Part shown: in pieces, positions 1-64,000 of the stretch
How positions within the stretch are numbered: position 1 is the stretch's first letter
Layout of the letters: every line of letters starts with the position of its first letter
DNA from: Formosa sp. Hel3_A1_48
Lineage (GTDB): Bacteria; Bacteroidota; Bacteroidia; Flavobacteriales; Flavobacteriaceae
DNA length: 64,000 nt
NCBI RefSeq assembly: GCF_001735715.1
Contig: NZ_CP017259.1
Span: forward strand, 803,501-867,500
Reading direction: 5' to 3'
Notes under the pieces: model-generated
What the model saw: only the letters and a program-made list of their open reading frames with translations
Told to the model about the DNA's origin: nothing
Databases searched by the model: none
Made by a program: the position numbers and the translations under genes

Positions 1-1545
1 TTCTAATTGCTTCAGCACATTTCGCTCTTTAACACTTAGTGATAGTTTAGAAAAATCTATTTGTCCATCAGTAGGGGCTTTTCTTAAAATGGCCTGAATT
101 CGAGCATATGTGTATTGAATAAAAGGCCCAGTATTTCCTTGAAAATCTACAGATGCTTCAGGATCAAAAAGTATTGATTTTTTAGGATCAACTTTGAGAA
201 TAAAATACTTCAAAGCCCCCAAACCTATAATACTATACGTATTGTTTTTTTCAGCCTCTGAGTATCCGTCGAGCTTACCGAGGTCTTGCGATATTAGCTG
301 AGCTGTATTGGTCATTTCTAAAACCAAATCATCTGCGTCAACCACAGTACCTTCGCGGCTTTTCATTTTACCACTTGGTAAATCTACCATACCATAACTT
401 AAATGAAAAAGATTTTGAGCCCATTCAAATCCTAATTTTTTAAGAATATGAAAAAGAACTTTAAAATGATAATCTTGTTCATTACCTACAGTATACACCA
501 TTGCAGAGATATCAGGACAATCCTTAACGCGTTGTACCGCTGTTCCAATGTCTTGAGTCATATAAACCGCTGTACCATCTGAACGAAGTACAATTTTTTC
601 ATCCAATCCTTCTTCTGCTAAATCACACCATACCGAACCATCGTCTTTTTTGAAAAACACCCCTTTTTTGAGTCCTTCTTCAATAAAAGATTTCCCTAAA
701 AGATAGGTCTCACTTTCATAGTAATAAGAATCAAAATTAACACCTAAATTATTGTAGGTCAATTCGAATCCGTCATATACCCACTGATTCATGGTTTTCC
801 AAAGCTTAACTACCTCAGCATCACCAGCCTCCCATTGACGAAGCATTTCTTGTGCAGCCAAAAGTATAGGCGCTTTAACTTTAGCTTCATCTAATGCCAA
901 ACCGTCTTGCTCAAGTTTAGCAATTTCCTTTTTATATTCTTGATCAAATTTTACGTAGAAATTCCCTACAAATTTATCTCCTTTAATTCCGGTAGATTCG
1001 GGCGTTTGACCCTGTGCAAAACGTTGCCAAGCCAACATACTTTTACAAATGTGAATCCCTCGGTCATTGATGATTTGTGTTTTGTAGACTTTTTTGCCCG
1101 AAGCTTTTAAAATTTCTGCGATACTAAAACCTAAAAGGTTGTTTCTGATGTGCCCTAAATGCAAGGGCTTATTTGTATTCGGAGAGGAGTACTCCACCAT
1201 TACAGCATCGCTTTGAGCAGCTGAAATAAAACCAAATTTTTCAACTGATTGAATTCGACGAAATAATTGAAAAAAATAAGTATCTGAAAGTACTAAATTT
1301 AAAAAGCCCTTCACTACATTAAATGAAACCACTTCGTCTGAACACGCTACTAAATAGGCTCCTAATTGTTCGCCTAGCTGTACTGGATTCATTTTTACCA
1401 TCCGCAACATTGGAAATGTAACGACAGTAATATCGCCTTCAAAATCTTTTCGAGTAGCCTGAAATTCAATGTGGTCTATCTCCGTCTGAAACTGAGATTT
1501 AAATGCTGATTTTATGTGTTGAGAAAGAATTTTTTGAAGACTCAT
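1..1545 (-). CDS. argS: arginyl-tRNA synthetase (3' end outside window)
   Basis: Class I aminoacyl-tRNA synthetase that charges tRNA-Arg in the cytoplasm. The frame is open from ATG at 1545 to the window edge: 515 codons of a family usually near 590, so the anticodon-binding end is cut off by the window and not by mutation. The N-terminal Add-1-like domain is followed by SPNTNKPLHLGHIRNN, the HIGH motif in its HLGH form, near 1140-1190. GKMKSREGT near 340-370 is the KMSKS-like loop. The upstream neighbour on the same strand is the CtlX-like gene, but a -7 box in the gap suggests argS has its own promoter. Confidence 0.95.
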   Translation of the reverse strand, partial: MSLQKILSQHIKSAFKSQFQTEIDHIEFQATRKDFEGDITVVTFPMLRMVKMNPVQLGEQLGAYLVACSDEVVSFNVVKGFLNLVLSDTYFFQLFRRIQSVEKFGFISAAQSDAVMVEYSSPNTNKPLHLGHIRNNLLGFSIAEILKASGKKVYKTQIINDRGIHICKSMLAWQRFAQGQTPESTGIKGDKFVGNFYVKFDQEYKKEIAKLEQDGLALDEAKVKAPILLAAQEMLRQWEAGDAEVVKLWKTMNQWVYDGFELTYNNLGVNFDSYYYESETYLLGKSFIEEGLKKGVFFKKDDGSVWCDLAEEGLDEKIVLRSDGTAVYMTQDIGTAVQRVKDCPDISAMVYTVGNEQDYHFKVLFHILKKLGFEWAQNLFHLSYGMVDLPSGKMKSREGTVVDADDLVLEMTNTAQLISQDLGKLDGYSEAEKNNTYSIIGLGALKYFILKVDPKKSILFDPEASVDFQGNTGPFIQYTYARIQAILRKAPTDGQIDFSKLSLSVKERNVLKQLE

Positions 1546-1565
1546 CGACTACTTTTTTTCACAAG

Positions 1566-1573
1566 CAAAGATA
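1566..1573 (-). promoter_or_regulatory. -7 box of probable argS promoter
   Basis: The minus strand reads TATCTTTG, an exact match to the Bacteroidota -7 consensus TAnnTTTG, about 20 bases before the argS ATG. No convincing TTTG -33 box lies at the usual distance, so this rests on the -7 box alone. Confidence 0.4.
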
Positions 1574-1589
1574 CATTTTTTTACCTCTA

Positions 1590-2534
1590 TTAATTAGTCA
1601 CTTTAGGCAAAAATATCTCAGCCATCATGCAGCGTGCGCTTCCGCCACCGCAAACTTCAATAGTATCAAGAGGGCTTGATATTAGGGTGGTGTGCTTTTC
1701 GAGTTGAGTGCGTTGATCAGCGCGAAGAGAATCGAACGAAGACTGGCTCATAACTAGATAGGATTTCTGATCTGCGCCACTAAGCTGAAGCATATTCCCC
1801 GCAAATTGATTGATCTGATTTTCTGTGAGGTCGACAATATCTTTGTTAGTTTGTTTTAAATGATTGACTAAGTTTTTACGTTCTTTCTTATCGTCAATAG
1901 AATTCAAACATACGAGTGCGAAGGTGGTGCCGACACACATCATGACATTAGTATGGTATATTTTCTTTCGTTTTAGACCAACAGGTTGATAGGCCGAAAA
2001 CACAACAGGGAAAAAATCAAAATCCTCACAAAATTCAATAAAGAGTGCTTCGTCTGCACGAGGTGATAATGCACAATATGCCTTTCTGTTCTCACGATCT
2101 AAAATAATACTCCCTGTGCCTTCTAAAAAAACTTCTTCTTGCTCTGCAGCACTGTAATCAATAATGTGTTCAATAAAAAATCCGTTTTGTTCCACTGCTT
2201 CCAAAATAGACTCCTTGCGCTCGTGACGTCTATTTTCTGCAAACATAGGGTATAAAGCGGCGGTGCCATTATGATGAAATGAAATCCAATTATTCGGAAA
2301 TATTGAATCGGGGGTATCAAATTCCTTAGTGTCATTAACAACAATAACGTGGACACCAACAGAGCGTAATTTGTCTACAAGTGCATCAAATTCTTGGGCA
2401 GCTAATCTGTTGACTTCAACGGGTTTTAGGTCCTTTATTTTCTTCTGGTAGTAGTTGTTGACCGCTGTTTGTTCATTCATTCGAAATTGAACAGGACGGA
2501 TCATCAAAACGGAATTTGTAATTTGTTTATTCAT
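1590..2534 (-). CDS. ctlX: CtlX-like amidinohydrolase (arginine deiminase superfamily)
   Basis: Predicted cytosolic hydrolase of the guanidino-group-modifying superfamily, closest by recall to the citrulline-utilisation hydrolase CtlX. The 314-residue protein starts MNKQITNSVLMIRPVQFRMN. It has a central FPNNWISFH segment, a His region (YHTNVMM) near 193-199, and a C-terminal GGGSARCMM with the probable nucleophile Cys302. Its ATG directly abuts the stop of the DDAH-like gene (2535), so the two are very probably cotranscribed and act on related guanidino or ureido compounds. Superfamily assignment is secure; the citrulline substrate is inferred from family resemblance only. Confidence 0.75.
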   Translation of the reverse strand: MNKQITNSVLMIRPVQFRMNEQTAVNNYYQKKIKDLKPVEVNRLAAQEFDALVDKLRSVGVHVIVVNDTKEFDTPDSIFPNNWISFHHNGTAALYPMFAENRRHERKESILEAVEQNGFFIEHIIDYSAAEQEEVFLEGTGSIILDRENRKAYCALSPRADEALFIEFCEDFDFFPVVFSAYQPVGLKRKKIYHTNVMMCVGTTFALVCLNSIDDKKERKNLVNHLKQTNKDIVDLTENQINQFAGNMLQLSGADQKSYLVMSQSSFDSLRADQRTQLEKHTTLISSPLDTIEVCGGGSARCMMAEIFLPKVTN

Positions 2535-3449
2535 CTATAAGCGAATTAAAGGCAGAGTTGAGCACCTCAAAAGACCTCCTTGCTTGGATATTTCTGAGTA
2601 GCTTACCTTTTCTACCTTGAATTTATGAAGTTCTAACCATTTATTTAACCTTGTAAAACCTGCCTCGGAGATAACAACATCATTGGAAATTGAAAAGACA
2701 TTACAATTCATATTTGCCATTTCTTGTTTAGTTGTTAAATAAATATGCTCTTTGCCAAATAGTTTTTCCAAAAAAATAAAATCCTCTTGATTTGTAAATC
2801 CTTCTCTATGCAATAGTGCTTTGCCTCTTCCGAGTGGCTGAAAACAACAATCTAAATGAAGTGCGCCTTCCAATGGATTAGTATTTGACTTTTTCAATTC
2901 AAGTGCTTTAACTTTTTTATTGGGGAAAAGTGACCGAAGTGCTTCTACCGCTTGAATATTAGTTCGTGCAGTGATAAAACTTGAGTAATCATCCCCTAAA
3001 TAAACACCTACAAAAATATAATCATTGTGGACAATCACATCGCCGCCCTCTACATGACATTCTTCTGGAAGTTCGATGCATTTTTGGGAATCAATTTGAC
3101 GCACAATTTGATCTAAGGCTGAAAATTCCTCTGCACGATCTGGCAATATATTGGATTTGATTAGTTTATCCTCGATTACGAAAGCTATATCTCTAGCGAA
3201 AATTTGATTACAATTTTCAATAATATTTGGGCGATACACCTTGACGCCATGCGATTCAAAAATTTGAACTAAGGCGCTCATTTCTTCTACCATATCCTTT
3301 TCTGATGGATAGGTGCCTTGAAGAACATGTTTCAGGCTACTAGGGTCGTAGCAAGCTTCTGGAGTTGGGGTAGGGCCGTTACTTTTAGCCACACCGAGAA
3401 CAACTGCTTTTAATGTACTGAATTCATTTAAAACGTTTAAGTTCAGCAT
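2535..3449 (-). CDS. DDAH/arginine deiminase-family hydrolase
   Basis: A 304-residue amidinotransferase-fold protein, probably hydrolysing a free arginine-type guanidinium group. Active-site elements are in the family order: FARD at 84-87, EGGD at 134-137, HLD at 198-200 and a C-terminal nucleophile Cys296 in GGLLRCSTLP. It is shorter than classical ArcA deiminases (about 400 residues) and resembles dimethylarginine dimethylaminohydrolases. It lies 15 bases after gltA and abuts the CtlX-like gene, so the three probably form an operon linking arginine or citrulline breakdown with the TCA cycle. Exact substrate unknown. Confidence 0.7.
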   Translation of the reverse strand: MLNLNVLNEFSTLKAVVLGVAKSNGPTPTPEACYDPSSLKHVLQGTYPSEKDMVEEMSALVQIFESHGVKVYRPNIIENCNQIFARDIAFVIEDKLIKSNILPDRAEEFSALDQIVRQIDSQKCIELPEECHVEGGDVIVHNDYIFVGVYLGDDYSSFITARTNIQAVEALRSLFPNKKVKALELKKSNTNPLEGALHLDCCFQPLGRGKALLHREGFTNQEDFIFLEKLFGKEHIYLTTKQEMANMNCNVFSISNDVVISEAGFTRLNKWLELHKFKVEKVSYSEISKQGGLLRCSTLPLIRL

Positions 3450-3464
3450 ATATGTAGGTATTGA

Positions 3465-4748
3465 TTAGCGCTTTGAAGAAGAGAAAGATCGAGCAGTTTC
3501 TCCACTGTATATCTGTCTCGGACGCCCAATTGGTTCTTTACGCAAACGCATTTCGCGCCACTGCCCTATCCACCCTGGTAAACGCCCTAGAGCAAACATA
3601 ACGGTAAACATATCTACAGGAATTCCCATAGCCCTGTAGATTATACCAGAATAAAAGTCCACATTAGGGTACAGTTTTCTTTGTACAAAATAAGGATCGG
3701 CAAGAGCTTCTCTTTCTAAACCTTTGGCAATATCTAAAATAGGGTCTTCTACTCCCAAATCATTTAAAACTTCGTCGGCTGCTACTTTGATAATTTTAGC
3801 TCGTGGATCAAAGTTTTTGTACACACGATGACCAAAGCCCATAAGGCGAAACGGATCGCTTTTGTCTTTTGCTTTTGCCATGTATTTCTTGGTGTCTCCT
3901 CCATCTTCTTTAATTGCCTCTAACATTTCTAATACTGCTTGGTTTGCTCCTCCGTGAAGTGGACCCCATAAAGCAGAAATACCAGATGAAATTGAAGCAA
4001 ATAAACCTGCATGTGATGACCCAACAATACGAACAGTAGAAGTCGAGCAGTTTTGCTCGTGATCAGCATGAAGGATGAGTAACTTGTTTAAAGCATTGAC
4101 AATAATTGGATTTTGCACATAGGCTTTATTTGGTTGCTTAAACATCATTTTCAATACGTTTTCAACAAAACCTAAATCTTCGTCTCCATAATCCAAAGGT
4201 AAGCCTTGCTTTTTACGCATTGTCCATGCTACTAAAACAGGAAGTTTTCCGAGAAGCTTAACTACGGAATTATACATGTCTTCTTCTGATTCTACATTTA
4301 CAGACCCTGGATTAAAAGCTGTGAGTGCTGAAGTGAGCGAAGACAACACACCCATGGGGTGTGCGGATTTTGGGAATGCATCTAATATTTTTCTGATGTC
4401 ATCATCTACAATAGAATTCTCTTTGATGTCTTCATGAAATTTAGAAAGTTGCTCGTCTGTTGGCAACTCTCCAAAAATTAACAAAAAGGCAACTTCTAAA
4501 AAATCAGCTTTTGCTGCAAGTTCTTCAATGGAATACCCTCTGTACCTTAAAATTCCTTTTTCTCCGTCTAAAAAAGTAATTGCACTCTCACAAGAACCTG
4601 TATTTTTAAATCCAGGGTCGATAGTAGTTACTCCACCAGTGACTGCACGAAGACTACTGATGTTGATGGCTATTTCTTTTTCAGTTCCGTGGACAATTGG
4701 AAAGTCATATTTTTGTCCGTTGAATTCGAGGGTAGCTTTTTCTGACAT
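3465..4748 (-). CDS. gltA: citrate synthase
   Basis: Type II (hexameric) citrate synthase that condenses acetyl-CoA with oxaloacetate at the entry of the TCA cycle. The 427-residue length is normal. The N-terminal beta domain (EFNGQKYDFP) is followed by the catalytic blocks WGPLHGGANQAVLEML and GFGHRVYKNFDPRA, then YPNVDFYSG near the C terminus. The protein ends in a Ser-rich tail (ARSFSSSKR). It is the first gene of a tight run with two arginine deiminase-superfamily genes; the eno terminator separates it from eno upstream. Confidence 0.95.
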   Translation of the reverse strand: MSEKATLEFNGQKYDFPIVHGTEKEIAINISSLRAVTGGVTTIDPGFKNTGSCESAITFLDGEKGILRYRGYSIEELAAKADFLEVAFLLIFGELPTDEQLSKFHEDIKENSIVDDDIRKILDAFPKSAHPMGVLSSLTSALTAFNPGSVNVESEEDMYNSVVKLLGKLPVLVAWTMRKKQGLPLDYGDEDLGFVENVLKMMFKQPNKAYVQNPIIVNALNKLLILHADHEQNCSTSTVRIVGSSHAGLFASISSGISALWGPLHGGANQAVLEMLEAIKEDGGDTKKYMAKAKDKSDPFRLMGFGHRVYKNFDPRAKIIKVAADEVLNDLGVEDPILDIAKGLEREALADPYFVQRKLYPNVDFYSGIIYRAMGIPVDMFTVMFALGRLPGWIGQWREMRLRKEPIGRPRQIYSGETARSFSSSKR

Positions 4749-4841
4749 TATTCAGTAGGAAATTTAAATTATTAGAATCGCAATTTACAAAATCGCCACC
4801 TTATTTTCAATAAAAACCTCATATTATTGACGGCCTAAAAC

Positions 4842-4873
4842 AACAAAGCCTCTCAAAAATGAAAGGCTTTGTT
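4842..4873 (-). terminator. terminator after eno
   Basis: A perfect 10-bp stem AACAAAGCCT / AGGCTTTGTT with a 12-base loop lies 19 bases past the eno stop. On the minus strand it is followed by GTTTT, a short T-run, so it is a moderate intrinsic terminator between eno and gltA. Confidence 0.6.
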
Positions 4874-4891
4874 AAAACACTAATAAAATGT

Positions 4892-6265
<1,374 letters not shown>

Positions 6266-6325
6266 TTAAACTACAACGATATAGTAAAATTTAGAACAAA
6301 AATTGATTCATGAGCGCTAGAAACT

Positions 6326-7423
6326 CTATTTGAGAAGGTCGATAAATTGATCGAAAAGATATGACGAATCGTGCGGCCCTGGACTAGCTTCAGGATGATA
6401 CTGCACAGAAAAGCATTTTTTATTTTTCATAGATATTCCCGCAACAGTATGATCGTTAAGGTGTAAATGACTGATTTCTAATTCAGGATTAGCTTCAGCT
6501 TCCTCTCTGTTAACTGCAAATCCGTGGTTTTGTGAAGTGATTTCTCCTTTACCGGTTTTTAAATTTTTCACGGGATGATTAATTCCACGATGACCGTTAT
6601 GCATTTTATACGTGGAAACTCCATTGGCTAAAGCAATAACTTGATGACCGAGACAAATACCAAAAAGAGGAAGATTTTTTTCTATGATTTTTTTTGCTAA
6701 AGCTTGAGCCTCCACTAGTGGTTGAGGATCTCCTGGGCCATTAGACAAGAAATAACCGTCGGGGTTCCATGCACTTAGTTCTTCAAAGCTTGCATCGTAA
6801 GGAAAAACTTTAATATAAGCATCGCGCTTTGCAAAATTTCTCAGTATATTTTTTTTGATTCCGATATCAAGGGCGGCAATTTTATAAGTTGAATTTTCAT
6901 CACCAAAATAGTAAGGCTCTTTGGTCGATACTTTAGAGGCCAATTCTAAGCCTTCCATATGTGGCACTTCAGATAGTTGTTTTTTTAGCGCTTCAATGTT
7001 TTCAATATCTGTTGAAATAACGGCATTCATAGCGCCATTTTCTCTAATGTAACTAACCAAGGCCCTAGTATCCACATCTGAAATAGCAAAAAGATCATTG
7101 GCTTCAAAGAAATTCTCTAGACTACCATGCGCATCAACTCGTGAATATTCATAGCTAAAATTTTTACAAATTAAGCCAGCAATTTTGATGTCACTTGATT
7201 CCATCTCATTGTCATTTACTCCATAGTTCCCTATGTGTGCGTTGGTAGTCACCATAAGCTGACCAAAATAGGATGGATCTGTAAATACTTCTTGATAGCC
7301 AGTCATTCCAGTATTAAAACATACTTCACCAAACGCAGTTCCTTCTTTCCCAATGGCCTTTCCATGAAAAATGGTGCCGTCTGCGAGTAATAATATTGCC
7401 TTTTTTCTTGATTTATACCTCAT
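6326..7423 (-). CDS. carA: carbamoyl-phosphate synthase small (glutaminase) subunit
   Basis: Glutamine amidotransferase subunit that hydrolyses glutamine and passes ammonia to CarB for carbamoyl phosphate, used in pyrimidine and arginine synthesis. The 365-residue protein has the CPSase small-chain N-terminal domain (FNTGMTGYQEVFTDPSY) and a class I glutaminase domain with Cys257 in FGICLGHQ, His343 and Glu345 in YHPEASPGPHD. carB is not in the window. It follows rplQ on the same strand but lies beyond a strong terminator, so it is probably transcribed separately. Confidence 0.96.
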   Translation of the reverse strand: MRYKSRKKAILLLADGTIFHGKAIGKEGTAFGEVCFNTGMTGYQEVFTDPSYFGQLMVTTNAHIGNYGVNDNEMESSDIKIAGLICKNFSYEYSRVDAHGSLENFFEANDLFAISDVDTRALVSYIRENGAMNAVISTDIENIEALKKQLSEVPHMEGLELASKVSTKEPYYFGDENSTYKIAALDIGIKKNILRNFAKRDAYIKVFPYDASFEELSAWNPDGYFLSNGPGDPQPLVEAQALAKKIIEKNLPLFGICLGHQVIALANGVSTYKMHNGHRGINHPVKNLKTGKGEITSQNHGFAVNREEAEANPELEISHLHLNDHTVAGISMKNKKCFSVQYHPEASPGPHDSSYLFDQFIDLLK

Positions 7424-7460
7424 AGTTACGTGTTGGTTATAGCGTATAACAAAATTGCAT

Positions 7461-7493
7461 AAAAAAAAGGATAAACTAAAAAAGTTTATCCTT
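7461..7493 (-). terminator. intrinsic terminator of the ribosomal superoperon
   Basis: An 11-bp perfect stem AAGGATAAACT / AGTTTATCCTT with a 5-base loop runs straight into eight T on the minus strand. It lies 25 bases after the rplQ stop. This is the clearest end of the long ribosomal transcript; it also separates it from carA. Confidence 0.9.
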
Positions 7494-7517
7494 AATATTT
7501 TAAATGATTATTAACAT

Positions 7518-7988
7518 TTATTCTTCTTCTTGAGTTGCTTCTGCAGTGACGGCTGCAGCTACTGCTTTTGCTTTACCTCTTCGGCTTCTTCGCGTTGTTT
7601 TCTTCTTCGGTTTGTCGGCGTTATAAATTTCATTGAAATCAACAAATTCTATCATCGCCATGTCTGCGTTATCGCCAAGACGATTTCCCAACTTTATGAT
7701 TCTGGTGTATCCACCAGGACGATCTCCGATTTTGACAGCAACGTCTCTAAAAAGTTCAGCAACAGCAGCTTTCTGACGCAATCTACTGAAAACGATTCTG
7801 CGGTTGTGTGTCGTGTCTTCTTTAGATTTAGTGACAAGTGGCTCAATAAATTGTTTGAGTGCTTTTGCTTTAGCAACGGTTGTATTGATTCGCTTGTGTT
7901 CAATCAACGAGCAAGCCATGTTTGCAAGCATCGCCTTTCTGTGTGCTGTTTTTCTTCCTAAATGATTAGTTTTCTTTCCGTGTCTCAT
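7518..7988 (-). CDS. rplQ: 50S ribosomal protein L17
   Basis: Large-subunit protein near the exit tunnel and last gene of the superoperon. The first 115 residues are the conserved domain ([30 protein letters not shown]). A lineage-typical C-terminal extension rich in Lys/Arg and then Ala/Glu ([16 protein letters not shown]...EATQEEE) makes it 156 residues, against about 127 in E. coli. A strong terminator follows. Confidence 0.97.
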
Positions 7989-8060
7989 TTTGTTATATAT
8001 TAACCATCATCTTGCTTCGACCCAAAACTTGTTTTGCATTGGGGCGCAAAATATGATGTG

Positions 8061-9053
8061 TTACTCTTTGTCTAATTTATATTTACTAAGGTCCATTCCA
8101 AAACTTAAACCTTTAATATTCACAAGCTCCTCTAATTCAGTAAGTGATTTTTTTCCAAAGTTTCTAAACTTCATTAAATCATTTTTATTAAAAGACACTA
8201 AGTCTCCTAATGTATCTACCTCGGCTGCTTTAAGGCAGTTAAGGGCACGAACTGAAAGATCCATGTCGATAAGTTTTGTTTTCAATAATTGACGCATGTG
8301 TAGCGACTCTTCATCGTAAGTCTCAGTTTGCGCAATCTCATCCGCCTCTAATGTAATACGCTCATCAGAGAATAACATAAAGTGGTGGATTAGAATTTTT
8401 GCAGCTTGAGTGAGTGCATCCTGCGGATTTATCGATCCGTCAGTAATAATTTCAAATACTAGTTTTTCGTAGTCTGTTTTCTGCTCTACACGGAAATTTT
8501 CTACGCTGTACTTTACATTTTTGATTGGTGTGTAAATAGAATCTGTAAAAATTGTACTTACAGCTGCTGAGGATTTTTTGTTTTCTTCAGCAGGTACATA
8601 ACCTCTACCCTTTTCTATAGTAAGCTCCATAGAAATATTAACCTTTGGATCTAAATTACAAAGGACTAGATCAGTATTCAAAATTTGAAATCCTGAGATA
8701 AATTTCTGGAAATCTCCGGCAGTGATTTTATCTTGTCCTGAAATTGAAATTGAGACAGATTCGTTATCTACTTCGTCGATTTGACGCTTGAATCTTATCT
8801 GTTTAAGGTTCAAAATGATTTCTGTAACGTCTTCAACGACACCAGAAATTGTAGAAAATTCGTGATCTACGCCTTCAATCTTAACTGAAGTAATTGCAAA
8901 TCCTTCAAGAGATGATAGTAAAACTCGTCTCAAAGCATTTCCTACGGTCAATCCGTAACCAGGTTCTAGGGGTCTGAATTCGAATTTACCTTCGTAATCC
9001 GTAGAATCTATCATGATGACTTTGTCGGGCTTCTGAAAATTTAAAATTGCCAT
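8061..9053 (-). CDS. rpoA: RNA polymerase alpha subunit
   Basis: Alpha subunit that nucleates RNA polymerase assembly and contacts upstream DNA and regulators. The 330 residues comprise an N-terminal dimerisation domain ([22 protein letters not shown]) and the C-terminal domain with two HhH-like motifs ([14 protein letters not shown] and [12 protein letters not shown]). It lies between rpsD and rplQ, the standard alpha-operon order; 21 bases separate it from rpsD and 72 from rplQ. Confidence 0.98.
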
Positions 9054-9074
9054 ATTGCTGTGTGTTTCAGTTAA

Positions 9075-9680
9075 TTATTTAGAATACAATTCGACGATGA
9101 ATTGCTCATTGATGTTTTCTGGAATTTGGATTCTTGCTGGTACAGATACAAAAGTTCCAGATTTTGTATCGTTGTTGAATGTAATCCATTCATATACTGC
9201 AGAAGACCCTTCAAGAGATGTATTGATTGCCTCAAGTGATTTAGACTTTTCGCGAACCGCTATAACATCTCCAGCTTTTAGGCTGTATGATGGGATGTTT
9301 ACAACACCTCCGTTTACTGTAATGTGTCTGTGAGAAACAAGTTGTCTAGCACCTCTTCTTGAACGGGATAAGCCCATTCTATACACTACGTTATCCAATC
9401 GTGATTCACAAAGTTGAAGCAGAACTTCACCAGTAATACCTTGTGCAGCTGTTGCTTTTTTGAATAAGTTTCTGAATTGTCTTTCAAGAATACCATAGGT
9501 ATACTTCGCTTTTTGCTTCTCCATTAATTGAATAGCATATTCAGATTTTTTGCCACGGCGTCTGTTATTTCCGTGTTGTCCTGGAGGATAATTTCTTTTT
9601 TCAAAAGACTTATCTTCTCCGAAGATCGCTTCGCCAAATTTTCGGGCGATTTTTGTTTTAGGACCAGTATATCTTGCCAT
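9075..9680 (-). CDS. rpsD: 30S ribosomal protein S4
   Basis: Primary 16S rRNA-binding protein that starts assembly of the small-subunit body. The 201-residue protein has the N-terminal domain ([17 protein letters not shown]) and the S4 RNA-binding domain ([31 protein letters not shown]). The N-terminal zinc cysteines of some S4 proteins are absent. A 93-base gap separates it from rpsK, one of the longer gaps in the operon; no clear promoter or terminator was seen in it. Confidence 0.97.
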
Positions 9681-9773
9681 TTTGTTTTGTGTTTGAAGAG
9701 GTCTTGGGAATTAAGGTCTTTATCTTATCCTTCGCCAATTGTTAATCCTCTCGATTATACTTATTTATTAATA

Positions 9774-10157
9774 TTAAACTCGACGTCTTTTAGGAGGTCT
9801 ACATCCATTGTGCGGAGTTGGTGTCACATCGATAATTTCTGTAACTTCAATGCCGCCGTTATGGATGCTTCGGATAGCAGATTCTCTACCATTCCCAGGA
9901 CCTTTAACATAGACTTTTACTTTTTTAAGGCCTGCTTCTTTAGCAACACCAACAGCATCTTCAGCTGCCAATTGAGCAGCATAGGGCGTGTTTTTCTTTG
10001 ACCCACGGAAACCCATTTTCCCAGCGGAAGACCATGAAATCACGTCTCCTTTTTTATTGGTCAACGAAATGATGATGTTGTTGAATGAAGCCGTGATATG
10101 GGCTTCTCCAGTTGATTCTACGATTACCTTTCTTTTTTTAGTACTTGACTTTGCCAT
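9774..10157 (-). CDS. rpsK: 30S ribosomal protein S11
   Basis: Small-subunit platform protein near the Shine-Dalgarno/anti-SD helix. The 127 residues include [34 protein letters not shown] and the C-terminal signature [18 protein letters not shown]. Eleven bases separate it from rpsM upstream. Confidence 0.97.
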
Positions 10158-10168
10158 ATTACTAATTA

Positions 10169-10543
10169 TTATTTAGTTACTTTTTTCTTGTTAGCAACTG
10201 TTTTTCTTTTACCTTTTCTTGTTCTGGAGTTGTTTTTGGTACGTTGACCGCGAAGTGGTAATCCAGATCTGTGGCGGATTCCTCTATAGCAACCAATGTC
10301 CATAAGGCGCTTGATATTCAGTTGTGTTTCTGAACGCAATTCACCTTCAATTGTGTAGCTTCCAACAGCATCACGGATTTTCCCAATTTCTTCATCGGTC
10401 CAATCGGATACTTTTGTACTCTCATCTACTTTAGCTGTTGCTAAAATCTCTTTAGCACGGCTTCTACCAATTCCATAGATATATGTCAATGAAATTACTC
10501 CTCTTTTTTGTTTTGGGATGTCTACCCCTGCAATTCTAGCCAT
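10169..10543 (-). CDS. rpsM: 30S ribosomal protein S13
   Basis: Small-subunit head protein that contacts the P-site tRNA and bridges to the 50S. The 124-residue protein starts [26 protein letters not shown] and carries the signature [22 protein letters not shown] with a basic C-terminal tail. Only two bases separate it from the rpmJ stop. Confidence 0.97.
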
Positions 10544-10545
10544 AA

Positions 10546-10662
10546 TTAACCTTGTCTTTGTTTGAATCTAGGATTCTTTTTGTTGATTACGTAAAGTCTT
10601 CCTTTTCTTCGTACGATTTTGCAATCTGCACTTCGTTTTTTAATTGATGCTCTTACTTTCAT
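10546..10662 (-). CDS. rpmJ: 50S ribosomal protein L36 (zinc-free form)
   Basis: A 38-residue protein in the standard place between infA and rpsM. The sequence starts [20 protein letters not shown] and ends FKQRQG, so identity is secure despite the small size. Only one Cys (residue 14) remains of the usual zinc ligands, so this is the C-minus form that does not bind zinc, as I recall for other Bacteroidota. Confidence 0.95.
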
Positions 10663-10673
10663 CTTACTTATTT

Positions 10674-10889
10674 TTAGTATCTATAAGTTATTCTCGCCTT
10701 AGATAAATCGTAAGGACTCATTTCTAATTTAACTTTATCTCCAGGCAATAACTTAATGTAATGCATGCGCATTTTCCCTGAGATGTGTGCGGTCACGATG
10801 TGACCATTTTCCAATTCAACACGAAACATCGCATTTGATAATGCTTCGATGATTGATCCGTCTTGTTCTATTGCTGGTTGTTTTGCCAT
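10674..10889 (-). CDS. infA: translation initiation factor IF-1
   Basis: A 71-residue OB-fold factor that binds the 30S A site during initiation. Motifs are [39 protein letters not shown] and the C-terminal [11 protein letters not shown]. It lies 12 bases after secY; the map and adk genes found between secY and infA in many other phyla are absent here. Confidence 0.97.
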
Positions 10890-10901
10890 AGTATATAAAT
10901 T

Positions 10902-12254
10902 TTAAGCGGATTTTCTGTTTTTACCTGTTTTCATAAGACCGTCATAATGTTTATTCAACAGATAAGAATTTACTTGTTGCATTGTATCAATAGCAACTCC
11001 CACCATAATAAGAAGGGATGTCCCTCCAAAGAATAAGGCCCAACCAGCTTGAATATTCATAATCTGAACAATAATTGCAGGAAAAACAGCAATCAAAGCC
11101 AAGAATATGGAACCAGGCAAAGTAATTTGGGACATAATTTTATCCAAATATTCTGATGTTTCTGACCCTGGTCTAATACCAGGAATGAAACCACCACTTC
11201 TCTTCAAATCGTCGGCCATTTTATTGGTTGGTACTGTAATCGCTGTATAGAAGTAAGTAAATACAATAATCAACAGTCCAAATACAATATTATACCAAAG
11301 ACCAAACATACTGTTCCCTGCAAAGTTAGCGACAAGCCATTGCCCTACCGTTGAATCTTTTAAGATATCTAATCCACCAACAAGCCCAGGAACAAACATA
11401 ATTGCTTGAGCAAATATGATAGGCATCACGCCAGAAGCGTTGAGTTTTAATGGAATATATTGTCTAGATCCCATGATGCTCTTTTCATAACTGCCAGAAG
11501 CTGTACGTCGTGCATACTGAACTGCAATTTTTCTAACTGCCATAACCAGCATCACAGATGCTAGTATAATAGCAAACCAGATCACCAACTCAATTAATAT
11601 TTTGATTAAACCGCCTTGAGATTGATTTACTGCTGAATCAAATTCTTGAGCAAAAGACAAAGGCATATTTGCTATGATTCCAACCATAATTAGGATAGAT
11701 ATTCCATTTCCAACTCCTTTATCTGTAATTTTTTCCCCTAGCCACATTGCAAAAATACAGCCTGTAACTAAAATAATCACTGAAGAGAAATAGAATACTC
11801 CACTCTGGCCAAGTGTAAATGCCTGAGTCCCACCCATCAGACTAGGTAAACTAGCTAAGTATGCAGGCGCTTGTACCAAACAAATACCAATGGTTAGCCA
11901 ACGAGTAATTTGTGTAATTTTTTTCTGTCCACTCGCTCCTTCTTTTTGTAATTTTTGCAGATAAGGAATCGCAATTCCCATCAACTGAACAACAATAGAT
12001 GCAGAAATGTACGGCATAATTCCTAAGGCAAATACGGATGCTTTTGCAAAAGCACCTCCGGTGAACGCGTTAAGAAGTCCCAAAAGACCAGAATCTGTAT
12101 TGGAAGCTAGTGAACCAAGTTGAGTAGCGTCGATACCAGGAAGAACGACTTGAGCTCCAAAACGATACACCAACAACAGGCCAAGAGTCAGAATGATTCT
12201 GTCTTTCAGTTCTGTGATTTTCCATACATTTTTTAGTGTCTCTATAAATTTCAT
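10902..12254 (-). CDS. secY: preprotein translocase channel SecY
   Basis: Inner-membrane channel subunit of SecYEG, used by the many exported proteins in this window. The 450-residue sequence has about ten hydrophobic segments. The plug region (GLLGLLNAFTGGAFAKASVFALGIMPYISASIVVQL) and cytoplasmic loops with KIAVQYARR and RSGGFIPGIRPG are diagnostic. It is 10 bases downstream of rplO. Confidence 0.97.
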   Translation of the reverse strand: MKFIETLKNVWKITELKDRIILTLGLLLVYRFGAQVVLPGIDATQLGSLASNTDSGLLGLLNAFTGGAFAKASVFALGIMPYISASIVVQLMGIAIPYLQKLQKEGASGQKKITQITRWLTIGICLVQAPAYLASLPSLMGGTQAFTLGQSGVFYFSSVIILVTGCIFAMWLGEKITDKGVGNGISILIMVGIIANMPLSFAQEFDSAVNQSQGGLIKILIELVIWFAIILASVMLVMAVRKIAVQYARRTASGSYEKSIMGSRQYIPLKLNASGVMPIIFAQAIMFVPGLVGGLDILKDSTVGQWLVANFAGNSMFGLWYNIVFGLLIIVFTYFYTAITVPTNKMADDLKRSGGFIPGIRPGSETSEYLDKIMSQITLPGSIFLALIAVFPAIIVQIMNIQAGWALFFGGTSLLIMVGVAIDTMQQVNSYLLNKHYDGLMKTGKNRKSA

Positions 12255-12264
12255 TCGTCGGACT

Positions 12265-12717
12265 TTATAACGTTACTGCTTCTCCACCTGCAGCTTCAAT
12301 TGCAGCTTTTGCTGTTGCTGTGAATTTATGTGCAGATACTTTTAATTTTGCTTTTAATTCGCCTCTTCCTAAGATTTTTACCAATTCATTTTTGCGCGCA
12401 AGGCGTAGTTCTACAATTGTAGTAAAATCCAATTCCGATTTTATTTTCTTTTCGTCAACCAATTTCTGAAGCGTATCAAGGTTGATTCCTTGGTAGTCTT
12501 TTCTATTGATATTTGTAAACCCAAACTTAGGAACACGTCTTTGAAGCGGCATTTGCCCACCTTCAAAACCAATTTTTCTAGAATATCCAGAACGAGATTT
12601 AGCGCCTTTGTGGCCTCGTGTGGCGGTACCGCCTTTACCAGAACCTTGTCCTCTACCAACGCGTTTTCCTTGATTTTTAACTGACCCTTCAGCAGGTTTT
12701 AAATTACTTAAATTCAT
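12265..12717 (-). CDS. rplO: 50S ribosomal protein L15
   Basis: Large-subunit assembly protein. The 150-residue sequence shows the Gly/Lys-rich N-terminal extension (GKRVGRGQGSGKGGTATRGH), GFEGGQMPLQRRVPKFGF and the C-terminal KLKVSAHKFTATAKAAIEAAGG. It lies between rpmD and secY in the standard order. Confidence 0.97.
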   Translation of the reverse strand: MNLSNLKPAEGSVKNQGKRVGRGQGSGKGGTATRGHKGAKSRSGYSRKIGFEGGQMPLQRRVPKFGFTNINRKDYQGINLDTLQKLVDEKKIKSELDFTTIVELRLARKNELVKILGRGELKAKLKVSAHKFTATAKAAIEAAGGEAVTL

Positions 12718-12735
12718 TTTCAGTATATTGTTTGA

Positions 12736-12915
12736 TTAAGCTTCTTGAACAGAAACTAAATGTTTTACTTTATTGATCATCCCCAAAATGTTTGGCGTGT
12801 CTTCGTGCTCAACTGTTTGACCAATCTTTTTTAGCCCAAGAGCTTCTAACGTAAGCTTTTGTCTTTTGGTGCGGTTGATTGCACTTTTTTGTTTTGTTAC
12901 TTTTATCTTAGCCAT
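12736..12915 (-). CDS. rpmD: 50S ribosomal protein L30
   Basis: A 59-residue protein starting [20 protein letters not shown], with [19 protein letters not shown] and a C-terminal [10 protein letters not shown]. An in-frame ATG at 12987 would add 24 residues, but those overlap rpsE and do not belong to the L30 fold, so the start at 12915 is preferred. This leaves 13 bases to the rpsE stop. Confidence 0.95.
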
Positions 12916-12928
12916 GCTGTCTAATATA

Positions 12929-13453
12929 TTAACCGTTAAACACTTTTTCAAGAGAAACTCCACGATCACGTGCAATTTTCTTGGCATCTCTTAGTTGTAA
13001 AAGGGCATCGAATGTAGCCTTTACAACATTGTGTGGGTTCGATGAACCTTGTGATTTAGAAAGCACATCGTGGACGCCTACTGCTTCCAGTACGATGCGT
13101 ACAGCACCCCCTGCAATAACTCCTGTACCAGGTGCTGCTGGGATGATGTTAACACGTGCACCGCCATATTTACCTTTTTGTTCGTGAGGTAAAGTTCCTT
13201 TTAAAAGCGGTATACGAACTAAGTTTTTCTTAGCATCTTCTACAGCTTTTGCAATTGCACTTGCTACGTCTTTTGATTTTCCTAATCCATGACCAACTAC
13301 GCCTGCTTCGTCTCCTACAACAACAATAGCTGAAAATCCGAATGCTCGACCCCCTTTGGTCACCTTTGTAACTCTTTGTACACCTACCAATCGGTCTTTA
13401 AGCTCTAAGCCGCTTGGTTTTACTAGTTCTGCACTTTTGTATTTTTGATACAT
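12929..13453 (-). CDS. rpsE: 30S ribosomal protein S5
   Basis: Small-subunit protein at the mRNA entry side, involved in decoding accuracy. The 174-residue protein has the S5 N-terminal double-stranded RNA-binding signature ([29 protein letters not shown]) and the S5 C-terminal domain ([20 protein letters not shown]). It is 6 bases downstream of rplR. Confidence 0.97.
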
Positions 13454-13459
13454 ATCTCT

Positions 13460-13816
13460 TTAAAATTTAAGTCCGGCTTCTCTAGCGCCTTCTGCTAATG
13501 ATTTTACTCTACCGTGGTATAAATAGCCACCTCTATCAAAAGTGATGTTTGAAACACCAGCTTTAAGGGCTTTTTCACCAATTGATTTACCCACTAAAGT
13601 AGCGACTTCAGTTTTGGTACCTTTTGCAGTACTTAAATCTTTGTCTCTAGATGAAGCTGCTGCGATTGTCTCGCCAGTTACATCATTAACCAATTGAGCG
13701 TAAATTTCTTTATTACTTCTAAAAACAGCTAAACGAGGCTGGGCGTTTGACCCAGTAACCGTTTTTCTAATTCTGTTTTTTATACGTTGTCTTCTTTCGT
13801 TCTTTGTTAGTCCCAT
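13460..13816 (-). CDS. rplR: 50S ribosomal protein L18
   Basis: 5S rRNA-binding protein of the central protuberance. The 118-residue sequence has a basic N terminus (NERRQRIKNRIRKTVTG), RLAVFRSNKEIYAQLVND and the C-terminal FDRGGYLYHGRVKSLAEGAREAGLKF. Confidence 0.97.
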   Translation of the reverse strand: MGLTKNERRQRIKNRIRKTVTGSNAQPRLAVFRSNKEIYAQLVNDVTGETIAAASSRDKDLSTAKGTKTEVATLVGKSIGEKALKAGVSNITFDRGGYLYHGRVKSLAEGAREAGLKF

Positions 13817-13827
13817 AATCTTAGTTA

Positions 13828-14370
13828 TTACGCTGATTTACCTGCTTTTCTTCTTATTTCTTCACCAACGAATTTAATTCCTTTTCCTTTGTATGGCTCA
13901 GGTTTTCTGAACCCACGAATTTTGGCGGCAACCTGTCCAACAAGTTGCTTGTCAAAAGAAGAGAGTTTGATGATTGGGTTTTTCCCTTTCTCAGATATTG
14001 TTTCAACTTTCACTTCAGGAGCAATATTCAAAACAATATTATGTGAGAATCCTAGTGCCAAATCAAGTTTGTTTCCTTGGTTTGATGCTCTGTATCCTAC
14101 ACCAACAAGTTCTAATTCTTTAGCCCAACCAGTGGTTACACCATGAATCATATTATTCACCAAAGCTCTGTATAAACCATGCTTGGCTTTGTGTTCTTTC
14201 TTTTCAGAGTTTCGTTCAACTTTAAGCGTGTTTTCTTCTATCTTAAAGCTAACTCCAGAATACTCTTGTGTCAACTCCCCTAATTTACCTTTGACCGTAA
14301 TGGTGCTTTCGGCAATATCGATAGTGACTCCTTCTGGTACTGAAATTGGATTATTTCCTATTCTTGACAT
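13828..14370 (-). CDS. rplF: 50S ribosomal protein L6
   Basis: Large-subunit protein near the GTPase-associated centre. The 180-residue sequence has two tandem alpha/beta domains; MSRIGNNPISVPEGV opens it and the signature PEPYKGKGIKFVGEEIRRKAGKSA closes it. Length and order between rpsH and rplR are standard. Confidence 0.97.
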   Translation of the reverse strand: MSRIGNNPISVPEGVTIDIAESTITVKGKLGELTQEYSGVSFKIEENTLKVERNSEKKEHKAKHGLYRALVNNMIHGVTTGWAKELELVGVGYRASNQGNKLDLALGFSHNIVLNIAPEVKVETISEKGKNPIIKLSSFDKQLVGQVAAKIRGFRKPEPYKGKGIKFVGEEIRRKAGKSA

Positions 14371-14387
14371 TTCTTAATACTTTAAAA

Positions 14388-14786
14388 TTAGTAAACGTAA
14401 CATAAAACTTCCCCACCTACATTTTCGCGCTGAGCTTGCTTACCGGTCATTACCCCACGAGAGGTAGAAACGATTGCAATTCCAAGACCGTTTAGGATAC
14501 GAGGCAGTTCCTTGGAACTAGCGTATTTACGTAAACCAGGCTTACTGATGCGTTGAATTTTTTTGATAACTGATTCTTTGGTGTCTTTGGTGTACTTTAA
14601 AGCAATTTTAATTACACCTTGACTAGTTGTATCATCAAATTTGTAACTTAAAATATATCCTTGATCGAATAATATTTTAGTCATTTCTTTCTTTAAGTTA
14701 GAGGCAGGTATCTCCACCACTCTGTGGTTGGCTAAAACTGCGTTTCTAATTCTTGTTAGATAATCCGCTATTGGATCTGTATTCAT
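14388..14786 (-). CDS. rpsH: 30S ribosomal protein S8
   Basis: 16S rRNA-binding protein, and in E. coli the autogenous repressor of the spc operon. The 132-residue protein shows [25 protein letters not shown] and the C-terminal [18 protein letters not shown] 73-base gap with a hairpin precedes it, longer than the gaps between most neighbours. Confidence 0.97.
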
Positions 14787-14804
14787 AGTTATTAATTTGC
14801 GGTT

Positions 14805-14836
14805 TTGGTTTTCTATACTTAAGAACCTGAAACCAA
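14805..14836 (-). promoter_or_regulatory. hairpin in the rpsN-rpsH gap
   Basis: A 7-bp stem TTGGTTT / AAACCAA with an 18-base loop lies upstream of rpsH. It has no T-run, so it is not a terminator. It could be an mRNA structure, such as a binding site for a ribosomal protein, but only its position suggests this. Confidence 0.25.
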
Positions 14837-14859
14837 TTTATAATTCTAATTTGTTGTTT

Positions 14860-15129
14860 TTACCAGCTTGCTTTCCTCACACCTGGGATAAGCCCTTTGT
14901 TAGCCATTTCTCGAAACATTACTCTTGAGACACCAAATTGACGCATATAGCCTTTTGGACGTCCAGTAAGTTTACAACGGTTGTGCATACGAATTGGTGA
15001 AGCATTTGCAGGAAGTTTTTGTAATCCTTCATAGTCACCAGCTTCTTTTAGCGCTTTACGTTTTGCAGCGTATTTGGCTACTGTTTTTGCACGTTTCACC
15101 TCACGGGCTTTCATTGATTCTTTTGCCAT
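14860..15129 (-). CDS. rpsN: 30S ribosomal protein S14 (long, zinc-free form)
   Basis: Small-subunit head protein. The 89-residue length and lack of a CxxC...CxxC zinc motif show the long C-minus form. [20 protein letters not shown] starts it, and [26 protein letters not shown] is diagnostic. It lies 3 bases after rplE. Confidence 0.97.
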
Positions 15130-15132
15130 AGA

Positions 15133-15684
15133 TTAGTTCTTTTTAAAAGGTAACCCTAGTTCTGTTAATAATGATTTTGCTTCTTTGTCTGTCTCGGCAG
15201 AGGTGACAAAGGAAATGTCCATCCCTGAAATCTTGTTGACTTTGTCAATATTAATTTCTGGAAAAATAATTTGCTCTGTGATCCCTAGAGTGTAGTTTCC
15301 ACGTCCATCAAAGCCATTTGCTTTGATGCCGTTGAAATCACGTACACGTGGCAGCGCTGAAGTAACCAATCGGTCCAAAAATTCATACATGCGCTCTCCT
15401 CTAAGTGTAACCTTAACACCGATAGGCATCCCTTTACGGAGCTTAAAAGATGCAACGTCTTTTTTCGATATTGTAGCCACAGCTTTCTGTCCTGAAATTT
15501 TTGTGATTTCTTCAACAGCGTGGTCTATTAGTTTTTTATCAGCAACTGCAGCACCTACCCCTTTGGAGATTACGATCTTTTGGAGTTTAGGAACTTGCAT
15601 TACATTTTTGTAACCGAATTCTTCTGTAAGAGCAGACATTACTTTGTCTTTATACTCTTGTTTCAATCTTGGAATATACGTCAT
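15133..15684 (-). CDS. rplE: 50S ribosomal protein L5
   Basis: 5S rRNA-binding protein that contacts P-site tRNA. It has 183 residues, with the motif [44 protein letters not shown] and [18 protein letters not shown]. Standard place between rplX and rpsN. Confidence 0.97.
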
Positions 15685-15689
15685 AACGT

Positions 15690-16001
15690 TTATATTACTT
15701 CGTTAGATTTTTTTGCATAGCGCACCTTCTTACCATCTTCCATTCTATATCCAACTCGTGTAGCTTCGCCTTTTGAGTTGATTAAGGATAGGTTAGAAAT
15801 TTGAAGTGCTGCTTCTTTTTCTACTATGCCACCTTGAGGGTTTTGTGCGTTAGGTTTCATATGCTTTTTGATCATATTCACACCCTCTACTATGGCTTTA
15901 TTTTTGTCGATGAGCACAGTAAGGACTTTACCTTCAGAGCCTTTGTGGTCTCCTGCGATCACGCGTACTGTATCTCCTGTTTTTATCTTTAGCTTTCCCA
16001 T
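15690..16001 (-). CDS. rplX: 50S ribosomal protein L24
   Basis: Early assembly protein with an N-terminal KOW motif ([23 protein letters not shown]). The 103-residue protein continues with [12 protein letters not shown] and a C-terminal [18 protein letters not shown]. It is 12 bases after rplN. Confidence 0.97.
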
Positions 16002-16013
16002 GGTTGTTTTATA

Positions 16014-16382
16014 TTAAAGCACTTCAGGTGCTAATGAAACAATTTTCATGAATTTTTTATCACGAAGTTCTCTTGCTACTGGTCCAAATACACGTGTTCC
16101 TTTCATTTCACCATTAGCGTCTAAAAGCACACAAGCATTGTCATCAAAGCGGATGTATGAGCCGTCTGGTCGACGTACCTCTTTTACAGTACGTACAACA
16201 ACTGCTGTAGATACTGCACCTTTTTTGACATTGCCATTTGGTGTAGCGTCTTTAACAGAAACAACTATTTTATCTCCCAATGAAGCATATCTACGTTTTG
16301 TACCCCCTAAAACACGAATGGTCAATACTTCTTTTGCTCCAGTATTGTCAGCTACTTTTAATCTTGATTCTTGTTGTACCAT
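16014..16382 (-). CDS. rplN: 50S ribosomal protein L14
   Basis: Large-subunit interface protein. The 122-residue protein opens [20 protein letters not shown] and has the signature [20 protein letters not shown] and [10 protein letters not shown]. Two bases separate it from rpsQ. Confidence 0.97.
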
Positions 16383-16384
16383 AA

Positions 16385-16642
16385 TTACTTAGCTCTTTCA
16401 ATAATTTCTACTAATCTCCAACACTTTGACTTACTTAAGGGTCTAGTTTCCATAATCCTTACAGTATCGCCTTCGTTGCAGTCATTTTGCTCGTCGTGCG
16501 CTACGTACTTTTTTGTCTTTAGTACGAACTTTCCATACATAGGGTGTTTAACTTTCTTCACTTCAGAAACCACAATAGATTTCATCATTTTGTTACTTGT
16601 AACAATTCCTATACGTTCTTTTCTTAAATTTCTTTTTTCCAT
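16385..16642 (-). CDS. rpsQ: 30S ribosomal protein S17
   Basis: Small-subunit OB-fold protein binding the 16S 5' domain. The 85-residue protein has [42 protein letters not shown] and [10 protein letters not shown]. Confidence 0.97.
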
Positions 16643-16658
16643 CTTTCAACAAATACAA

Positions 16659-16850
16659 TTATTGTACGTCTCTTTTAGTTAGCTCTGTTGCCAATCGTGC
16701 TACACTACGTCTTACATTACGCAGTTGGATTGGATTTTCTAGCGGTGATATTGCATGTGTCATTTTTAAATCGACATATGCTTTTTTCGTGTCACTAAGT
16801 TTTTCTTGCAACTCAGCCGTTGATAATTCTTTAATTTCAGATTGTTTCAT
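16659..16850 (-). CDS. rpmC: 50S ribosomal protein L29
   Basis: A 63-residue, two-helix protein at the tunnel exit. MKQSEIKELSTAELQEKLSD and the C-terminal PIQLRNVRRSVARLATELTKR are typical. It sits between rplP and rpsQ. Confidence 0.96.
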   Translation of the reverse strand: MKQSEIKELSTAELQEKLSDTKKAYVDLKMTHAISPLENPIQLRNVRRSVARLATELTKRDVQ

Positions 16851-16862
16851 AATTTCAATAAA

Positions 16863-17282
16863 TTAAGCCTCGTAATCTCTGGCAATTACAAATTTGGTTT
16901 TAACTGGTAATTTTTGAGCTGCTAATCGGAGAGCTTCTTTAGCAACTTCGATTGGCACACCACCAACTTCAAAAATGATTCTTCCCGGCTTGACAACAGC
17001 TGCCCAATACTCTACGGCACCTTTACCTTTACCCATACGTACTTCAAGAGGTTTTTTGGTGATTGGCTTGTCTGGAAATATTTTTATCCAAAGCTGACCT
17101 TCCCTTTTCATATAACGAGTAGCTGCAATACGAGCGGCTTCAATTTGACGTGAAGTCAAAAAATTTGAATCTAATGATTTTATACCAAACATTCCACTAG
17201 AAAGACGGTGTCCTCGTCCGGAATTTCCTTTCATGCGTCCTTTCTGGACTTTACGGAATTTTGTTCTTTTTGGTTGTAACAT
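16863..17282 (-). CDS. rplP: 50S ribosomal protein L16
   Basis: Large-subunit protein that helps position A-site tRNA. The 139-residue protein begins [19 protein letters not shown] and shows [21 protein letters not shown] and [20 protein letters not shown]. Confidence 0.97.
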
Positions 17283-17300
17283 TTTCTTTTATTTAAAAAA

Positions 17301-18011
17301 TTACTTTCTACGACGATTTTTGGAATTTGAGCGTCCTCCACGATCTTGTTTTTTGGATAAACCAACAAGTGGAGACAATTCTCTTTTTCCATAAACTTCA
17401 CCTTTCATAATCCACACTTTTATACCCAAACGACCATAAGTTGTGTGTGCCTCTACAAGAGCATAATCAATATCAGCTCTGAACGTAGACAATGGAATTC
17501 TACCTTCTTTATAGTGTTCGTTTCGTGCCATTTCAGCTCCGTTCAATCGTCCACTAATTTGAATTTTGATTCCCTCTGCATTCATACGCATAGTTGCTGC
17601 TATAGCCATTTTGATAGCACGCTTGTAAGAAATACGGTTTTCAATCTGACGTGCTACGCTTGAAGCAACAAGAAAAGCATCAAGCTCTGGACGCTTGATT
17701 TCAAAGATGTTCAATTGGATATCTTTTCCTGTTAGTTTTCTAAGCTCTTCTTTTAACTTATCTACTTCTTGTCCACCTTTACCAATGATGATCCCCGGAC
17801 GAGCCGTGGTGATGGTAATGGTTACAAGTTTGAGAGTACGTTCTATAATAACTCTGGAAACACTAGCTTTTGCTAAACGTACAAAAATGTATTTTCTGAT
17901 TTTATCATCTTCAGCAAGTTTATCTCCATAATCGTTTCCTCCATACCAGTTCGATTCCCATCCTCTGATAATTCCAAGGCGATTCCCTATTGGATTTGTC
18001 TTCTGTCCCAT
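17301..18011 (-). CDS. rpsC: 30S ribosomal protein S3
   Basis: Small-subunit protein lining the mRNA entry channel. The 236-residue protein has [20 protein letters not shown], the KH-domain motif [21 protein letters not shown] and the C-terminal signature [21 protein letters not shown]. It ends in a basic tail. Confidence 0.97.
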
Positions 18012-18014
18012 CTA

Positions 18015-18428
18015 TTATTTACTTTCTGTGTTATTATTATTTGCTCCAAGTACAACAGTAACGTGGTTGGAACGTTTTCGAATTCGGTGAGCACGTCCTT
18101 GCGGTGCTGGTCTTAATCTTTTGAGCATTGACCCTCCATCAACTCTAATTTCTTTGATGAATAAATCAGCAGCTTCAATATCAGCATCTTCGTTTTTGGC
18201 TTGCCAGTTGGCAACAGCCGAAAGTACTAGCTTTTCTAGCCTACGGGAGGCTTCTTTTTGACTGAATCTCAAAATATTAAGAGCTCTCTCTACTTTTTCT
18301 CCACGAATAAGGTCTGCGACTAAGCGCATCTTTCTTGGTGAGGTAGGACAATTATTAAGCTTTGCAAAAGCAACTTGCTTTTTATCGGCTTTGATTGTGT
18401 CTGCCATTTGTTTTTTACGACTTCCCAT
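18015..18428 (-). CDS. rplV: 50S ribosomal protein L22
   Basis: Large-subunit protein of the exit-tunnel wall. The 137-residue protein has an N-terminal extension ([18 protein letters not shown]), then [25 protein letters not shown] and the C-terminal [21 protein letters not shown]. It starts 5 bases after the rpsS stop. Confidence 0.97.
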
Positions 18429-18433
18429 AGCGC

Positions 18434-18712
18434 TTATTTTTTACCTTTATTTTTTGCACCAACATGACCTCGGAAAGAACGAGTTGGTGAAAATTCTCCT
18501 AACTTATGTCCTACCATGTTTTCTGTAACATATACAGGTACAAATTGGCGGCCATTGTGTACTGCAATAGTTTGTCCAACAAAATCTGGTGTAATCATAC
18601 TGGCTCTAGACCAAGTTTTGATAACTGTCTTTTTGTTTGCTTCAACGTTTGCAGCAACTTTCTTTTCTAACTTATAATGAACGTAAGGTCCTTTTTTTAG
18701 TGATCTTGCCAT
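18434..18712 (-). CDS. rpsS: 30S ribosomal protein S19
   Basis: Small-subunit head protein paired with S13. The 92 residues include [39 protein letters not shown] and the signature [19 protein letters not shown]. Confidence 0.97.
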
Positions 18713-18718
18713 GTCTTA

Positions 18719-19546
18719 TTATTTCTTTCTACGTTCTACAATATATTTATTACTTGCTTTGGTTTTAGAACGAGTTCTGAAACCTTTTGCAGGAATACCA
18801 TTTCTTGATCTTGGATGTCCTCCGGAAGATTTCCCTTCACCACCACCCATAGGGTGATCGACTGGGTTCATCACAACTGGTCTAGTTCTTGGACGTCTTC
18901 CTAACCATCGGCTACGTCCTGCTTTACCAGATACCAGTAGTTGATGATCAGAATTTGATACAACTCCAATAGTAGCGTAACAATCCAATAAAAGGAGGCG
19001 TGTTTCGCCAGATGGAAGTTTTACGGAAGCAAATTTTCCGTCTCTTGCCATTAATTGAGCAAATGCTCCAGCACTACGCGCCATAACTGCGCCTTGTCCT
19101 GGACGAAGCTCAATACATGAGATTATAGTTCCTAATGGAATTTGACTCAATGGCATCGCGTTCCCAACTTCGGGAGCTATGTTTTCGTTACCAGAAACTA
19201 CAGTCTGCCCTACTTTAAGGCCGTTCTGAGCAATGATGTAGCGCTTTTCGCCATCTTGGAAATTAAGAAGTGCAATGAATGCAGTTCTGTTTGGATCGTA
19301 CTCAATAGATTTCACCTCCGCTGGAATTCCAGTTTTGTTTCTTTTGAAATCGATAATTCGGTACTTTTTCTTGTGACCACCACCAATGTAGCGCATGGTC
19401 ATCTTTCCTTGACTGTTTCTACCACCTGAGCGTTTTTTCGGAGCCAAAAGGCTTTTTTCCGGCTTGTCAGTAGTAATGGCGTCAAATCCATTAACTACTC
19501 TAAATCGCTGGCCCGGTGTAATCGGTTTTAATTTTCTTACTGACAT
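18719..19546 (-). CDS. rplB: 50S ribosomal protein L2
   Basis: Large-subunit protein next to the peptidyl-transferase centre. It has 275 residues, with the N-terminal RNA-binding domain ([21 protein letters not shown]) and the C-terminal signature [20 protein letters not shown], including the conserved His. Confidence 0.98.
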
Positions 19547-19552
19547 TTCTAA

Positions 19553-19843
19553 TTAGATATTAGCGTATAAATCAATTGTTTCACCTTCCTCCAGTTGTAC
19601 AATTGCCTTTTTAGTTGCATTTGTTTTACCATGTTGAATCCCCGTTTTTGTGTATTTGGTTTTTCGATCTGGACGGACATTTATTGTTCGAACTTTGGCT
19701 ACAGAAACACCGTAAGCAGCTTCAACTGCTTTTTTGATTTCTACCTTGTTCGCCTTTGTATTCACCAAAAAGCTAAAACAGTTTCTTAACTCGCTGTCTA
19801 AGGTCGCTTTTTCTGTGATGATGGGTTTAATTAAGATACTCAT
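19553..19843 (-). CDS. rplW: 50S ribosomal protein L23
   Basis: Tunnel-exit protein that docks trigger factor and SRP. The 96-residue protein has IIKPIITEKATLDSELRNCF-like N-terminal sequence and KVEIKKAVEAAYGVSVAKVRT. It lies 7 bases after rplD. Confidence 0.96.
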   Translation of the reverse strand: MSILIKPIITEKATLDSELRNCFSFLVNTKANKVEIKKAVEAAYGVSVAKVRTINVRPDRKTKYTKTGIQHGKTNATKKAIVQLEEGETIDLYANI

Positions 19844-19850
19844 GGTGTTC

Positions 19851-20480
19851 TTATTTACTTAAATTCGATTCAATTCCTTCTACTGCACTTTCTAATAGCA
19901 CAACTTGGTTGGCGTTTAGAATTTTATAAGTGCTTAATTCTGAGTTAGTTATAACTTCAGAGCCTTTTAAATTGCGCGACGACAAATATACATTATTATT
20001 CGGCGCTCCCAAGACAAACAAAGACTTTTTGCTCTCTAGGTTTAATGCTTTTAAAACAGCTGTGAACTCTTTCGTTTTTGGAGCCTCAAAATTGAAGTCC
20101 TCCAAAACCGTGATGGCTTTTTCTTGAGCCTTAATGGTAAGCGCTGACTTTCTAGCTAAACGCTTTACATTTTTATTCAATTTAAAACCGTAGTTTCTTG
20201 GTCTAGGACCAAAAATACGACCACCACCTTTAAAAACTCCAGACTTGATGCTACCAGCACGGGCAGTACCTGTTCCTTTTTGTTTTTTAATTTTTCTTGT
20301 ACTACCAACAATTTCGGCACGTTCTTTGGCCTTGTGCGTTCCTTGGCGTTGATTGGCCAAGTATTGCTTCACGTCCAAATAAACGGCGTGATTGTTTGGT
20401 TCTATAGCAAACACATCGTTAGAAAGGTCTGCCTTTCTTCCTGTGTCTTTTCCGTTGATGTCTAAAACTGCTACTTTCAT
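19851..20480 (-). CDS. rplD: 50S ribosomal protein L4
   Basis: Large-subunit assembly protein and, in E. coli, autogenous regulator of the S10 operon. The start chosen is ATG 20480 ([19 protein letters not shown]), which overlaps the rplC stop by one base (TAATG), a typical coupling arrangement. A further-upstream in-frame ATG at 20525 would overlap rplC by 46 bases and adds a non-homologous stretch. The 209-residue protein has the basic loop [20 protein letters not shown] and [11 protein letters not shown]. Confidence 0.95.
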
Positions 20481-21097
20481 TATTTCTCGATCTTTACGTA
20501 AGCGTTTTTGTGACCAGGAACGCATCCCTTAACAACAATTAAGTTTTGATCCGCTACTACTTTTAAAACTCTTAAATTTTGAACTTTCACTGTATCAGTA
20601 CCCATACGCCCGGCCATTCTCATGCCTTTAAAGACACGTGCAGGGTAAGATGCTGCTCCAATAGACCCAGGTGCTCTAAGTCGGTTGTGCTGACCGTGCG
20701 TCGCTTGACCTACACCACCAAATCCATGGCGTTTTACAACCCCTTGAAAGCCTTTACCTTTACTTGTTCCAGTGACATCTACAAATTCACCTGCTTCGAA
20801 GTGCTCGACCGTGATGGTGTCACCTAATTTGTACTCCTCATCAAAACCTTGAAATTCCGCGACTTTTCTCTTAACAGATGTACCAGCTTTTTTGGCATGA
20901 CCAAGTTCAGCTTTTGTAGCACTTTTTTCTGTCTTGTCATCGAAACCTAATTGAACCGCTTCATAGCCGTCCTTTTCTTCAGTTCTGACTTGGGTAACAA
21001 CGCATGGCCCAGCTTGAATGACGGTACATGGCATGTTCTTGCCATTCTCGTCAAAAATGCTGGTCATTCCGATTTTCTTTCCTATTAACCCAGACAT
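20480..21097 (-). CDS. rplC: 50S ribosomal protein L3
   Basis: Early assembly protein near the peptidyl-transferase centre. The 205-residue protein has [20 protein letters not shown], the signature [23 protein letters not shown] and [13 protein letters not shown]. It is preceded by a 147-base gap with a terminator-like hairpin and a short ORF, so its expression may be tuned separately from rpsJ. Confidence 0.97.
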
Positions 21098-21144
21098 AAT
21101 TATTAATTTATTATTTAACTTTAATTTATTTTACTTCAAAAAAT

Positions 21145-21170
21145 AAGGGTCAAAATACGCTTCAACCCTT
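21145..21170 (-). promoter_or_regulatory. terminator-like hairpin between rpsJ and rplC (candidate attenuator)
   Basis: On the minus strand AAGGGTTGAA pairs with TTTGACCCTT (10 bp, two of them G-T) around a 6-base loop, and A plus six T follow. The hairpin ends 47 bases before the rplC ATG. It has the shape of an intrinsic terminator but lies inside the superoperon, so partial termination or attenuation is more likely than a full stop. Confidence 0.5.
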
Positions 21171-21230
21171 GAATTGTATTTTTTCCGTTTTTCCTTTGCA
21201 CGCAGCGCAGGACATGTTTTGCTGAATCAT
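21162..21230 (-). CDS. possible 22-residue leader peptide
   Basis: ATG at 21230 opens a frame beginning MIQQNMSCAACKGK and ending at TGA 21162-21164, 14 bases after the rpsJ stop. It has a CxxC motif and several lysines. Its stop codon lies inside the 5' arm of the hairpin at 21145-21170, so a ribosome finishing this ORF would block that hairpin. The ATG itself sits in the loop of a second hairpin (GCTGAA / TTCAGC). Geometry suggests a leader peptide; the short length means chance cannot be excluded. Confidence 0.3.
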   Translation of the reverse strand: MIQQNMSCAACKGKTEKIQFKG

Positions 21231-21244
21231 GTTCAGCGCATTCA

Positions 21245-21550
21245 TTAGACTTTAATTTCAACTTCAACACCACTTGGCAACTCTAGTTTCATCAGCGCAT
21301 CAATTGTCTTTGAAGATGAACTATATATATCAAGTAGTCTTTTGTATGAACTTAACTGAAATTGCTCTCTCGACTTTTTATTAACGTGAGGAGATCGCAA
21401 TACAGTAAATAATTTTTTGTGCGTTGGTAAAGGAATTGGACCTGTAACGACAGCACCGGTACTTTTTACGGTTTTAACAATCTTGTCAGCAGATTTATCT
21501 ACTAAGTTATGATCGTAAGACTTTAATTTTATTCTAATTTTTTGACTCAT
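21245..21550 (-). CDS. rpsJ: 30S ribosomal protein S10
   Basis: Small-subunit head protein and NusG/NusB partner in antitermination. The 101-residue protein has [40 protein letters not shown] and a C-terminal [16 protein letters not shown]. It lies 11 bases after fusA; no tuf gene intervenes. Confidence 0.97.
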
Positions 21551-21561
21551 GTTCTAAACTT

Positions 21562-23688
21562 TTAAGATTGAACTCCTTTTGCTTCTTTAATTACTTCTTC
21601 GGAGATGTTGGACGGTGTTTCAGCGTAGTGTGAAAACTCCATCGTTGATGTTGCACGACCAGAAGAAAGTGTTCTTAGGGTAGTAACATAACCAAACATT
21701 TCAGAAAGTGGAACTGTAGCTTTTACAGTTTTCGCTCCTGCTCTATCGCCCATGTCACTTACTTGACCACGGCGACGGTTAAGGTCACCAACAATATCAC
21801 CCATATTTTCTTCAGGTGTAATAACCTCAAGCTTCATAATAGGTTCCATGATAACCGCTTTGGCAGCTTTTGCTGAATTTTTAAATCCAAGTTTAGCAGC
21901 CAACTCAAAAGAAAGCTGATCAGAATCCACATCGTGGTAAGATCCGTCAGTAAGCGTCACTTTCATAGCGTCTACTTCATATCCAGCTAATGGTCCATTT
22001 TGCATGGCCATTTTGAATCCTTTTTCTACAGAAGGAACAAACTCTTTAGGTACATTACCTCCTTTGATTTCGGAAACAAATTCTAATCCTTCTTTTCCTT
22101 CCTCTGCAGGCTCCAAAGTAAATACAATATCTGCAAATTTACCTCGTCCACCAGATTGTTTCTTGTACACCTCTCTGTGTTGTGCACGTTGAGTAATTGC
22201 TTCTTTGTACTCTACTTGTGGTTGACCTTGACTGACCTCAACTTTGAACTCACGTCTCAATCGGTCTACAATAATATCTAAGTGCAACTCGCCCATACCA
22301 GAGATTATGGTTTGGCCAGATGCTTCGTCAGTACGAACAGTAAAGGTTGGATCTTCTTCCGCAAGTTTTCCAAGTGCCATACCTAACTTATCGACGTCTG
22401 CCTTTGTTTTAGGTTCAACAGCAATACCAATTACTGGATCTGGGAAATCCATAGATTCCAAAACAATTGGATGCTTTTCGTCTGTCATGGTGTCCCCCGT
22501 TTTGATGTCTTTGAATCCGACGGCTGCGCCAATATCTCCTGCTTCAATAAAATCAATAGCATTTTGCTTATTGGAGTGCATTTGATAGATACGAGAAATA
22601 CGTTCTTTTTTACCTGAGCGGTTGTTCAAAATATAAGAACCAGCATCTAAACGACCAGAGTAAGCTCTAAAGAAAGCTAAGCGACCAACGAATGGATCTG
22701 TAGCAATTTTAAATGCTAGTGCCGCAAACGGCTCTTTTACGTCTGGCTTACGCACTTCTTCTTGTTCAGTATCAGGATTTACACCAACAATTCCTTCTTT
22801 ATCAGTTGGAGAAGGAAGGTAACGGCATACGGCATCTAATAAGAATTGAACCCCTTTGTTTTTGAAGGCTGAGCCACATACCATTGGAATGATGGCCATA
22901 TCCATGACGGCAGCTCTAAGTGCAGCATGCACTTCATCTTCCGTAATAGAATCTTCATCTTCCATAAATTTTTCAAGAAGGTTTTCGTCATAAGTCGCCA
23001 CTTCCTCGATAAGGAGTGCACGGTACTTACGCGCTTCTTCTTTCATGTCTTCAGGAATATCGACGATATCAAAAGTAGAACCTTGTGTTTCGTCGTGCCA
23101 TACAATAGCACGATTTTTGACGAGGTCAATTACTCCTTTAAAGTCTGCTTCATCACCAATGTTAAGAACAATTGGAACTGCATTAGACTTCAGCATGTCT
23201 TTTACTTGTTGACAAACACCAAGGAAATTAGAGCCTTGACGGTCCATTTTGTTTACAAATCCAATACGTGGCACCTTGTAGTTGTCTGCAAGTCTCCAGT
23301 TTGTTTCTGATTGAGGCTCAACACCGTCAACTGCGCTAAACAGGAATACAAGCCCATCCAATACACGTAAAGATCTGTTTACCTCAACGGTAAAATCAAC
23401 GTGACCAGGTGTGTCTATAATATTGAAGTGATATCCTTTTGTTTCGTTTGTTGGCTGACCGTTTTCTGTGGGAAACTTCCAAGTACAAGTTGTTGCAGCA
23501 GAGGTAATGGTAATTCCACGCTCTTGCTCTTGTTCCATCCAATCCATTGTTGCAGCACCGTCATGCACTTCACCAATTTTGTGTGAAACTCCTGTATAAT
23601 AAAGAATACGCTCAGTTGTAGTGGTTTTTCCTGCATCAATGTGCGCAGCAATACCTATATTTCTAGTGAATTTTAAATCTCTTGCCAT
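21562..23688 (-). CDS. fusA: elongation factor G
   Basis: Translocation GTPase. The 708-residue protein has the P-loop [13 protein letters not shown], switch [19 protein letters not shown] and the later domains II-V ([16 protein letters not shown]). Standard length, and standard position after rpsG in the str operon. A 6-base gap to rpsG implies cotranscription. Confidence 0.98.
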
Positions 23689-23694
23689 TTCTGA

Positions 23695-24171
23695 TTAGAA
23701 TCTAAAGTGTGAAAATGCTTTATTCGCTTCGGCCATTTTGTGGGTGTCTACGCGTTTCTTAACGGCAGCACCTTCTTCTTTAGAAGCCGCTAAAATTTCT
23801 GAAGCTAGCTTTAAGGCCATCGATTTTTCGTTTCTTTTTCTAGAATAACTAATCAACCACTTCATGGCTGTAGAAATTTTTCTGTCTGGACGAATTTGCA
23901 TAGGGATTTGAAAAGTAGCTCCCCCAACACGACGGCTACGCACTTCGACGTGCGGCATTACGTTGGATAAAGCATCTTTCCATATTTGTAAAGCAGTTTT
24001 TTCTTCGTCAGTATTTTTTTCTTCTACAATGTCAATCGCATCGTAAAATACTTTGAACGCTACAGATTTCTTACCATCCCACATCATCATGTTGACGAAA
24101 CGCGTCACGAGCTGATCGTTGAATCTTGGATCTGGTAAAAGCGGTCTTTTTTTCGCCTGTCTTTTTCTCAT
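23695..24171 (-). CDS. rpsG: 30S ribosomal protein S7
   Basis: Small-subunit head assembly protein contacting E-site tRNA. The 158-residue protein has [19 protein letters not shown], the signature [20 protein letters not shown] and a C-terminal [15 protein letters not shown]. Confidence 0.97.
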
Positions 24172-24195
24172 GTCTTCTCTTTAAAGTGTTTTAAA

Positions 24196-24570
24196 TTACT
24201 TTTTTGGGCGTTTTGCACCATACTTAGAACGACGTTGTGTTCGGCCCTCTACACCTGCTGTGTCGAGTGCGCCACGTACAATGTGGTATCTAACTCCTGG
24301 CAAATCTTTTACCCTTCCACCTCTAACTAATACTATCGAGTGCTCCTGGAGGTTATGTCCTTCACCGGGGATGTAAGCATTTACTTCATTACCATTGGTT
24401 AACCTTACCCTTGCAACTTTACGCATTGCAGAGTTTGGTTTCTTTGGCGTTGTTGTGTAAACACGCGTACATACACCACGACGTTGTGGACAAGAATCCA
24501 AAGCAGCCGATTTACTCTTCTTAGTTAATTTGGCTCTTCCTTTTCTTACTAATTGTGATATTGTTGGCAT
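24196..24570 (-). CDS. rpsL: 30S ribosomal protein S12
   Basis: Decoding-centre protein and streptomycin-resistance target; first gene of the superoperon. The 124-residue protein has [20 protein letters not shown], with Lys in the TPKKPNSA loop, and [20 protein letters not shown]. The sensitive-type Lys residues at the streptomycin positions appear intact. A consensus promoter and a small leader hairpin precede it. Confidence 0.98.
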
Positions 24571-24595
24571 AAATTATAACTATAATTTTTTCAAT

Positions 24596-24609
24596 CCTCT
24601 TCTTAGAGG
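24596..24609 (-). promoter_or_regulatory. leader hairpin of rpsL
   Basis: CCTCT-AAGA-AGAGG on the minus strand forms a perfect 5-bp stem with a 4-base loop, about 26-39 bases before the rpsL ATG. It lies at or just after the predicted transcription start, so it would be at the very 5' end of the mRNA and could protect or regulate it. Confidence 0.35.
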
Positions 24610-24613
24610 GCTG

Positions 24614-24644
24614 CAAAGGTAAGCATTAAAATCAATTATTCAAA
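24614..24644 (-). promoter_or_regulatory. main promoter of the str/S10/spc/alpha superoperon
   Basis: On the minus strand TTTG (24644-24641), a 19-base spacer and TACCTTTG (24621-24614) match the Bacteroidota primary sigma consensus TTTG-N19-TAnnTTTG exactly. The predicted start is near 24606, giving a leader of roughly 36 bases. Confidence 0.8.
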
Positions 24645-24739
24645 TACTAGAACCTATATTTTTAGAATAATATCGCTTTTTTTTTGTCCATATATATTTT
24701 GACACTTTTTTGCGTTAGTTTTACATCAAACTTTTATTC

Positions 24740-26428
24740 TTGAAATCCAATCATTTAATTCCATTAATTATTTTGCTGTGCTGTGCCTGTTTTTGGACAG
24801 CTCATGCCCAAGAATTAACGCTCAAAATTAATACTGAAATTGAAGCCAATCAACATGTCATTGATGAATTGGGATACAGCAAAATTTTTGAGGACATGGC
24901 TATGGCTGAATTAGAAATTGAACGCGTTCAAAAAAAACTTACTGAAATTGGCTACATAAATATTCAAATCGTCTATCAAAAAGTCGGAAAAAGCAGCATC
25001 AACGCAAAACTAAGCCTTGGGCAAAAATACAATACCGTTGATATTTTTGGGCCACTAAAATATTTTGAAGAATTGGGCTACAACCCACTTAAGGAAGCAG
25101 AAAAAGAAATCTCTTTTGTGCGCATTCCAATCGAAAATCTAGCCTATGTATTAAGCGAAGTTTCTAAGTTGTTAGCGGATGAAAGCTATGCATTTGCTGC
25201 GGTTCGACTCGACAACCTAAAACCGAATGGAGGTAAATCATTACGTGCGGATTTAATTATTGATAAAGGAAACAAACGCAGTATTCAAGGAATTAAAGTT
25301 TTGGGGTATGAAAAATTCCCGAAAAGCTACATTTCTCATTTTTTGGGTATAAAAACCCAAAAACCTTTTAGCTTAGAGCGTGTAAAATCAAAAATGGAAC
25401 TTCTACAGCAGCTTCCTTTTGTACGCCAAAAACGAGCTGCAGAAGTACTGTTCACTCCAGACACCACGCGTGTTTACCTGTACTTAGAAAAAATTAAAAG
25501 CAATCGCTTCGATGGATTTTTAGGTTTTGGGTCGAACGAAGAGACCGGAGCGATTGAATTTGATGGTTACTTAGATTTGACCCTTATCAATAACCTCAAT
25601 TTTGGCGAGTCTTTTAAACTCAATTACAAAAGCGACGAAAACGAACAAAAAACCTTTAATGCAACATTAGAGATGCCCTATATTTTTGGCAGTCCAATAG
25701 GCAGTTCTCTCGATCTAAATATATTTAAAAAAGACACCACTTTTACGACAACACAACAGCGTATAAAACTATTTTATCCGTTTGGAGACAAACAACAAAT
25801 AGGGATTGAATTGCGCAACCTACAGTCCAATGTACTAACTGAAAACACCTCCAATGAAATCGAAGATTATGACAGTCAATTTTATGGACTAAATTACCAG
25901 TACATCAAGCGTCAAAAAAACAACGCATTATTTCCAATAAAAAGCCAACTCAAATTTACTGCTGGTTTGGGTCAAAGATCAACAACTGAAACGAATGAAC
26001 AGCGGCACCTCCAACTCAAAGCCCATCACATCGTACAGCTCAATCCCAAAAACAGTATTTTCCTAAAACTTCATTTGGAAGAACTTGACTCAGACCAGTA
26101 CCTATTCAATGAACTCATTAGGTTTGGAGGGATTAATTCTGTTCGAGGATTTGAAGAAAATAGCTTATTTGCCACGCGTGTTGGAGTCCTTTGTACAGAG
26201 TACCGTTATCAGCTAAGCCCTTCTTTATTTGTTCACAGTATTATTGATGCGGGGTACATGCAGGACGCCCAACTGAGCAACCAACAGCTTTACGGCTTCG
26301 GATTTGGATTTGGCCTGCGCACCAATGCCGGACTCTTACGCTTTAACTATGCCAACGGCAAACCCAAAAATCAAAGGTTTAATTTTTCGAATTCTAAAAT
26401 TCATTTGAGCCTAACTACTACTTTTTAG
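24740..26428 (+). CDS. BamA/TamA-family outer membrane protein
   Basis: Predicted Omp85-family outer membrane barrel. Its role is unknown: assembly or insertion of envelope proteins is the family theme. The 562-residue protein has a signal peptide (cleavage after about residue 23, TAHA-QE), POTRA-like repeats at roughly 90-255 and a barrel from about 260. IRFGGINSVRGF with VRGF at 468-471 is the Omp85 loop-6 motif, and it ends with Phe (LTTTF), typical of barrels. The start is TTG at 24740: the frame has a stop at 24716 and no ATG or GTG in between. It is divergent from rpsL. It appears shorter than full BamA (about 800), so it is TamA-like or a lineage-specific paralogue. Confidence 0.85.
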   Translation: MKSNHLIPLIILLCCACFWTAHAQELTLKINTEIEANQHVIDELGYSKIFEDMAMAELEIERVQKKLTEIGYINIQIVYQKVGKSSINAKLSLGQKYNTVDIFGPLKYFEELGYNPLKEAEKEISFVRIPIENLAYVLSEVSKLLADESYAFAAVRLDNLKPNGGKSLRADLIIDKGNKRSIQGIKVLGYEKFPKSYISHFLGIKTQKPFSLERVKSKMELLQQLPFVRQKRAAEVLFTPDTTRVYLYLEKIKSNRFDGFLGFGSNEETGAIEFDGYLDLTLINNLNFGESFKLNYKSDENEQKTFNATLEMPYIFGSPIGSSLDLNIFKKDTTFTTTQQRIKLFYPFGDKQQIGIELRNLQSNVLTENTSNEIEDYDSQFYGLNYQYIKRQKNNALFPIKSQLKFTAGLGQRSTTETNEQRHLQLKAHHIVQLNPKNSIFLKLHLEELDSDQYLFNELIRFGGINSVRGFEENSLFATRVGVLCTEYRYQLSPSLFVHSIIDAGYMQDAQLSNQQLYGFGFGFGLRTNAGLLRFNYANGKPKNQRFNFSNSKIHLSLTTTF

Positions 26429-26434
26429 GCGTGA

Positions 26435-27727
26435 ACAAGATTAAAGGATCAAACCACTACAACAAATGCCTATAGAGATTTCTGGGCCTTTGGAGATCAG
26501 CCAAGGCGTGAGATGAACAACGCCTCGACCAATGGTAATTTACCCACAATATCTTCTAATTGGAGTGACTTTAACAGTCAAATTTATAATGCCAATACCT
26601 TGTTAGACTTAGTCAACAATAAAGGTCGCGTCATTTTAAATGATAATGATGAGGACGTTACAGACCATTTGGTAATTACCTCAAAATTCATTCGTGGTAT
26701 GAGTCAGGGATATATTGGCTTGTTGTATGACAAAGGGTATATTGTTGACGAAAATACAGACCCAGCAATACTTGAGTTTTCAACTTATGAAGAAATGATT
26801 AACTCTGGGCTAGAAGACTTGCAAGATGTTTTGAACAATACACCAAGTAACTATGAATTAAGATTGTACGAAGGTTACAACATAAACAGAGATGATTTTA
26901 TCAAATTGGTAAATACATATATGGCAAAATTCATCATGGGGAAAGCACGAACTTCAGCAGAAACTGTAGATTATAACAAAGCATTGACACACATTAATAA
27001 TGGTATAACAGCAGATTTTAATCCTCCTGCAAAACAAAATATACTATTTAATGATGGGCAAGATTGGATGTGTTATACGCTTTCTGGCGGAGCGGGCTAT
27101 ATTCCAGTTGATCAAAAAATCCCATACTTGTCCGCCAATGATCCTGTTACACAACCAGCAGACTACCCAACGGACACTACTGTTTTGGGGCAGGCAACGT
27201 CTAGCGATCCTAGATTTGCTCAGTATTTTGGATATACCACAAATTTTGGTTATTTAAATGCAGCTAGAGGCAGAGAATTGTTTTCTAATTACTTTCACAA
27301 ACGTTTTAAAACAGCAAACAACAGAAATGTAGATGGATATTCAACCAATATTTTTAGTCTTGCAGAGTTGCAGTATTTAAAAGCAGAGGCACAATACAAA
27401 TCAGGAGATTTTGCTGGAGCTGCAACTACATTAAATAGTTCTCCAAGATATACAGTAGGAAATATTACAACTTTAGCAAATGATGCTGAAATTAAAAAAG
27501 CACTACTTTATGAGTATGCAATTGAACTGCATTTAAATGGAAGTTTGGGTAATAATTATTTCTTTATGAGAAGAAATGATCTTTTGCAAAAAGGAACACC
27601 AACAAATTTCCCTGTTCCAGCTAGTGAACTAGAAATAACAGGAGATATGACTTACACCTTTGGTGGTGAAGCTAATGCTGGTCAGGATGGAACAGCAAGT
27701 GGCACAAACTCATGGAAAACACTATAA
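26435..27727 (+). pseudogene. SusD/RagB family gene lacking its 5' end
   Basis: The first ATG is at 26513 (404 residues), but SusD-like sequence continues in frame upstream to 26435 (TTTTNAYRDFWAFGDQPRRE before that ATG), where a TGA stops it. The signal peptide, lipid cysteine and first roughly 60-100 residues of a normal SusD are missing. The rest is intact, including the TPR-like segment FSLAELQYLKAEAQYKSGDF and a natural-looking C terminus (SGTNSWKTL). No SusC partner precedes it; the BamA-like gene ends only 6 bases before the frame opens. Without an export signal the product cannot act at the surface. It is best read as a deletion remnant. Confidence 0.75.
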
Positions 27728-28209
27728 AAAAATCTAGATTTTTTAATTTCAAAAGAGTATGTCTTTATTTTGGCATGCTCTTTCTAGGTGCTATTTTATT
27801 AGTAACTTATTTAGGATGTGAAAAAGACATTCAGCATACAGAATCAGAATACTCTATCGAATATGACCCAATACATCTGGATAAAATAACCCCTGATTCT
27901 TGGTTAGAAATTGATGGTGTAAAAATTTGTCACGACTATAAATTTCAATTAAATAAAGAATGCTGTAATTTTACTGTTCCTTCTTTTAAATTCATAGAAT
28001 TTGAAATTGAGGGAAAACAACAAATTTCATACATGAACAAGATTGATTTTAGTATGCAATTGTATGAAAAAATTTTTAAAAATAGTAAATACTATGTTGT
28101 AACGAATGCAAACCTTATCTACAATGTTGGGATAATTAATTTTAAAAGAAAAGACAAGAAAGCTATCAACATAAGATTCAGTCAAGATTATCCATTAATA
28201 ATTAGGTAG
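27712..28209 (+). CDS. hypothetical membrane-anchored or lipoprotein
   Basis: Not recognised. The 165-residue protein has a basic N terminus, one hydrophobic segment at about 15-33 and then TYLGCEKD, a possible lipobox with acidic residues after Cys36. The rest is a compact region with a CHDYKF and ECCNF segment, so several cysteines. Its ATG lies inside the last codons of the truncated SusD gene in another frame, so it was probably cotranscribed with it. A strong terminator follows 13 bases after the stop. Confidence 0.6.
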   Translation: MENTIKKSRFFNFKRVCLYFGMLFLGAILLVTYLGCEKDIQHTESEYSIEYDPIHLDKITPDSWLEIDGVKICHDYKFQLNKECCNFTVPSFKFIEFEIEGKQQISYMNKIDFSMQLYEKIFKNSKYYVVTNANLIYNVGIINFKRKDKKAINIRFSQDYPLIIR

Positions 28210-28222
28210 ATGAAAAAATCAC

Positions 28223-28249
28223 AAAAAACCACCCACGGGTGGTTTTTTT
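28223..28249 (+). terminator. intrinsic terminator
   Basis: CCACC / GGTGG with a 4-base CACG loop, extended by flanking A and T runs, ends in seven T. It closes the transcript of the truncated SusD and small lipoprotein genes and insulates the SusC locus. Confidence 0.85.
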
Positions 28250-28488
28250 ATTTATCACAAGATAAAGGAATACCTAAATCATTGGTTTTTAGTGTTTAAA
28301 AATAGATTTTAACTGAAAATATCATTTAAGGATTTATAATTAAATCGGCACATTAGTTATCAATACTAGTGTTCGAGTAAAAATAATAAATTAAATGTTT
28401 AAATAAACTTCTTTTTTTTTGAACAAAAGTTGGTTTTTTGAGTTTTTATCATCACATTTGTGAGGACTAATTCAAATAATTAACAAAA
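28250..28488 (+). other. AT-rich intergenic stretch before susC
   Basis: About 240 bases without a gene. The final part holds a likely susC promoter; no anti-sigma or TonB-linked regulator gene and no repeat was seen. Confidence 0.6.
28430..28460 (+). promoter_or_regulatory. possible susC promoter
   Basis: TTG at 28430-28432, a 20-base spacer and CACATTTG at 28453-28460 resemble the flavobacterial TTG-N17/23-TAnnTTTG pattern with one mismatch (C for the first T). A start near 28467 would give a leader of about 20 bases. Confidence 0.4.
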
Positions 28489-31400
28489 ATGAAAACAAAG
28501 TTTAGTGTAATGCTGACGCTATTGTTAGCGTTGGTGGTGCAAATATCTTTTGCACAAAACAAAAATGTTTCAGGGACTGTTTCAGATGACAATGGGCTAC
28601 CTCTTCCAGGTGCTACTGTTGTTATAAAAGGAACATCAACTGGAGTTTCAACTGATTTTGATGGAAATTATTCTATAACTGCAAGTGTAGGCGACGTTCT
28701 TGTCTTTAGCTACGTAGGATACTCCAATCAATCTATAACTGTTGGAGCTAGTAATACGGTTAATGCATCAATGGTGCCAGATAATGCTCTTGAAGAGGTT
28801 ATTATCGAAGCATATTCAAACAATGCTATTAGCAAGGAAAAATCAGTTTCAGCCATTACAACTCTAACAGCTGAGTCCGTTGAGTCTAGACCAAATGCTT
28901 CTGTTGTTCAAATGCTTCAGGGACAAGTACCGGGTTTAAATATCGGTACAGGTTCTGGTCAGCCAGGGGCTAATAGTTTGATAATATTAAGAGGTGTAGG
29001 GTCAATTAATGGTAACATAGAGCCTTTATTCATAGTTGATGGTGTTCCAGTTGACGAAGATAACTTCAGGAGTATTAACAACGCTGATGTTGCAACTATT
29101 TCTATATTGAAAGATGCTTCTGCCTCTTCTCTTTATGGTAGTAGAGGAGCAAATGGAGCGATTGTAATAACTACCAAAAAAGGAAAGTACAATTCAAATC
29201 TTACTGTTAACTACAAATCTCAATTTGGTTTTTCACAGCTTCCAGAGCAAAATTTTGATGTGATGAATTCCCGTCAAAAATTAGAACTTGACCGTTCTAG
29301 AAACCAAGGTCTTGGAAATGGTCTCTCAGACCAGGCAATAGCTGCTATAGCCGACCAAGTAAACACAGATTGGTCAGATGTATTCTTTAGAAATGGTACA
29401 ACTAATTCTCATAACATAAGTATTTCTTCTGGATCTGAAAAAACCAACTCATACTCTTCCTTTAATTATTTCGAGCAAGAAGGGGTAACTAGAAGAAGTA
29501 GCTTACAAAGGTTCTCATTCAGAAACAATTTTAATGGTAAGAGTGAAAATGATAAATTTAATTATTCATCATCGATAACTGCAAATTATAGCACTAGTGA
29601 TTTTATTCAAAACGAAGGTACTGGTAACTTATCGAATCCATTTTTGGTTCCTTACGTAGCTTTACCATACTATTCACAATACAATCCAGATGGAACATTG
29701 AATATTACTGGTTCTGGTGAAGATAGTTTTGCAAACACTCCTTACACTTCTTTAAACAATACTATCCTTAATACAAATTTACAAGAAGAAGTTAAATTTA
29801 TTGGGAATGTTAGAGCTAATTATGAGTTTGCTGAAAATCTCACAGCTGGCATGTCTTTTGGTTTGGATTATACCCAAATCACAGGTAAGTTTATTGAAGA
29901 CCCTCAAAGTATATATGGTCAATCAGCTGTTGCCTCAGGTGATGCAGAATATCAAGGAAATCATTTTGAGCAATTTTTTAGAGACATTCGATTCAATAAC
30001 ATTGTCAGCTTAAATTACAACAATGTGATTGATGACAAACACACTATAGACGTAACTGCATACTTAGAATACAGTAAATCTCACTCTAACTCATTCTCTC
30101 TAGACCAATATGGTTTGAACCCTAAACTTGTTGGTAACGGTGCTTCATTTATTCCTGGAGACACTTATGAAGACTTGAACGAGGATGGTGTTATTGACGG
30201 TGCAGCAGAATTTCCATACATTCCTTCAGTAGCTTCTAGTGAAGTTGAAGTTGGATTGTTCTCATATTTTGGAGTTTTAAAATATGACTACGATGGCCGA
30301 TATGGTCTTCAAGCGTCATGGAGACGTGATGCGTCTTCAAGGTTTTCTAACTCTAATAAATGGGCGACTTTTTACTCAGTATCGGGTAGATGGAATATTC
30401 ACAAAGAAGACTTCATGCAAAACAACACTTTCTTTGACAACCTTAAGCTAAGAGCCTCTTATGGTACATCCGGTAATGATCGTATCACAGGTGGTTACTA
30501 TGGTGGAACAACGAATACTTACAACTTATATGGTCAAGGAACAGGATACAACAATACTGTAGCCTATTATGCCTCTTCAATTGCAAATGATGATTTGAAG
30601 TGGGAAACAAACAAACAAACAAATATTGGTATTGACTTCTCAATTCTAAACCGCAAACTAAGTGGTAGTATTGATGTTTATGATAAAACTACGGAAGATT
30701 TATTTCAATCATTCCCTGTTTCTAGTATCAATGGAACAAATTCTATTCAAGCCAACATAGGTTCATTGAACAATAGGGGAGCTGAACTTTCATTAAACTG
30801 GCAAGCAATTAATAGTGGAGATTTTTCTGTCTCTATTTTTGCAAATGGATCATACAACAAAAACGAAATCACAAAATTACCAAATGGAGAAAATGTTGAT
30901 AATGGCGGTAGAACCATTTTAGCTGAGGGGCAGCCAATTGGGTCCTTCTTCGCTGTAAGATGGGCTGGTGTAAACCCTGCTAATGGTCAAAACCTATATT
31001 ATGACGTTGATGGGAATGTTACAGATGTTTACTCAGAAGATGATAGAGTTTTTATTGACAAAGCAATATATCCTACCTATCAAGGTGGTTTTGGTTTCAA
31101 TAGTACTTGGAAGAATTTCACATTAGACACTCAGTTTTCTTTTGTTGCTGATATATACAGAAACAACGGAAGTTTAGGGGTAATTGAAGATCCTACTCTA
31201 ACAAGTCTATCAAACTCATCTACAAGCCTTCTTGATGCTTGGCAACAACCTGGTGATGTAACATACATACCTGCTTTATCTACCGAGTCAATAAGAAACA
31301 GATTAACTGATAGATATATTGAAGATGCATCCTTTTTAAGATTGAGAAATATTACTCTTGGATACAACCTAGGCAATCTCCTCAAAGAAGGATCACCGAT

Positions 31401-31551
31401 AAGTAAAATGAAAGTTTTTGTACAAGCAGAAAATCTTATAACGTGGAGTAAATGGAGAGGCTGGGATCCTGAATCAAGTTTTAGATCAGGCGATTTTTTC
31501 GACTATCCAACTTCAAAAATATTCACAATAGGACTTGATGTTAATTTTTAA
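28489..31551 (+). CDS. SusC/RagA-family TonB-dependent transporter
   Basis: Outer membrane active transporter that works with its SusD lid to import oligomers using TonB energy. The 1020-residue protein has a signal peptide (1-23), a carboxypeptidase-regulatory-like domain (about 24-100; VSGTVSDDNGLPLPGATVVI), a plug domain (about 115-230; QGQVPGLNIGTGSGQPGAN and LYGSRGANGAIVITTKKG) and a large beta barrel ending in a terminal strand IFTIGLDVNF. It is first of a five-gene plus-strand locus with SusD, two lipoproteins and a secreted subtilase. No carbohydrate enzyme lies nearby, so peptide import is the more likely role; this is inference from context. Confidence 0.95.
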   Translation: MKTKFSVMLTLLLALVVQISFAQNKNVSGTVSDDNGLPLPGATVVIKGTSTGVSTDFDGNYSITASVGDVLVFSYVGYSNQSITVGASNTVNASMVPDNALEEVIIEAYSNNAISKEKSVSAITTLTAESVESRPNASVVQMLQGQVPGLNIGTGSGQPGANSLIILRGVGSINGNIEPLFIVDGVPVDEDNFRSINNADVATISILKDASASSLYGSRGANGAIVITTKKGKYNSNLTVNYKSQFGFSQLPEQNFDVMNSRQKLELDRSRNQGLGNGLSDQAIAAIADQVNTDWSDVFFRNGTTNSHNISISSGSEKTNSYSSFNYFEQEGVTRRSSLQRFSFRNNFNGKSENDKFNYSSSITANYSTSDFIQNEGTGNLSNPFLVPYVALPYYSQYNPDGTLNITGSGEDSFANTPYTSLNNTILNTNLQEEVKFIGNVRANYEFAENLTAGMSFGLDYTQITGKFIEDPQSIYGQSAVASGDAEYQGNHFEQFFRDIRFNNIVSLNYNNVIDDKHTIDVTAYLEYSKSHSNSFSLDQYGLNPKLVGNGASFIPGDTYEDLNEDGVIDGAAEFPYIPSVASSEVEVGLFSYFGVLKYDYDGRYGLQASWRRDASSRFSNSNKWATFYSVSGRWNIHKEDFMQNNTFFDNLKLRASYGTSGNDRITGGYYGGTTNTYNLYGQGTGYNNTVAYYASSIANDDLKWETNKQTNIGIDFSILNRKLSGSIDVYDKTTEDLFQSFPVSSINGTNSIQANIGSLNNRGAELSLNWQAINSGDFSVSIFANGSYNKNEITKLPNGENVDNGGRTILAEGQPIGSFFAVRWAGVNPANGQNLYYDVDGNVTDVYSEDDRVFIDKAIYPTYQGGFGFNSTWKNFTLDTQFSFVADIYRNNGSLGVIEDPTLTSLSNSSTSLLDAWQQPGDVTYIPALSTESIRNRLTDRYIEDASFLRLRNITLGYNLGNLLKEGSPISKMKVFVQAENLITWSKWRGWDPESSFRSGDFFDYPTSKIFTIGLDVNF

Positions 31552-31561
31552 AAAAATGACG

Positions 31562-32977
31562 ATGAAAAAAATAAATAATTTAATATTAGTATGTGGTTTA
31601 ATCTTCATTGGATTTTCTTGTGAAGATGCTACAGACATATTTCCAGAAGGAAATTTAACAAGTGATGTTACTTTCGAAACTCTAGATGATTTACAGTTGG
31701 GTTTGAATGGAGCATACGCTAGATACAGTCCTGAAGACGATATATTAATCAATTCAGTTTTTACAGACAATTGTAAACCAGGTTATGACAACGGTGGTCA
31801 GGAAATTAATTTTTATAACTGGGCACTTACTGCTGGTGATGGAAATACAACTAGCCTCTGGAATAGTAATTATAGATTAATAAACCAGTGTAATAGAGTT
31901 TTAGAAGCTTCTGATTTAATTACAGCAAGCGGAGAAGCAGAACAAACTGAACTCAACAATATTAAGGGTCAGTTACTTACACTCCGCGCTATTGGACATT
32001 TAACTTTAGCTTCCTATTTCACTACTGATTACTTAGACGGAGATGCTCTATCTATTATTATCTCAGATCGTGTTCCTGGAACTTCAGAAACACTTCCAAG
32101 AAATACAAACTCAGAAGTATACAGTTTTATCGCTAATGATTTAAATACAGCTAGCACTTTACTTTCTGATCAGTCTGATAATAAGTATGTTTCCCAAGAT
32201 TTAGTTACTGGATTAAAAGCAAGATTAGCATTACTACAAAACGATTCTAGTGCTTTAACTCATGCTCAAACATTAATTGATGCTTATCCTCTTGCAGGTC
32301 AATTGCAATATTTAAGTATGTTTCTTGACACAGATAACACTGAGGTTATTTTCAAGGCCGCAAGAACATCTGGATTAGTTGGTGGTTTATGGTATTTTAC
32401 AAACTCTGCAGGCCCGTTTATTGAGGCTTCCAACAGTCTTCATGATGCTCATAATCCAGCTGATATCAGGTTGTTTGCTAACATTAACTTCAACACGAAC
32501 AACGGAGGACCGAGTGAACCTGAAAATAACATTCACCTAATCAATAAATACCCAGGAAATGCATCTCCATTCTTGAGTGATATAAAGGCTATGAGAGTTT
32601 CTGAAATGTATCTAATTAAAGCAGAGGCTCAAGTCAATGCTAATAATTTAGACGGAGCGGCAGCAACCTTGAAAGTGTTAAGAGATGCTCGTTTAGGAAC
32701 TAGTACAAGTCTTGATTCTTATATTTCTCAAACTCAGGCATACGATGCAGTGTTAAAAGAAAGAAGGCTCGAATTAGCTTTTGAAGGTCATAGATATTTG
32801 GACATTAAAAGATTTAAAGATAGATTGAATACTGGAATTAACAGAGATGATTTGGATTGTGTTTCTGGTGGAAACTGTGTAATGCTTCCTAGTGACCACA
32901 GACTTACTCTTCCAATTCCACAAGTTGAATTAAATGCAAATCCTTCAATTGTTCAAAATCCGGGATATGCCAACTAA
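31562..32977 (+). CDS. SusD/RagB-family surface lipoprotein
   Basis: Surface substrate-binding lid of the SusCD complex. ATG 31562 (MKKINNLILVCGLIFIGFSC) gives a lipoprotein signal with Cys20; ATGs at 31556 and 31535 are also in frame, but the latter overlaps susC. SusD features are the N-terminal LNGAYARYSPEDD region, a TPR-type helix LYLIKAEAQVNANNLDGAA-like segment near the C-terminal third, and LAFEGHRYLDIKRF. At about 470 residues it is on the small side. It starts 10 bases after susC ends. Confidence 0.93.
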   Translation: MKKINNLILVCGLIFIGFSCEDATDIFPEGNLTSDVTFETLDDLQLGLNGAYARYSPEDDILINSVFTDNCKPGYDNGGQEINFYNWALTAGDGNTTSLWNSNYRLINQCNRVLEASDLITASGEAEQTELNNIKGQLLTLRAIGHLTLASYFTTDYLDGDALSIIISDRVPGTSETLPRNTNSEVYSFIANDLNTASTLLSDQSDNKYVSQDLVTGLKARLALLQNDSSALTHAQTLIDAYPLAGQLQYLSMFLDTDNTEVIFKAARTSGLVGGLWYFTNSAGPFIEASNSLHDAHNPADIRLFANINFNTNNGGPSEPENNIHLINKYPGNASPFLSDIKAMRVSEMYLIKAEAQVNANNLDGAAATLKVLRDARLGTSTSLDSYISQTQAYDAVLKERRLELAFEGHRYLDIKRFKDRLNTGINRDDLDCVSGGNCVMLPSDHRLTLPIPQVELNANPSIVQNPGYAN

Positions 32978-32993
32978 TAGAAAAACTAATATT

Positions 32994-33848
32994 ATGAAAA
33001 AGATAACTTTATTATTATTGACTATAATAGCGTTTTCCTGTGGTGAACATGAAAATGTTATTTATGATCCAAATACAAGTACAACATTTGCAACTTTCGA
33101 TGCTACTTCAACAGCAATGGAAGTGTATTTAGGTGATGAACCATTATCAGATACTATTGATGTAAGTGTTAGTACACTATCTAGTGAAGATAGAACAGTT
33201 GTATTAGCTGTTAACGAAGAATTATCAACAGCAGCAGTTGAATCTTATAATGTTGACTTGCAGGTTATAATTCCTGCTAATGAATATTTTGGAACTGCTA
33301 ATATAACAGCGCTGACTGATGAACTAACCCTATGTTCAACTGCAACAGTTGTACTGAATATTGTATCTGTTAGTGATGGTGGAGACTTTAGTGCTGCAGC
33401 ACACTCAGTTGGTATGACCAAAAACGAAAACCCTCTTCCAGACGATTTTGCAATAGGTGATTACACACTTACCTTCAATGGTGGTGGTATAGGAGCTACA
33501 GCAAATGCCGGTGTATGGGGCGATGGTACCGTAGTTGAAGTTACAGCAGGTTCATCAAACTCAGAAAGAGTATTTAGTGTTAAATGCTACCCTTCATTTG
33601 GATTTAGTAATCCAAATGCAGACTTCTCAATTGACTTAGTTTGTGGTAATTCTATATTCAATGGAGCTATCAACAATACTTTTACAGGTGTAGGGTGTGG
33701 TTCTTCAATTGTACTTGGTCCAACTTCGGTAAATGGGTCATATAACGGAACAGATGATTCAACCTTTACTTTAGTATTTGCTGAGGACGTCGGTGGCGCA
33801 TCTTGTGGAGGTGAAGGAATTACATCGTATACATTTACTAAAAATTAA
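32994..33848 (+). CDS. surface lipoprotein of the SusCD locus (DUF1735/Calx-beta-like)
   Basis: A 284-residue predicted lipoprotein: MKKITLLLLTIIAFSCGEHE with lipid Cys16. Residues about 25-120 look like an Ig/Calx-beta-type fold (DVSVSTLSSEDRTVVLAVNE, VIIPANEYFGTANI), the pattern seen in DUF1735-type surface glycan- or peptide-binding proteins; the C-terminal half is Gly/Ser/Asn-rich and unassigned. ATG 32994 is chosen because the earlier in-frame ATG at 32934 overlaps susD and hides the signal peptide. Likely role is a second surface binding protein, like SusE/F. Domain assignment is tentative. Confidence 0.7.
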   Translation: MKKITLLLLTIIAFSCGEHENVIYDPNTSTTFATFDATSTAMEVYLGDEPLSDTIDVSVSTLSSEDRTVVLAVNEELSTAAVESYNVDLQVIIPANEYFGTANITALTDELTLCSTATVVLNIVSVSDGGDFSAAAHSVGMTKNENPLPDDFAIGDYTLTFNGGGIGATANAGVWGDGTVVEVTAGSSNSERVFSVKCYPSFGFSNPNADFSIDLVCGNSIFNGAINNTFTGVGCGSSIVLGPTSVNGSYNGTDDSTFTLVFAEDVGGASCGGEGITSYTFTKN

Positions 33849-33859
33849 AACTCAAGGAA

Positions 33860-34738
33860 ATGAAAAAAATAAATAAATATCTAGTATTGTTTTTATCTGT
33901 GGCTTTTTTAGTTGCATGTAATGACGATGACAACAACGGTCTGGGTGAGGAAAATCCAGAAAATGGTTGGTTACAGTTTGACGGAACAGATCCATCAGTA
34001 ACATTGCTGAGCAACGATTTATTGACAGAAGAGACTTCCACTATAAAGATCCCTTTTAGATTTACTGCACCAATAAACAAATCAGAAATTGTTTTGGATT
34101 TCACTACTGCAGATGTACAAGGAAGTTCAAGTGATGTTATTTTAAATGGCTCAGGAAGCTCAATCATAGCTGCCAATACTTTGGATGGAATTATAACGCT
34201 TAACATTGATTTGGCCAGTCTGGAACTAAACATAGCTAATACATACATTTTTGATGTGGTAATGCAATCAAATAATAGAAATGTAGGTATGGGTATTGCT
34301 CCAGATTTTTCATCCACATATAGAGTAACTATCAAGACATGTGACCTTATAGACATGTCAGGTACATACAGCGTGACTACGACCTATGGATACCATGATT
34401 TTTTACCTGATAACAATCCCATAACAAAAGAGGTTGATATCACAGCCCTTGGTGACGGAAGTTTTTCGGTAGCTGATTTTTCAGGTGGATTATGGCCAGA
34501 TGTCTACTCCCTTGTATATTCAATGGGGGATGGATATTTTCCTTTAATTTTTACTGAAGTCTGTGGTGAAGTCATGTGGTCTGGTCAAACTGAAATCTAT
34601 GGTGATGTTTTGATGCAATCAGAAACTCTTGGAGACAATAGCCCAAATAATGTTGACCCAGATACTGGTGTCATTACAATATCTTGGTATTGTAATGGCT
34701 ATGGTGAATATGGTACATCAATTTATACACCGTTATAA
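33860..34738 (+). CDS. surface lipoprotein of unknown function
   Basis: A 292-residue predicted lipoprotein with MKKINKYLVLFLSVAFLVAC and a run of Asp/Asn right after the cysteine (CNDDDNNG), matching the acidic surface-export signal of Bacteroidota lipoproteins. The remainder is beta-rich with TSTIKIPFRFTAPI and a C-terminal domain containing SGTYSVTTTYGYHDF, TKEVDITALGDGSFSVADFSGG and CGEVMWSG. It starts 12 bases after the preceding lipoprotein and shares its general layout, so it is probably an accessory binding protein. Specific function not recognised. Confidence 0.65.
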   Translation: MKKINKYLVLFLSVAFLVACNDDDNNGLGEENPENGWLQFDGTDPSVTLLSNDLLTEETSTIKIPFRFTAPINKSEIVLDFTTADVQGSSSDVILNGSGSSIIAANTLDGIITLNIDLASLELNIANTYIFDVVMQSNNRNVGMGIAPDFSSTYRVTIKTCDLIDMSGTYSVTTTYGYHDFLPDNNPITKEVDITALGDGSFSVADFSGGLWPDVYSLVYSMGDGYFPLIFTEVCGEVMWSGQTEIYGDVLMQSETLGDNSPNNVDPDTGVITISWYCNGYGEYGTSIYTPL

Positions 34739-34760
34739 AATATCAAATCAAATAAGAAAG

Positions 34761-34787
34761 TTGGGGCTGTTTTATAGACAGCCCTAA
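34761..34787 (+). terminator. hairpin after the lipoprotein gene
   Basis: A stem with core GGGCTGT / ACAGCCC (up to 10 bp with flanking pairs) and a 7-base loop lies 22 bases past the stop. The T-run is poor, so it may be a partial terminator or mRNA 3'-end stabiliser before the protease gene. Confidence 0.45.
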
Positions 34788-34807
34788 CTATTTAAATAGA
34801 TCCCAAT

Positions 34808-36739
34808 ATGAAAAACACAGCTCTTTTTATATTCGTGTTTAGCTTTCTCGTAGCGACTTCTCAAACCTTAGAAGAACAAAAGGAAATTACTAAAAATTAT
34901 AATCTTGAGGCTTTAGATAAATTAGAAACGAGATTGATTACAGAAAACGAAGAGATTAAAGAAGAAATAAATACGTTTCTTAAAAAAAACAAAACAGTTA
35001 AAAAAATAATAAAATCAGGAAATAAGAACTACTACATAGCTAAAATTATTGATGGTAAGCCAATGTACATTACGACTGACAATGTAAATAGCGCCAAAGC
35101 TACGAGAACAAATTTCCTACACAATGGTGGGGGGCTGGGTTTAAACTTAGAAGGTCAGAACATGAATATTGGAATATGGGACAAGGGAATTGCACGAGTC
35201 ACACATTTTGAATTTAGAGAAAGTGACACCTCATCTACTTCAAGGGTACAAAATGGGGATGGTGCTGCTGGTTATGATAGCCACGGTACACATGTTGCTG
35301 GCACTATGATTGGTAGAGGGTACCAGAGTGGAAGAAAAGGAATGGCACCTCAAGCTGGTTTAATTTCATATGATTGGAATAATGACAATACAGAAGTACT
35401 AAATCAAGCAAGATTTGGAGGTTTGTTAATTTCTAACCACTCTTATGGATTTCCTGTAAGAGACCCTGATAATAATGCCCAAAATGCTCCATCATGGCTT
35501 ATGGGTTGTTACGATACAGATGCTGCTAATTGGGATGGTATTGCCTATTTAGCACCCTACTATCTCCAAGTCGTGTCAGCTGGGAATGATGGAGAGTCAA
35601 CATACTCAGGAGGATTAGCAGGCGGTTTTGATAAATTAACAGCTGAAAAAAATGCGAAAAATAATTTAGTTGTGGCAAATGCTAATAACCCATTTATAAT
35701 TAATGGTAATGTACTTAGTCTTGCAATTAATCAAAGTAGTAGCCAAGGACCGTCTGACGATGGAAGGATAAAACCAGATATTACAGGTGATGGAACAGAT
35801 GTAACTTCAGCTGAGAGTGGTAACGATTTGGCTTATGGAGTGAAAACAGGCACTTCGATGGCTGCTCCAAATGTTTCCGGATCATTGTTATTACTGCAAC
35901 AATACTACAACGAAATTAATAATGAATTTATGAAATCGGCGACCCTCAAAGGTCTTGTTTGTCATACCGCTAGTGACGATGGTTCAAGAGTTGGGCCAGA
36001 TCCAATTTTTGGATGGGGTTTATTGAATTCAAAGTTTGCAGCAGAGACTATTTTGGCCGCTTCACAAGGCGGTGCACATATTTCTGAGCGTACACTTTCA
36101 GATGGCGGAACTTTTTCAACAACAATGGAGGTTGTATCAGGTGAACCTCTGAGTGCAACTATATGTTGGACAGACCCTGCAGGAACAGCTCGTGACGGGT
36201 CAAGCAATAGCCCATTAGCTGCTTTAGTCAACGATTTAGATTTAAGATTAACAGGGCCAAGTGGTGGTACAACTTATTTTCCATGGAAACTAGATCTAAA
36301 TAATATTTCTGGTTCTGCAATTACAGGTGATAACTTAGTGGATAATGTTGAAAAAATTGATATTGAAGATCCGACACCGGGCATCTATACACTAACGGTG
36401 TCACACAAAGGAACTCTTACTGACGATGCTCAAGATTTTTCACTTATAGTTACAGGATCAAATTTAACTCTAGGAACAGCTGATATAGAAATATCTACGG
36501 TTCATATATGGCCAAATCCAGCGCTAACAGAAATTAATTTTAAATTTCCAGCTTCGGAAAAAACTACACAATTAATGCTCTACGATTTAAGAGGAAGAGT
36601 AGTTTACGAAGATGAGATTTCTAAAAGTAATGGTACCATTAGAGGTCAAATTGATACGTCGGCCTTCGCCAGAGGTGTTTATATTTTGAAAATAAACCAA
36701 GGAAACACATCAACACAGAAAAAAGTAGTACTGAAATAA
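34808..36739 (+). CDS. secreted subtilisin-like (S8) protease with T9SS sorting domain
   Basis: Extracellular serine endopeptidase. The 643-residue protein has a signal peptide (1-18), a short prodomain-like region (about 20-105) and an S8 domain with the triad Asp125 (IGIWDKG), His159 (DSHGTHVAGT) and Ser350 (GTSMAAPNVSG), plus the oxyanion Asn260 (SAGNDGES). A beta-rich domain (about 420-550) resembles the C-terminal domain of kp43-type subtilases, and the last 75 residues (IWPNPALTEINFKF ... VYILKINQG ... KKVVLK) are a type A T9SS sorting domain. It follows the SusCD genes, suggesting it supplies peptides to that importer. Confidence 0.93.
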   Translation: MKNTALFIFVFSFLVATSQTLEEQKEITKNYNLEALDKLETRLITENEEIKEEINTFLKKNKTVKKIIKSGNKNYYIAKIIDGKPMYITTDNVNSAKATRTNFLHNGGGLGLNLEGQNMNIGIWDKGIARVTHFEFRESDTSSTSRVQNGDGAAGYDSHGTHVAGTMIGRGYQSGRKGMAPQAGLISYDWNNDNTEVLNQARFGGLLISNHSYGFPVRDPDNNAQNAPSWLMGCYDTDAANWDGIAYLAPYYLQVVSAGNDGESTYSGGLAGGFDKLTAEKNAKNNLVVANANNPFIINGNVLSLAINQSSSQGPSDDGRIKPDITGDGTDVTSAESGNDLAYGVKTGTSMAAPNVSGSLLLLQQYYNEINNEFMKSATLKGLVCHTASDDGSRVGPDPIFGWGLLNSKFAAETILAASQGGAHISERTLSDGGTFSTTMEVVSGEPLSATICWTDPAGTARDGSSNSPLAALVNDLDLRLTGPSGGTTYFPWKLDLNNISGSAITGDNLVDNVEKIDIEDPTPGIYTLTVSHKGTLTDDAQDFSLIVTGSNLTLGTADIEISTVHIWPNPALTEINFKFPASEKTTQLMLYDLRGRVVYEDEISKSNGTIRGQIDTSAFARGVYILKINQGNTSTQKKVVLK

Positions 36740-36755
36740 AACTTCAGGTTGAAAT

Positions 36756-36783
36756 AAAAAAAGCGGGCAATGCCCGCTTTTTT
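36756..36783 (+). terminator. strong intrinsic terminator
   Basis: GCGGGC-AAT-GCCCGC flanked by A7 and T6 gives a long stem ending in a T-run. It ends the SusCD/protease locus 16 bases after the protease stop, and the flanking A-run means it can work for the opposite strand too. Confidence 0.93.
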
Positions 36784-36823
36784 ATTATAGAATAACAACT
36801 GAATTAAATTGTATTTTTACAGC

Positions 36824-37576
36824 ATGCAAAAAGAAACAAGTCTGTACGGGTTACGCGCTATTTTAGAAGCCATTGAAGCCAACAAATCTATTGATAAAGT
36901 GTTTTTACAAAAAGGGCTTAGAGGTGAGTTGTTTTCTCAATTAGAACATAGTGTTAGAAAAAGAGGGATCAATTGCAGCTATGTGCCTATAGAAAAACTC
37001 AACAGGCTTACACCAAACAACCACCAAGGTGCTGTGGCACATATTGCCCCTATTGCGTTTTATGAATTAGATGCGTTAGTTTCCGCAGTAAAAGAAACAA
37101 AAGAAAATCCTTTATTTTTAATTCTCGATCAGTTGAGTGACGTACGCAACTTTGGCGCCATTATTCGTACTGCAGAATGTACTGGAGTCGATGGTATCAT
37201 TGTACAAAAAAGTGGAAGCGCCCCAATCAATGGCGATACCATAAAAACAAGTGCTGGAGCGGTATTTAACATACCTATATGTAAAGTAGATCATATCAAA
37301 GATGCTATTTTTTACTTTCAAGCCTCTGAAATTAAAGTAATTGCAGCCACAGAAAAAACAGATCAAACACTTTATGAAGTAGATTTTAAAGCAGCAACCG
37401 CCATCGTTATGGGCTCTGAAGGTAAAGGGGTCTCCCCTTCTGTTCTTAAGCTAGTTGATAACAAAGCCAAATTACCAATGTATGGCAGTATCGCCTCATT
37501 GAATGTGTCTGTAGCTTGTGGCGCTTTTCTTTACGAAGTGGTGCGCCAACGTCACTCCTCCTCTTTGAAAGAATAG
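36824..37576 (+). CDS. rlmB: 23S rRNA 2'-O-methyltransferase, RlmB/TrmH (SPOUT) family
   Basis: SPOUT methyltransferase, probably for Gm2251 in the 23S P loop. ATG 36824 (MQKETSLYGLRAILEAIE) is chosen; a TTG at 36809 adds only five residues. The 250-residue protein has the substrate-binding N-terminal domain (LQKGLRGELFSQL, NHQGAVAHI) and the SPOUT motifs DQLSDVRNFGAIIRTAECTG, IVMGSEGKGVSP and SIASLNVSVACGAFLYE. Its 3' end overlaps the rhomboid gene on the other strand by 25 bases. Confidence 0.9.
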   Translation: MQKETSLYGLRAILEAIEANKSIDKVFLQKGLRGELFSQLEHSVRKRGINCSYVPIEKLNRLTPNNHQGAVAHIAPIAFYELDALVSAVKETKENPLFLILDQLSDVRNFGAIIRTAECTGVDGIIVQKSGSAPINGDTIKTSAGAVFNIPICKVDHIKDAIFYFQASEIKVIAATEKTDQTLYEVDFKAATAIVMGSEGKGVSPSVLKLVDNKAKLPMYGSIASLNVSVACGAFLYEVVRQRHSSSLKE

Positions 37577-38277
37577 TGTATTTGAGGATTTGAATCCTTC
37601 TCAAATTTTGATGATTCAATAAAATTACCATCTTCATCAAATTGCTGTAAAAAAGGATCCTCAGAAGCATCAAAATCGGCTTCTTCCCAAGCATATTTAA
37701 TGGGTTTAGCAATGGAAGATTTAAATCTAAGAGAAAACAAAATACCAACTACAAATCCCGAAAAATGACCTTCCCAAGACATTTTTTCCTTGACAGGAAA
37801 AATGTACCATATCATTCCACCATAAAGAAAAACAACAACTAACGAAAGGGCAATCAATCGGTAATGCTTTGAAAGTAATCCTTTAAACAAAAGAAAACTC
37901 AACAATACATAAATAAGTCCACTCGCACCAATGTGGTAAGCTGAGCTACCAATACACCAAGTCATAAATCCAGAAAGCAGAATCCCTCCTACTACAATTT
38001 TCCAGGCAACGGGCCTGTAGAAATAAAACAAAGCCATAGAAAGAACTAATAAAGGAATACTATTGTGGTATACATGGTCCAAAGAACCATGAACAAAAGG
38101 GCTAAAAATAACGCCAATTAACCCCTCTAATTTACGAGGATAAATTCCCAACTCGCTGAGATGAAGACCAAATCGAAAATCGGCCCAAAAAACGAGCCAA
38201 ACAAGCAGGACAAAAAAAAGCGGGTAACCCAGAACGCCAGTCGTAAATCGAAAAGATGAAGCTGTTTTCATAGACAT
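37552..38277 (-). CDS. rhomboid-family intramembrane serine protease
   Basis: Membrane protease with six predicted segments. The Ser-His dyad is present: Ser119 in IGASGLIY and His171 in SWEGHFSGF; HNSIP at 71-75 supplies the supporting Asn. After the last membrane helix a hydrophilic acidic tail (about 60 residues; EEADFDASEDPF ... HYSFKEEE) extends into the cytoplasm. The final 25 bases overlap rlmB convergently. Substrates unknown. Confidence 0.9.
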   Translation of the reverse strand: MSMKTASSFRFTTGVLGYPLFFVLLVWLVFWADFRFGLHLSELGIYPRKLEGLIGVIFSPFVHGSLDHVYHNSIPLLVLSMALFYFYRPVAWKIVVGGILLSGFMTWCIGSSAYHIGASGLIYVLLSFLLFKGLLSKHYRLIALSLVVVFLYGGMIWYIFPVKEKMSWEGHFSGFVVGILFSLRFKSSIAKPIKYAWEEADFDASEDPFLQQFDEDGNFIESSKFEKDSNPQIHYSFKEEE

Positions 38278-38325
38278 AAAAATACGAAACTTGAAATTAC
38301 TTAAAAAAAAGGTTTAATTTGTGGT

Positions 38326-39603
38326 ATGAATACGCCACTTGCCGAACGTTTACGTCCAACTACATTATCAGACTATATAAGTCAGCAACATTTGGTAGGA
38401 CCACAAGGTGCGCTTACACAAGGGTTGAAACAGGGTTTGATCCCTTCCATGATATTATGGGGACCACCAGGCATAGGGAAAACTACACTAGCTACCATTA
38501 TAGCCAAGACATCTGATCGGCCGTTTTACACCTTGAGTGCTATAAATTCTGGTGTTAAAGACGTGCGTGAAGTTATTGAAAAAGCCAAACAAAGCGGTGG
38601 CCTTTTCACTACTAAAAACCCTATTCTTTTTATTGATGAAATTCACCGCTTCAGTAAATCACAACAAGATTCGCTGCTGCAAGCTGTGGAAAAAGGGTGG
38701 GTAACACTCATTGGAGCAACCACAGAAAACCCAAGCTTTGAAGTCATCTCTGCCCTATTGTCTCGCTGTCAAGTGTATACTTTAAACCCTTTTGAGAAAA
38801 AAGATTTAGAAGACTTATTACAACGTGCAATTACCACCGACGAAGTTTTGCAGTCAATACAAATAAAGCTAAAAGAAACCGAGGCGCTCATTCGCCTTTC
38901 TGGTGGAGACGCTCGAAAATTACTCAATATTTTTGAACTTATTATCAATTCGGAGTCATCGGAAAAAATTATAATCACCAATAAACTTGTAACTGAGAAG
39001 GTACAAAACGATGTTGCCTTGTACGACAAGAGTGGAGATCAGCACTACGATATTATTTCGGCCTTCATAAAATCCATTCGAGGTAGCGATCCCAATGCAG
39101 CGGTATATTGGCTTGCTCGAATGTTATCTGGTGGCGAGGATGTGAAATTTATTGCAAGACGGTTATTGATTTTGGCCAGCGAGGATATTGGAAATGCTAA
39201 CCCCACAGCATTGGTTATGGCCAATTCTACAATGCAAGCAGTCGCTAGTATTGGTATGCCTGAAGCCAGAATCGTAATCAGTCAATGTGCAACCTATCTG
39301 GCTTGTTCTCCAAAAAGTAATGCGGCCTACCAGGCCATAAATTCCGCTATGGAAACCGTAAAAAATACGGGGGACCTAAGTGTGCCTTTGGACCTTCGAA
39401 ATGCACCCACAAAGCTTATGAAAACGCTAGGCTACGGTGAGGAATACAAATACGCTCATAACTATGATGAAAATTTTGTTGCTCAAGAATTTTTACCCCA
39501 AACCATAAAGAATACCACATTTTATACCCCTGGTGATAATGCTAGAGAACAAGCCCAAAAAGACTTTCTAAAACAACGCTGGAAGGATAAATACAATTAT
39601 TAA
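38326..39603 (+). CDS. rarA: replication-associated recombination protein A (AAA+ ATPase)
   Basis: MgsA/RarA/WRNIP1-family ATPase acting at stalled forks. The 425-residue protein starts MNTPLAERLRPTTLSDYISQ, with Walker A GPPGIGKTT (46-54), Walker B LFIDEIHRF (101-109), the sensor segment GATTENPSFEVISALLSRC and the C-terminal MgsA tetramerisation domain (GSDPNAAVYWLARML, EDIGNANPTALVMAN). It is divergent from the rhomboid gene; TTG-N19-TTTAATTTG just upstream is a near-consensus promoter. Confidence 0.95.
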   Translation: MNTPLAERLRPTTLSDYISQQHLVGPQGALTQGLKQGLIPSMILWGPPGIGKTTLATIIAKTSDRPFYTLSAINSGVKDVREVIEKAKQSGGLFTTKNPILFIDEIHRFSKSQQDSLLQAVEKGWVTLIGATTENPSFEVISALLSRCQVYTLNPFEKKDLEDLLQRAITTDEVLQSIQIKLKETEALIRLSGGDARKLLNIFELIINSESSEKIIITNKLVTEKVQNDVALYDKSGDQHYDIISAFIKSIRGSDPNAAVYWLARMLSGGEDVKFIARRLLILASEDIGNANPTALVMANSTMQAVASIGMPEARIVISQCATYLACSPKSNAAYQAINSAMETVKNTGDLSVPLDLRNAPTKLMKTLGYGEEYKYAHNYDENFVAQEFLPQTIKNTTFYTPGDNAREQAQKDFLKQRWKDKYNY

Positions 39604-39611
39604 TACACCAA

Positions 39612-40457
39612 CTAAAAAAGAGGTTCAATAACTATTTTTGAGTCAGAAACATACTCGCGAACCCAACGATTCCCTCGCTGGTATGCAATACCAGATTTAT
39701 TATCTATAATAAAAACTCCATCATATATTGTAGCATGAAGTGTGTATAAAACCTTATTAGAAACAACATCTAGAACCTTAAAGCCATAGTTAGTAGCCTT
39801 AACTAGAATCGTATTTTTTTCGTCTTGTGAAACAACAACTTTCGGAGTTTGAGGAGCTTTTGGCGCTGGTGGTGGTACGGATGTTACTACAGCAGCAGAG
39901 GATACAACAGGAGCTTCGGGCACAGGGGGCACTTTGTTGGGTGCTGACACTTCCACAGAAGCAGGTGCCTTGGCAGATAATGTTGGACTTGTATCTTTAG
40001 CAACAACTGAAGATTGACGGGCTTCATAGCGGTATTCCAGAGCAGCTACAGATTCAAAGGCAGAGCGTAAAGCTTCGTGATAGGCTTTCTGAAAATCTTT
40101 TTGTTTGGAAGTTCCTATTTCCGACTTGTAAATAATTTCACTTCGGCAGTTTCTAAACTGAACCTCAAGTTTTGTTTTTAAAAATCCTTTTAGTTTTTCA
40201 ACTGAGACATCCAGCAATAAACAGCGGTCTTCTGAAAGATCTTTCGGATAACTATTTAACCTGTCCAGTACCGTAAAACCGCTTTTATTAAGTAAGAATT
40301 TTGTTAAAGAGTTAAGCTGATACTGATCTGCTGTTTTTAAAAAATCAAAACGATCTGAAACCGAAACATACTTGTAATTATTGATGTCACTTTGCGCAAA
40401 GGTGAAGTTTTGAAAAGCAATCAATAAGCAAAAAACTATGAGTGAGTTATTTTTCAT
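39612..40457 (-). CDS. hypothetical exported protein with Pro/Ala-rich linker
   Basis: Not recognised. The 281-residue protein has a signal peptide (about 1-21, FTFAQS), an alpha/beta N-terminal domain (about 25-150; YQLNSLTKFLLNKSGFTVLDR), a low-complexity Pro/Ala/Val/Lys linker (about 155-215) and a small C-terminal beta domain (about 220-281). This resembles a periplasmic envelope protein, but no domain name is secure. It is convergent with rarA, 8 bases apart. Confidence 0.6.
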   Translation of the reverse strand: MKNNSLIVFCLLIAFQNFTFAQSDINNYKYVSVSDRFDFLKTADQYQLNSLTKFLLNKSGFTVLDRLNSYPKDLSEDRCLLLDVSVEKLKGFLKTKLEVQFRNCRSEIIYKSEIGTSKQKDFQKAYHEALRSAFESVAALEYRYEARQSSVVAKDTSPTLSAKAPASVEVSAPNKVPPVPEAPVVSSAAVVTSVPPPAPKAPQTPKVVVSQDEKNTILVKATNYGFKVLDVVSNKVLYTLHATIYDGVFIIDNKSGIAYQRGNRWVREYVSDSKIVIEPLF

Positions 40458-40497
40458 GGGTATTTATTTTATGTTGAAGATACTTATTTTTTTAAAA

Positions 40498-41184
40498 TTA
40501 CAGAAAATGCTTGAGCTCCAAAAGCTGATCGATAGACTGTATAGCTTTTGGAATAATCTCCTTATGGTAATTAAAACACAAGGCATCTATACCGAAATCT
40601 ATAGCCCCTAAAATATCTGCCTCCAAGTTATCGCCAATCATAAGGCTATGTTCAGGCAAGGCCTTAGCCTGTTTAAGTGCATGCTTAAAAATTTTAGGAT
40701 TAGGTTTTTTTACTCCGACCATTTCTGAATTGGTAACAGTCTCAAAATAATGTGCAATTCCAGATTTATTTAATTTTCCGTTTTGTACCTCTTTAAAACC
40801 ATTGGTTATGATATGCAAGCTGTATTTTGGATATAAATAATCTAAAACAGCGATGGCCCCATCAAACAAATGATTGTACCTAGATAGGTGAATTATATAA
40901 TCATCAGAAAGTTTATAGATTATTCGGGTGCTGATTTGAGTATTAAGTGCGTCAAATGTATCTTTAAGTCGTGCATACCGCAGACGATCTTTATCAATTT
41001 TATCCTCCCTATATAACTTCCAATACGCCAAGTTTATTGGCATATAAACCTCTAAAAAAGTATTTAAATTCACTTCAATACTGTTGATTTTAAAAATGTA
41101 TTCAAAAGTCAATGCAGAGTTTTTATCAAAATCCCAAAGAGTGTGGTCGAGATCAAAAAATAAGTGTTTTTTATGCTGATACAT
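40498..41184 (-). CDS. HAD-superfamily hydrolase, YjjG-like
   Basis: Cytosolic phosphatase of the YjjG type, which clean up non-canonical pyrimidine nucleotides. The 228-residue protein has motif I FFDLDHTLWDFD (Asp11, Asp13), motif II HIITNGF, motif III with KKPNPKIF and motif IV LMIGDNLEADILGA. It overlaps the deacetylase-like gene by 14 bases. The exact substrate is not shown by sequence. Confidence 0.85.
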   Translation of the reverse strand: MYQHKKHLFFDLDHTLWDFDKNSALTFEYIFKINSIEVNLNTFLEVYMPINLAYWKLYREDKIDKDRLRYARLKDTFDALNTQISTRIIYKLSDDYIIHLSRYNHLFDGAIAVLDYLYPKYSLHIITNGFKEVQNGKLNKSGIAHYFETVTNSEMVGVKKPNPKIFKHALKQAKALPEHSLMIGDNLEADILGAIDFGIDALCFNYHKEIIPKAIQSIDQLLELKHFL

Positions 41185-42478
41185 CTTTATTTGAATCTAA
41201 AATAATGTTAAACAAGGTTTTAAAATCGGACCATCTATCCCACCCGCTGAAGGTATAGTTATGAAACACAGGAGTAAAAACTCCATTCACATTTTTTACC
41301 TGCTGGATAATTTTAAGAAGGGTTTCTTTCTTGTCTAAAAAAGAGTTGTATTTAAGCAGTGAGAAATCCATCAATTGATAAGGGTGAATCATCAGGGGGG
41401 TCTGAACTTCAAAATCCAAGTCGTAGAACAAAAATGGGGTACACGTTCCCGCTCTAAATCCTATAGTACCTGGATAACCCATTGAAAAATCTGTTTCTAT
41501 TTCCAAATCCACATAGTTTCGATAGGTAGTCGGTAGATTGACCTTAGAAAATGAGGCTCTAGCCTTACGCGAATTTGAGTTTATAACTGCATCTAGTCGA
41601 CGTTTTTCTTGTTTTAATTTATCAAAATCATCAAGAGCTAAAAAAGAAGTTTTGAGCCCAACATGACAGTAATCTCTGATAGATTTTATCTGTGCAACAA
41701 ATTCTTTTTTATTTAGATTGATGCCCTTATCGTAAGTAGAATAATCGCCTACAAGAAAGAAAACATCAAACTTTTGCTTGGATTTCTTTTGTCGATTTAT
41801 GATCCAATTGAACGTATTGAAAGGGTCTTTTTTAAGCCCAAATAACACCAAAAAGCGCTCATAAAAAAGTTTAAATCTAAAATGATATAGGTCAGAAAGA
41901 AATCCTCCTACAGAACGCAAAAGTCCTTTGTTTTTAAAAAAATAGGCCATTGGCACGTCTATAATTGGATGAATTCTATACGCTTTAGCTTTAAAAGTGA
42001 AATCCGGAAAATGAACTTCTAGTTCAGATTTAAATTTGTAGGCCCAAATATCAACAACTGGCTGGTCTAAAAATTGATGTTGGTATGCTAAACTATAGGC
42101 TTTAGTAAACCGCCCAAATTCGTCTTTGACATGTGGTAAATACTCCTCATAGCGACTCAGTAGATAAAATGAAGCCGAGAAAATATCGAATGGTAAATGA
42201 CTTTTTTCTCCGACATAAAAAAAACATTTAGAGTCCCCCCAATTTTGAACATTAATTTCAATATCTGACAGACCTTGCTCAAAAAGTAATCCATTACTTT
42301 TAATAAAAAATTCAGAGCCCAATGGCTGTGGCCCATAGGACATTTTTAACCCAGAATGTGCAATAAAAACCTCGATTGTTGTTGTAAAATCGATTGGAAT
42401 ACCTAAAATACGTGTGCATATTTGTTTAAATACAAACTTTAGTCTACTGGTTATTTTTGGTGTATAAATGAGTAGCAT
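41171..42478 (-). CDS. polysaccharide deacetylase-like protein (DUF7033-type)
   Basis: A 435-residue cytosolic or periplasmic-facing protein without a clear signal peptide. An N-terminal domain of about 200 residues is followed by a NodB-related half with AYRIHPIIDVPMAYF, FFLVGDYSTYD and MGYPGTIGFRAGTCTPF. The usual TFDDG metal motif is not obvious, so activity is uncertain. Its start overlaps the radC stop by one base (TAATG), implying coupled translation. A cell-surface sugar role is plausible but inferred. Confidence 0.65.
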   Translation of the reverse strand: MLLIYTPKITSRLKFVFKQICTRILGIPIDFTTTIEVFIAHSGLKMSYGPQPLGSEFFIKSNGLLFEQGLSDIEINVQNWGDSKCFFYVGEKSHLPFDIFSASFYLLSRYEEYLPHVKDEFGRFTKAYSLAYQHQFLDQPVVDIWAYKFKSELEVHFPDFTFKAKAYRIHPIIDVPMAYFFKNKGLLRSVGGFLSDLYHFRFKLFYERFLVLFGLKKDPFNTFNWIINRQKKSKQKFDVFFLVGDYSTYDKGINLNKKEFVAQIKSIRDYCHVGLKTSFLALDDFDKLKQEKRRLDAVINSNSRKARASFSKVNLPTTYRNYVDLEIETDFSMGYPGTIGFRAGTCTPFLFYDLDFEVQTPLMIHPYQLMDFSLLKYNSFLDKKETLLKIIQQVKNVNGVFTPVFHNYTFSGWDRWSDFKTLFNIILDSNKDVSA

Positions 42479-43170
42479 TAGAGCAAATTTTCATCGGCAA
42501 AACTAAAATAGGTTTTTTCTGTGACAATAAGGTGGTCTAATACTTTAATATCTAAAGTTTTAGCTGCAGTTTTTAGTGTATTTGTAAGCCTTAGGTCAAA
42601 AGTACTAGGTTCTATTTTTCCGGAAGGATGATTATGGATTAAAATCAGCGCTACAGCGCCAACTTCAAGTGCTCTTTTAAACAGTAAACGTTTGTCGACT
42701 AGTGCCGCTGTAATTCCACCCTTACTCAATTGACTTTTAGAAATTAGCCTGTGGGCATTATTGAGATAAAGCACCCAAAATTCTTCGTGGTCTAAAGTAC
42801 CCAAGATAGGCTGCATAAGCTCAAAAACAGACGTACTCGAAGCCATTTCTGCTTGGTCCTCGACTGACGTAGATTTGTATCTACGGCCAAGTTCCATTGT
42901 TGCCATTATCTTAATGGCCTTAGCCTCTCCTATTCCTTTGTAATTGGTAAGTTGAGCTAATGTACATTTACCTAACTTATTTAAGTTATTTCGAACACCA
43001 GATAATAGAATTTTAGATAAACCAACAGCACTAATCTGTTGTGTCCCAGATCCAATGACAATCGCTAATAGCTCTGCATCGCTTAAAAAACGAGCGCCTT
43101 TGTCTCTTAATTTTTCTCGTGGTTGATCGGCTTGTGACCATTGATTAATGGGTAATGAATATTGGGGCAT
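42478..43170 (-). CDS. radC: RadC-family JAB/MPN metalloprotease-like protein
   Basis: The 230-residue protein has an HhH N-terminal region (ELLAIVIGSGTQ, NYKGIGEAKAIKIMA) and a JAMM motif HNHPSGKIEPSTFD, with His179, His181 and Asp192 as metal ligands. The name RadC is historical; the biochemical role is unclear. It lies 28 bases after the mpl-like gene. Confidence 0.93.
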   Translation of the reverse strand: MPQYSLPINQWSQADQPREKLRDKGARFLSDAELLAIVIGSGTQQISAVGLSKILLSGVRNNLNKLGKCTLAQLTNYKGIGEAKAIKIMATMELGRRYKSTSVEDQAEMASSTSVFELMQPILGTLDHEEFWVLYLNNAHRLISKSQLSKGGITAALVDKRLLFKRALEVGAVALILIHNHPSGKIEPSTFDLRLTNTLKTAAKTLDIKVLDHLIVTEKTYFSFADENLL

Positions 43171-43198
43171 AGTATTAAATGTGTTGTAGGTAAATAAA

Positions 43199-44554
43199 TT
43201 AGATAATCATTTGGCCCAATGTATCAAAGTTCAAACCCCCATAATTTCCCGAACTCATCAGCAATAGGGCTGTGTCTGTGTAATTTTGAGCCTTTAAAAA
43301 TTCCTGGAATTGCCTAGGATCTGTATAGACAGTCAAATTATTGTGTTGAAAAGCATGTGCTATTTGCTCCTCACTTATGGGTTTCATTTTTTTGATTTTT
43401 AATGCGCTTGGCGAAAAAAACACCACAGCCTCATCAGCCATAGCTAAAGTTTGATCATATTCAGATAGAAAACTCTCATTCAGACTGCTGAAGGTATGCA
43501 ATTCTAGACAAGCAAGAAGACGCCGTTTTGGGTATTGATTTTTAACAGCACTTGTAGTGGCTTTTACTTTACTCGGTGCGTGAGCAAAATCTTTATAAAC
43601 AACACAAGACGATTGCTCAGCTATTTTTTCTAATCGTTTATTAGCGCCTTTAAATGAAGCAATAGCCTCATAAAAATCATCCTCGTCAACACCCATATGC
43701 TGACAAATCCATTTGGCACCAGCTAAATTATTAAGATTATGCTTTCCGAAAATCTCTAAAGGCATAGGCCCCTCAGGGGTTTCCAAGTAGGTTACCCCAT
43801 TTTCTATAGTGTAATGAGGTGTTTTGTAGGGAAATTTCCGAATGGGGTTAGGGCTTTTTTCAACAACCTCTTTAACATAACAATCTTCTGAATTATAAGA
43901 AATACTACCCCCCTCGACTATGCTGTCTGTGAAAATAGAAAACTGCTCTTTATAATCTTCAAAAGTCGGAAATACATTAATATGGTCCCAAGCAATCCCA
44001 CTTAATAAAGCTATATTAGGTTTATAATGGTGGAATTTTGGTTTCAAATCGATAGGTGAACTTAAATACTCATCGCCCTCCAAGACAATAAAGTCATTGT
44101 GATGCGTTAGCTTAACCATGACGTCAAAGCCTTCTAATTGTGCTCCAACCATATAATCGACCTCCTTACCATGGTAGTCCAATACGTGAAGAATCATTGC
44201 TGTAATTGTAGTTTTACCATGGCTTCCGCCTATTACTACACGTGTTTTTTGTTGGGCTTGTTCAAAAATAAATTCAGGATAAGAATAAATATTTAACGCC
44301 AACTCTTGGGCTCTCAACAACTCCGGATTATCGGCTTTTGCATGCATGCCCAAAATAATTGCGTCTAGGGAAGAATTTATTCGATCTGGATCCCACCCGA
44401 TTTCTTGGGGCAATAAACCATAGCGGTCTAACCTAGATTTTGAAGGTTCAAAGATAACATCATCACTGCCCGTGACATGTATGCCTTTCAAATGTAGGGC
44501 AAGTGCTAAATTGTGCATTGCTGCGCCGCCAATGGCGATAAAATGAACATTCAT
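43199..44554 (-). CDS. mpl: Mur ligase, Mpl-type (peptidoglycan recycling)
   Basis: The 451-residue protein is probably UDP-N-acetylmuramate:L-Ala-gamma-D-Glu-meso-DAP ligase, which reuses murein tripeptides in the cytoplasm. It has a Rossmann N terminus (HFIAIGGAAMHNLAL), the P-loop GGSHGKTTITAM (109-120), GDEYLSSPIDLKPKF and WDHINVFPTFEDY, then a Mur C-terminal domain (VYKDFAHAPSKVKAT). MurC is the alternative, but the AAMHNLALAL pattern favours Mpl. Confidence 0.85.
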   Translation of the reverse strand: MNVHFIAIGGAAMHNLALALHLKGIHVTGSDDVIFEPSKSRLDRYGLLPQEIGWDPDRINSSLDAIILGMHAKADNPELLRAQELALNIYSYPEFIFEQAQQKTRVVIGGSHGKTTITAMILHVLDYHGKEVDYMVGAQLEGFDVMVKLTHHNDFIVLEGDEYLSSPIDLKPKFHHYKPNIALLSGIAWDHINVFPTFEDYKEQFSIFTDSIVEGGSISYNSEDCYVKEVVEKSPNPIRKFPYKTPHYTIENGVTYLETPEGPMPLEIFGKHNLNNLAGAKWICQHMGVDEDDFYEAIASFKGANKRLEKIAEQSSCVVYKDFAHAPSKVKATTSAVKNQYPKRRLLACLELHTFSSLNESFLSEYDQTLAMADEAVVFFSPSALKIKKMKPISEEQIAHAFQHNNLTVYTDPRQFQEFLKAQNYTDTALLLMSSGNYGGLNFDTLGQMII

Positions 44555-44596
44555 AAAAAATTATTTAACGTAAATATACGCAGAGTAACTAAAATT

Positions 44597-45529
44597 TTAA
44601 TCAGGCAAAGTCATTAAAATACGCTTTTTTGCATTTTTGGCTAAATCAAAATCTGAATTCAATTCTAAGGCGTGGTTTAAATGAGTCAAAGCTCCTTGAG
44701 TATTGTCCTGAATTAAACATAGGTTCGCCAATTGAAAATACGCTAATTCAAGTGGTACTGTATCAGCTGAACTAAAATCAGAAATATATTTTTCAAATAA
44801 AAATGCTGCAGTGTTCAGTTCCATTTTCTCGGACAAATAGGCTAAAGCCAAATAGTAACGAAGGTCATTGCTGTTTATTTTACAATGTTCTGAATGGTGT
44901 TTTGAATTTAAACATGAAAAATCTTGTCTTAGCTTAATCCCTTTTTTCATATACTCTCGAGCAAGACTATGATCATCCATCTGCTCATAAATATAAACTT
45001 TAGCAAAATAGCCATCGAGTTTAGAAATTGATTGTAGCTCCTCAGCATATGCTATTGCTTTATCATAACTACCCCCTAAAAATCCAGGTAATTGTACATA
45101 CAACTGCACTTGTGCCCAACGTACTGCCCAATGATACGGATCTAGCTTGGCAGCAGTAGTGAATGATTTTTTTGTCTGATTAATCAGACCTAAGGCCTTG
45201 AACTTTGAGCTCTCTTTTGCCATTTTACCAAGTACGCCACCGTATTTATAATGATAGTTAGCCTCATCTGGTTTTACACGGATTAGTTTTTCATAACACT
45301 TTGAAGCGCGATTCCATTCAGAGATTCGTCCGTAGGCATCACCAAGTTGTTCTATTGCTTCCAAATGATTTGGATAAAGGACGGTAAACTGCTCTAACTT
45401 CTCTACTAGTGATTTATAGTCCTTGACTTTCCACAATGCATTGAAATCTTTAGGAATAGATTGACCAAAAAGGAAAGGCTGGAAGCAAAAGACAAGAAAA
45501 AAACAGACTCTTTTCATTAGTTTTAACAT
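44597..45529 (-). CDS. exported TPR-repeat protein
   Basis: The 310-residue protein has a signal peptide (about 1-22, FLFGQS) and several tetratricopeptide-like repeats: HLEAIEQLGDAYGRISEWNR, ANYHYKYGGVLGKMAKES and a last pair around ANLCLIQDNTQGALTHLNHALEL. It is likely a periplasmic scaffold; partners unknown. It lies 39 bases after obg. Confidence 0.8.
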   Translation of the reverse strand: MLKLMKRVCFFLVFCFQPFLFGQSIPKDFNALWKVKDYKSLVEKLEQFTVLYPNHLEAIEQLGDAYGRISEWNRASKCYEKLIRVKPDEANYHYKYGGVLGKMAKESSKFKALGLINQTKKSFTTAAKLDPYHWAVRWAQVQLYVQLPGFLGGSYDKAIAYAEELQSISKLDGYFAKVYIYEQMDDHSLAREYMKKGIKLRQDFSCLNSKHHSEHCKINSNDLRYYLALAYLSEKMELNTAAFLFEKYISDFSSADTVPLELAYFQLANLCLIQDNTQGALTHLNHALELNSDFDLAKNAKKRILMTLPD

Positions 45530-45568
45530 CTATATTGTAAGTCATCAAAGTAAGTCTAAAGACAGTCT

Positions 45569-46567
45569 TTAAGTATTAAGCTGTTTCCAAAGAAGGTCTT
45601 TTAGATTCATGATACCAGTTTGTGCCGCAGATGATATAAACAAGTACTCAACAGGCATTTGTTTATCAAGAATTTGTTTGAGCTCCGCTCTTAATTCATC
45701 ATCCAATAAATCACTTTTAGAAATAGCTACGATGCGTTCTTTATCTAGCATTTCTGGATTGTAGCGTCTCAACTCATCCAACAAAATATCGTACTGATTT
45801 TTTATATCATCAGCATCAGCTGGAATCAAAAATAAGAGAATTGAATTGCGTTCGATATGCCGTAAAAAATAATGACCCAAGCCCTTACCCTCTGCAGCAC
45901 CTTCTATAATTCCTGGAATATCAGCCATTACAAAAGACTGGAAGTCTCGATACTCCACAATACCCAAATTCGGCTTTAAGGTTGTAAATTCATAATCCGC
46001 AATTTTAGGTTTTGCTGAAGTTACAACAGACAATAATGTGGATTTCCCAACATTGGGAAAACCAACGAGTCCAACATCGGCAAGAATTTTTAATTCTATT
46101 GTAACATATTTTTCAATAGAAGGCATTCCAGGTTGTGCATATCTCGGGGTTTGATTGGTTGACGATTTGAAGTGCCAATTCCCGCGCCCTCCTTTACCAC
46201 CTTCACACAAAATAACTTCTTCGTCGTGCGCAGTGATTTCAAATAAAATTGTATTGGATTCTGTTTCGCGGACAACACTGCCAAGAGGTACATCAATATA
46301 AACATCAACGCCGTCGGCCCCAGTACTTCGGCTCTTACTACCATGTTCGCCGTGGCCTGCTCTTAAATGTTTTTTAAATTTTAGATGGTGTAATGTCCAA
46401 AGGTTTTCGTTTCCTCGAATGATCACATGTCCTCCTCGACCACCATCACCTCCATCCGGTCCGCCCTTTGTGATGTATTTTTCGCGATGTAGGTGTACCG
46501 AGCCCTTTCCACCATTTCCGGAGGAAGCATATAATTTTATGTAATCAACAAAATTACCTTCAGTCAT
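45569..46567 (-). CDS. obg: GTPase Obg/CgtA
   Basis: Essential GTPase in 50S maturation and stress control. The 332-residue protein has the Gly-rich Obg fold ([30 protein letters not shown]), then a G domain with P-loop GFPNVGKST (169-177), [16 protein letters not shown] and SKSD. It lacks the extra C-terminal OCT domain of some homologues. It follows adk by 12 bases. Confidence 0.97.
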
Positions 46568-46579
46568 CTTTTTATCTAT

Positions 46580-47152
46580 TTACAGCGCATCGATTATGGC
46601 GTTTAAACGCGCAGTAATTGCATCAATAGCTCCAACCCCGTCAACCCCGTAATATTTGTCTTTTTGTTCATAAAAAGATTTTAAAACAGCGGTTTCATCA
46701 TAGTATATTTTAATACGGTTCCGCACTATTTCTTCTGAGGAGTCATCAGCACGACCGCTAGTTTCACCTCGCTTAAGAAGTCGATTCACTAAGACTTCGT
46801 CGTCTACTTCCAATGCAATCATCGCATTGACCTCAGTATTATAATTTTTTAAAATATCATCTAATGCCTCGGCTTGAAATGTGTTTCGTGGAAATCCATC
46901 AAAAATAAACCCATTAGCCTGCGGGTTTTTGGCCACTTGGTCCGCTAACATATCTATTGTGACTTGATCTGGAACAAGATCACCTTTATCCATAAATGAT
47001 TTGGCCAATATTCCTAAATCAGTTTGATTTTTAATATTGTAACGAAAGACATCTCCTGTGGATATGTGCACCAGATCATAGCTGTCTTTTAAGAAGTTGG
47101 CTTGAGTACCTTTTCCTGCACCCGGGGGGCCAAATAATACAATGTTTTTCAT
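46580..47152 (-). CDS. adk: adenylate kinase
   Basis: Interconverts ATP+AMP and 2 ADP. The 190-residue short form has the P-loop LFGPPGAGKGTQ (6-17), the NMP-binding region STGDVFRYNIKN and FDGFPRNTFQAEAL, and a compact lid (LLKRGETSGRADDSSEE) without the zinc domain. Adk sits here, not in the spc operon as in Gram-positives. It is divergent from purK. Confidence 0.96.
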   Translation of the reverse strand: MKNIVLFGPPGAGKGTQANFLKDSYDLVHISTGDVFRYNIKNQTDLGILAKSFMDKGDLVPDQVTIDMLADQVAKNPQANGFIFDGFPRNTFQAEALDDILKNYNTEVNAMIALEVDDEVLVNRLLKRGETSGRADDSSEEIVRNRIKIYYDETAVLKSFYEQKDKYYGVDGVGAIDAITARLNAIIDAL

Positions 47153-47218
47153 GTTGATTTCAGCTAAGGTTGTAAAAGTTTAAAGAAAATGTTTTAATAT
47201 CAAATCAAGATTTGGTCA

Positions 47219-47226
47219 CAAAGATA
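47219..47226 (-). promoter_or_regulatory. -7 box of probable adk promoter
   Basis: Minus strand TATCTTTG matches TAnnTTTG exactly, 67 bases before the adk ATG. A clear -33 box was not seen. Confidence 0.4.
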
Positions 47227-47264
47227 ATTAAATACAGAGGTTAAAAAGTGTTTTGCTGAAGGAT

Positions 47265-47299
47265 TTTGATGCAAGATTCCATTTTTAAGTGTATTTTTG
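47265..47299 (+). promoter_or_regulatory. probable purK promoter
   Basis: TTTG (47265-47268), a 23-base spacer and TATTTTTG (47292-47299) fit the TTG/TTTG-N17-23-TAnnTTTG pattern. The predicted start near 47306 gives a leader of about 27 bases before purK. Confidence 0.55.
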
Positions 47300-47332
47300 C
47301 GCTAGAATTCAATCTTTAGCAATTAGGCAAAT

Positions 47333-48487
47333 ATGCACTTGTTCTCTTCTCAACATAAAGTCGGTATTTTAGGCGGTGGACAACTTGGGAAAATGCTGCT
47401 CTATACCACAAGGAAATTTGACATTCAAACCTATGTGCTTGATCCAAATCCTGAAGCGCCATCAAAAATAGCCTGTGATGCGTTCTTTGTAGGTGATCTT
47501 ATGGATTACGAAACTGTTTTTGAATTCGGAAAAAAAGTAGATACACTAACTATTGAAATTGAAAATGTAAACGTCTCAGCACTGAGAGCATTGGAGAATG
47601 AAGGTGTAAACGTTTATCCAGCAGCTGATACTTTGGCCATAATCCAAAATAAAGCAAAACAAAAACTATTTTATAGTGAACATGGTTTACCTACTGCATC
47701 ATTTACACGTTATACAAACTCAGAAGAACTCACTACCGCTATTGAAAATGAAGCACAAACCCTTCCCTTCGTTTGGAAAAGTGCGCAATTTGGATATGAT
47801 GGTAAGGGAGTCAAGGTTATTCGAACTCTTTCGGACATGAAAGCGCTTCCTGACGTTGAATGCATTGCTGAAGACTTAGTCCCTTTCAAAAAAGAACTTG
47901 CTGTAACGGTTGCCAGATCACCTCAAGGAGAAATCCGCGCTTACCCTGTAGTTGAAATGGAATTTCACCCTGAAGCCAACCAAGTAGAATATGTATTATG
48001 TCCGGCACGAATTTCTAATGCCATAGAAAAAAAAGCTGAGCGTGTCGCCCTGAACACAGCAGCAGCTTTTAAGCATGTAGGGCTGTTAGCTGTTGAGCTG
48101 TTTCTAACTCAAGACGATAACATACTTATCAATGAAGTCGCGCCGAGACCTCATAATTCTGGACATCAAACTATTGAAGCTAGCTACACTTCGCAGTTTG
48201 AACAGCACATACGTGCTGTATTGAATTTACCCTTAGGTGAAACCCGAAATAAAGTGAGTGGTGTTATGGTCAACTTAGTTGGAGCAGAGGGGTACAACGG
48301 AGCTGTTGTTTATCAAAACATAGAAAAAATTTTAGAATTAGAGGGTGTAACCCCACATATTTATGGCAAAAAAGAAACACGCCCATTTCGAAAAATGGGA
48401 CACGTCACAATTGTACATTCAGAAATTGACAAGGCACGTGAAATAGCACAACAAGTAAAAGAAACTATAAAAGTAATAAGTAAATAA
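47333..48487 (+). CDS. purK: 5-(carboxyamino)imidazole ribonucleotide synthase
   Basis: ATP-grasp ligase forming N5-CAIR from AIR and bicarbonate in purine synthesis. The 384-residue protein has KVGILGGGQLGKMLLYTTRK, the ATP-grasp core (FVWKSAQFGYDGKGVKVI) and NEVAPRPHNSGHQTIEA. One base separates it from purE, the partner enzyme. Confidence 0.96.
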   Translation: MHLFSSQHKVGILGGGQLGKMLLYTTRKFDIQTYVLDPNPEAPSKIACDAFFVGDLMDYETVFEFGKKVDTLTIEIENVNVSALRALENEGVNVYPAADTLAIIQNKAKQKLFYSEHGLPTASFTRYTNSEELTTAIENEAQTLPFVWKSAQFGYDGKGVKVIRTLSDMKALPDVECIAEDLVPFKKELAVTVARSPQGEIRAYPVVEMEFHPEANQVEYVLCPARISNAIEKKAERVALNTAAAFKHVGLLAVELFLTQDDNILINEVAPRPHNSGHQTIEASYTSQFEQHIRAVLNLPLGETRNKVSGVMVNLVGAEGYNGAVVYQNIEKILELEGVTPHIYGKKETRPFRKMGHVTIVHSEIDKAREIAQQVKETIKVISK

Positions 48488-48488
48488 T

Positions 48489-48974
48489 ATGGCACAAGTA
48501 GGAATCATTATGGGTAGTGACAGCGATATGCCTGTCATGAAAGAAGCAATCGAAATTCTTGAAAGTTTCGATATTGGTATTGAAGTTGATATTGTTTCTG
48601 CCCACCGTACCCCTGAAAAATTATTTGAATACGGCAAAACAGCACACAAACGCGGTCTAAAAGTAATTATAGCTGGTGCTGGTGGTGCTGCGCATCTTCC
48701 AGGTATGATTGCAGCCATAAGCCCGTTACCTGTAATTGGTGTGCCAGTAAAGTCCAGCAACTCCATCGATGGATGGGACTCTATTTTATCGATTTTACAA
48801 ATGCCAGGTGGCGTCCCCGTGGCAACTGTTGCCTTAAATGGCGCAAAAAATGCAGGGATTCTAGCTGCACAAATTATAGGTTCAAATGATCAATGTGTTT
48901 TAGACAAAATTCAAGTTTATAAAGATGGATTAAAACTAAAAGTCGAAAATGCCTCTAAAAATTTAAACTCTTAA
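48489..48974 (+). CDS. purE: N5-CAIR mutase
   Basis: Class I PurE that converts N5-CAIR to CAIR. The 161-residue protein has GIIMGSDSDMPVMKEA, VSAHRTPEKLFEY and GAGGAAHLPGMIAA, the standard signatures. It follows purK directly. Confidence 0.97.
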   Translation: MAQVGIIMGSDSDMPVMKEAIEILESFDIGIEVDIVSAHRTPEKLFEYGKTAHKRGLKVIIAGAGGAAHLPGMIAAISPLPVIGVPVKSSNSIDGWDSILSILQMPGGVPVATVALNGAKNAGILAAQIIGSNDQCVLDKIQVYKDGLKLKVENASKNLNS

Positions 48975-48992
48975 TTCGAGCCGAACCCCCTA

Positions 48993-51020
48993 ATGAATAT
49001 TCTAAATCAGCGCTTTGACAGTCCTTATGGTACTGCACCGTTTTCTAAGATTAAAACAGCAGATTTTATTGATGCCTTTAAAACTGCAATTACAAAATCT
49101 AAAGCACAAATAAATGCCATTTGTAACAACTTAGAAGCCCCTTCATTTCAAAATACAATTGAAGCTCTTGAATTTTCAGCTCTCGAATTGGAACGGATAT
49201 CGAGTATATTCTTTAACCTCAATGCAGCCGAAACCAATGGAGATATTCAGCAAATAGCACAGCAAATCTCACCCATACTGGCAGAATTTTCTAATGATGT
49301 AGCCCTCAACGAGGTTTTATTTAGCAAAATTAAAAGCATTTTTGAACAAAAAGATAGTTTGACCCTAACCCAAGAACAAGCTCAGCTACTGGGAAAGAAA
49401 TATAAAAGCTTCTCACGAAACGGAGCCTTACTGAATACTAAAGACAAAGAACATCTGCGCGAAATTGATAAAGCTTTAAGCAAATTAAAACTGACATTCG
49501 GCGAGCATTTACTCGCAGAAACAAATAACTTTGAACTGCATATCCTTGAGGAATCAAAACTTGAAGGTTTGCCCGACGATGAAAAAGAGGCAGCAAAATT
49601 GAGGGCTATTCAAAAAGAAAAAAAAGGATGGATTATTAGCTTGGATTATCCTAGCTATGTTCCCTTTATGAAGTATGCAAAAAATAGGGAATTACGCAGA
49701 AGACTAGCTCTTGCTTTTGGTAGAAAGGGCTTTCAAAACAATGAATTAGACAACCAAAAAATTGTTTTAGAAATTGCTAAACTTCGTTTTCAAAGAGCCA
49801 ATCTTTTGGGCTACAAAACTCATGCAGATTATATACTAGAAGAACGCATGGCCAAAACACCCCAAACAGTAAAGTTATTTCTTTCTGATTTGCTTGAAAA
49901 AGCAAGGCCATTTGCACAAAAAGAATTTGAGAATTTAAGTCAATTTGCACAAAAAATTGACGGCTTAAAAACACTTCAAAAATGGGATAATGCATACTAC
50001 TCCGAACAACTAAAAAAACAACAATTTGATATTGACGATGCGCAACTTAAACCCTATTTTAAGTTAGAAAACGTGATTGACGGGGCTTTTCAAATTGCTG
50101 AAAAACTTTTTGGTCTACAATTTGAAGAAGTACAAAATATCGACACCTACCACCAAGATGTTAAAACATACAGAGTAGTTGACGATTCTTCAAATCTTGT
50201 GGCTGTTTTTTATGCTGATTTTTTTCCAAGACAAGGGAAACGTAGTGGTGCATGGATGACTTCGTTCAAGCCCCAATACAAATTGAATGGACATAACGAA
50301 AGACCACATGTATCGATCGTTTGTAATTTTACAAAGCCCACACAAACAAAACCGTCTTTACTTACATTTAATGAAGTAACAACACTTTTTCATGAATTTG
50401 GTCATGCGCTTCATGGAATGCTGGCGGACACGACCTACCCCAGTCTATCGGGGACCAGCGTTGCTTGGGATTTTGTTGAACTTCCTAGCCAATTAATGGA
50501 AAATTGGTGTTTTGAAAAGGAAGCATTGAATTTGTTTGCCAAACACTACAAAACGGGTAAACTTATTCCTATTGAATGGATAGAAAAATTAAAAGCAGCA
50601 GGAAAATTTCAACAAGGAATACAAACCCTTCGTCAACTGAGTTTTGGACTTCTAGATATGAGTTGGCATGCTCAGGACCCCTCGAACATTAAGGACGTAA
50701 AAACTCATGAAAAAGAAATTTTTAGGCGTACACAATTATTTCCAGATGTTGCCGAAAACTGCATGTCTACAGCTTTTGCACATATTTTTCAAGGAGGATA
50801 TTCTTCAGGGTATTACAGCTATAAATGGGCTGAAGTGTTGGATGCAGATGCATTTGCATTTTTTAAAAGTAATGGGGTTTTCAATACCGAAATTTCAGAG
50901 CGTTTAAAAGAGCATATTTTGAGTAAAGGCGGCACTGAAGAACCCCATGTTTTATACAAAAGGTTTAGAGGTGAATCAGCAAGCAATAAGGCGCTCTTAG
51001 AACGTGCAGGACTCCTTTAA
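48993..51020 (+). CDS. M3-family metallopeptidase (oligopeptidase/Dcp-like)
   Basis: Zinc peptidase for oligopeptides. The 675-residue protein lacks a signal peptide and is probably cytosolic. The catalytic HEFGH is at 467-471 (TLFHEFGHALHGM) and the downstream Glu region is ELPSQLMENW. QGGYSSGYYSYKWAEVLDADAF near 600 is typical of the peptidyl-dipeptidase Dcp branch. The last 24 bases overlap the UbiA-like gene convergently. It could work on peptides brought in by the SusCD locus, but the link is only thematic. Confidence 0.93.
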   Translation: MNILNQRFDSPYGTAPFSKIKTADFIDAFKTAITKSKAQINAICNNLEAPSFQNTIEALEFSALELERISSIFFNLNAAETNGDIQQIAQQISPILAEFSNDVALNEVLFSKIKSIFEQKDSLTLTQEQAQLLGKKYKSFSRNGALLNTKDKEHLREIDKALSKLKLTFGEHLLAETNNFELHILEESKLEGLPDDEKEAAKLRAIQKEKKGWIISLDYPSYVPFMKYAKNRELRRRLALAFGRKGFQNNELDNQKIVLEIAKLRFQRANLLGYKTHADYILEERMAKTPQTVKLFLSDLLEKARPFAQKEFENLSQFAQKIDGLKTLQKWDNAYYSEQLKKQQFDIDDAQLKPYFKLENVIDGAFQIAEKLFGLQFEEVQNIDTYHQDVKTYRVVDDSSNLVAVFYADFFPRQGKRSGAWMTSFKPQYKLNGHNERPHVSIVCNFTKPTQTKPSLLTFNEVTTLFHEFGHALHGMLADTTYPSLSGTSVAWDFVELPSQLMENWCFEKEALNLFAKHYKTGKLIPIEWIEKLKAAGKFQQGIQTLRQLSFGLLDMSWHAQDPSNIKDVKTHEKEIFRRTQLFPDVAENCMSTAFAHIFQGGYSSGYYSYKWAEVLDADAFAFFKSNGVFNTEISERLKEHILSKGGTEEPHVLYKRFRGESASNKALLERAGLL

Positions 51021-51833
51021 TTTGTCCAAAACAAACCACATAATCCACCAAATAATTGGAAGTGATTCTACCCAAAAAGCCGTAAAATAAACGGAACGAT
51101 CAGGGCGACTTTTGGTCAAAAATAAAAGTAGAAAAAGCAATGTCAAGCTCGAGGAAATAAACGCTACTGCATTGGTGTTTTGAGAAATAAATACAAACAG
51201 TAAAAAAACTCCGAAACAACCTAATATTTTAGTATTGTATAGCCCAATACGTTGAGGGATGGTCGAGAGTTTTAAATCATCAAAATACATATCTCTAATC
51301 TCGAACGGCAACATTAAAACAAGTATAAAAATAAAACGTTCCATAATCCAGATATAATGAATATCCGCTAATTCAAGACCATTTTCTAGTTGTGGCAAAA
51401 ATGAAGTTGTGACTGCCCAGACAAAAGCGATGACATATATTTTAAGGCCAGTGATTCTTCTCAAACTTTTTGAAGAAACACACTTCAAAGGCATCCCGTA
51501 AAAAAATGTAATTAATCCCAAAACTAATAAGCTCAACTTAAGGGCATTTTTAATCATAAAAAAATAAAATATAAACCCAATCAAGCAGAGAATACTTAAG
51601 GTTTGTATTTCTTTAAGCTTAGTAGTAAGTGAACGGTAATGGAATTTAGCTAATCCGAAATATTTGACAAAATTATAACCAAAAACAGCAGCAAAAAAAA
51701 CTGTGCAAAAGAAAGAAAAGCTTCCAGAGCCCCCCAAGCGCAATAGAGTTAAATGAGCGAGCGCCAACACAGAACAAGCCACGTGTAAACTACTATTGAT
51801 GTAAAATTTGAATAAGCGTTTTAAAAAAATCAC
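50997..51833 (-). CDS. UbiA-related membrane protein with a degenerate first Asp motif
   Basis: The 278-residue protein has about eight hydrophobic segments. The second UbiA motif is well kept (EIRDMYFDDLKLSTIPQRIG, 178-197), but the first motif, normally NxxxDxxxD, reads GYNFVKYFG (52-60) without its aspartates. It may have lost prenyltransferase activity or use a different substrate. Its last bases overlap the M3 gene. Confidence 0.65.
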   Translation of the reverse strand: MIFLKRLFKFYINSSLHVACSVLALAHLTLLRLGGSGSFSFFCTVFFAAVFGYNFVKYFGLAKFHYRSLTTKLKEIQTLSILCLIGFIFYFFMIKNALKLSLLVLGLITFFYGMPLKCVSSKSLRRITGLKIYVIAFVWAVTTSFLPQLENGLELADIHYIWIMERFIFILVLMLPFEIRDMYFDDLKLSTIPQRIGLYNTKILGCFGVFLLFVFISQNTNAVAFISSSLTLLFLLLFLTKSRPDRSVYFTAFWVESLPIIWWIMWFVLDKLKESCTF

Positions 51834-51918
51834 CCTACAAAAATAATCAAACTGTTGATAAGCTTAAAAATCGGTTAAAAACTTTAATTTATTAACAAAA
51901 AAAACATGAATAAATCCG

Positions 51919-51926
51919 TAATTTTG
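51919..51926 (+). promoter_or_regulatory. -7 box of gcvP promoter
   Basis: TAATTTTG is an exact TAnnTTTG box. It lies 25 bases before ATG 51951 but after ATG 51906, which argues that 51951 is the real gcvP start. No clear -33 box was seen. Confidence 0.5.
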
Positions 51927-51950
51927 TGTACCATTTCTAAAAAAGAAGAT

Positions 51951-54797
51951 ATGAACCCAGATATTTTTTCGCAAAGACATATAGGTCCTAATACTACTCA
52001 GGTCAACGAAATGTTACAGGCCATAGGAGTTCAGTCCATAGACGAATTAATCGCCCAAACTGTACCAAACAATATCCGCCTTCCAAGACCTTTGAAGTTA
52101 GAGCATCCACTGAGTGAGCAAAAATTTCTAGAACACATCCACAATTTGGGTTCAAAAAATAAAGTTTTTAAATCCTATATTGGAATGGGATATCACCCTT
52201 CCAATTTACCTGCAGTAATTCAAAGAAATATACTTGAGAACCCCGGATGGTACACCGCGTATACTCCATACCAAGCAGAAATTGCTCAGGGTCGCCTTGA
52301 AGCTTTACTGAATTTTCAAACAATGATAACAGACCTAACCGGAATGGAATTGGCTAATGCTTCCTTGCTTGATGAGAGTACCGCGGCAGCTGAAGCAATG
52401 GCACTTTTATTTGCCGTTAGAGACCGTGCCTCTGTAAAATCAGCTGTAGTTAAGTTTTTTGTTTCAGAAGATATATTCCCCCAAACACTGGCTGTACTTC
52501 AAACTAGAGCTATCCCTATTGGAGTCGAACTGGTCATTGGCAATGCTGAAGAGTTTAAATTTAATTCGGATTTTTTTGGAGCCCTTATACAATATCCAGG
52601 TGCATCAGGAAATATTACAGACATAGAAACCTTTATTGAAACGGCTAATGCCAACAATATCAAAGTTGCTGTCGCTGCGGATATTCTGAGTTTAGTAAAA
52701 CTTGAAGCACCTGGGAAATTTGGTGCCGATGTAGTGGTGGGCACCACGCAGCGTTTTGGGATTCCTATGGGTTATGGAGGGCCACATGCCGCATACTTTG
52801 CTACTAAAGAAGCCTATAAACGCCATATCCCTGGACGAATAATAGGAGTAACAAAAGATATGAACGGGCAACGTGCTCTACGTATGGCGCTTCAAACTAG
52901 AGAGCAACACATCAAAAGAGATCGAGCTACATCCAACATATGTACCGCGCAAGTTTTACTGGCTGTAATGGCTGGCATGTATGCCGTATACCATGGGCCA
53001 AATGGACTAAAATATATCGCCAACAAAGTCCATCAAAACACAAATCGTCTTGCCAATGCATTGACAAAAGCAGGACTAGTTCTTGAATATCATAACTATT
53101 TTGACACCTTACGCATCAAAGTCGAAAAGGTCGACAAAATCAAAGAAATTGCAGTAAATCATGAGGTTAATTTCTTTTACCCTGATACCACTACTGTTTC
53201 CATTTCTGTAAATGAAACTACAGACGAAAAGGACTTAAAAGTAATTCTTTCTATTTTTTCAAAAGCATTAAACAACACAATCGAACTTGAAGATTCATCA
53301 AGTGAAGTTCTCCCCGAAAATTTAATCAGAAAATCAAGTTTTCTTACTAATTCTGTTTTTAACACCTACCATTCAGAGACAGAGTTGATGCGCTACATCA
53401 AACGCCTAGAGCGCAAAGATTTAGCATTGAATTTCTCAATGATTTCCCTAGGTTCTTGTACAATGAAGCTAAATGCTGCAGTAGAAATGCTGCCATTAAG
53501 TTGGTCCAATTGGGGAAATATCCATCCCTTTGCCCCATTAGATCAAGTTAAAGGATATGCTGAAGTACTTAGCACACTAGAAAAACAACTCAACGAAATT
53601 ACTGGTTTTTCAGGCACCTCTTTGCAACCCAATTCTGGAGCTCAGGGCGAATTTGCTGGGCTTATGACGATCAAGGCATATCATGAATCGCGTGGAGATC
53701 ACCACAGAAAAATATGCATCATCCCATCATCTGCTCATGGTACAAACCCCGCCAGTGCCGTGATGGCTGGAATGAAAGTTGTGGTCACTAAATCCTCCGA
53801 AAACGGAAATATTGATGTTGAAGATTTACGTCAAAAAGCCATTCAACATAAGGACAGTCTTGCTGCCCTTATGGTTACCTATCCTTCAACCCATGGAGTC
53901 TATGAATCTGAAATAAAACAAATCACACAAATCATTCACGATTACGGCGGACAAGTGTACATGGACGGCGCAAATATGAATGCGCAAGTAGGACTTACAA
54001 ACCCTGGACAAATTGGTGCGGATGTATGCCACCTCAACTTACATAAAACCTTTGCTATACCACACGGTGGTGGTGGTCCAGGAGTAGGACCTATTTGTGT
54101 AGCCGAACAGCTCACACCCTTTCTCCCTGGAAATCCATTAATAAAAACTGGGGGGAGCCAAGCCATCACATCGATTTCTGGGGCACCTTATGGTTCTGCG
54201 CTTGCTTGCCTAATCTCTTATGGATATATTAAAATGCTCGGAGCAGAGGGCCTTACTCAAGCTACAAAGGTCGCCATCTTAAATGCCAACTACATTAAAG
54301 AACGGCTTGAGGGGTATTACCCAACTCTTTATACTGGTGAAAAAGGCCGTGCAGCCCACGAAATGATTATCGATTGCCGTTCTTTCAAAACCAATGGAAT
54401 TGAAGTCACCGATATTGCCAAACGTCTAATGGACTATGGGTTTCATGCGCCAACAGTTTCATTTCCAGTTGCGGGTACTATGATGATTGAACCCACAGAA
54501 AGCGAGAGTAAAGCTGAAATGGATCGTTTTTGTGATGCCATGATCTCCATAAGACAAGAAATTGAAAAAGTAAGTAAATCAGAACCCAACAATCCACTAA
54601 AAAACGCACCCCATACGCAAGAAATGATTTGTAGCGACCAATGGGATTACCCATACAGTCGAGCAACGGCAGCATTCCCTTTGTCATATGTAAAAGAAGA
54701 TAAATTCTGGCCTTCTGTACGCCGTGTTGATGATGCCTATGGCGATAGGAATTTAATATGTACTTGTGTCCCAATAGATGAATACGCCGAAGTTTAA
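51951..54797 (+). CDS. gcvP: glycine dehydrogenase (decarboxylating), P-protein
   Basis: PLP-dependent decarboxylase of the glycine cleavage system. The start at 51951 ([14 protein letters not shown]) matches the usual N terminus and fits the -7 box; the earlier ATG 51906 would add 15 atypical residues. The 948-residue single-chain form joins the two P-protein halves, with PLP Lys in [18 protein letters not shown]. The other glycine-cleavage genes (gcvT, gcvH) are not in the window. The KASIII gene follows 9 bases later. Confidence 0.95.
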
Positions 54798-54806
54798 ATA
54801 GAAAAT

Positions 54807-55865
54807 ATGAGCATTCGAATTACTGGAACTGGAAGTTATATCCCTGAACTTATTAAAAAAAATAACGATTTTATCAATCGTGATTTTTATACTCTTGAGG
54901 GAGAATCTATCGAAACACCGGCAGATATTGTTATTGATAAATTTAAGGCGATTACTGGAATTTCGGAGAGACGTTACGCCGATGACAAACTTACTGCTTC
55001 AGATTTAGGTGCTTTTGCAGGAAATAAAGCTCTTGAGGACGCGAAAATTGACCCCGAAACTTTAGATTACATCATATGTGCCCACAATTTTGGCGATGTG
55101 AAACATAAGACCATCCAAAGTGATATTCTGCCGTGCTTAGCTGCGCGAATAAAACACCTTTTAAAAATTAAAAACCCAAAATGTGTCGCATATGACATTC
55201 TTTTTGGTTGCCCTGGCTGGGTCGAGGGGGTGGTACAAGCACAAGCCTTCATAAAAGCGGGGATGGCAAAACGCTGTTTGGTTATTGGGGCCGAAACTCT
55301 TTCAAGAGTAGTCGATCCTTTTGATCGAGATTCAATGATTTATGCTGATGGAGCAGGCGCTACAGTTATAGAGGCTAGTGAGGAAGAAGGAGGAATCATT
55401 GCTCATGAATCTGCTTCTTATACACACGACGAGATATACCATTTATTTTTTGGCAACTCCAATGATAAAAGCCAGGATGAAGATGTGAGGTACATTAAAA
55501 TGTACGGAAGAAAAATTTATGAATTTGCATTAAATAACGTTCCTAATGCACTTAAAAATTGTTTGGATAAAAGTGGTTTTTCCATAAATGAAGTCAAAAA
55601 AATACTCATTCATCAGGCCAACGAAAAAATGGATGAAGCCATTGTAAAACGCTTCTATAGACTCTATAAAACAGCTGTTCCGGATGGCATCATGCCCATG
55701 ACAATTCATAAATTCGGTAATAGCTCAGTAGCTACCGTGCCCACATTATTTGATTTGATCAGAAAAGGTGTTCTTAAAGAACATAATCTCAGTAAAGGTG
55801 ATGTTATTATATTTGCAAGCGTAGGTGCAGGTATGCACATCAACGCCATTGTTTATAAATATTAA
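54807..55865 (+). CDS. 3-oxoacyl-ACP synthase III (FabH-like)
   Basis: Condensing enzyme of the KAS III family. The 352-residue protein has the triad Cys135 (FGCPGW), His269 (IHQANEKMD) and Asn305 (FGNSSVATVP). It is longer than typical FabH (about 320), with an insert around 210-230, so it is probably a paralogue for a special acyl product rather than the housekeeping FabH. It is followed with no gap by a methyltransferase and a glycosyltransferase gene. Confidence 0.88.
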   Translation: MSIRITGTGSYIPELIKKNNDFINRDFYTLEGESIETPADIVIDKFKAITGISERRYADDKLTASDLGAFAGNKALEDAKIDPETLDYIICAHNFGDVKHKTIQSDILPCLAARIKHLLKIKNPKCVAYDILFGCPGWVEGVVQAQAFIKAGMAKRCLVIGAETLSRVVDPFDRDSMIYADGAGATVIEASEEEGGIIAHESASYTHDEIYHLFFGNSNDKSQDEDVRYIKMYGRKIYEFALNNVPNALKNCLDKSGFSINEVKKILIHQANEKMDEAIVKRFYRLYKTAVPDGIMPMTIHKFGNSSVATVPTLFDLIRKGVLKEHNLSKGDVIIFASVGAGMHINAIVYKY

Positions 55866-56387
55866 ATGTACGAAAAGAATTTTCCAACAAAACGGTACAA
55901 CAAAACACTCGATTTTGTTAAGCAGCATATTTCTGTTGGCGAAAAAATTCTTGATCTAGGTATTACAAATCCTTTATCAAAATTACTCCAAAAGAGTGGA
56001 TTTATTGTTGCAAATACTACTGGGGAAGATCTTGATGTAGATTTTTCAGCTGTGCAAAATTCTAATGCAGAAGTTGTTACCGCTTTCGAAATTTTCGAGC
56101 ATTTAGTAACTCCTTTTTCCATACTGAAAGAAATAAAAGCTAATAAATTAGTCGCAAGCGTACCGCTTAGACTTTGGTTTTCAACAGCATACAGGAGCAA
56201 AACCGACCTACGCGATCGTCATTTTCATGAATTTGAAGACTGGCAATTTGATTGGTTATTGGAAAAAGCTGGCTGGCATATTGTTGATAAAAAAAAATGG
56301 ACAAATCCAACTAATAAAATTGGTATTCGCCCTATATTAAGGAGGTTTACACCAAGATATTATATTGTTTACGCCGAACGAAAATGA
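55866..56387 (+). CDS. SAM-dependent methyltransferase (class I)
   Basis: A 173-residue methyltransferase domain. The SAM motif I is GEKILDLGI, though it is followed by TNPLSKLL instead of a Gly-rich turn; motif II region is VVTAFEIFEHLVTPF. Substrate unknown. The ATG immediately follows the KASIII stop, and the gene overlaps the next by 4 bases (ATGA). Confidence 0.8.
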   Translation: MYEKNFPTKRYNKTLDFVKQHISVGEKILDLGITNPLSKLLQKSGFIVANTTGEDLDVDFSAVQNSNAEVVTAFEIFEHLVTPFSILKEIKANKLVASVPLRLWFSTAYRSKTDLRDRHFHEFEDWQFDWLLEKAGWHIVDKKKWTNPTNKIGIRPILRRFTPRYYIVYAERK

Positions 56388-57238
56388 GATTTTACATCGT
56401 CATCCCTGCCCATAATGAAGAAGCGTTTATAAAAGACTGCCTTGTTTCCTTGTCGGAACAATCTTTAGTTCCTAAAAAAATTATTGTTGTTGATGACAAT
56501 TCTAGTGATCAAACATCTAAAATTGTTGAAGGACTCATAAACCAATATCCCTTTATTGAAATGGTGCAGCATCGATCTTCAGAAAAGCATTTACCAGGTG
56601 AAAAAATCATAACAGCCTTTTACAAAGGATTTGAGCAACTCGACGGCGATTATGACGTAGTCTGTAAATTTGATGGAGATCTAATTTTCCCTAAAAATTA
56701 CTTAGAAACCATTGCTAAGCATTACCGAAATGACCCAAAATTGGGCCTTGTCGCAGGACATTGTTATATTGAAAAAAACGGAAAATGGATTTTAGAAAAT
56801 TTAACCTCAAATGACCACATAAGAGGTCCATTAAAAGCGTACAGAAAAGAATGCTTTAAAGCAATTGGTGGCCTTAAAAAATCAATGGGTTGGGACACGA
56901 TAGATGAGCTAGTAGCCCTTTACAACGGATGGGGCTTTAGAACAGATGACAGCCTACAGGTAAAGCATTTGAAACCGACTGGATCAACTTATAACAAAAG
57001 CGCAAAATACTTTCAAGGAATAGCGCTTTATAAAATGCGGAACGGTTTTGTTTTGGCTTTTTTATCAGCCCTTAAATTAGCCTTTAAGAAAAAGAAAATA
57101 CGTCTATTTATGGATTATTTGATGGGTTATTATAAAGCGTGGTATTCCAATAGTAATTTTATAGTTTCCGCTGAAGAAGGAGCATTTATTAGATCATACC
57201 GCTGGAGAAAAATTAGAAAATTAATTCTTCGCTACTAG
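56384..57238 (+). CDS. family 2 glycosyltransferase
   Basis: A 284-residue GT2 enzyme, N terminus FYIVIPAHNEEAFIKDCLVS, with IIVVDDNSSDQT and a metal-binding FDGDL (DxD) motif. The C-terminal KYFQGIALYKMRNGF and a following hydrophobic stretch suggest membrane association. It is the last gene of the gcvP-KASIII-methyltransferase run and overlaps ilvE convergently by 4 bases. A glycolipid or pigment product is possible but not shown. Confidence 0.88.
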   Translation: MRFYIVIPAHNEEAFIKDCLVSLSEQSLVPKKIIVVDDNSSDQTSKIVEGLINQYPFIEMVQHRSSEKHLPGEKIITAFYKGFEQLDGDYDVVCKFDGDLIFPKNYLETIAKHYRNDPKLGLVAGHCYIEKNGKWILENLTSNDHIRGPLKAYRKECFKAIGGLKKSMGWDTIDELVALYNGWGFRTDDSLQVKHLKPTGSTYNKSAKYFQGIALYKMRNGFVLAFLSALKLAFKKKKIRLFMDYLMGYYKAWYSNSNFIVSAEEGAFIRSYRWRKIRKLILRY

Positions 57239-58293
57239 GATTCAATTCTGCACATCCAATTTAATTCATCTTTTAGATTTCCCGAGCGCACTCCATTTAT
57301 AGTGTCTAAAACCATTTGACCAACAGGACTTTCATCCGAAACATGAATATCTTTATCTTTATAGCCAATATCCTGAATCATGGCAATACCAACAGCTGTG
57401 CCAGTTCCAAAAGCCTCTTCCAAAGTTCCTTCTTTTGAAGCTTCTCTAACTTCATCAATACTGATGGGTCTTTCAACAACTTGGTACCCCTTGTGACGCA
57501 AAAGTTCAATGACACTCATTCTAGTAATTCCAGCTAATATAGCACCATCTAAATTTGGAGTAATGATTTGACCCTTGATTTTGAAAAAGATATTCATGGT
57601 CCCCACCTCTTGAATACTTTTAAAATGTTGCGCATCTAACCACAACACTTGATCATATCCCTTAGATTTTGCGTGTTCTGTGGGTAAGATTGCTGCTGCG
57701 TAATTTCCAGCAGCTTTTGCGGCTCCAGTACCACCGTGAGCGGCACGTATATAATGGGTCTCTGCATACAAACGGACCCTTTTGCTGTATATAGGGTTGG
57801 AAGGAGATGCCATGATTATAAATTTATACTTGGTGGCAGCTCTCATTCCAATAAAAGCCTCATCGGCATACATAAAGGGGCGGAGATACAATGCACTGCC
57901 TTGTTGGGGAGGAATCCAATTTCGATCTAAATCGACTAAAGCCTTGAGCGCTTCAACAAAAAGCGTCTCGGGAAATTCAGGCATTCCCAAACGTCTTGCA
58001 CTAAAATTTAAACGTTTTGCATTTTGTTCCGGACGAAACAACATTGGTGTGCCTTCGAGGTTTACTGTTGCTTTCATTCCCTCGAAAATAGCTTGACCGT
58101 AATGCAAAGCCATTGCAGCAGGGTGAGTAGGCAAAGGCCCCATCGGTATAATCTCTGGTTGCTGCCAAGCATTATTTTCAAATGCACACAAAAACATATG
58201 ATCTGTAAAGGTCCTTCCCAAAGGGATATCGTTAAAATCTAAAGTATTCGCTTTCGATTGTTTTACTTTTTGTATTCGAATTTGGGTACTCAT
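57235..58293 (-). CDS. ilvE: branched-chain amino acid aminotransferase
   Basis: PLP enzyme for the last step of Leu, Ile and Val synthesis. It is 352 residues, fold type IV, with ALHYGQAIFEGMKAT, the PLP Lys in GAAKAAGNYAAAI, and EVGTMNIFFKI. It lies 12 bases after the enoyl-CoA hydratase-family gene. Confidence 0.95.
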   Translation of the reverse strand: MSTQIRIQKVKQSKANTLDFNDIPLGRTFTDHMFLCAFENNAWQQPEIIPMGPLPTHPAAMALHYGQAIFEGMKATVNLEGTPMLFRPEQNAKRLNFSARRLGMPEFPETLFVEALKALVDLDRNWIPPQQGSALYLRPFMYADEAFIGMRAATKYKFIIMASPSNPIYSKRVRLYAETHYIRAAHGGTGAAKAAGNYAAAILPTEHAKSKGYDQVLWLDAQHFKSIQEVGTMNIFFKIKGQIITPNLDGAILAGITRMSVIELLRHKGYQVVERPISIDEVREASKEGTLEEAFGTGTAVGIAMIQDIGYKDKDIHVSDESPVGQMVLDTINGVRSGNLKDELNWMCRIES

Positions 58294-58305
58294 TTGTATT
58301 TTAGT

Positions 58306-59067
58306 TTATGACTTAGTGAACTTCTTCAATTGCGCTTTTGTAAAGGAGCTCAAAACCAGTGCTCCACTGATTTTGGCACGTTGCGCCAACAATTCTCCCC
58401 AATGCTCTGTCCCTTGCCATTGAATTTTTTTAAATTCATTTAGTGCTTTGGGATTATAACGAGCAAGTTCTTCAGCCAAATTTATAACATGTTTATTCAA
58501 GTCTTCGTTAGTGCTAAAAACATCTGCATAAAGTCCTTTTTCACGAGCCCATTTTGCAGAGAAAAAAGTTTGTGGACTCAAAGTTAATTGCGAAACAACT
58601 GAACGACTTAATTTTCGCCTTAGTGCAGGTTCAATGACAAAGGGGCCAATACCTATGCTTAACTCACTTAATTTTATTGAAGCAAATTCACTTGCAAAAC
58701 AAAGGTCAACTGCAGCCGCCAACCCTACACCACCTCCTACTGCTTTGCCTTGTACGCATCCAATAACTATTTTTGGATTGTTTCGAATGGCATTTATAAC
58801 ATTAGCAAAGCCCATAAAGAATGTTTGACCCTGTTCAGGGTTGGAGATAGCCGCAAGATCATTGAAATTTGCACCAGCACAAAATGTGCGGTCTCCACCA
58901 CTTTTCAAAACAATAATTCCTATGTCGTCATTTTTTCCAGCATTGGTAATGGCTGTTGTCAATTCTGACAGCATTTGTGCGGGCAATGCGTTGTGCGGAG
59001 GGCTATAAAACTCAACATAACCTACGTTTTGAGATTTAGATAATTTTACATAGGGTTTGATATTCAT
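58306..59067 (-). CDS. enoyl-CoA hydratase/isomerase family protein
   Basis: Crotonase-fold protein of 253 residues. The oxyanion-hole motifs are FCAGANFNDLAAI and VQGKAVGGGVGLAAAVDLC; the later SELSIGIGPF region matches the family but does not settle a substrate. The neighbour ilvE hints at branched-chain acyl-CoA metabolism, which is inference. Confidence 0.85.
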   Translation of the reverse strand: MNIKPYVKLSKSQNVGYVEFYSPPHNALPAQMLSELTTAITNAGKNDDIGIIVLKSGGDRTFCAGANFNDLAAISNPEQGQTFFMGFANVINAIRNNPKIVIGCVQGKAVGGGVGLAAAVDLCFASEFASIKLSELSIGIGPFVIEPALRRKLSRSVVSQLTLSPQTFFSAKWAREKGLYADVFSTNEDLNKHVINLAEELARYNPKALNEFKKIQWQGTEHWGELLAQRAKISGALVLSSFTKAQLKKFTKS

Positions 59068-59098
59068 TTTGTCGATTTTCTTTAGCTAATATACTTCA

Positions 59099-59123
59099 AT
59101 TTTAGGAATTGGTCTCCTAAAAT
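59099..59123 (-). terminator. hairpin after the GSCFA gene
   Basis: A perfect 9-bp stem ATTTTAGGA / TCCTAAAAT with a 7-base loop lies 35 bases past the GSCFA stop, between it and the enoyl-CoA hydratase start. The T-run is weak, so termination is plausible rather than certain. Confidence 0.5.
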
Positions 59124-59157
59124 AAATTCTGTTAGATTGGAAATAGGCCGACTAAAA

Positions 59158-60105
59158 CTAAAAATTTAATCCTGGGTATTCTTTTGTTAAGCGCTTTACT
59201 TCCGCTTCCAATGAACTCCGAAATTCTCGATGTGCTGCACTTTCAGGGTTGAAGGGTTTGTGCTGTAAGCCATTTTGAATACGCGAAATACTTTTAAGAA
59301 CAGTGTGCAGCTTAGGGTTGATCCATATAGATTTAAATTTCTCCCAAATAAAATCGATTGCTTGAGCATTGGGATGAAGCATATCACGTTCGTAAAACCT
59401 ATAATCTCTTAATTCATCCATCATAAGCTCATAAGACGGAAAATAATGCAAAAGTGGTGCTGTTTGAACCACACGATGAACAGCTGAAATCAAATGTGCT
59501 TTGCTCTGGCTGTTTTCTATAAATCCATCTTTGAGGTGGCGCACGGGAGAGACCGTGAAAATAACCTCAGCTTTTGAGTTAAAGCCATGAATCAAATTAG
59601 TGATTTCATATAATATATCAGTCAATTCATCAATGCCAAATAACTTTTTATCAAATAGTGAAGACGGTTGTTTGTGGCAATTTGCTACATGATTTTTAGT
59701 TTTTAGGTGACGGTAACACCAAGCCGTTCCTAGCGTTATGATAAAGTGAGATGCAGATTTGAAATACGTATTGCATTCATTTAAGCGCAAACTTAATTGA
59801 TTTTGAAAAGTGGCTTTTGAACTGTGGTTTAAGCATGAATGTGTATCAAAACTTTTCCATTGTTCATCACTAAAAAAAATGGCTTGTTCATCAGCATGGT
59901 TTTGATGAACATGTTTCAATAAAGTCAATAGAGCTTGAGGGTGAAATAAAATCCCGTATGGATGGCTTAGAGTTTGAAACTTATAATACTCTAACTTATT
60001 TGATAGATGCTTCGTAAAACACGATCCCAATAAAACTGACTGCGTATCAAAATCCAATAGACGACCTTCAGCAGAATGTAATGGAATTTGTGTTTGAAAC
60101 TTCAA
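59158..60105 (-). CDS. GSCFA-domain protein
   Basis: A 315-residue protein with the family's namesake motif in LLGSCFTKHLSNKL (26-39), plus HPYGILFHP and DMLHPNAQAIDFIWEKF. This is an SGNH-hydrolase-like fold common in Bacteroidota; substrate unknown. It starts 10 bases after the alaS stop. Confidence 0.9.
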   Translation of the reverse strand: MKFQTQIPLHSAEGRLLDFDTQSVLLGSCFTKHLSNKLEYYKFQTLSHPYGILFHPQALLTLLKHVHQNHADEQAIFFSDEQWKSFDTHSCLNHSSKATFQNQLSLRLNECNTYFKSASHFIITLGTAWCYRHLKTKNHVANCHKQPSSLFDKKLFGIDELTDILYEITNLIHGFNSKAEVIFTVSPVRHLKDGFIENSQSKAHLISAVHRVVQTAPLLHYFPSYELMMDELRDYRFYERDMLHPNAQAIDFIWEKFKSIWINPKLHTVLKSISRIQNGLQHKPFNPESAAHREFRSSLEAEVKRLTKEYPGLNF

Positions 60106-60115
60106 AGCTTTGGAA

Positions 60116-62728
60116 TTAAGAAATCAAAGTAACGGCTTGTTCAAGTGCTTCAGGTATTCCTGCAGGGTTTTTCCCTCCAGCAGTCGCAAAGAAGGGTTGA
60201 CCACCACCTCCACCTTCTATGTAATTTCCGAGTGTACGTACAATAGCACCAGCATTTAATTTTTTTGAAGCGACAATATCTTTTGAAATATAACAGCTCA
60301 ATAAGGCTTTTCCATTGTGTTCAGCAGCAAAAATTAATACTACATTTTCTACTTTTTGACCAATTTCAAAAGAAACATCTTTCATCCCAGAAGCATCTAA
60401 ATCAAGCTTCTTAGCTAAAAAATTAAGCCCATTGATGGATTGAATTTCAGCTATTAATTGAGATTTAACGCCTTTAGCCTTATCTTTTTGAAGTTGTTCT
60501 ATCTGTTTCTTTAATTGACTATTTTCAGATTTGAGATCAACTACTGCTTTGACTGGATCAGCTGCGTTATTAAGTGCATTTCTTATCTGTTTGAAACGTT
60601 GATCATTCTCACTGAAATAGTCTTTCACTGCATCATTAGTAATCGCCTCAATACGTCGAATTCCAGATGCAACAGCACTCTCAGAGGTGATCTTAAAATG
60701 CCAGATGTCTGCTGTATTTTTTACATGAGTTCCACCGCACAATTCGATGGAGTTTCCAAAGCGTACGGTACGCACAACATCACCATACTTCTCCCCAAAC
60801 AACGCAATGGCACCATCGGCTACAGCTTGGGTCATGGGTACTGCTCGTTGTTCTTCTAGTGGTAAGCGCCCTTCAATCCTAGAGTTGACAAAGTGTTCTA
60901 CTTGCTGAAGTTCCTCAGACGATAGTTTTGAAAAATGTGAAAAATCGAAACGTAAGTATTTTGAATGTACAGCACTTCCCTTTTGTTCTACATGGACTCC
61001 AAGAATTTCACGTAAAGCTTGATGCAATAAATGGGTAGCTGTATGGTTACATTCTATCCTGAAACGTTGTTTGTTTTCCACAACCGCAGTAAAAGAATCT
61101 GTTAGATTTTTAGGTAAATCTCGGCTGATGTGCACCGCAACATTATTTTCTTTTTTGGTATCTAAAATATAAATTACATCGCCATTGGCGGCCTCCAAAT
61201 AACCCTTATCTCCAACTTGCCCGCCGCCTTCAGCATAAAAGGGAGTAAGATTGAAAACCAATTGGTATTGTGTTCCGTGTTTTGAAGACACTTCCTTGCG
61301 GTAGCGAACAATTTTAACTTTTGTTTCTAGTGTTTCGTAACCAATAAATTCTTGCTCATCATCTTCACGGATAATGGTCCAGTCTTCAGTGGAAACTTCG
61401 CTAGCAGCCCTAGATCTCTTTTTTTGCTTTTCAAGTTGAGTCTGAAAACCGGCCTCATCAAGGCGCATATTTTTTTCTTGAAGAATAAGCGCCGTCAAAT
61501 CTACAGGAAAACCATATGTATCATACAATTCAAAAGCCTTGTCGCCAGAAACAACATCCCCTTTAGTGGTATTGATGATACGGTCAAGTAATATCAAGCC
61601 TTGATCCAGGGTTTTAAGAAATGAAGTCTCTTCTTCCTTAATTACGTTTTGAATCAATTGTTTTTGCGCATTAAGCTCAGGGAAAGTTGTTCCCATTTTT
61701 TTAACAAGCACATCCACCAAACGATACATAAACGGTTCTTTTTGGTTCAAAAAAGTAAAACCATATCGCACTGCTCTCCTTAAAATCCGGCGGATTACAT
61801 AACCAGCTCCAGTATTGCTGGGCAATTGTCCATCGGCAATTGAAAAAGCAACAGTTCTAATGTGGTCCGCTATAACGCGGATAGCAATGTCGTGTTGTTC
61901 GTTTTGCCCATAATCACTTCCTGAAATAGTTTCGATTTCTCGGATAATTGGCGTGAAAACATCCGTATCGTAGTTGGATTGAACTCCCTGAAGAGCCATA
62001 CAAAGACGCTCAAAACCCATTCCTGTATCCACATGCTTTTGCGGAAGATTCTCGAGAGATCCATCGGCTTTTCTGTTGTATTCCATAAAAACTAAATTCC
62101 AAATCTCAACAACGTGTGGATGATCTTTATTGACCAATTCAGAACCAGGGATTTCAGCTTTTTCTTTTTCACTTCGGAGATCGATATGAATCTCACTAGA
62201 AGGCCCACAAGGTCCTTGTTCACCCATTTCCCAAAAGTTGTCTTTTTTGTTACCCATCAAAATACGGTCTTCGGAAATAATATTTTTCCAAATAGAGAAA
62301 GCTTCAGTATCCATCTCAGTTTTATCCTTTTTATCACCCTCAAAAACAGTGACATACAGAATGTTTTTGTCTATTTTGTAGACGTCTGTAAGTAATTCCC
62401 AAGCCCAAGAGATGGCTTCCTTTTTGAAATAATCTCCAAAACTCCAATTGCCCAGCATCTCAAAAAGCGTGTGGTGGTATGTGTCATAACCCACCTCTTC
62501 CAAGTCATTGTGTTTGCCCGAAACGCGCAAACATTTTTGGGTATCGGCAATTCGTTTGCTTGGAGGTTGTCCATTTCCGACAAAATACTCTTTAAATGGT
62601 GCCATTCCCGAGTTGACAAACATCAAGGTTGGATCGTCCTTGACCACCATTGGAGCTGAAGAAACAATAGTGTGTTTTTTTTCCTCAAAAAACTTTAGAA
62701 AATTGGCTCTTATATCTTGAGATTTCAT
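60116..62728 (-). CDS. alaS: alanyl-tRNA synthetase
   Basis: Class II synthetase of 870 residues with the editing domain. Motifs include [33 protein letters not shown], the editing-site [16 protein letters not shown] and the zinc-binding CGGTHV, then a C-terminal coiled-coil and DHHA1-type domain ending [16 protein letters not shown]. It is complete and divergent from the M23 peptidase gene. Confidence 0.97.
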
Positions 62729-62754
62729 GTGCTTTATTAACCTTTTTGAAATAA

Positions 62755-62786
62755 TTTGATTTTACTCCAAAAACAAATTATATTTG
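62755..62786 (+). promoter_or_regulatory. promoter of the M23 peptidase gene
   Basis: TTTG (62755-62758), a 20-base spacer and TATATTTG (62779-62786) match the Bacteroidota consensus exactly. The predicted start near 62793 gives a leader of roughly 58 bases. Confidence 0.65.
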
Positions 62787-62850
62787 TTATCGGAAGAAAT
62801 GCAGTTTTTACACTTCCAAAATACGAAACAAAAATAGAACTTTTTAGGCA

Positions 62851-63822
62851 ATGTCTAACGTAAAATATTACTACGATCCTGAAACTCTTTCCTACAGAAA
62901 GATCACAACCGACAAAAAGACTAAGGTAAGATACACCCTCGGGTTCATATTTGCCTCTGCCCTTTTTGGATTTTTTATGGTGCTTATTGGGAGTCAATAT
63001 TTTGAGTCTCCAAAAGAAAAGATATTGAATAGAGAGCTTCAAAACATGGAACTCCAATACACGCTTTTGAGCCAGAAGGTCAATGAGATTGAAGATGTTT
63101 TAGGTAATATCGAAGAACGGGATAACACCATTTACAGGCTTTATTTTGAAGCTAACCCTATTCCTGACGTCCAGCGAACTCAAGGATTTGGCGGAGTAAA
63201 CCGATATAATAAATTTGAGGGCTTCAATAACTCTGACCTTATCGCTGAGGCCAATAAACGCGTGGATATTTTACAAAAACGACTAGTCATTCAATCTAAA
63301 TCTTTAGATGAGATCACCGCTTTAGCAAAGGACAAGGAAAACTTTCTATTGAAGATTCCAGCTATTCAGCCAATAAAAAATGAAGATTTAACGCGAATGG
63401 CTTCAGGTTACGGATTCCGTACAGATCCTTTTACAAAAATAAGAAAGTTCCATTACGGAATGGATTTTACTGCACCTAGAGGAACTCCGGTATATGCAAG
63501 CGGAGATGGCATAGTAAAACGTGCTGACTCAAGATCTTCAGGCTATGGAAAACACATTAGAATTGACCATGGTTATGGCTATGTAAGTCTTTACGCGCAC
63601 TTGTACAAATACAATGTGCGGAAAAATCAGCGTGTAAAGCGTGGCGACATCATAGGCTTTGTGGGCAGTACTGGGCGATCGCAAGCACCGCATCTTCATT
63701 ATGAAATTTTCAAAGACAAACGACGCATAAATCCACTCAACTTCTATTATGGAAACCTAACAAGTAAGGAATTTAATGATTTGTTGGCCAAAGCCTCAGT
63801 AGAAAATCAATCTCTTGATTAA
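62851..63822 (+). CDS. M23-family metallopeptidase (cell-wall hydrolase type)
   Basis: Membrane-anchored endopeptidase or LytM-like factor in the periplasm. The 323-residue protein has one N-terminal membrane segment (about 30-48), a coiled-coil region (about 55-165) and an M23 domain with HYGMD (His201, Asp205), YAH (His250) and HLHYE (His281, His283). All catalytic and metal residues are present. It ends directly at the MerR gene start. Confidence 0.93.
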   Translation: MSNVKYYYDPETLSYRKITTDKKTKVRYTLGFIFASALFGFFMVLIGSQYFESPKEKILNRELQNMELQYTLLSQKVNEIEDVLGNIEERDNTIYRLYFEANPIPDVQRTQGFGGVNRYNKFEGFNNSDLIAEANKRVDILQKRLVIQSKSLDEITALAKDKENFLLKIPAIQPIKNEDLTRMASGYGFRTDPFTKIRKFHYGMDFTAPRGTPVYASGDGIVKRADSRSSGYGKHIRIDHGYGYVSLYAHLYKYNVRKNQRVKRGDIIGFVGSTGRSQAPHLHYEIFKDKRRINPLNFYYGNLTSKEFNDLLAKASVENQSLD

Positions 63823-64000
63823 ATGCATGTCGATCTGCCAAAAAAGCTCTATTACAGCATTGGAGAAGTTGCCAAGGGATTTGGTGTGAAAACTTCTTTG
63901 ATCCGCTTTTGGGATAGTGAATTTTCTATTTTAAAGCCAAAAAAAAACGCCAAAGGAAACCGACGATTTACACCTGATGATATTAAAAATTTAAAGTTGA
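63823..64000 (+). CDS. MerR-family transcriptional regulator (3' end outside window)
   Basis: ATG 63823 immediately follows the M23 stop codon. The visible 59 codons form a MerR helix-turn-helix: LYYSIGEVAKGFGVKTSLIR, FWDSEFSILKP, NAKGNRRFTPDDI. The effector domain is beyond the window. Contiguity suggests an operon with the M23 gene. Confidence 0.9.
   Translation, partial: MHVDLPKKLYYSIGEVAKGFGVKTSLIRFWDSEFSILKPKKNAKGNRRFTPDDIKNLKL

Follow-up and report, generated by a model that had tools for sequence, protein, structure and literature searches.

The RagAB system of Porphyromonas gingivalis is an oligopeptide importer that occurs in four allelic types, within a surface-variant mosaic unrelated to strain phylogeny (PMC11817032, PMC5266723). 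By analogy, the ragAB alleles are the closest precedent for a locus that we analyzed in 64,000 nucleotides of the Formosa sp. Hel3_A1_48 genome (contig NZ_CP017259.1; this whole stretch is hereafter called the window). Both have a SusC/SusD-family pair without CAZymes, discrete allelic types at one locus, and peptide uptake after extracellular proteolysis, the last of which is predicted for the window. They differ in that, inside a single species, RagA types share about 58–69% identity with the W83 type, whereas the SusC types at the window's locus are 32–50% identical between species; moreover, lipoproteins and a secreted protease belong to the unit exchanged here, whose slot is conserved across the family. 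Gingipains are not known to be linked to ragAB.

In Bacteroides thetaiotaomicron, BT2261-BT2264 comprises SusCD and two extra surface lipoproteins and binds oligopeptide, according to the passages of PMC7782687 and PMC10132118 that cite it. The window likewise has a SusCD pair with two surface lipoproteins, and the SusC of that system (5fq6) is a sequence relative, but the window SusC scores 111 bits against BT2264 as opposed to 340–347 bits against RagA and another SusC homologue. The BT2261-BT2264 locus is not known to have a linked T9SS protease.

Flavobacterium psychrophilum has a single SusCD pair (PMC10132118), THC0290_2100/2101, which is co-regulated with a collagenase and the peptidyl-dipeptidase Dcp2 and for which oligopeptide import has been proposed (PMC9723704). 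This pair very probably occupies the chromosomal slot described below, since a rhomboid gene, THC0290_2103, lies close by, beyond gene 2102. Unlike in the window, no linked S8 protease has been reported for it. Neighboring SusC and peptidase genes (PMC7029141) and ragAB alleles are both described; no paper on the slot or on its exchange was found in the literature searched, which took in few subscription journals.

Gene content of the block

The first-pass annotation had described five genes in one plus-strand block, and all five were found at 28489–36739, separated by gaps of 10, 16, 11, and 69 nt. A SusC/RagA-family TonB-dependent transporter (28489–31551; TIGR04056, 763 bits against a cut-off of 368) is followed by a SusD/RagB-family surface lipoprotein, the lid (31562–32977; PF07980, 4e-25; PF14322, 1.6e-17), and by these profile matches the two constitute a SusCD outer-membrane importer. 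Next come two surface lipoproteins, LP1 (32994–33848) and LP2 (33860–34738), and a KP-43-like S8 subtilase (34808–36739; PF00082, 5e-29) with a type A T9SS sorting domain at residues 567–641 (PF18962, 9.5e-18). Lipobox-type N-termini are present in SusD (IGFSC), LP1 (IAFSC), and LP2 (LVAC).

The structure models of LP1 and LP2 are mostly of low confidence (mean pLDDT 62 and 57, respectively), and the usable part is restricted to the N-terminal domain of LP1, where residues 51–110 reach a pLDDT of about 85–93 and match 3nqk and 4jx0 in Foldseek. Model and Foldseek matches describe this domain as Calx-beta/DUF1735-like, with a weak DUF4843 match in addition; LP2, from its low-confidence model and Foldseek matches to 4jx0 and 4dqa, probably begins with a Calx-beta-like domain as well. 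Structure was accordingly ruled out as a route to the function of either lipoprotein.

The block was also said to lie between terminators, and terminator-like hairpins do lie on either side of it. One terminator-like hairpin on the plus strand (28223–28248), found by the hairpin scan and in the sequence, closes an older cassette upstream, and another (about 36757–36783, plus strand), read from the sequence and absent from the scan's list, lies beyond the protease gene. A third, G+C-rich hairpin (34764–34784), listed by the scan on the minus strand and having no T run on the plus strand, sits inside the block between LP2 and S8, and because of it we regard co-transcription of S8 with the upstream genes as no more than likely. 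No RNA element scored above the Rfam gathering threshold in the susC leader.

The subtilase covers its profiles nearly end to end (PF00082, 1–288 of 288; PF18962, 1–74 of 75). The reported intact triad was located at D125, H159, and S350, together with the oxyanion N260. Across nine aligned cassette proteases, the His, Asn, and Ser are invariant, and the Asp position holds Asp or Glu (Glu in 4 of 9). The best solved relative is the KP-43-type protease 1wmd (E = 1.7e-21), which aligns over residues 133–547 and has the same S8 subtype and the same arrangement of a catalytic domain and a C-terminal beta domain. KP-43 differs from the window protease in lacking the added T9SS type A sorting domain, and from the four cassette proteases with Glu at the catalytic Asp position. 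The T9SS tail noted earlier was borne out by C-terminal matches to PF18962 (64.7 bits) and TIGR04183 (53.9 bits) which, with a signal peptide recognized by eye, mark the protein as a predicted type A cargo.

A slot conserved across Flavobacteriaceae

On its left, the block is bordered by an Omp85/BamA-like outer-membrane protein (24740–26428, plus strand; PF01103, 6e-11), which follows rpsG/rpsL on the minus strand. On its right, 36809–39603 encodes a SpoU methylase (plus), a rhomboid-type membrane protein (minus), and RarA (plus), in an order conserved in congeners. The interval from rpsG/rpsL-Omp85 to SpoU-rhomboid-RarA, which we call slot 1, is occupied by a SusCD cassette in 39 of the 40 Flavobacteriaceae genomes sampled, and SpoU itself was found in each of 110 family genomes. 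Cassettes of the same kind also occur in a second slot (RNase HII to Porin_10). The first-pass annotation had overlooked that the block can be exchanged as a cassette and that its slot is family-wide.

The content of the slots varies. Cassettes carry from none to two lipoproteins, in varying order, and S8 is missing from one congener (G002, L076), from G043, and from the slots of most other genera. It was absent from the slots of 36 of 40 other genomes, about nine of which have an ASST-like protein in its place, and in L191 an M4 protease stands there instead. The protease is therefore an optional module, missing or replaced in many slots. These observations do not support a fixed five-gene locus; of the co-occurrence of five genes in relatives, the joint recurrence of SusCD and S8 stood, and the constancy of the lipoproteins and of S8 did not.

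Directly upstream of the block, 26513–28209 is the truncated leftover of an older SusCD cassette, a region that had previously escaped notice. It consists of a SusD remnant (26513–27727, plus strand) without about the first 94 residues and without its SusC, and of a small lipoprotein, orf165 (27712–28209, plus strand). Residue 1 of the remnant aligns with residue 95 of the full-length SusD that G233 carries in slot 1 (50% identity), and orf165 is 34% identical to a 167-aa protein that lies between the SusD homologue and SpoU in that genome (L224). No relative of the remnant SusD was found in any congener.

Exchange of whole cassettes

Alignment with congeners revealed where the cassettes begin and end. 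On the Omp85 side, DNA identity to the sister genome G006 is 95.4% up to 26458, where homology ends. It resumes in the susC leader (28390–28669, plus strand), which comprises the promoter region, 5' UTR, signal peptide, and start of the N-terminal extension and which forms the left exchange boundary. This leader is 81–89% identical at the DNA level in all 10 congeners with a resolved slot, irrespective of cassette type; against G006 it reaches 98%, dropping to 58% at about 28570. At about 36758, identity to G006 climbs back to 97% from 55%, so that the terminator-like hairpin there is the right boundary in this comparison. The S8 of G009 shares 82% identity with that of G000 in the sorting domain but 37% in the catalytic part. 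On the left, breakpoints fall within the 5' end of susC; on the right, they fall inside the protease tail or directly after it. The identity steps happen within about 150 bp. The genomes of most congeners appear to be drafts or metagenome assemblies; both G006 junctions, however, are inside contigs.

The gene trees conflict accordingly. The flanks pair G000 and G006 as sisters (RarA 96%, SpoU 95%, Omp85 94%), yet their SusC proteins are 36% identical, and the SusC of G006 is 83–84% identical to those of G007 and G010. A G000+G006 clade was rejected by the AU test for both SusC (p = 4e-81) and S8 (p = 3e-90). Within one genus, flanks up to 97% identical enclose cassettes of unrelated types. Collectively, these are discrete alleles at one locus that do not follow the species or strain tree: whole SusCD cassettes have been replaced repeatedly at one fixed chromosomal place, with the housekeeping flanks unchanged.

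Vertical inheritance with very fast evolution in place would require no exchange, and it is in keeping with the frequently fast evolution of outer-membrane proteins and with the neighboring Omp85, which diverges more than RarA or SpoU. However, within a type the cassette is conserved like the flank (SusC 79–95%, SpoU 69–94%), whereas between types SusC falls to 32–50% at equal flank distance (SpoU 80.4% within and 80.5% between types). With the tree conflicts, the abrupt identity steps, and the truncated foreign cassette left behind also against it, we consider vertical descent extremely improbable, and we rejected it on the AU tests and the within- and between-type identities. A mobile element (integron, transposon, or genomic island at a tRNA) was rejected too: there is no tRNA in the 64-kb window, and no long repeats were found, nor any integrase or transposase gene between Omp85 and RarA. 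Cassette G+C (35–37%, against 37% for the window) gave no sign of recent transfer. Homologous recombination would be the probable mechanism, and diet, phage, or both may supply the selection.

Surface transporters are common phage receptors, and evasion of phages or bacteriocins that have SusC as their receptor could be the main cause of exchange, with diet secondary. This concerns the selective cause and is compatible with exchange of a nutrient-import cassette. The leader and secretion tail stay constant while barrel and lid change, in line with such escape, and a similar argument has been made for Salinibacter ruber surface islands (PMC6060240). Nevertheless, exchange takes in the lipoproteins and the secreted protease along with SusC, with which they co-vary, and phage escape alone does not require this; we hold such escape to be a tentative, rather unlikely main cause.

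Linkage of the protease to SusCD

In a public genome scan, all 16 KP-43-like S8 genes of 600–700 aa lay within 4.5 kb of a same-strand SusC, as opposed to 1 of 64 longer relatives. The pairing of S8 with SusCD recurs across many genera and at two distinct places on the chromosome. Furthermore, SusC and S8 distances are correlated (r = 0.88, permutation p = 0.0001, n = 9 genomes), whereas SusC against the flanking SpoU gives r = 0.07; SusC, SusD, and S8 co-vary. The earlier proposal that the protease is linked to SusCD is thereby upheld, and these sequence patterns show the coupling of protease and importer to be real.

Could S8 be an independent gene for general proteolysis that merely adjoins SusCD? 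The hairpin and 69-nt gap ahead of it would fit, as would SusCD without S8 in G002, G043, and G039, the solitary short S8 relatives L059 and L068, which lack SusCD, and two Flavobacterium species in which S8 is 57% identical and SusC 32%. Against this stand the adjacency to SusC of all 16 short S8 genes across many genera and two slots, distances that track SusC rather than the flanks, and the switching of S8 together with cassette type. We judge independence improbable, marginally more so than the glycan alternative discussed next.

Predicted substrate

The claim that no CAZyme is present was correct: the block contains none, the nearest genes are Omp85, SpoU, the rhomboid-type gene, and RarA, and no linked CAZyme, sulfatase, or sugar enzyme of the kind that defines a PUL was found in the block or its neighbors. 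By comparison, glycoside hydrolases, sulfatases, or carbohydrate-binding proteins are encoded close to the genome's six other SusC genes. We favor a protein-to-peptide reading, because S8 is coupled to SusCD and SusC distances do not follow those of the flanking gene. Extracellular proteolysis followed by peptide import, as first suggested, thus gains from the protease coupling and the missing CAZymes, with peptide as the putative SusCD substrate. That the enzyme standing in for S8 in L191 is again a protease, of the M4 kind, fits this reading too.

Import of a glycan or glycopeptide, the protease just stripping protein off glycoproteins to free sugars, agrees with several observations. The window SusC scores about equally against a non-Rag SusC homologue (347 bits) and against RagA (340 bits), several PDB SusD matches are labelled carbohydrate-binding by their depositors, and the folds of the lipoproteins are similar to those of auxiliary Bacteroides surface proteins. 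SusD scores 33 bits against RagB, below many other SusD chains, and a glycan-versus-peptide call from SusC/SusD affinity was dropped, the RagA and non-Rag scores being about equal. The lack of sugar enzymes, unlike at the six other SusC loci, speaks against a glycan, as does the probable F. psychrophilum equivalent, that species' only SusCD, with its co-regulated peptide-degrading enzymes (PMC10132118, PMC9723704). We therefore find a glycan substrate improbable.

Proposed function and implications

Taken together, we think it reasonably probable that the block is a protein or peptide acquisition cassette in a fixed Flavobacteriaceae slot where whole SusCD cassettes are replaced by recombination. 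The subtilase would be exported by the T9SS and cut proteins outside the cell; LP1, LP2, and the SusD lid may capture the fragments, which SusC would draw in with TonB energy. Slot cassettes, with or without a secreted enzyme, would be swapped whole between constant ends: the 5' end of susC to the left and, to the right, either the T9SS tail of the protease or the terminator that precedes SpoU. With slightly less assurance, we extend this to the family: Flavobacteriaceae would have one or two fixed slots where species exchange entire nutrient-import cassettes as if these were alleles, the constant susC leader and secretion tail serving as recombination ends. Transporter, lids, and secreted enzyme would be swapped as a unit, and the recipient cell would retain the promoter and export signal that it already had.

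Predictions of SusCD specificity usually start from neighboring enzymes and are then transferred between orthologous loci. Synteny would be misleading here, with unrelated transporters in the same slot of sister species whose flanks are 95–97% identical. If confirmed, the findings suggest that nearly all Flavobacteriaceae have a SusCD pair to which no CAZymes are linked. The slot would then be a natural experiment on what SusC, SusD, and auxiliary lipoproteins recognize, because the promoter and the remaining chromosome stay constant, and protein-feeding specialization or phage pressure would be readable directly from marine metagenomes.

A SusCD block in a fixed chromosomal slot

Profile matches confirmed the positions and families of the five plus-strand genes that the first-pass annotation had joined into a predicted protein utilization locus, namely, susC (28489-31551; TIGR04056, 763 bits), susD (31562-32977; PF07980 and PF14322), genes for two lipobox lipoproteins to which profiles assign no family (LP1, 32994-33848; LP2, 33860-34738), and a gene for an S8 subtilase with a T9SS type A sorting domain (34808-36739). 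The subtilase is of the KP-43 type (best structure match, 1wmd; E 1.7e-21), and alignment bore out its proposed intact triad (D125/H159/S350, plus oxyanion N260). The residue aligned with D125 is Glu in cassette subtilases of four related genomes (G008, G001, G009, and G050). The block had also been described as a single unit between terminators; terminator-like hairpins do occur at both ends, but LP2 and S8 are separated by an extra hairpin. As had been stated, the block contains no carbohydrate-active enzyme, and its SusC stands out among the seven full-length SusC genes of this genome (G000) because the remaining six adjoin glycoside hydrolases, sulfatases, or carbohydrate-binding proteins.

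The block is bordered on the left by an Omp85 gene adjoining rpsG/rpsL and on the right by the SpoU, rhomboid, and RarA genes. This place, here called slot 1, harbors SusCD in all 10 congeners with a readable region (including G000), as well as one to three SusC genes in 39 of 40 further Flavobacteriaceae genomes, each from a different genus; only G102 was empty. Tandem SusCD pairs (two or three), often of unrelated types, are common in slot 1 (loci L042, L074, L093, L163, L168, L191, and L197). Comparable cassettes occupy a second slot, between the RNase HII and Porin_10 genes, in 8 of 20 genomes; in G000, this slot is empty (L222, G000:C1:1614200-1629400). The Omp85 border gene (24740-26428) diverges faster than the other flanks (66% identity between G000 and its congener G003 versus 87% for RarA), as if influenced by its neighborhood.

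Entire cassettes are exchanged

The ten congeners carry five cassette types, with SusC identity of 79-95% inside one type and 32-50% across types, whereas mean flank identity is equal inside and across types (80.4 versus 80.5%). By their flanks, G000 and G006 are sisters (RarA, 96%; SpoU, 95%; Omp85, 94%), yet their SusC and SusD proteins are only 36% and 23% identical, and the AU test rejected their grouping for both SusC (P = 4e-81) and S8 (P = 3e-90). The G006 SusC is instead 83-84% identical to those of G007/G010, that of G001 shares 79-80% with G003/G008 despite a SpoU identity of 69%, and that of G009 is 61% identical to one from another genus. A comparable mismatch between SusC and flanks was found among Mesonia and among Winogradskyella species, a weaker case since the flanks are more divergent there.

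At the left edge of the exchanged unit, identity to G006 falls from 98% (to ~28530) to 58% at 28570; on the right, it is 55% up to ~36758, past the S8 stop codon and ahead of SpoU, and 97% thereafter. Both junctions with G006 are internal to contigs. In G009, the step falls within S8 (sorting domain 82% identical to G000, catalytic part 37%). In addition, a stretch of ~280 bp (28390-28669) comprising the promoter region, leader, and first susC codons retains 81-89% identity in all resolved congeners of any type, its best match in each genome falling at the slot. These steps therefore indicate that a genome replaces the body of the cassette but retains its own promoter and signal peptide and, in some cases, its own export tail. 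Homologous recombination at the conserved ends would account for such exchange; a search for mobile-element features at the cassette found none.

Immediately after Omp85 lies a SusD frame missing ~94 N-terminal residues (26513-27727), followed by a gene for a small lipoprotein (27712-28209). No relative of this SusD was found in any congener. G233, from a different genus, carries SusC, a full-length SusD (50% identity), and a small lipoprotein (34%) directly ahead of SpoU, and the window therefore keeps the tail of a displaced cassette beside the current one. The G009 slot likewise has SusC and SusD fragments.

The protease as an optional module

We surveyed subtilases in two sets, 80 named public contigs and 99 related genomes, and found that short ones (600-700 aa) mostly have SusCD next to them. 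In the named set, SusCD adjoins all 16 short subtilases (hosts include Mesonia, Winogradskyella, Confluentibacter, Gaetbulibacter, Algibacter, Psychroflexus, three Flavobacterium species, and one Saprospiraceae genome) but only 1 of 64 longer multidomain relatives. Across nine congeners, a small sample of few types, SusC, SusD, and S8 distances intercorrelate at 0.85-0.99 (permutation P = 0.0001), whereas SusC and flanking SpoU distances correlate at 0.07. Short S8 genes are present in both slots. Two short KP-43-like subtilases among the 99 related genomes (L059 and L068) stand alone, without SusCD. The proposed coupling of protease and importer thus gains support, but it is not absolute: the cassettes of G002 and G043 lack S8, as does that of G039 in another slot, which makes the protease an optional module.

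Other enzymes also occupy its position. In ~9 of 40 slots, the subtilase is replaced by a T9SS-tailed arylsulfotransferase (ASST) family protein of ~550 aa, located directly before SpoU in other genera and assigned by Pfam (L166, L174, L182, L185, and L187) or by similar N and C termini (L176, L178, L180, and L181). In G111, the position holds a T9SS-tailed M4 thermolysin-like metalloprotease (L191:14396-16951).

Putative function and significance

Peptide import is the favored reading for this SusCD: a secreted protease is linked to it, sugar enzymes are missing, an M4 protease takes the protease position in G111, and published work points the same way. RagAB and BT2261-64 are SusCD pairs able to carry peptides (PMC7782687). 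The peptide reading is tempered by the sequence affinity of the block SusC, which fails to set RagA apart from other SusC homologues. Flavobacterium psychrophilum JIP02/86 has one SusCD pair only (PMC10132118). In this species, the pair THC0290_2100/2101, with homologues stated to exist family-wide, lies two tags from the rhomboid gene THC0290_2103; because it shares regulation with a collagenase and Dcp2, the authors proposed that it imports oligopeptides (PMC9723704). We infer that it occupies slot 1. LP1 and LP2 may determine specificity, as first suggested. In predicted structures, LP1 has a single confidently modeled N-terminal domain, like the Calx-beta/DUF1735 domains of Bacteroides surface proteins, and LP2 and the remainder of LP1 are modeled with low confidence.

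The nearest precedent for swapped cassettes is the allelic ragAB of Porphyromonas gingivalis (PMC11817032, PMC5266723); the slot described here departs from it in its scale, in the size of the exchanged unit, and in its boundaries. What is new is a family-wide slot in which entire cassettes are swapped, and, since some slots carry an ASST-family protein instead of a protease, the slot overall need not be devoted to protein.
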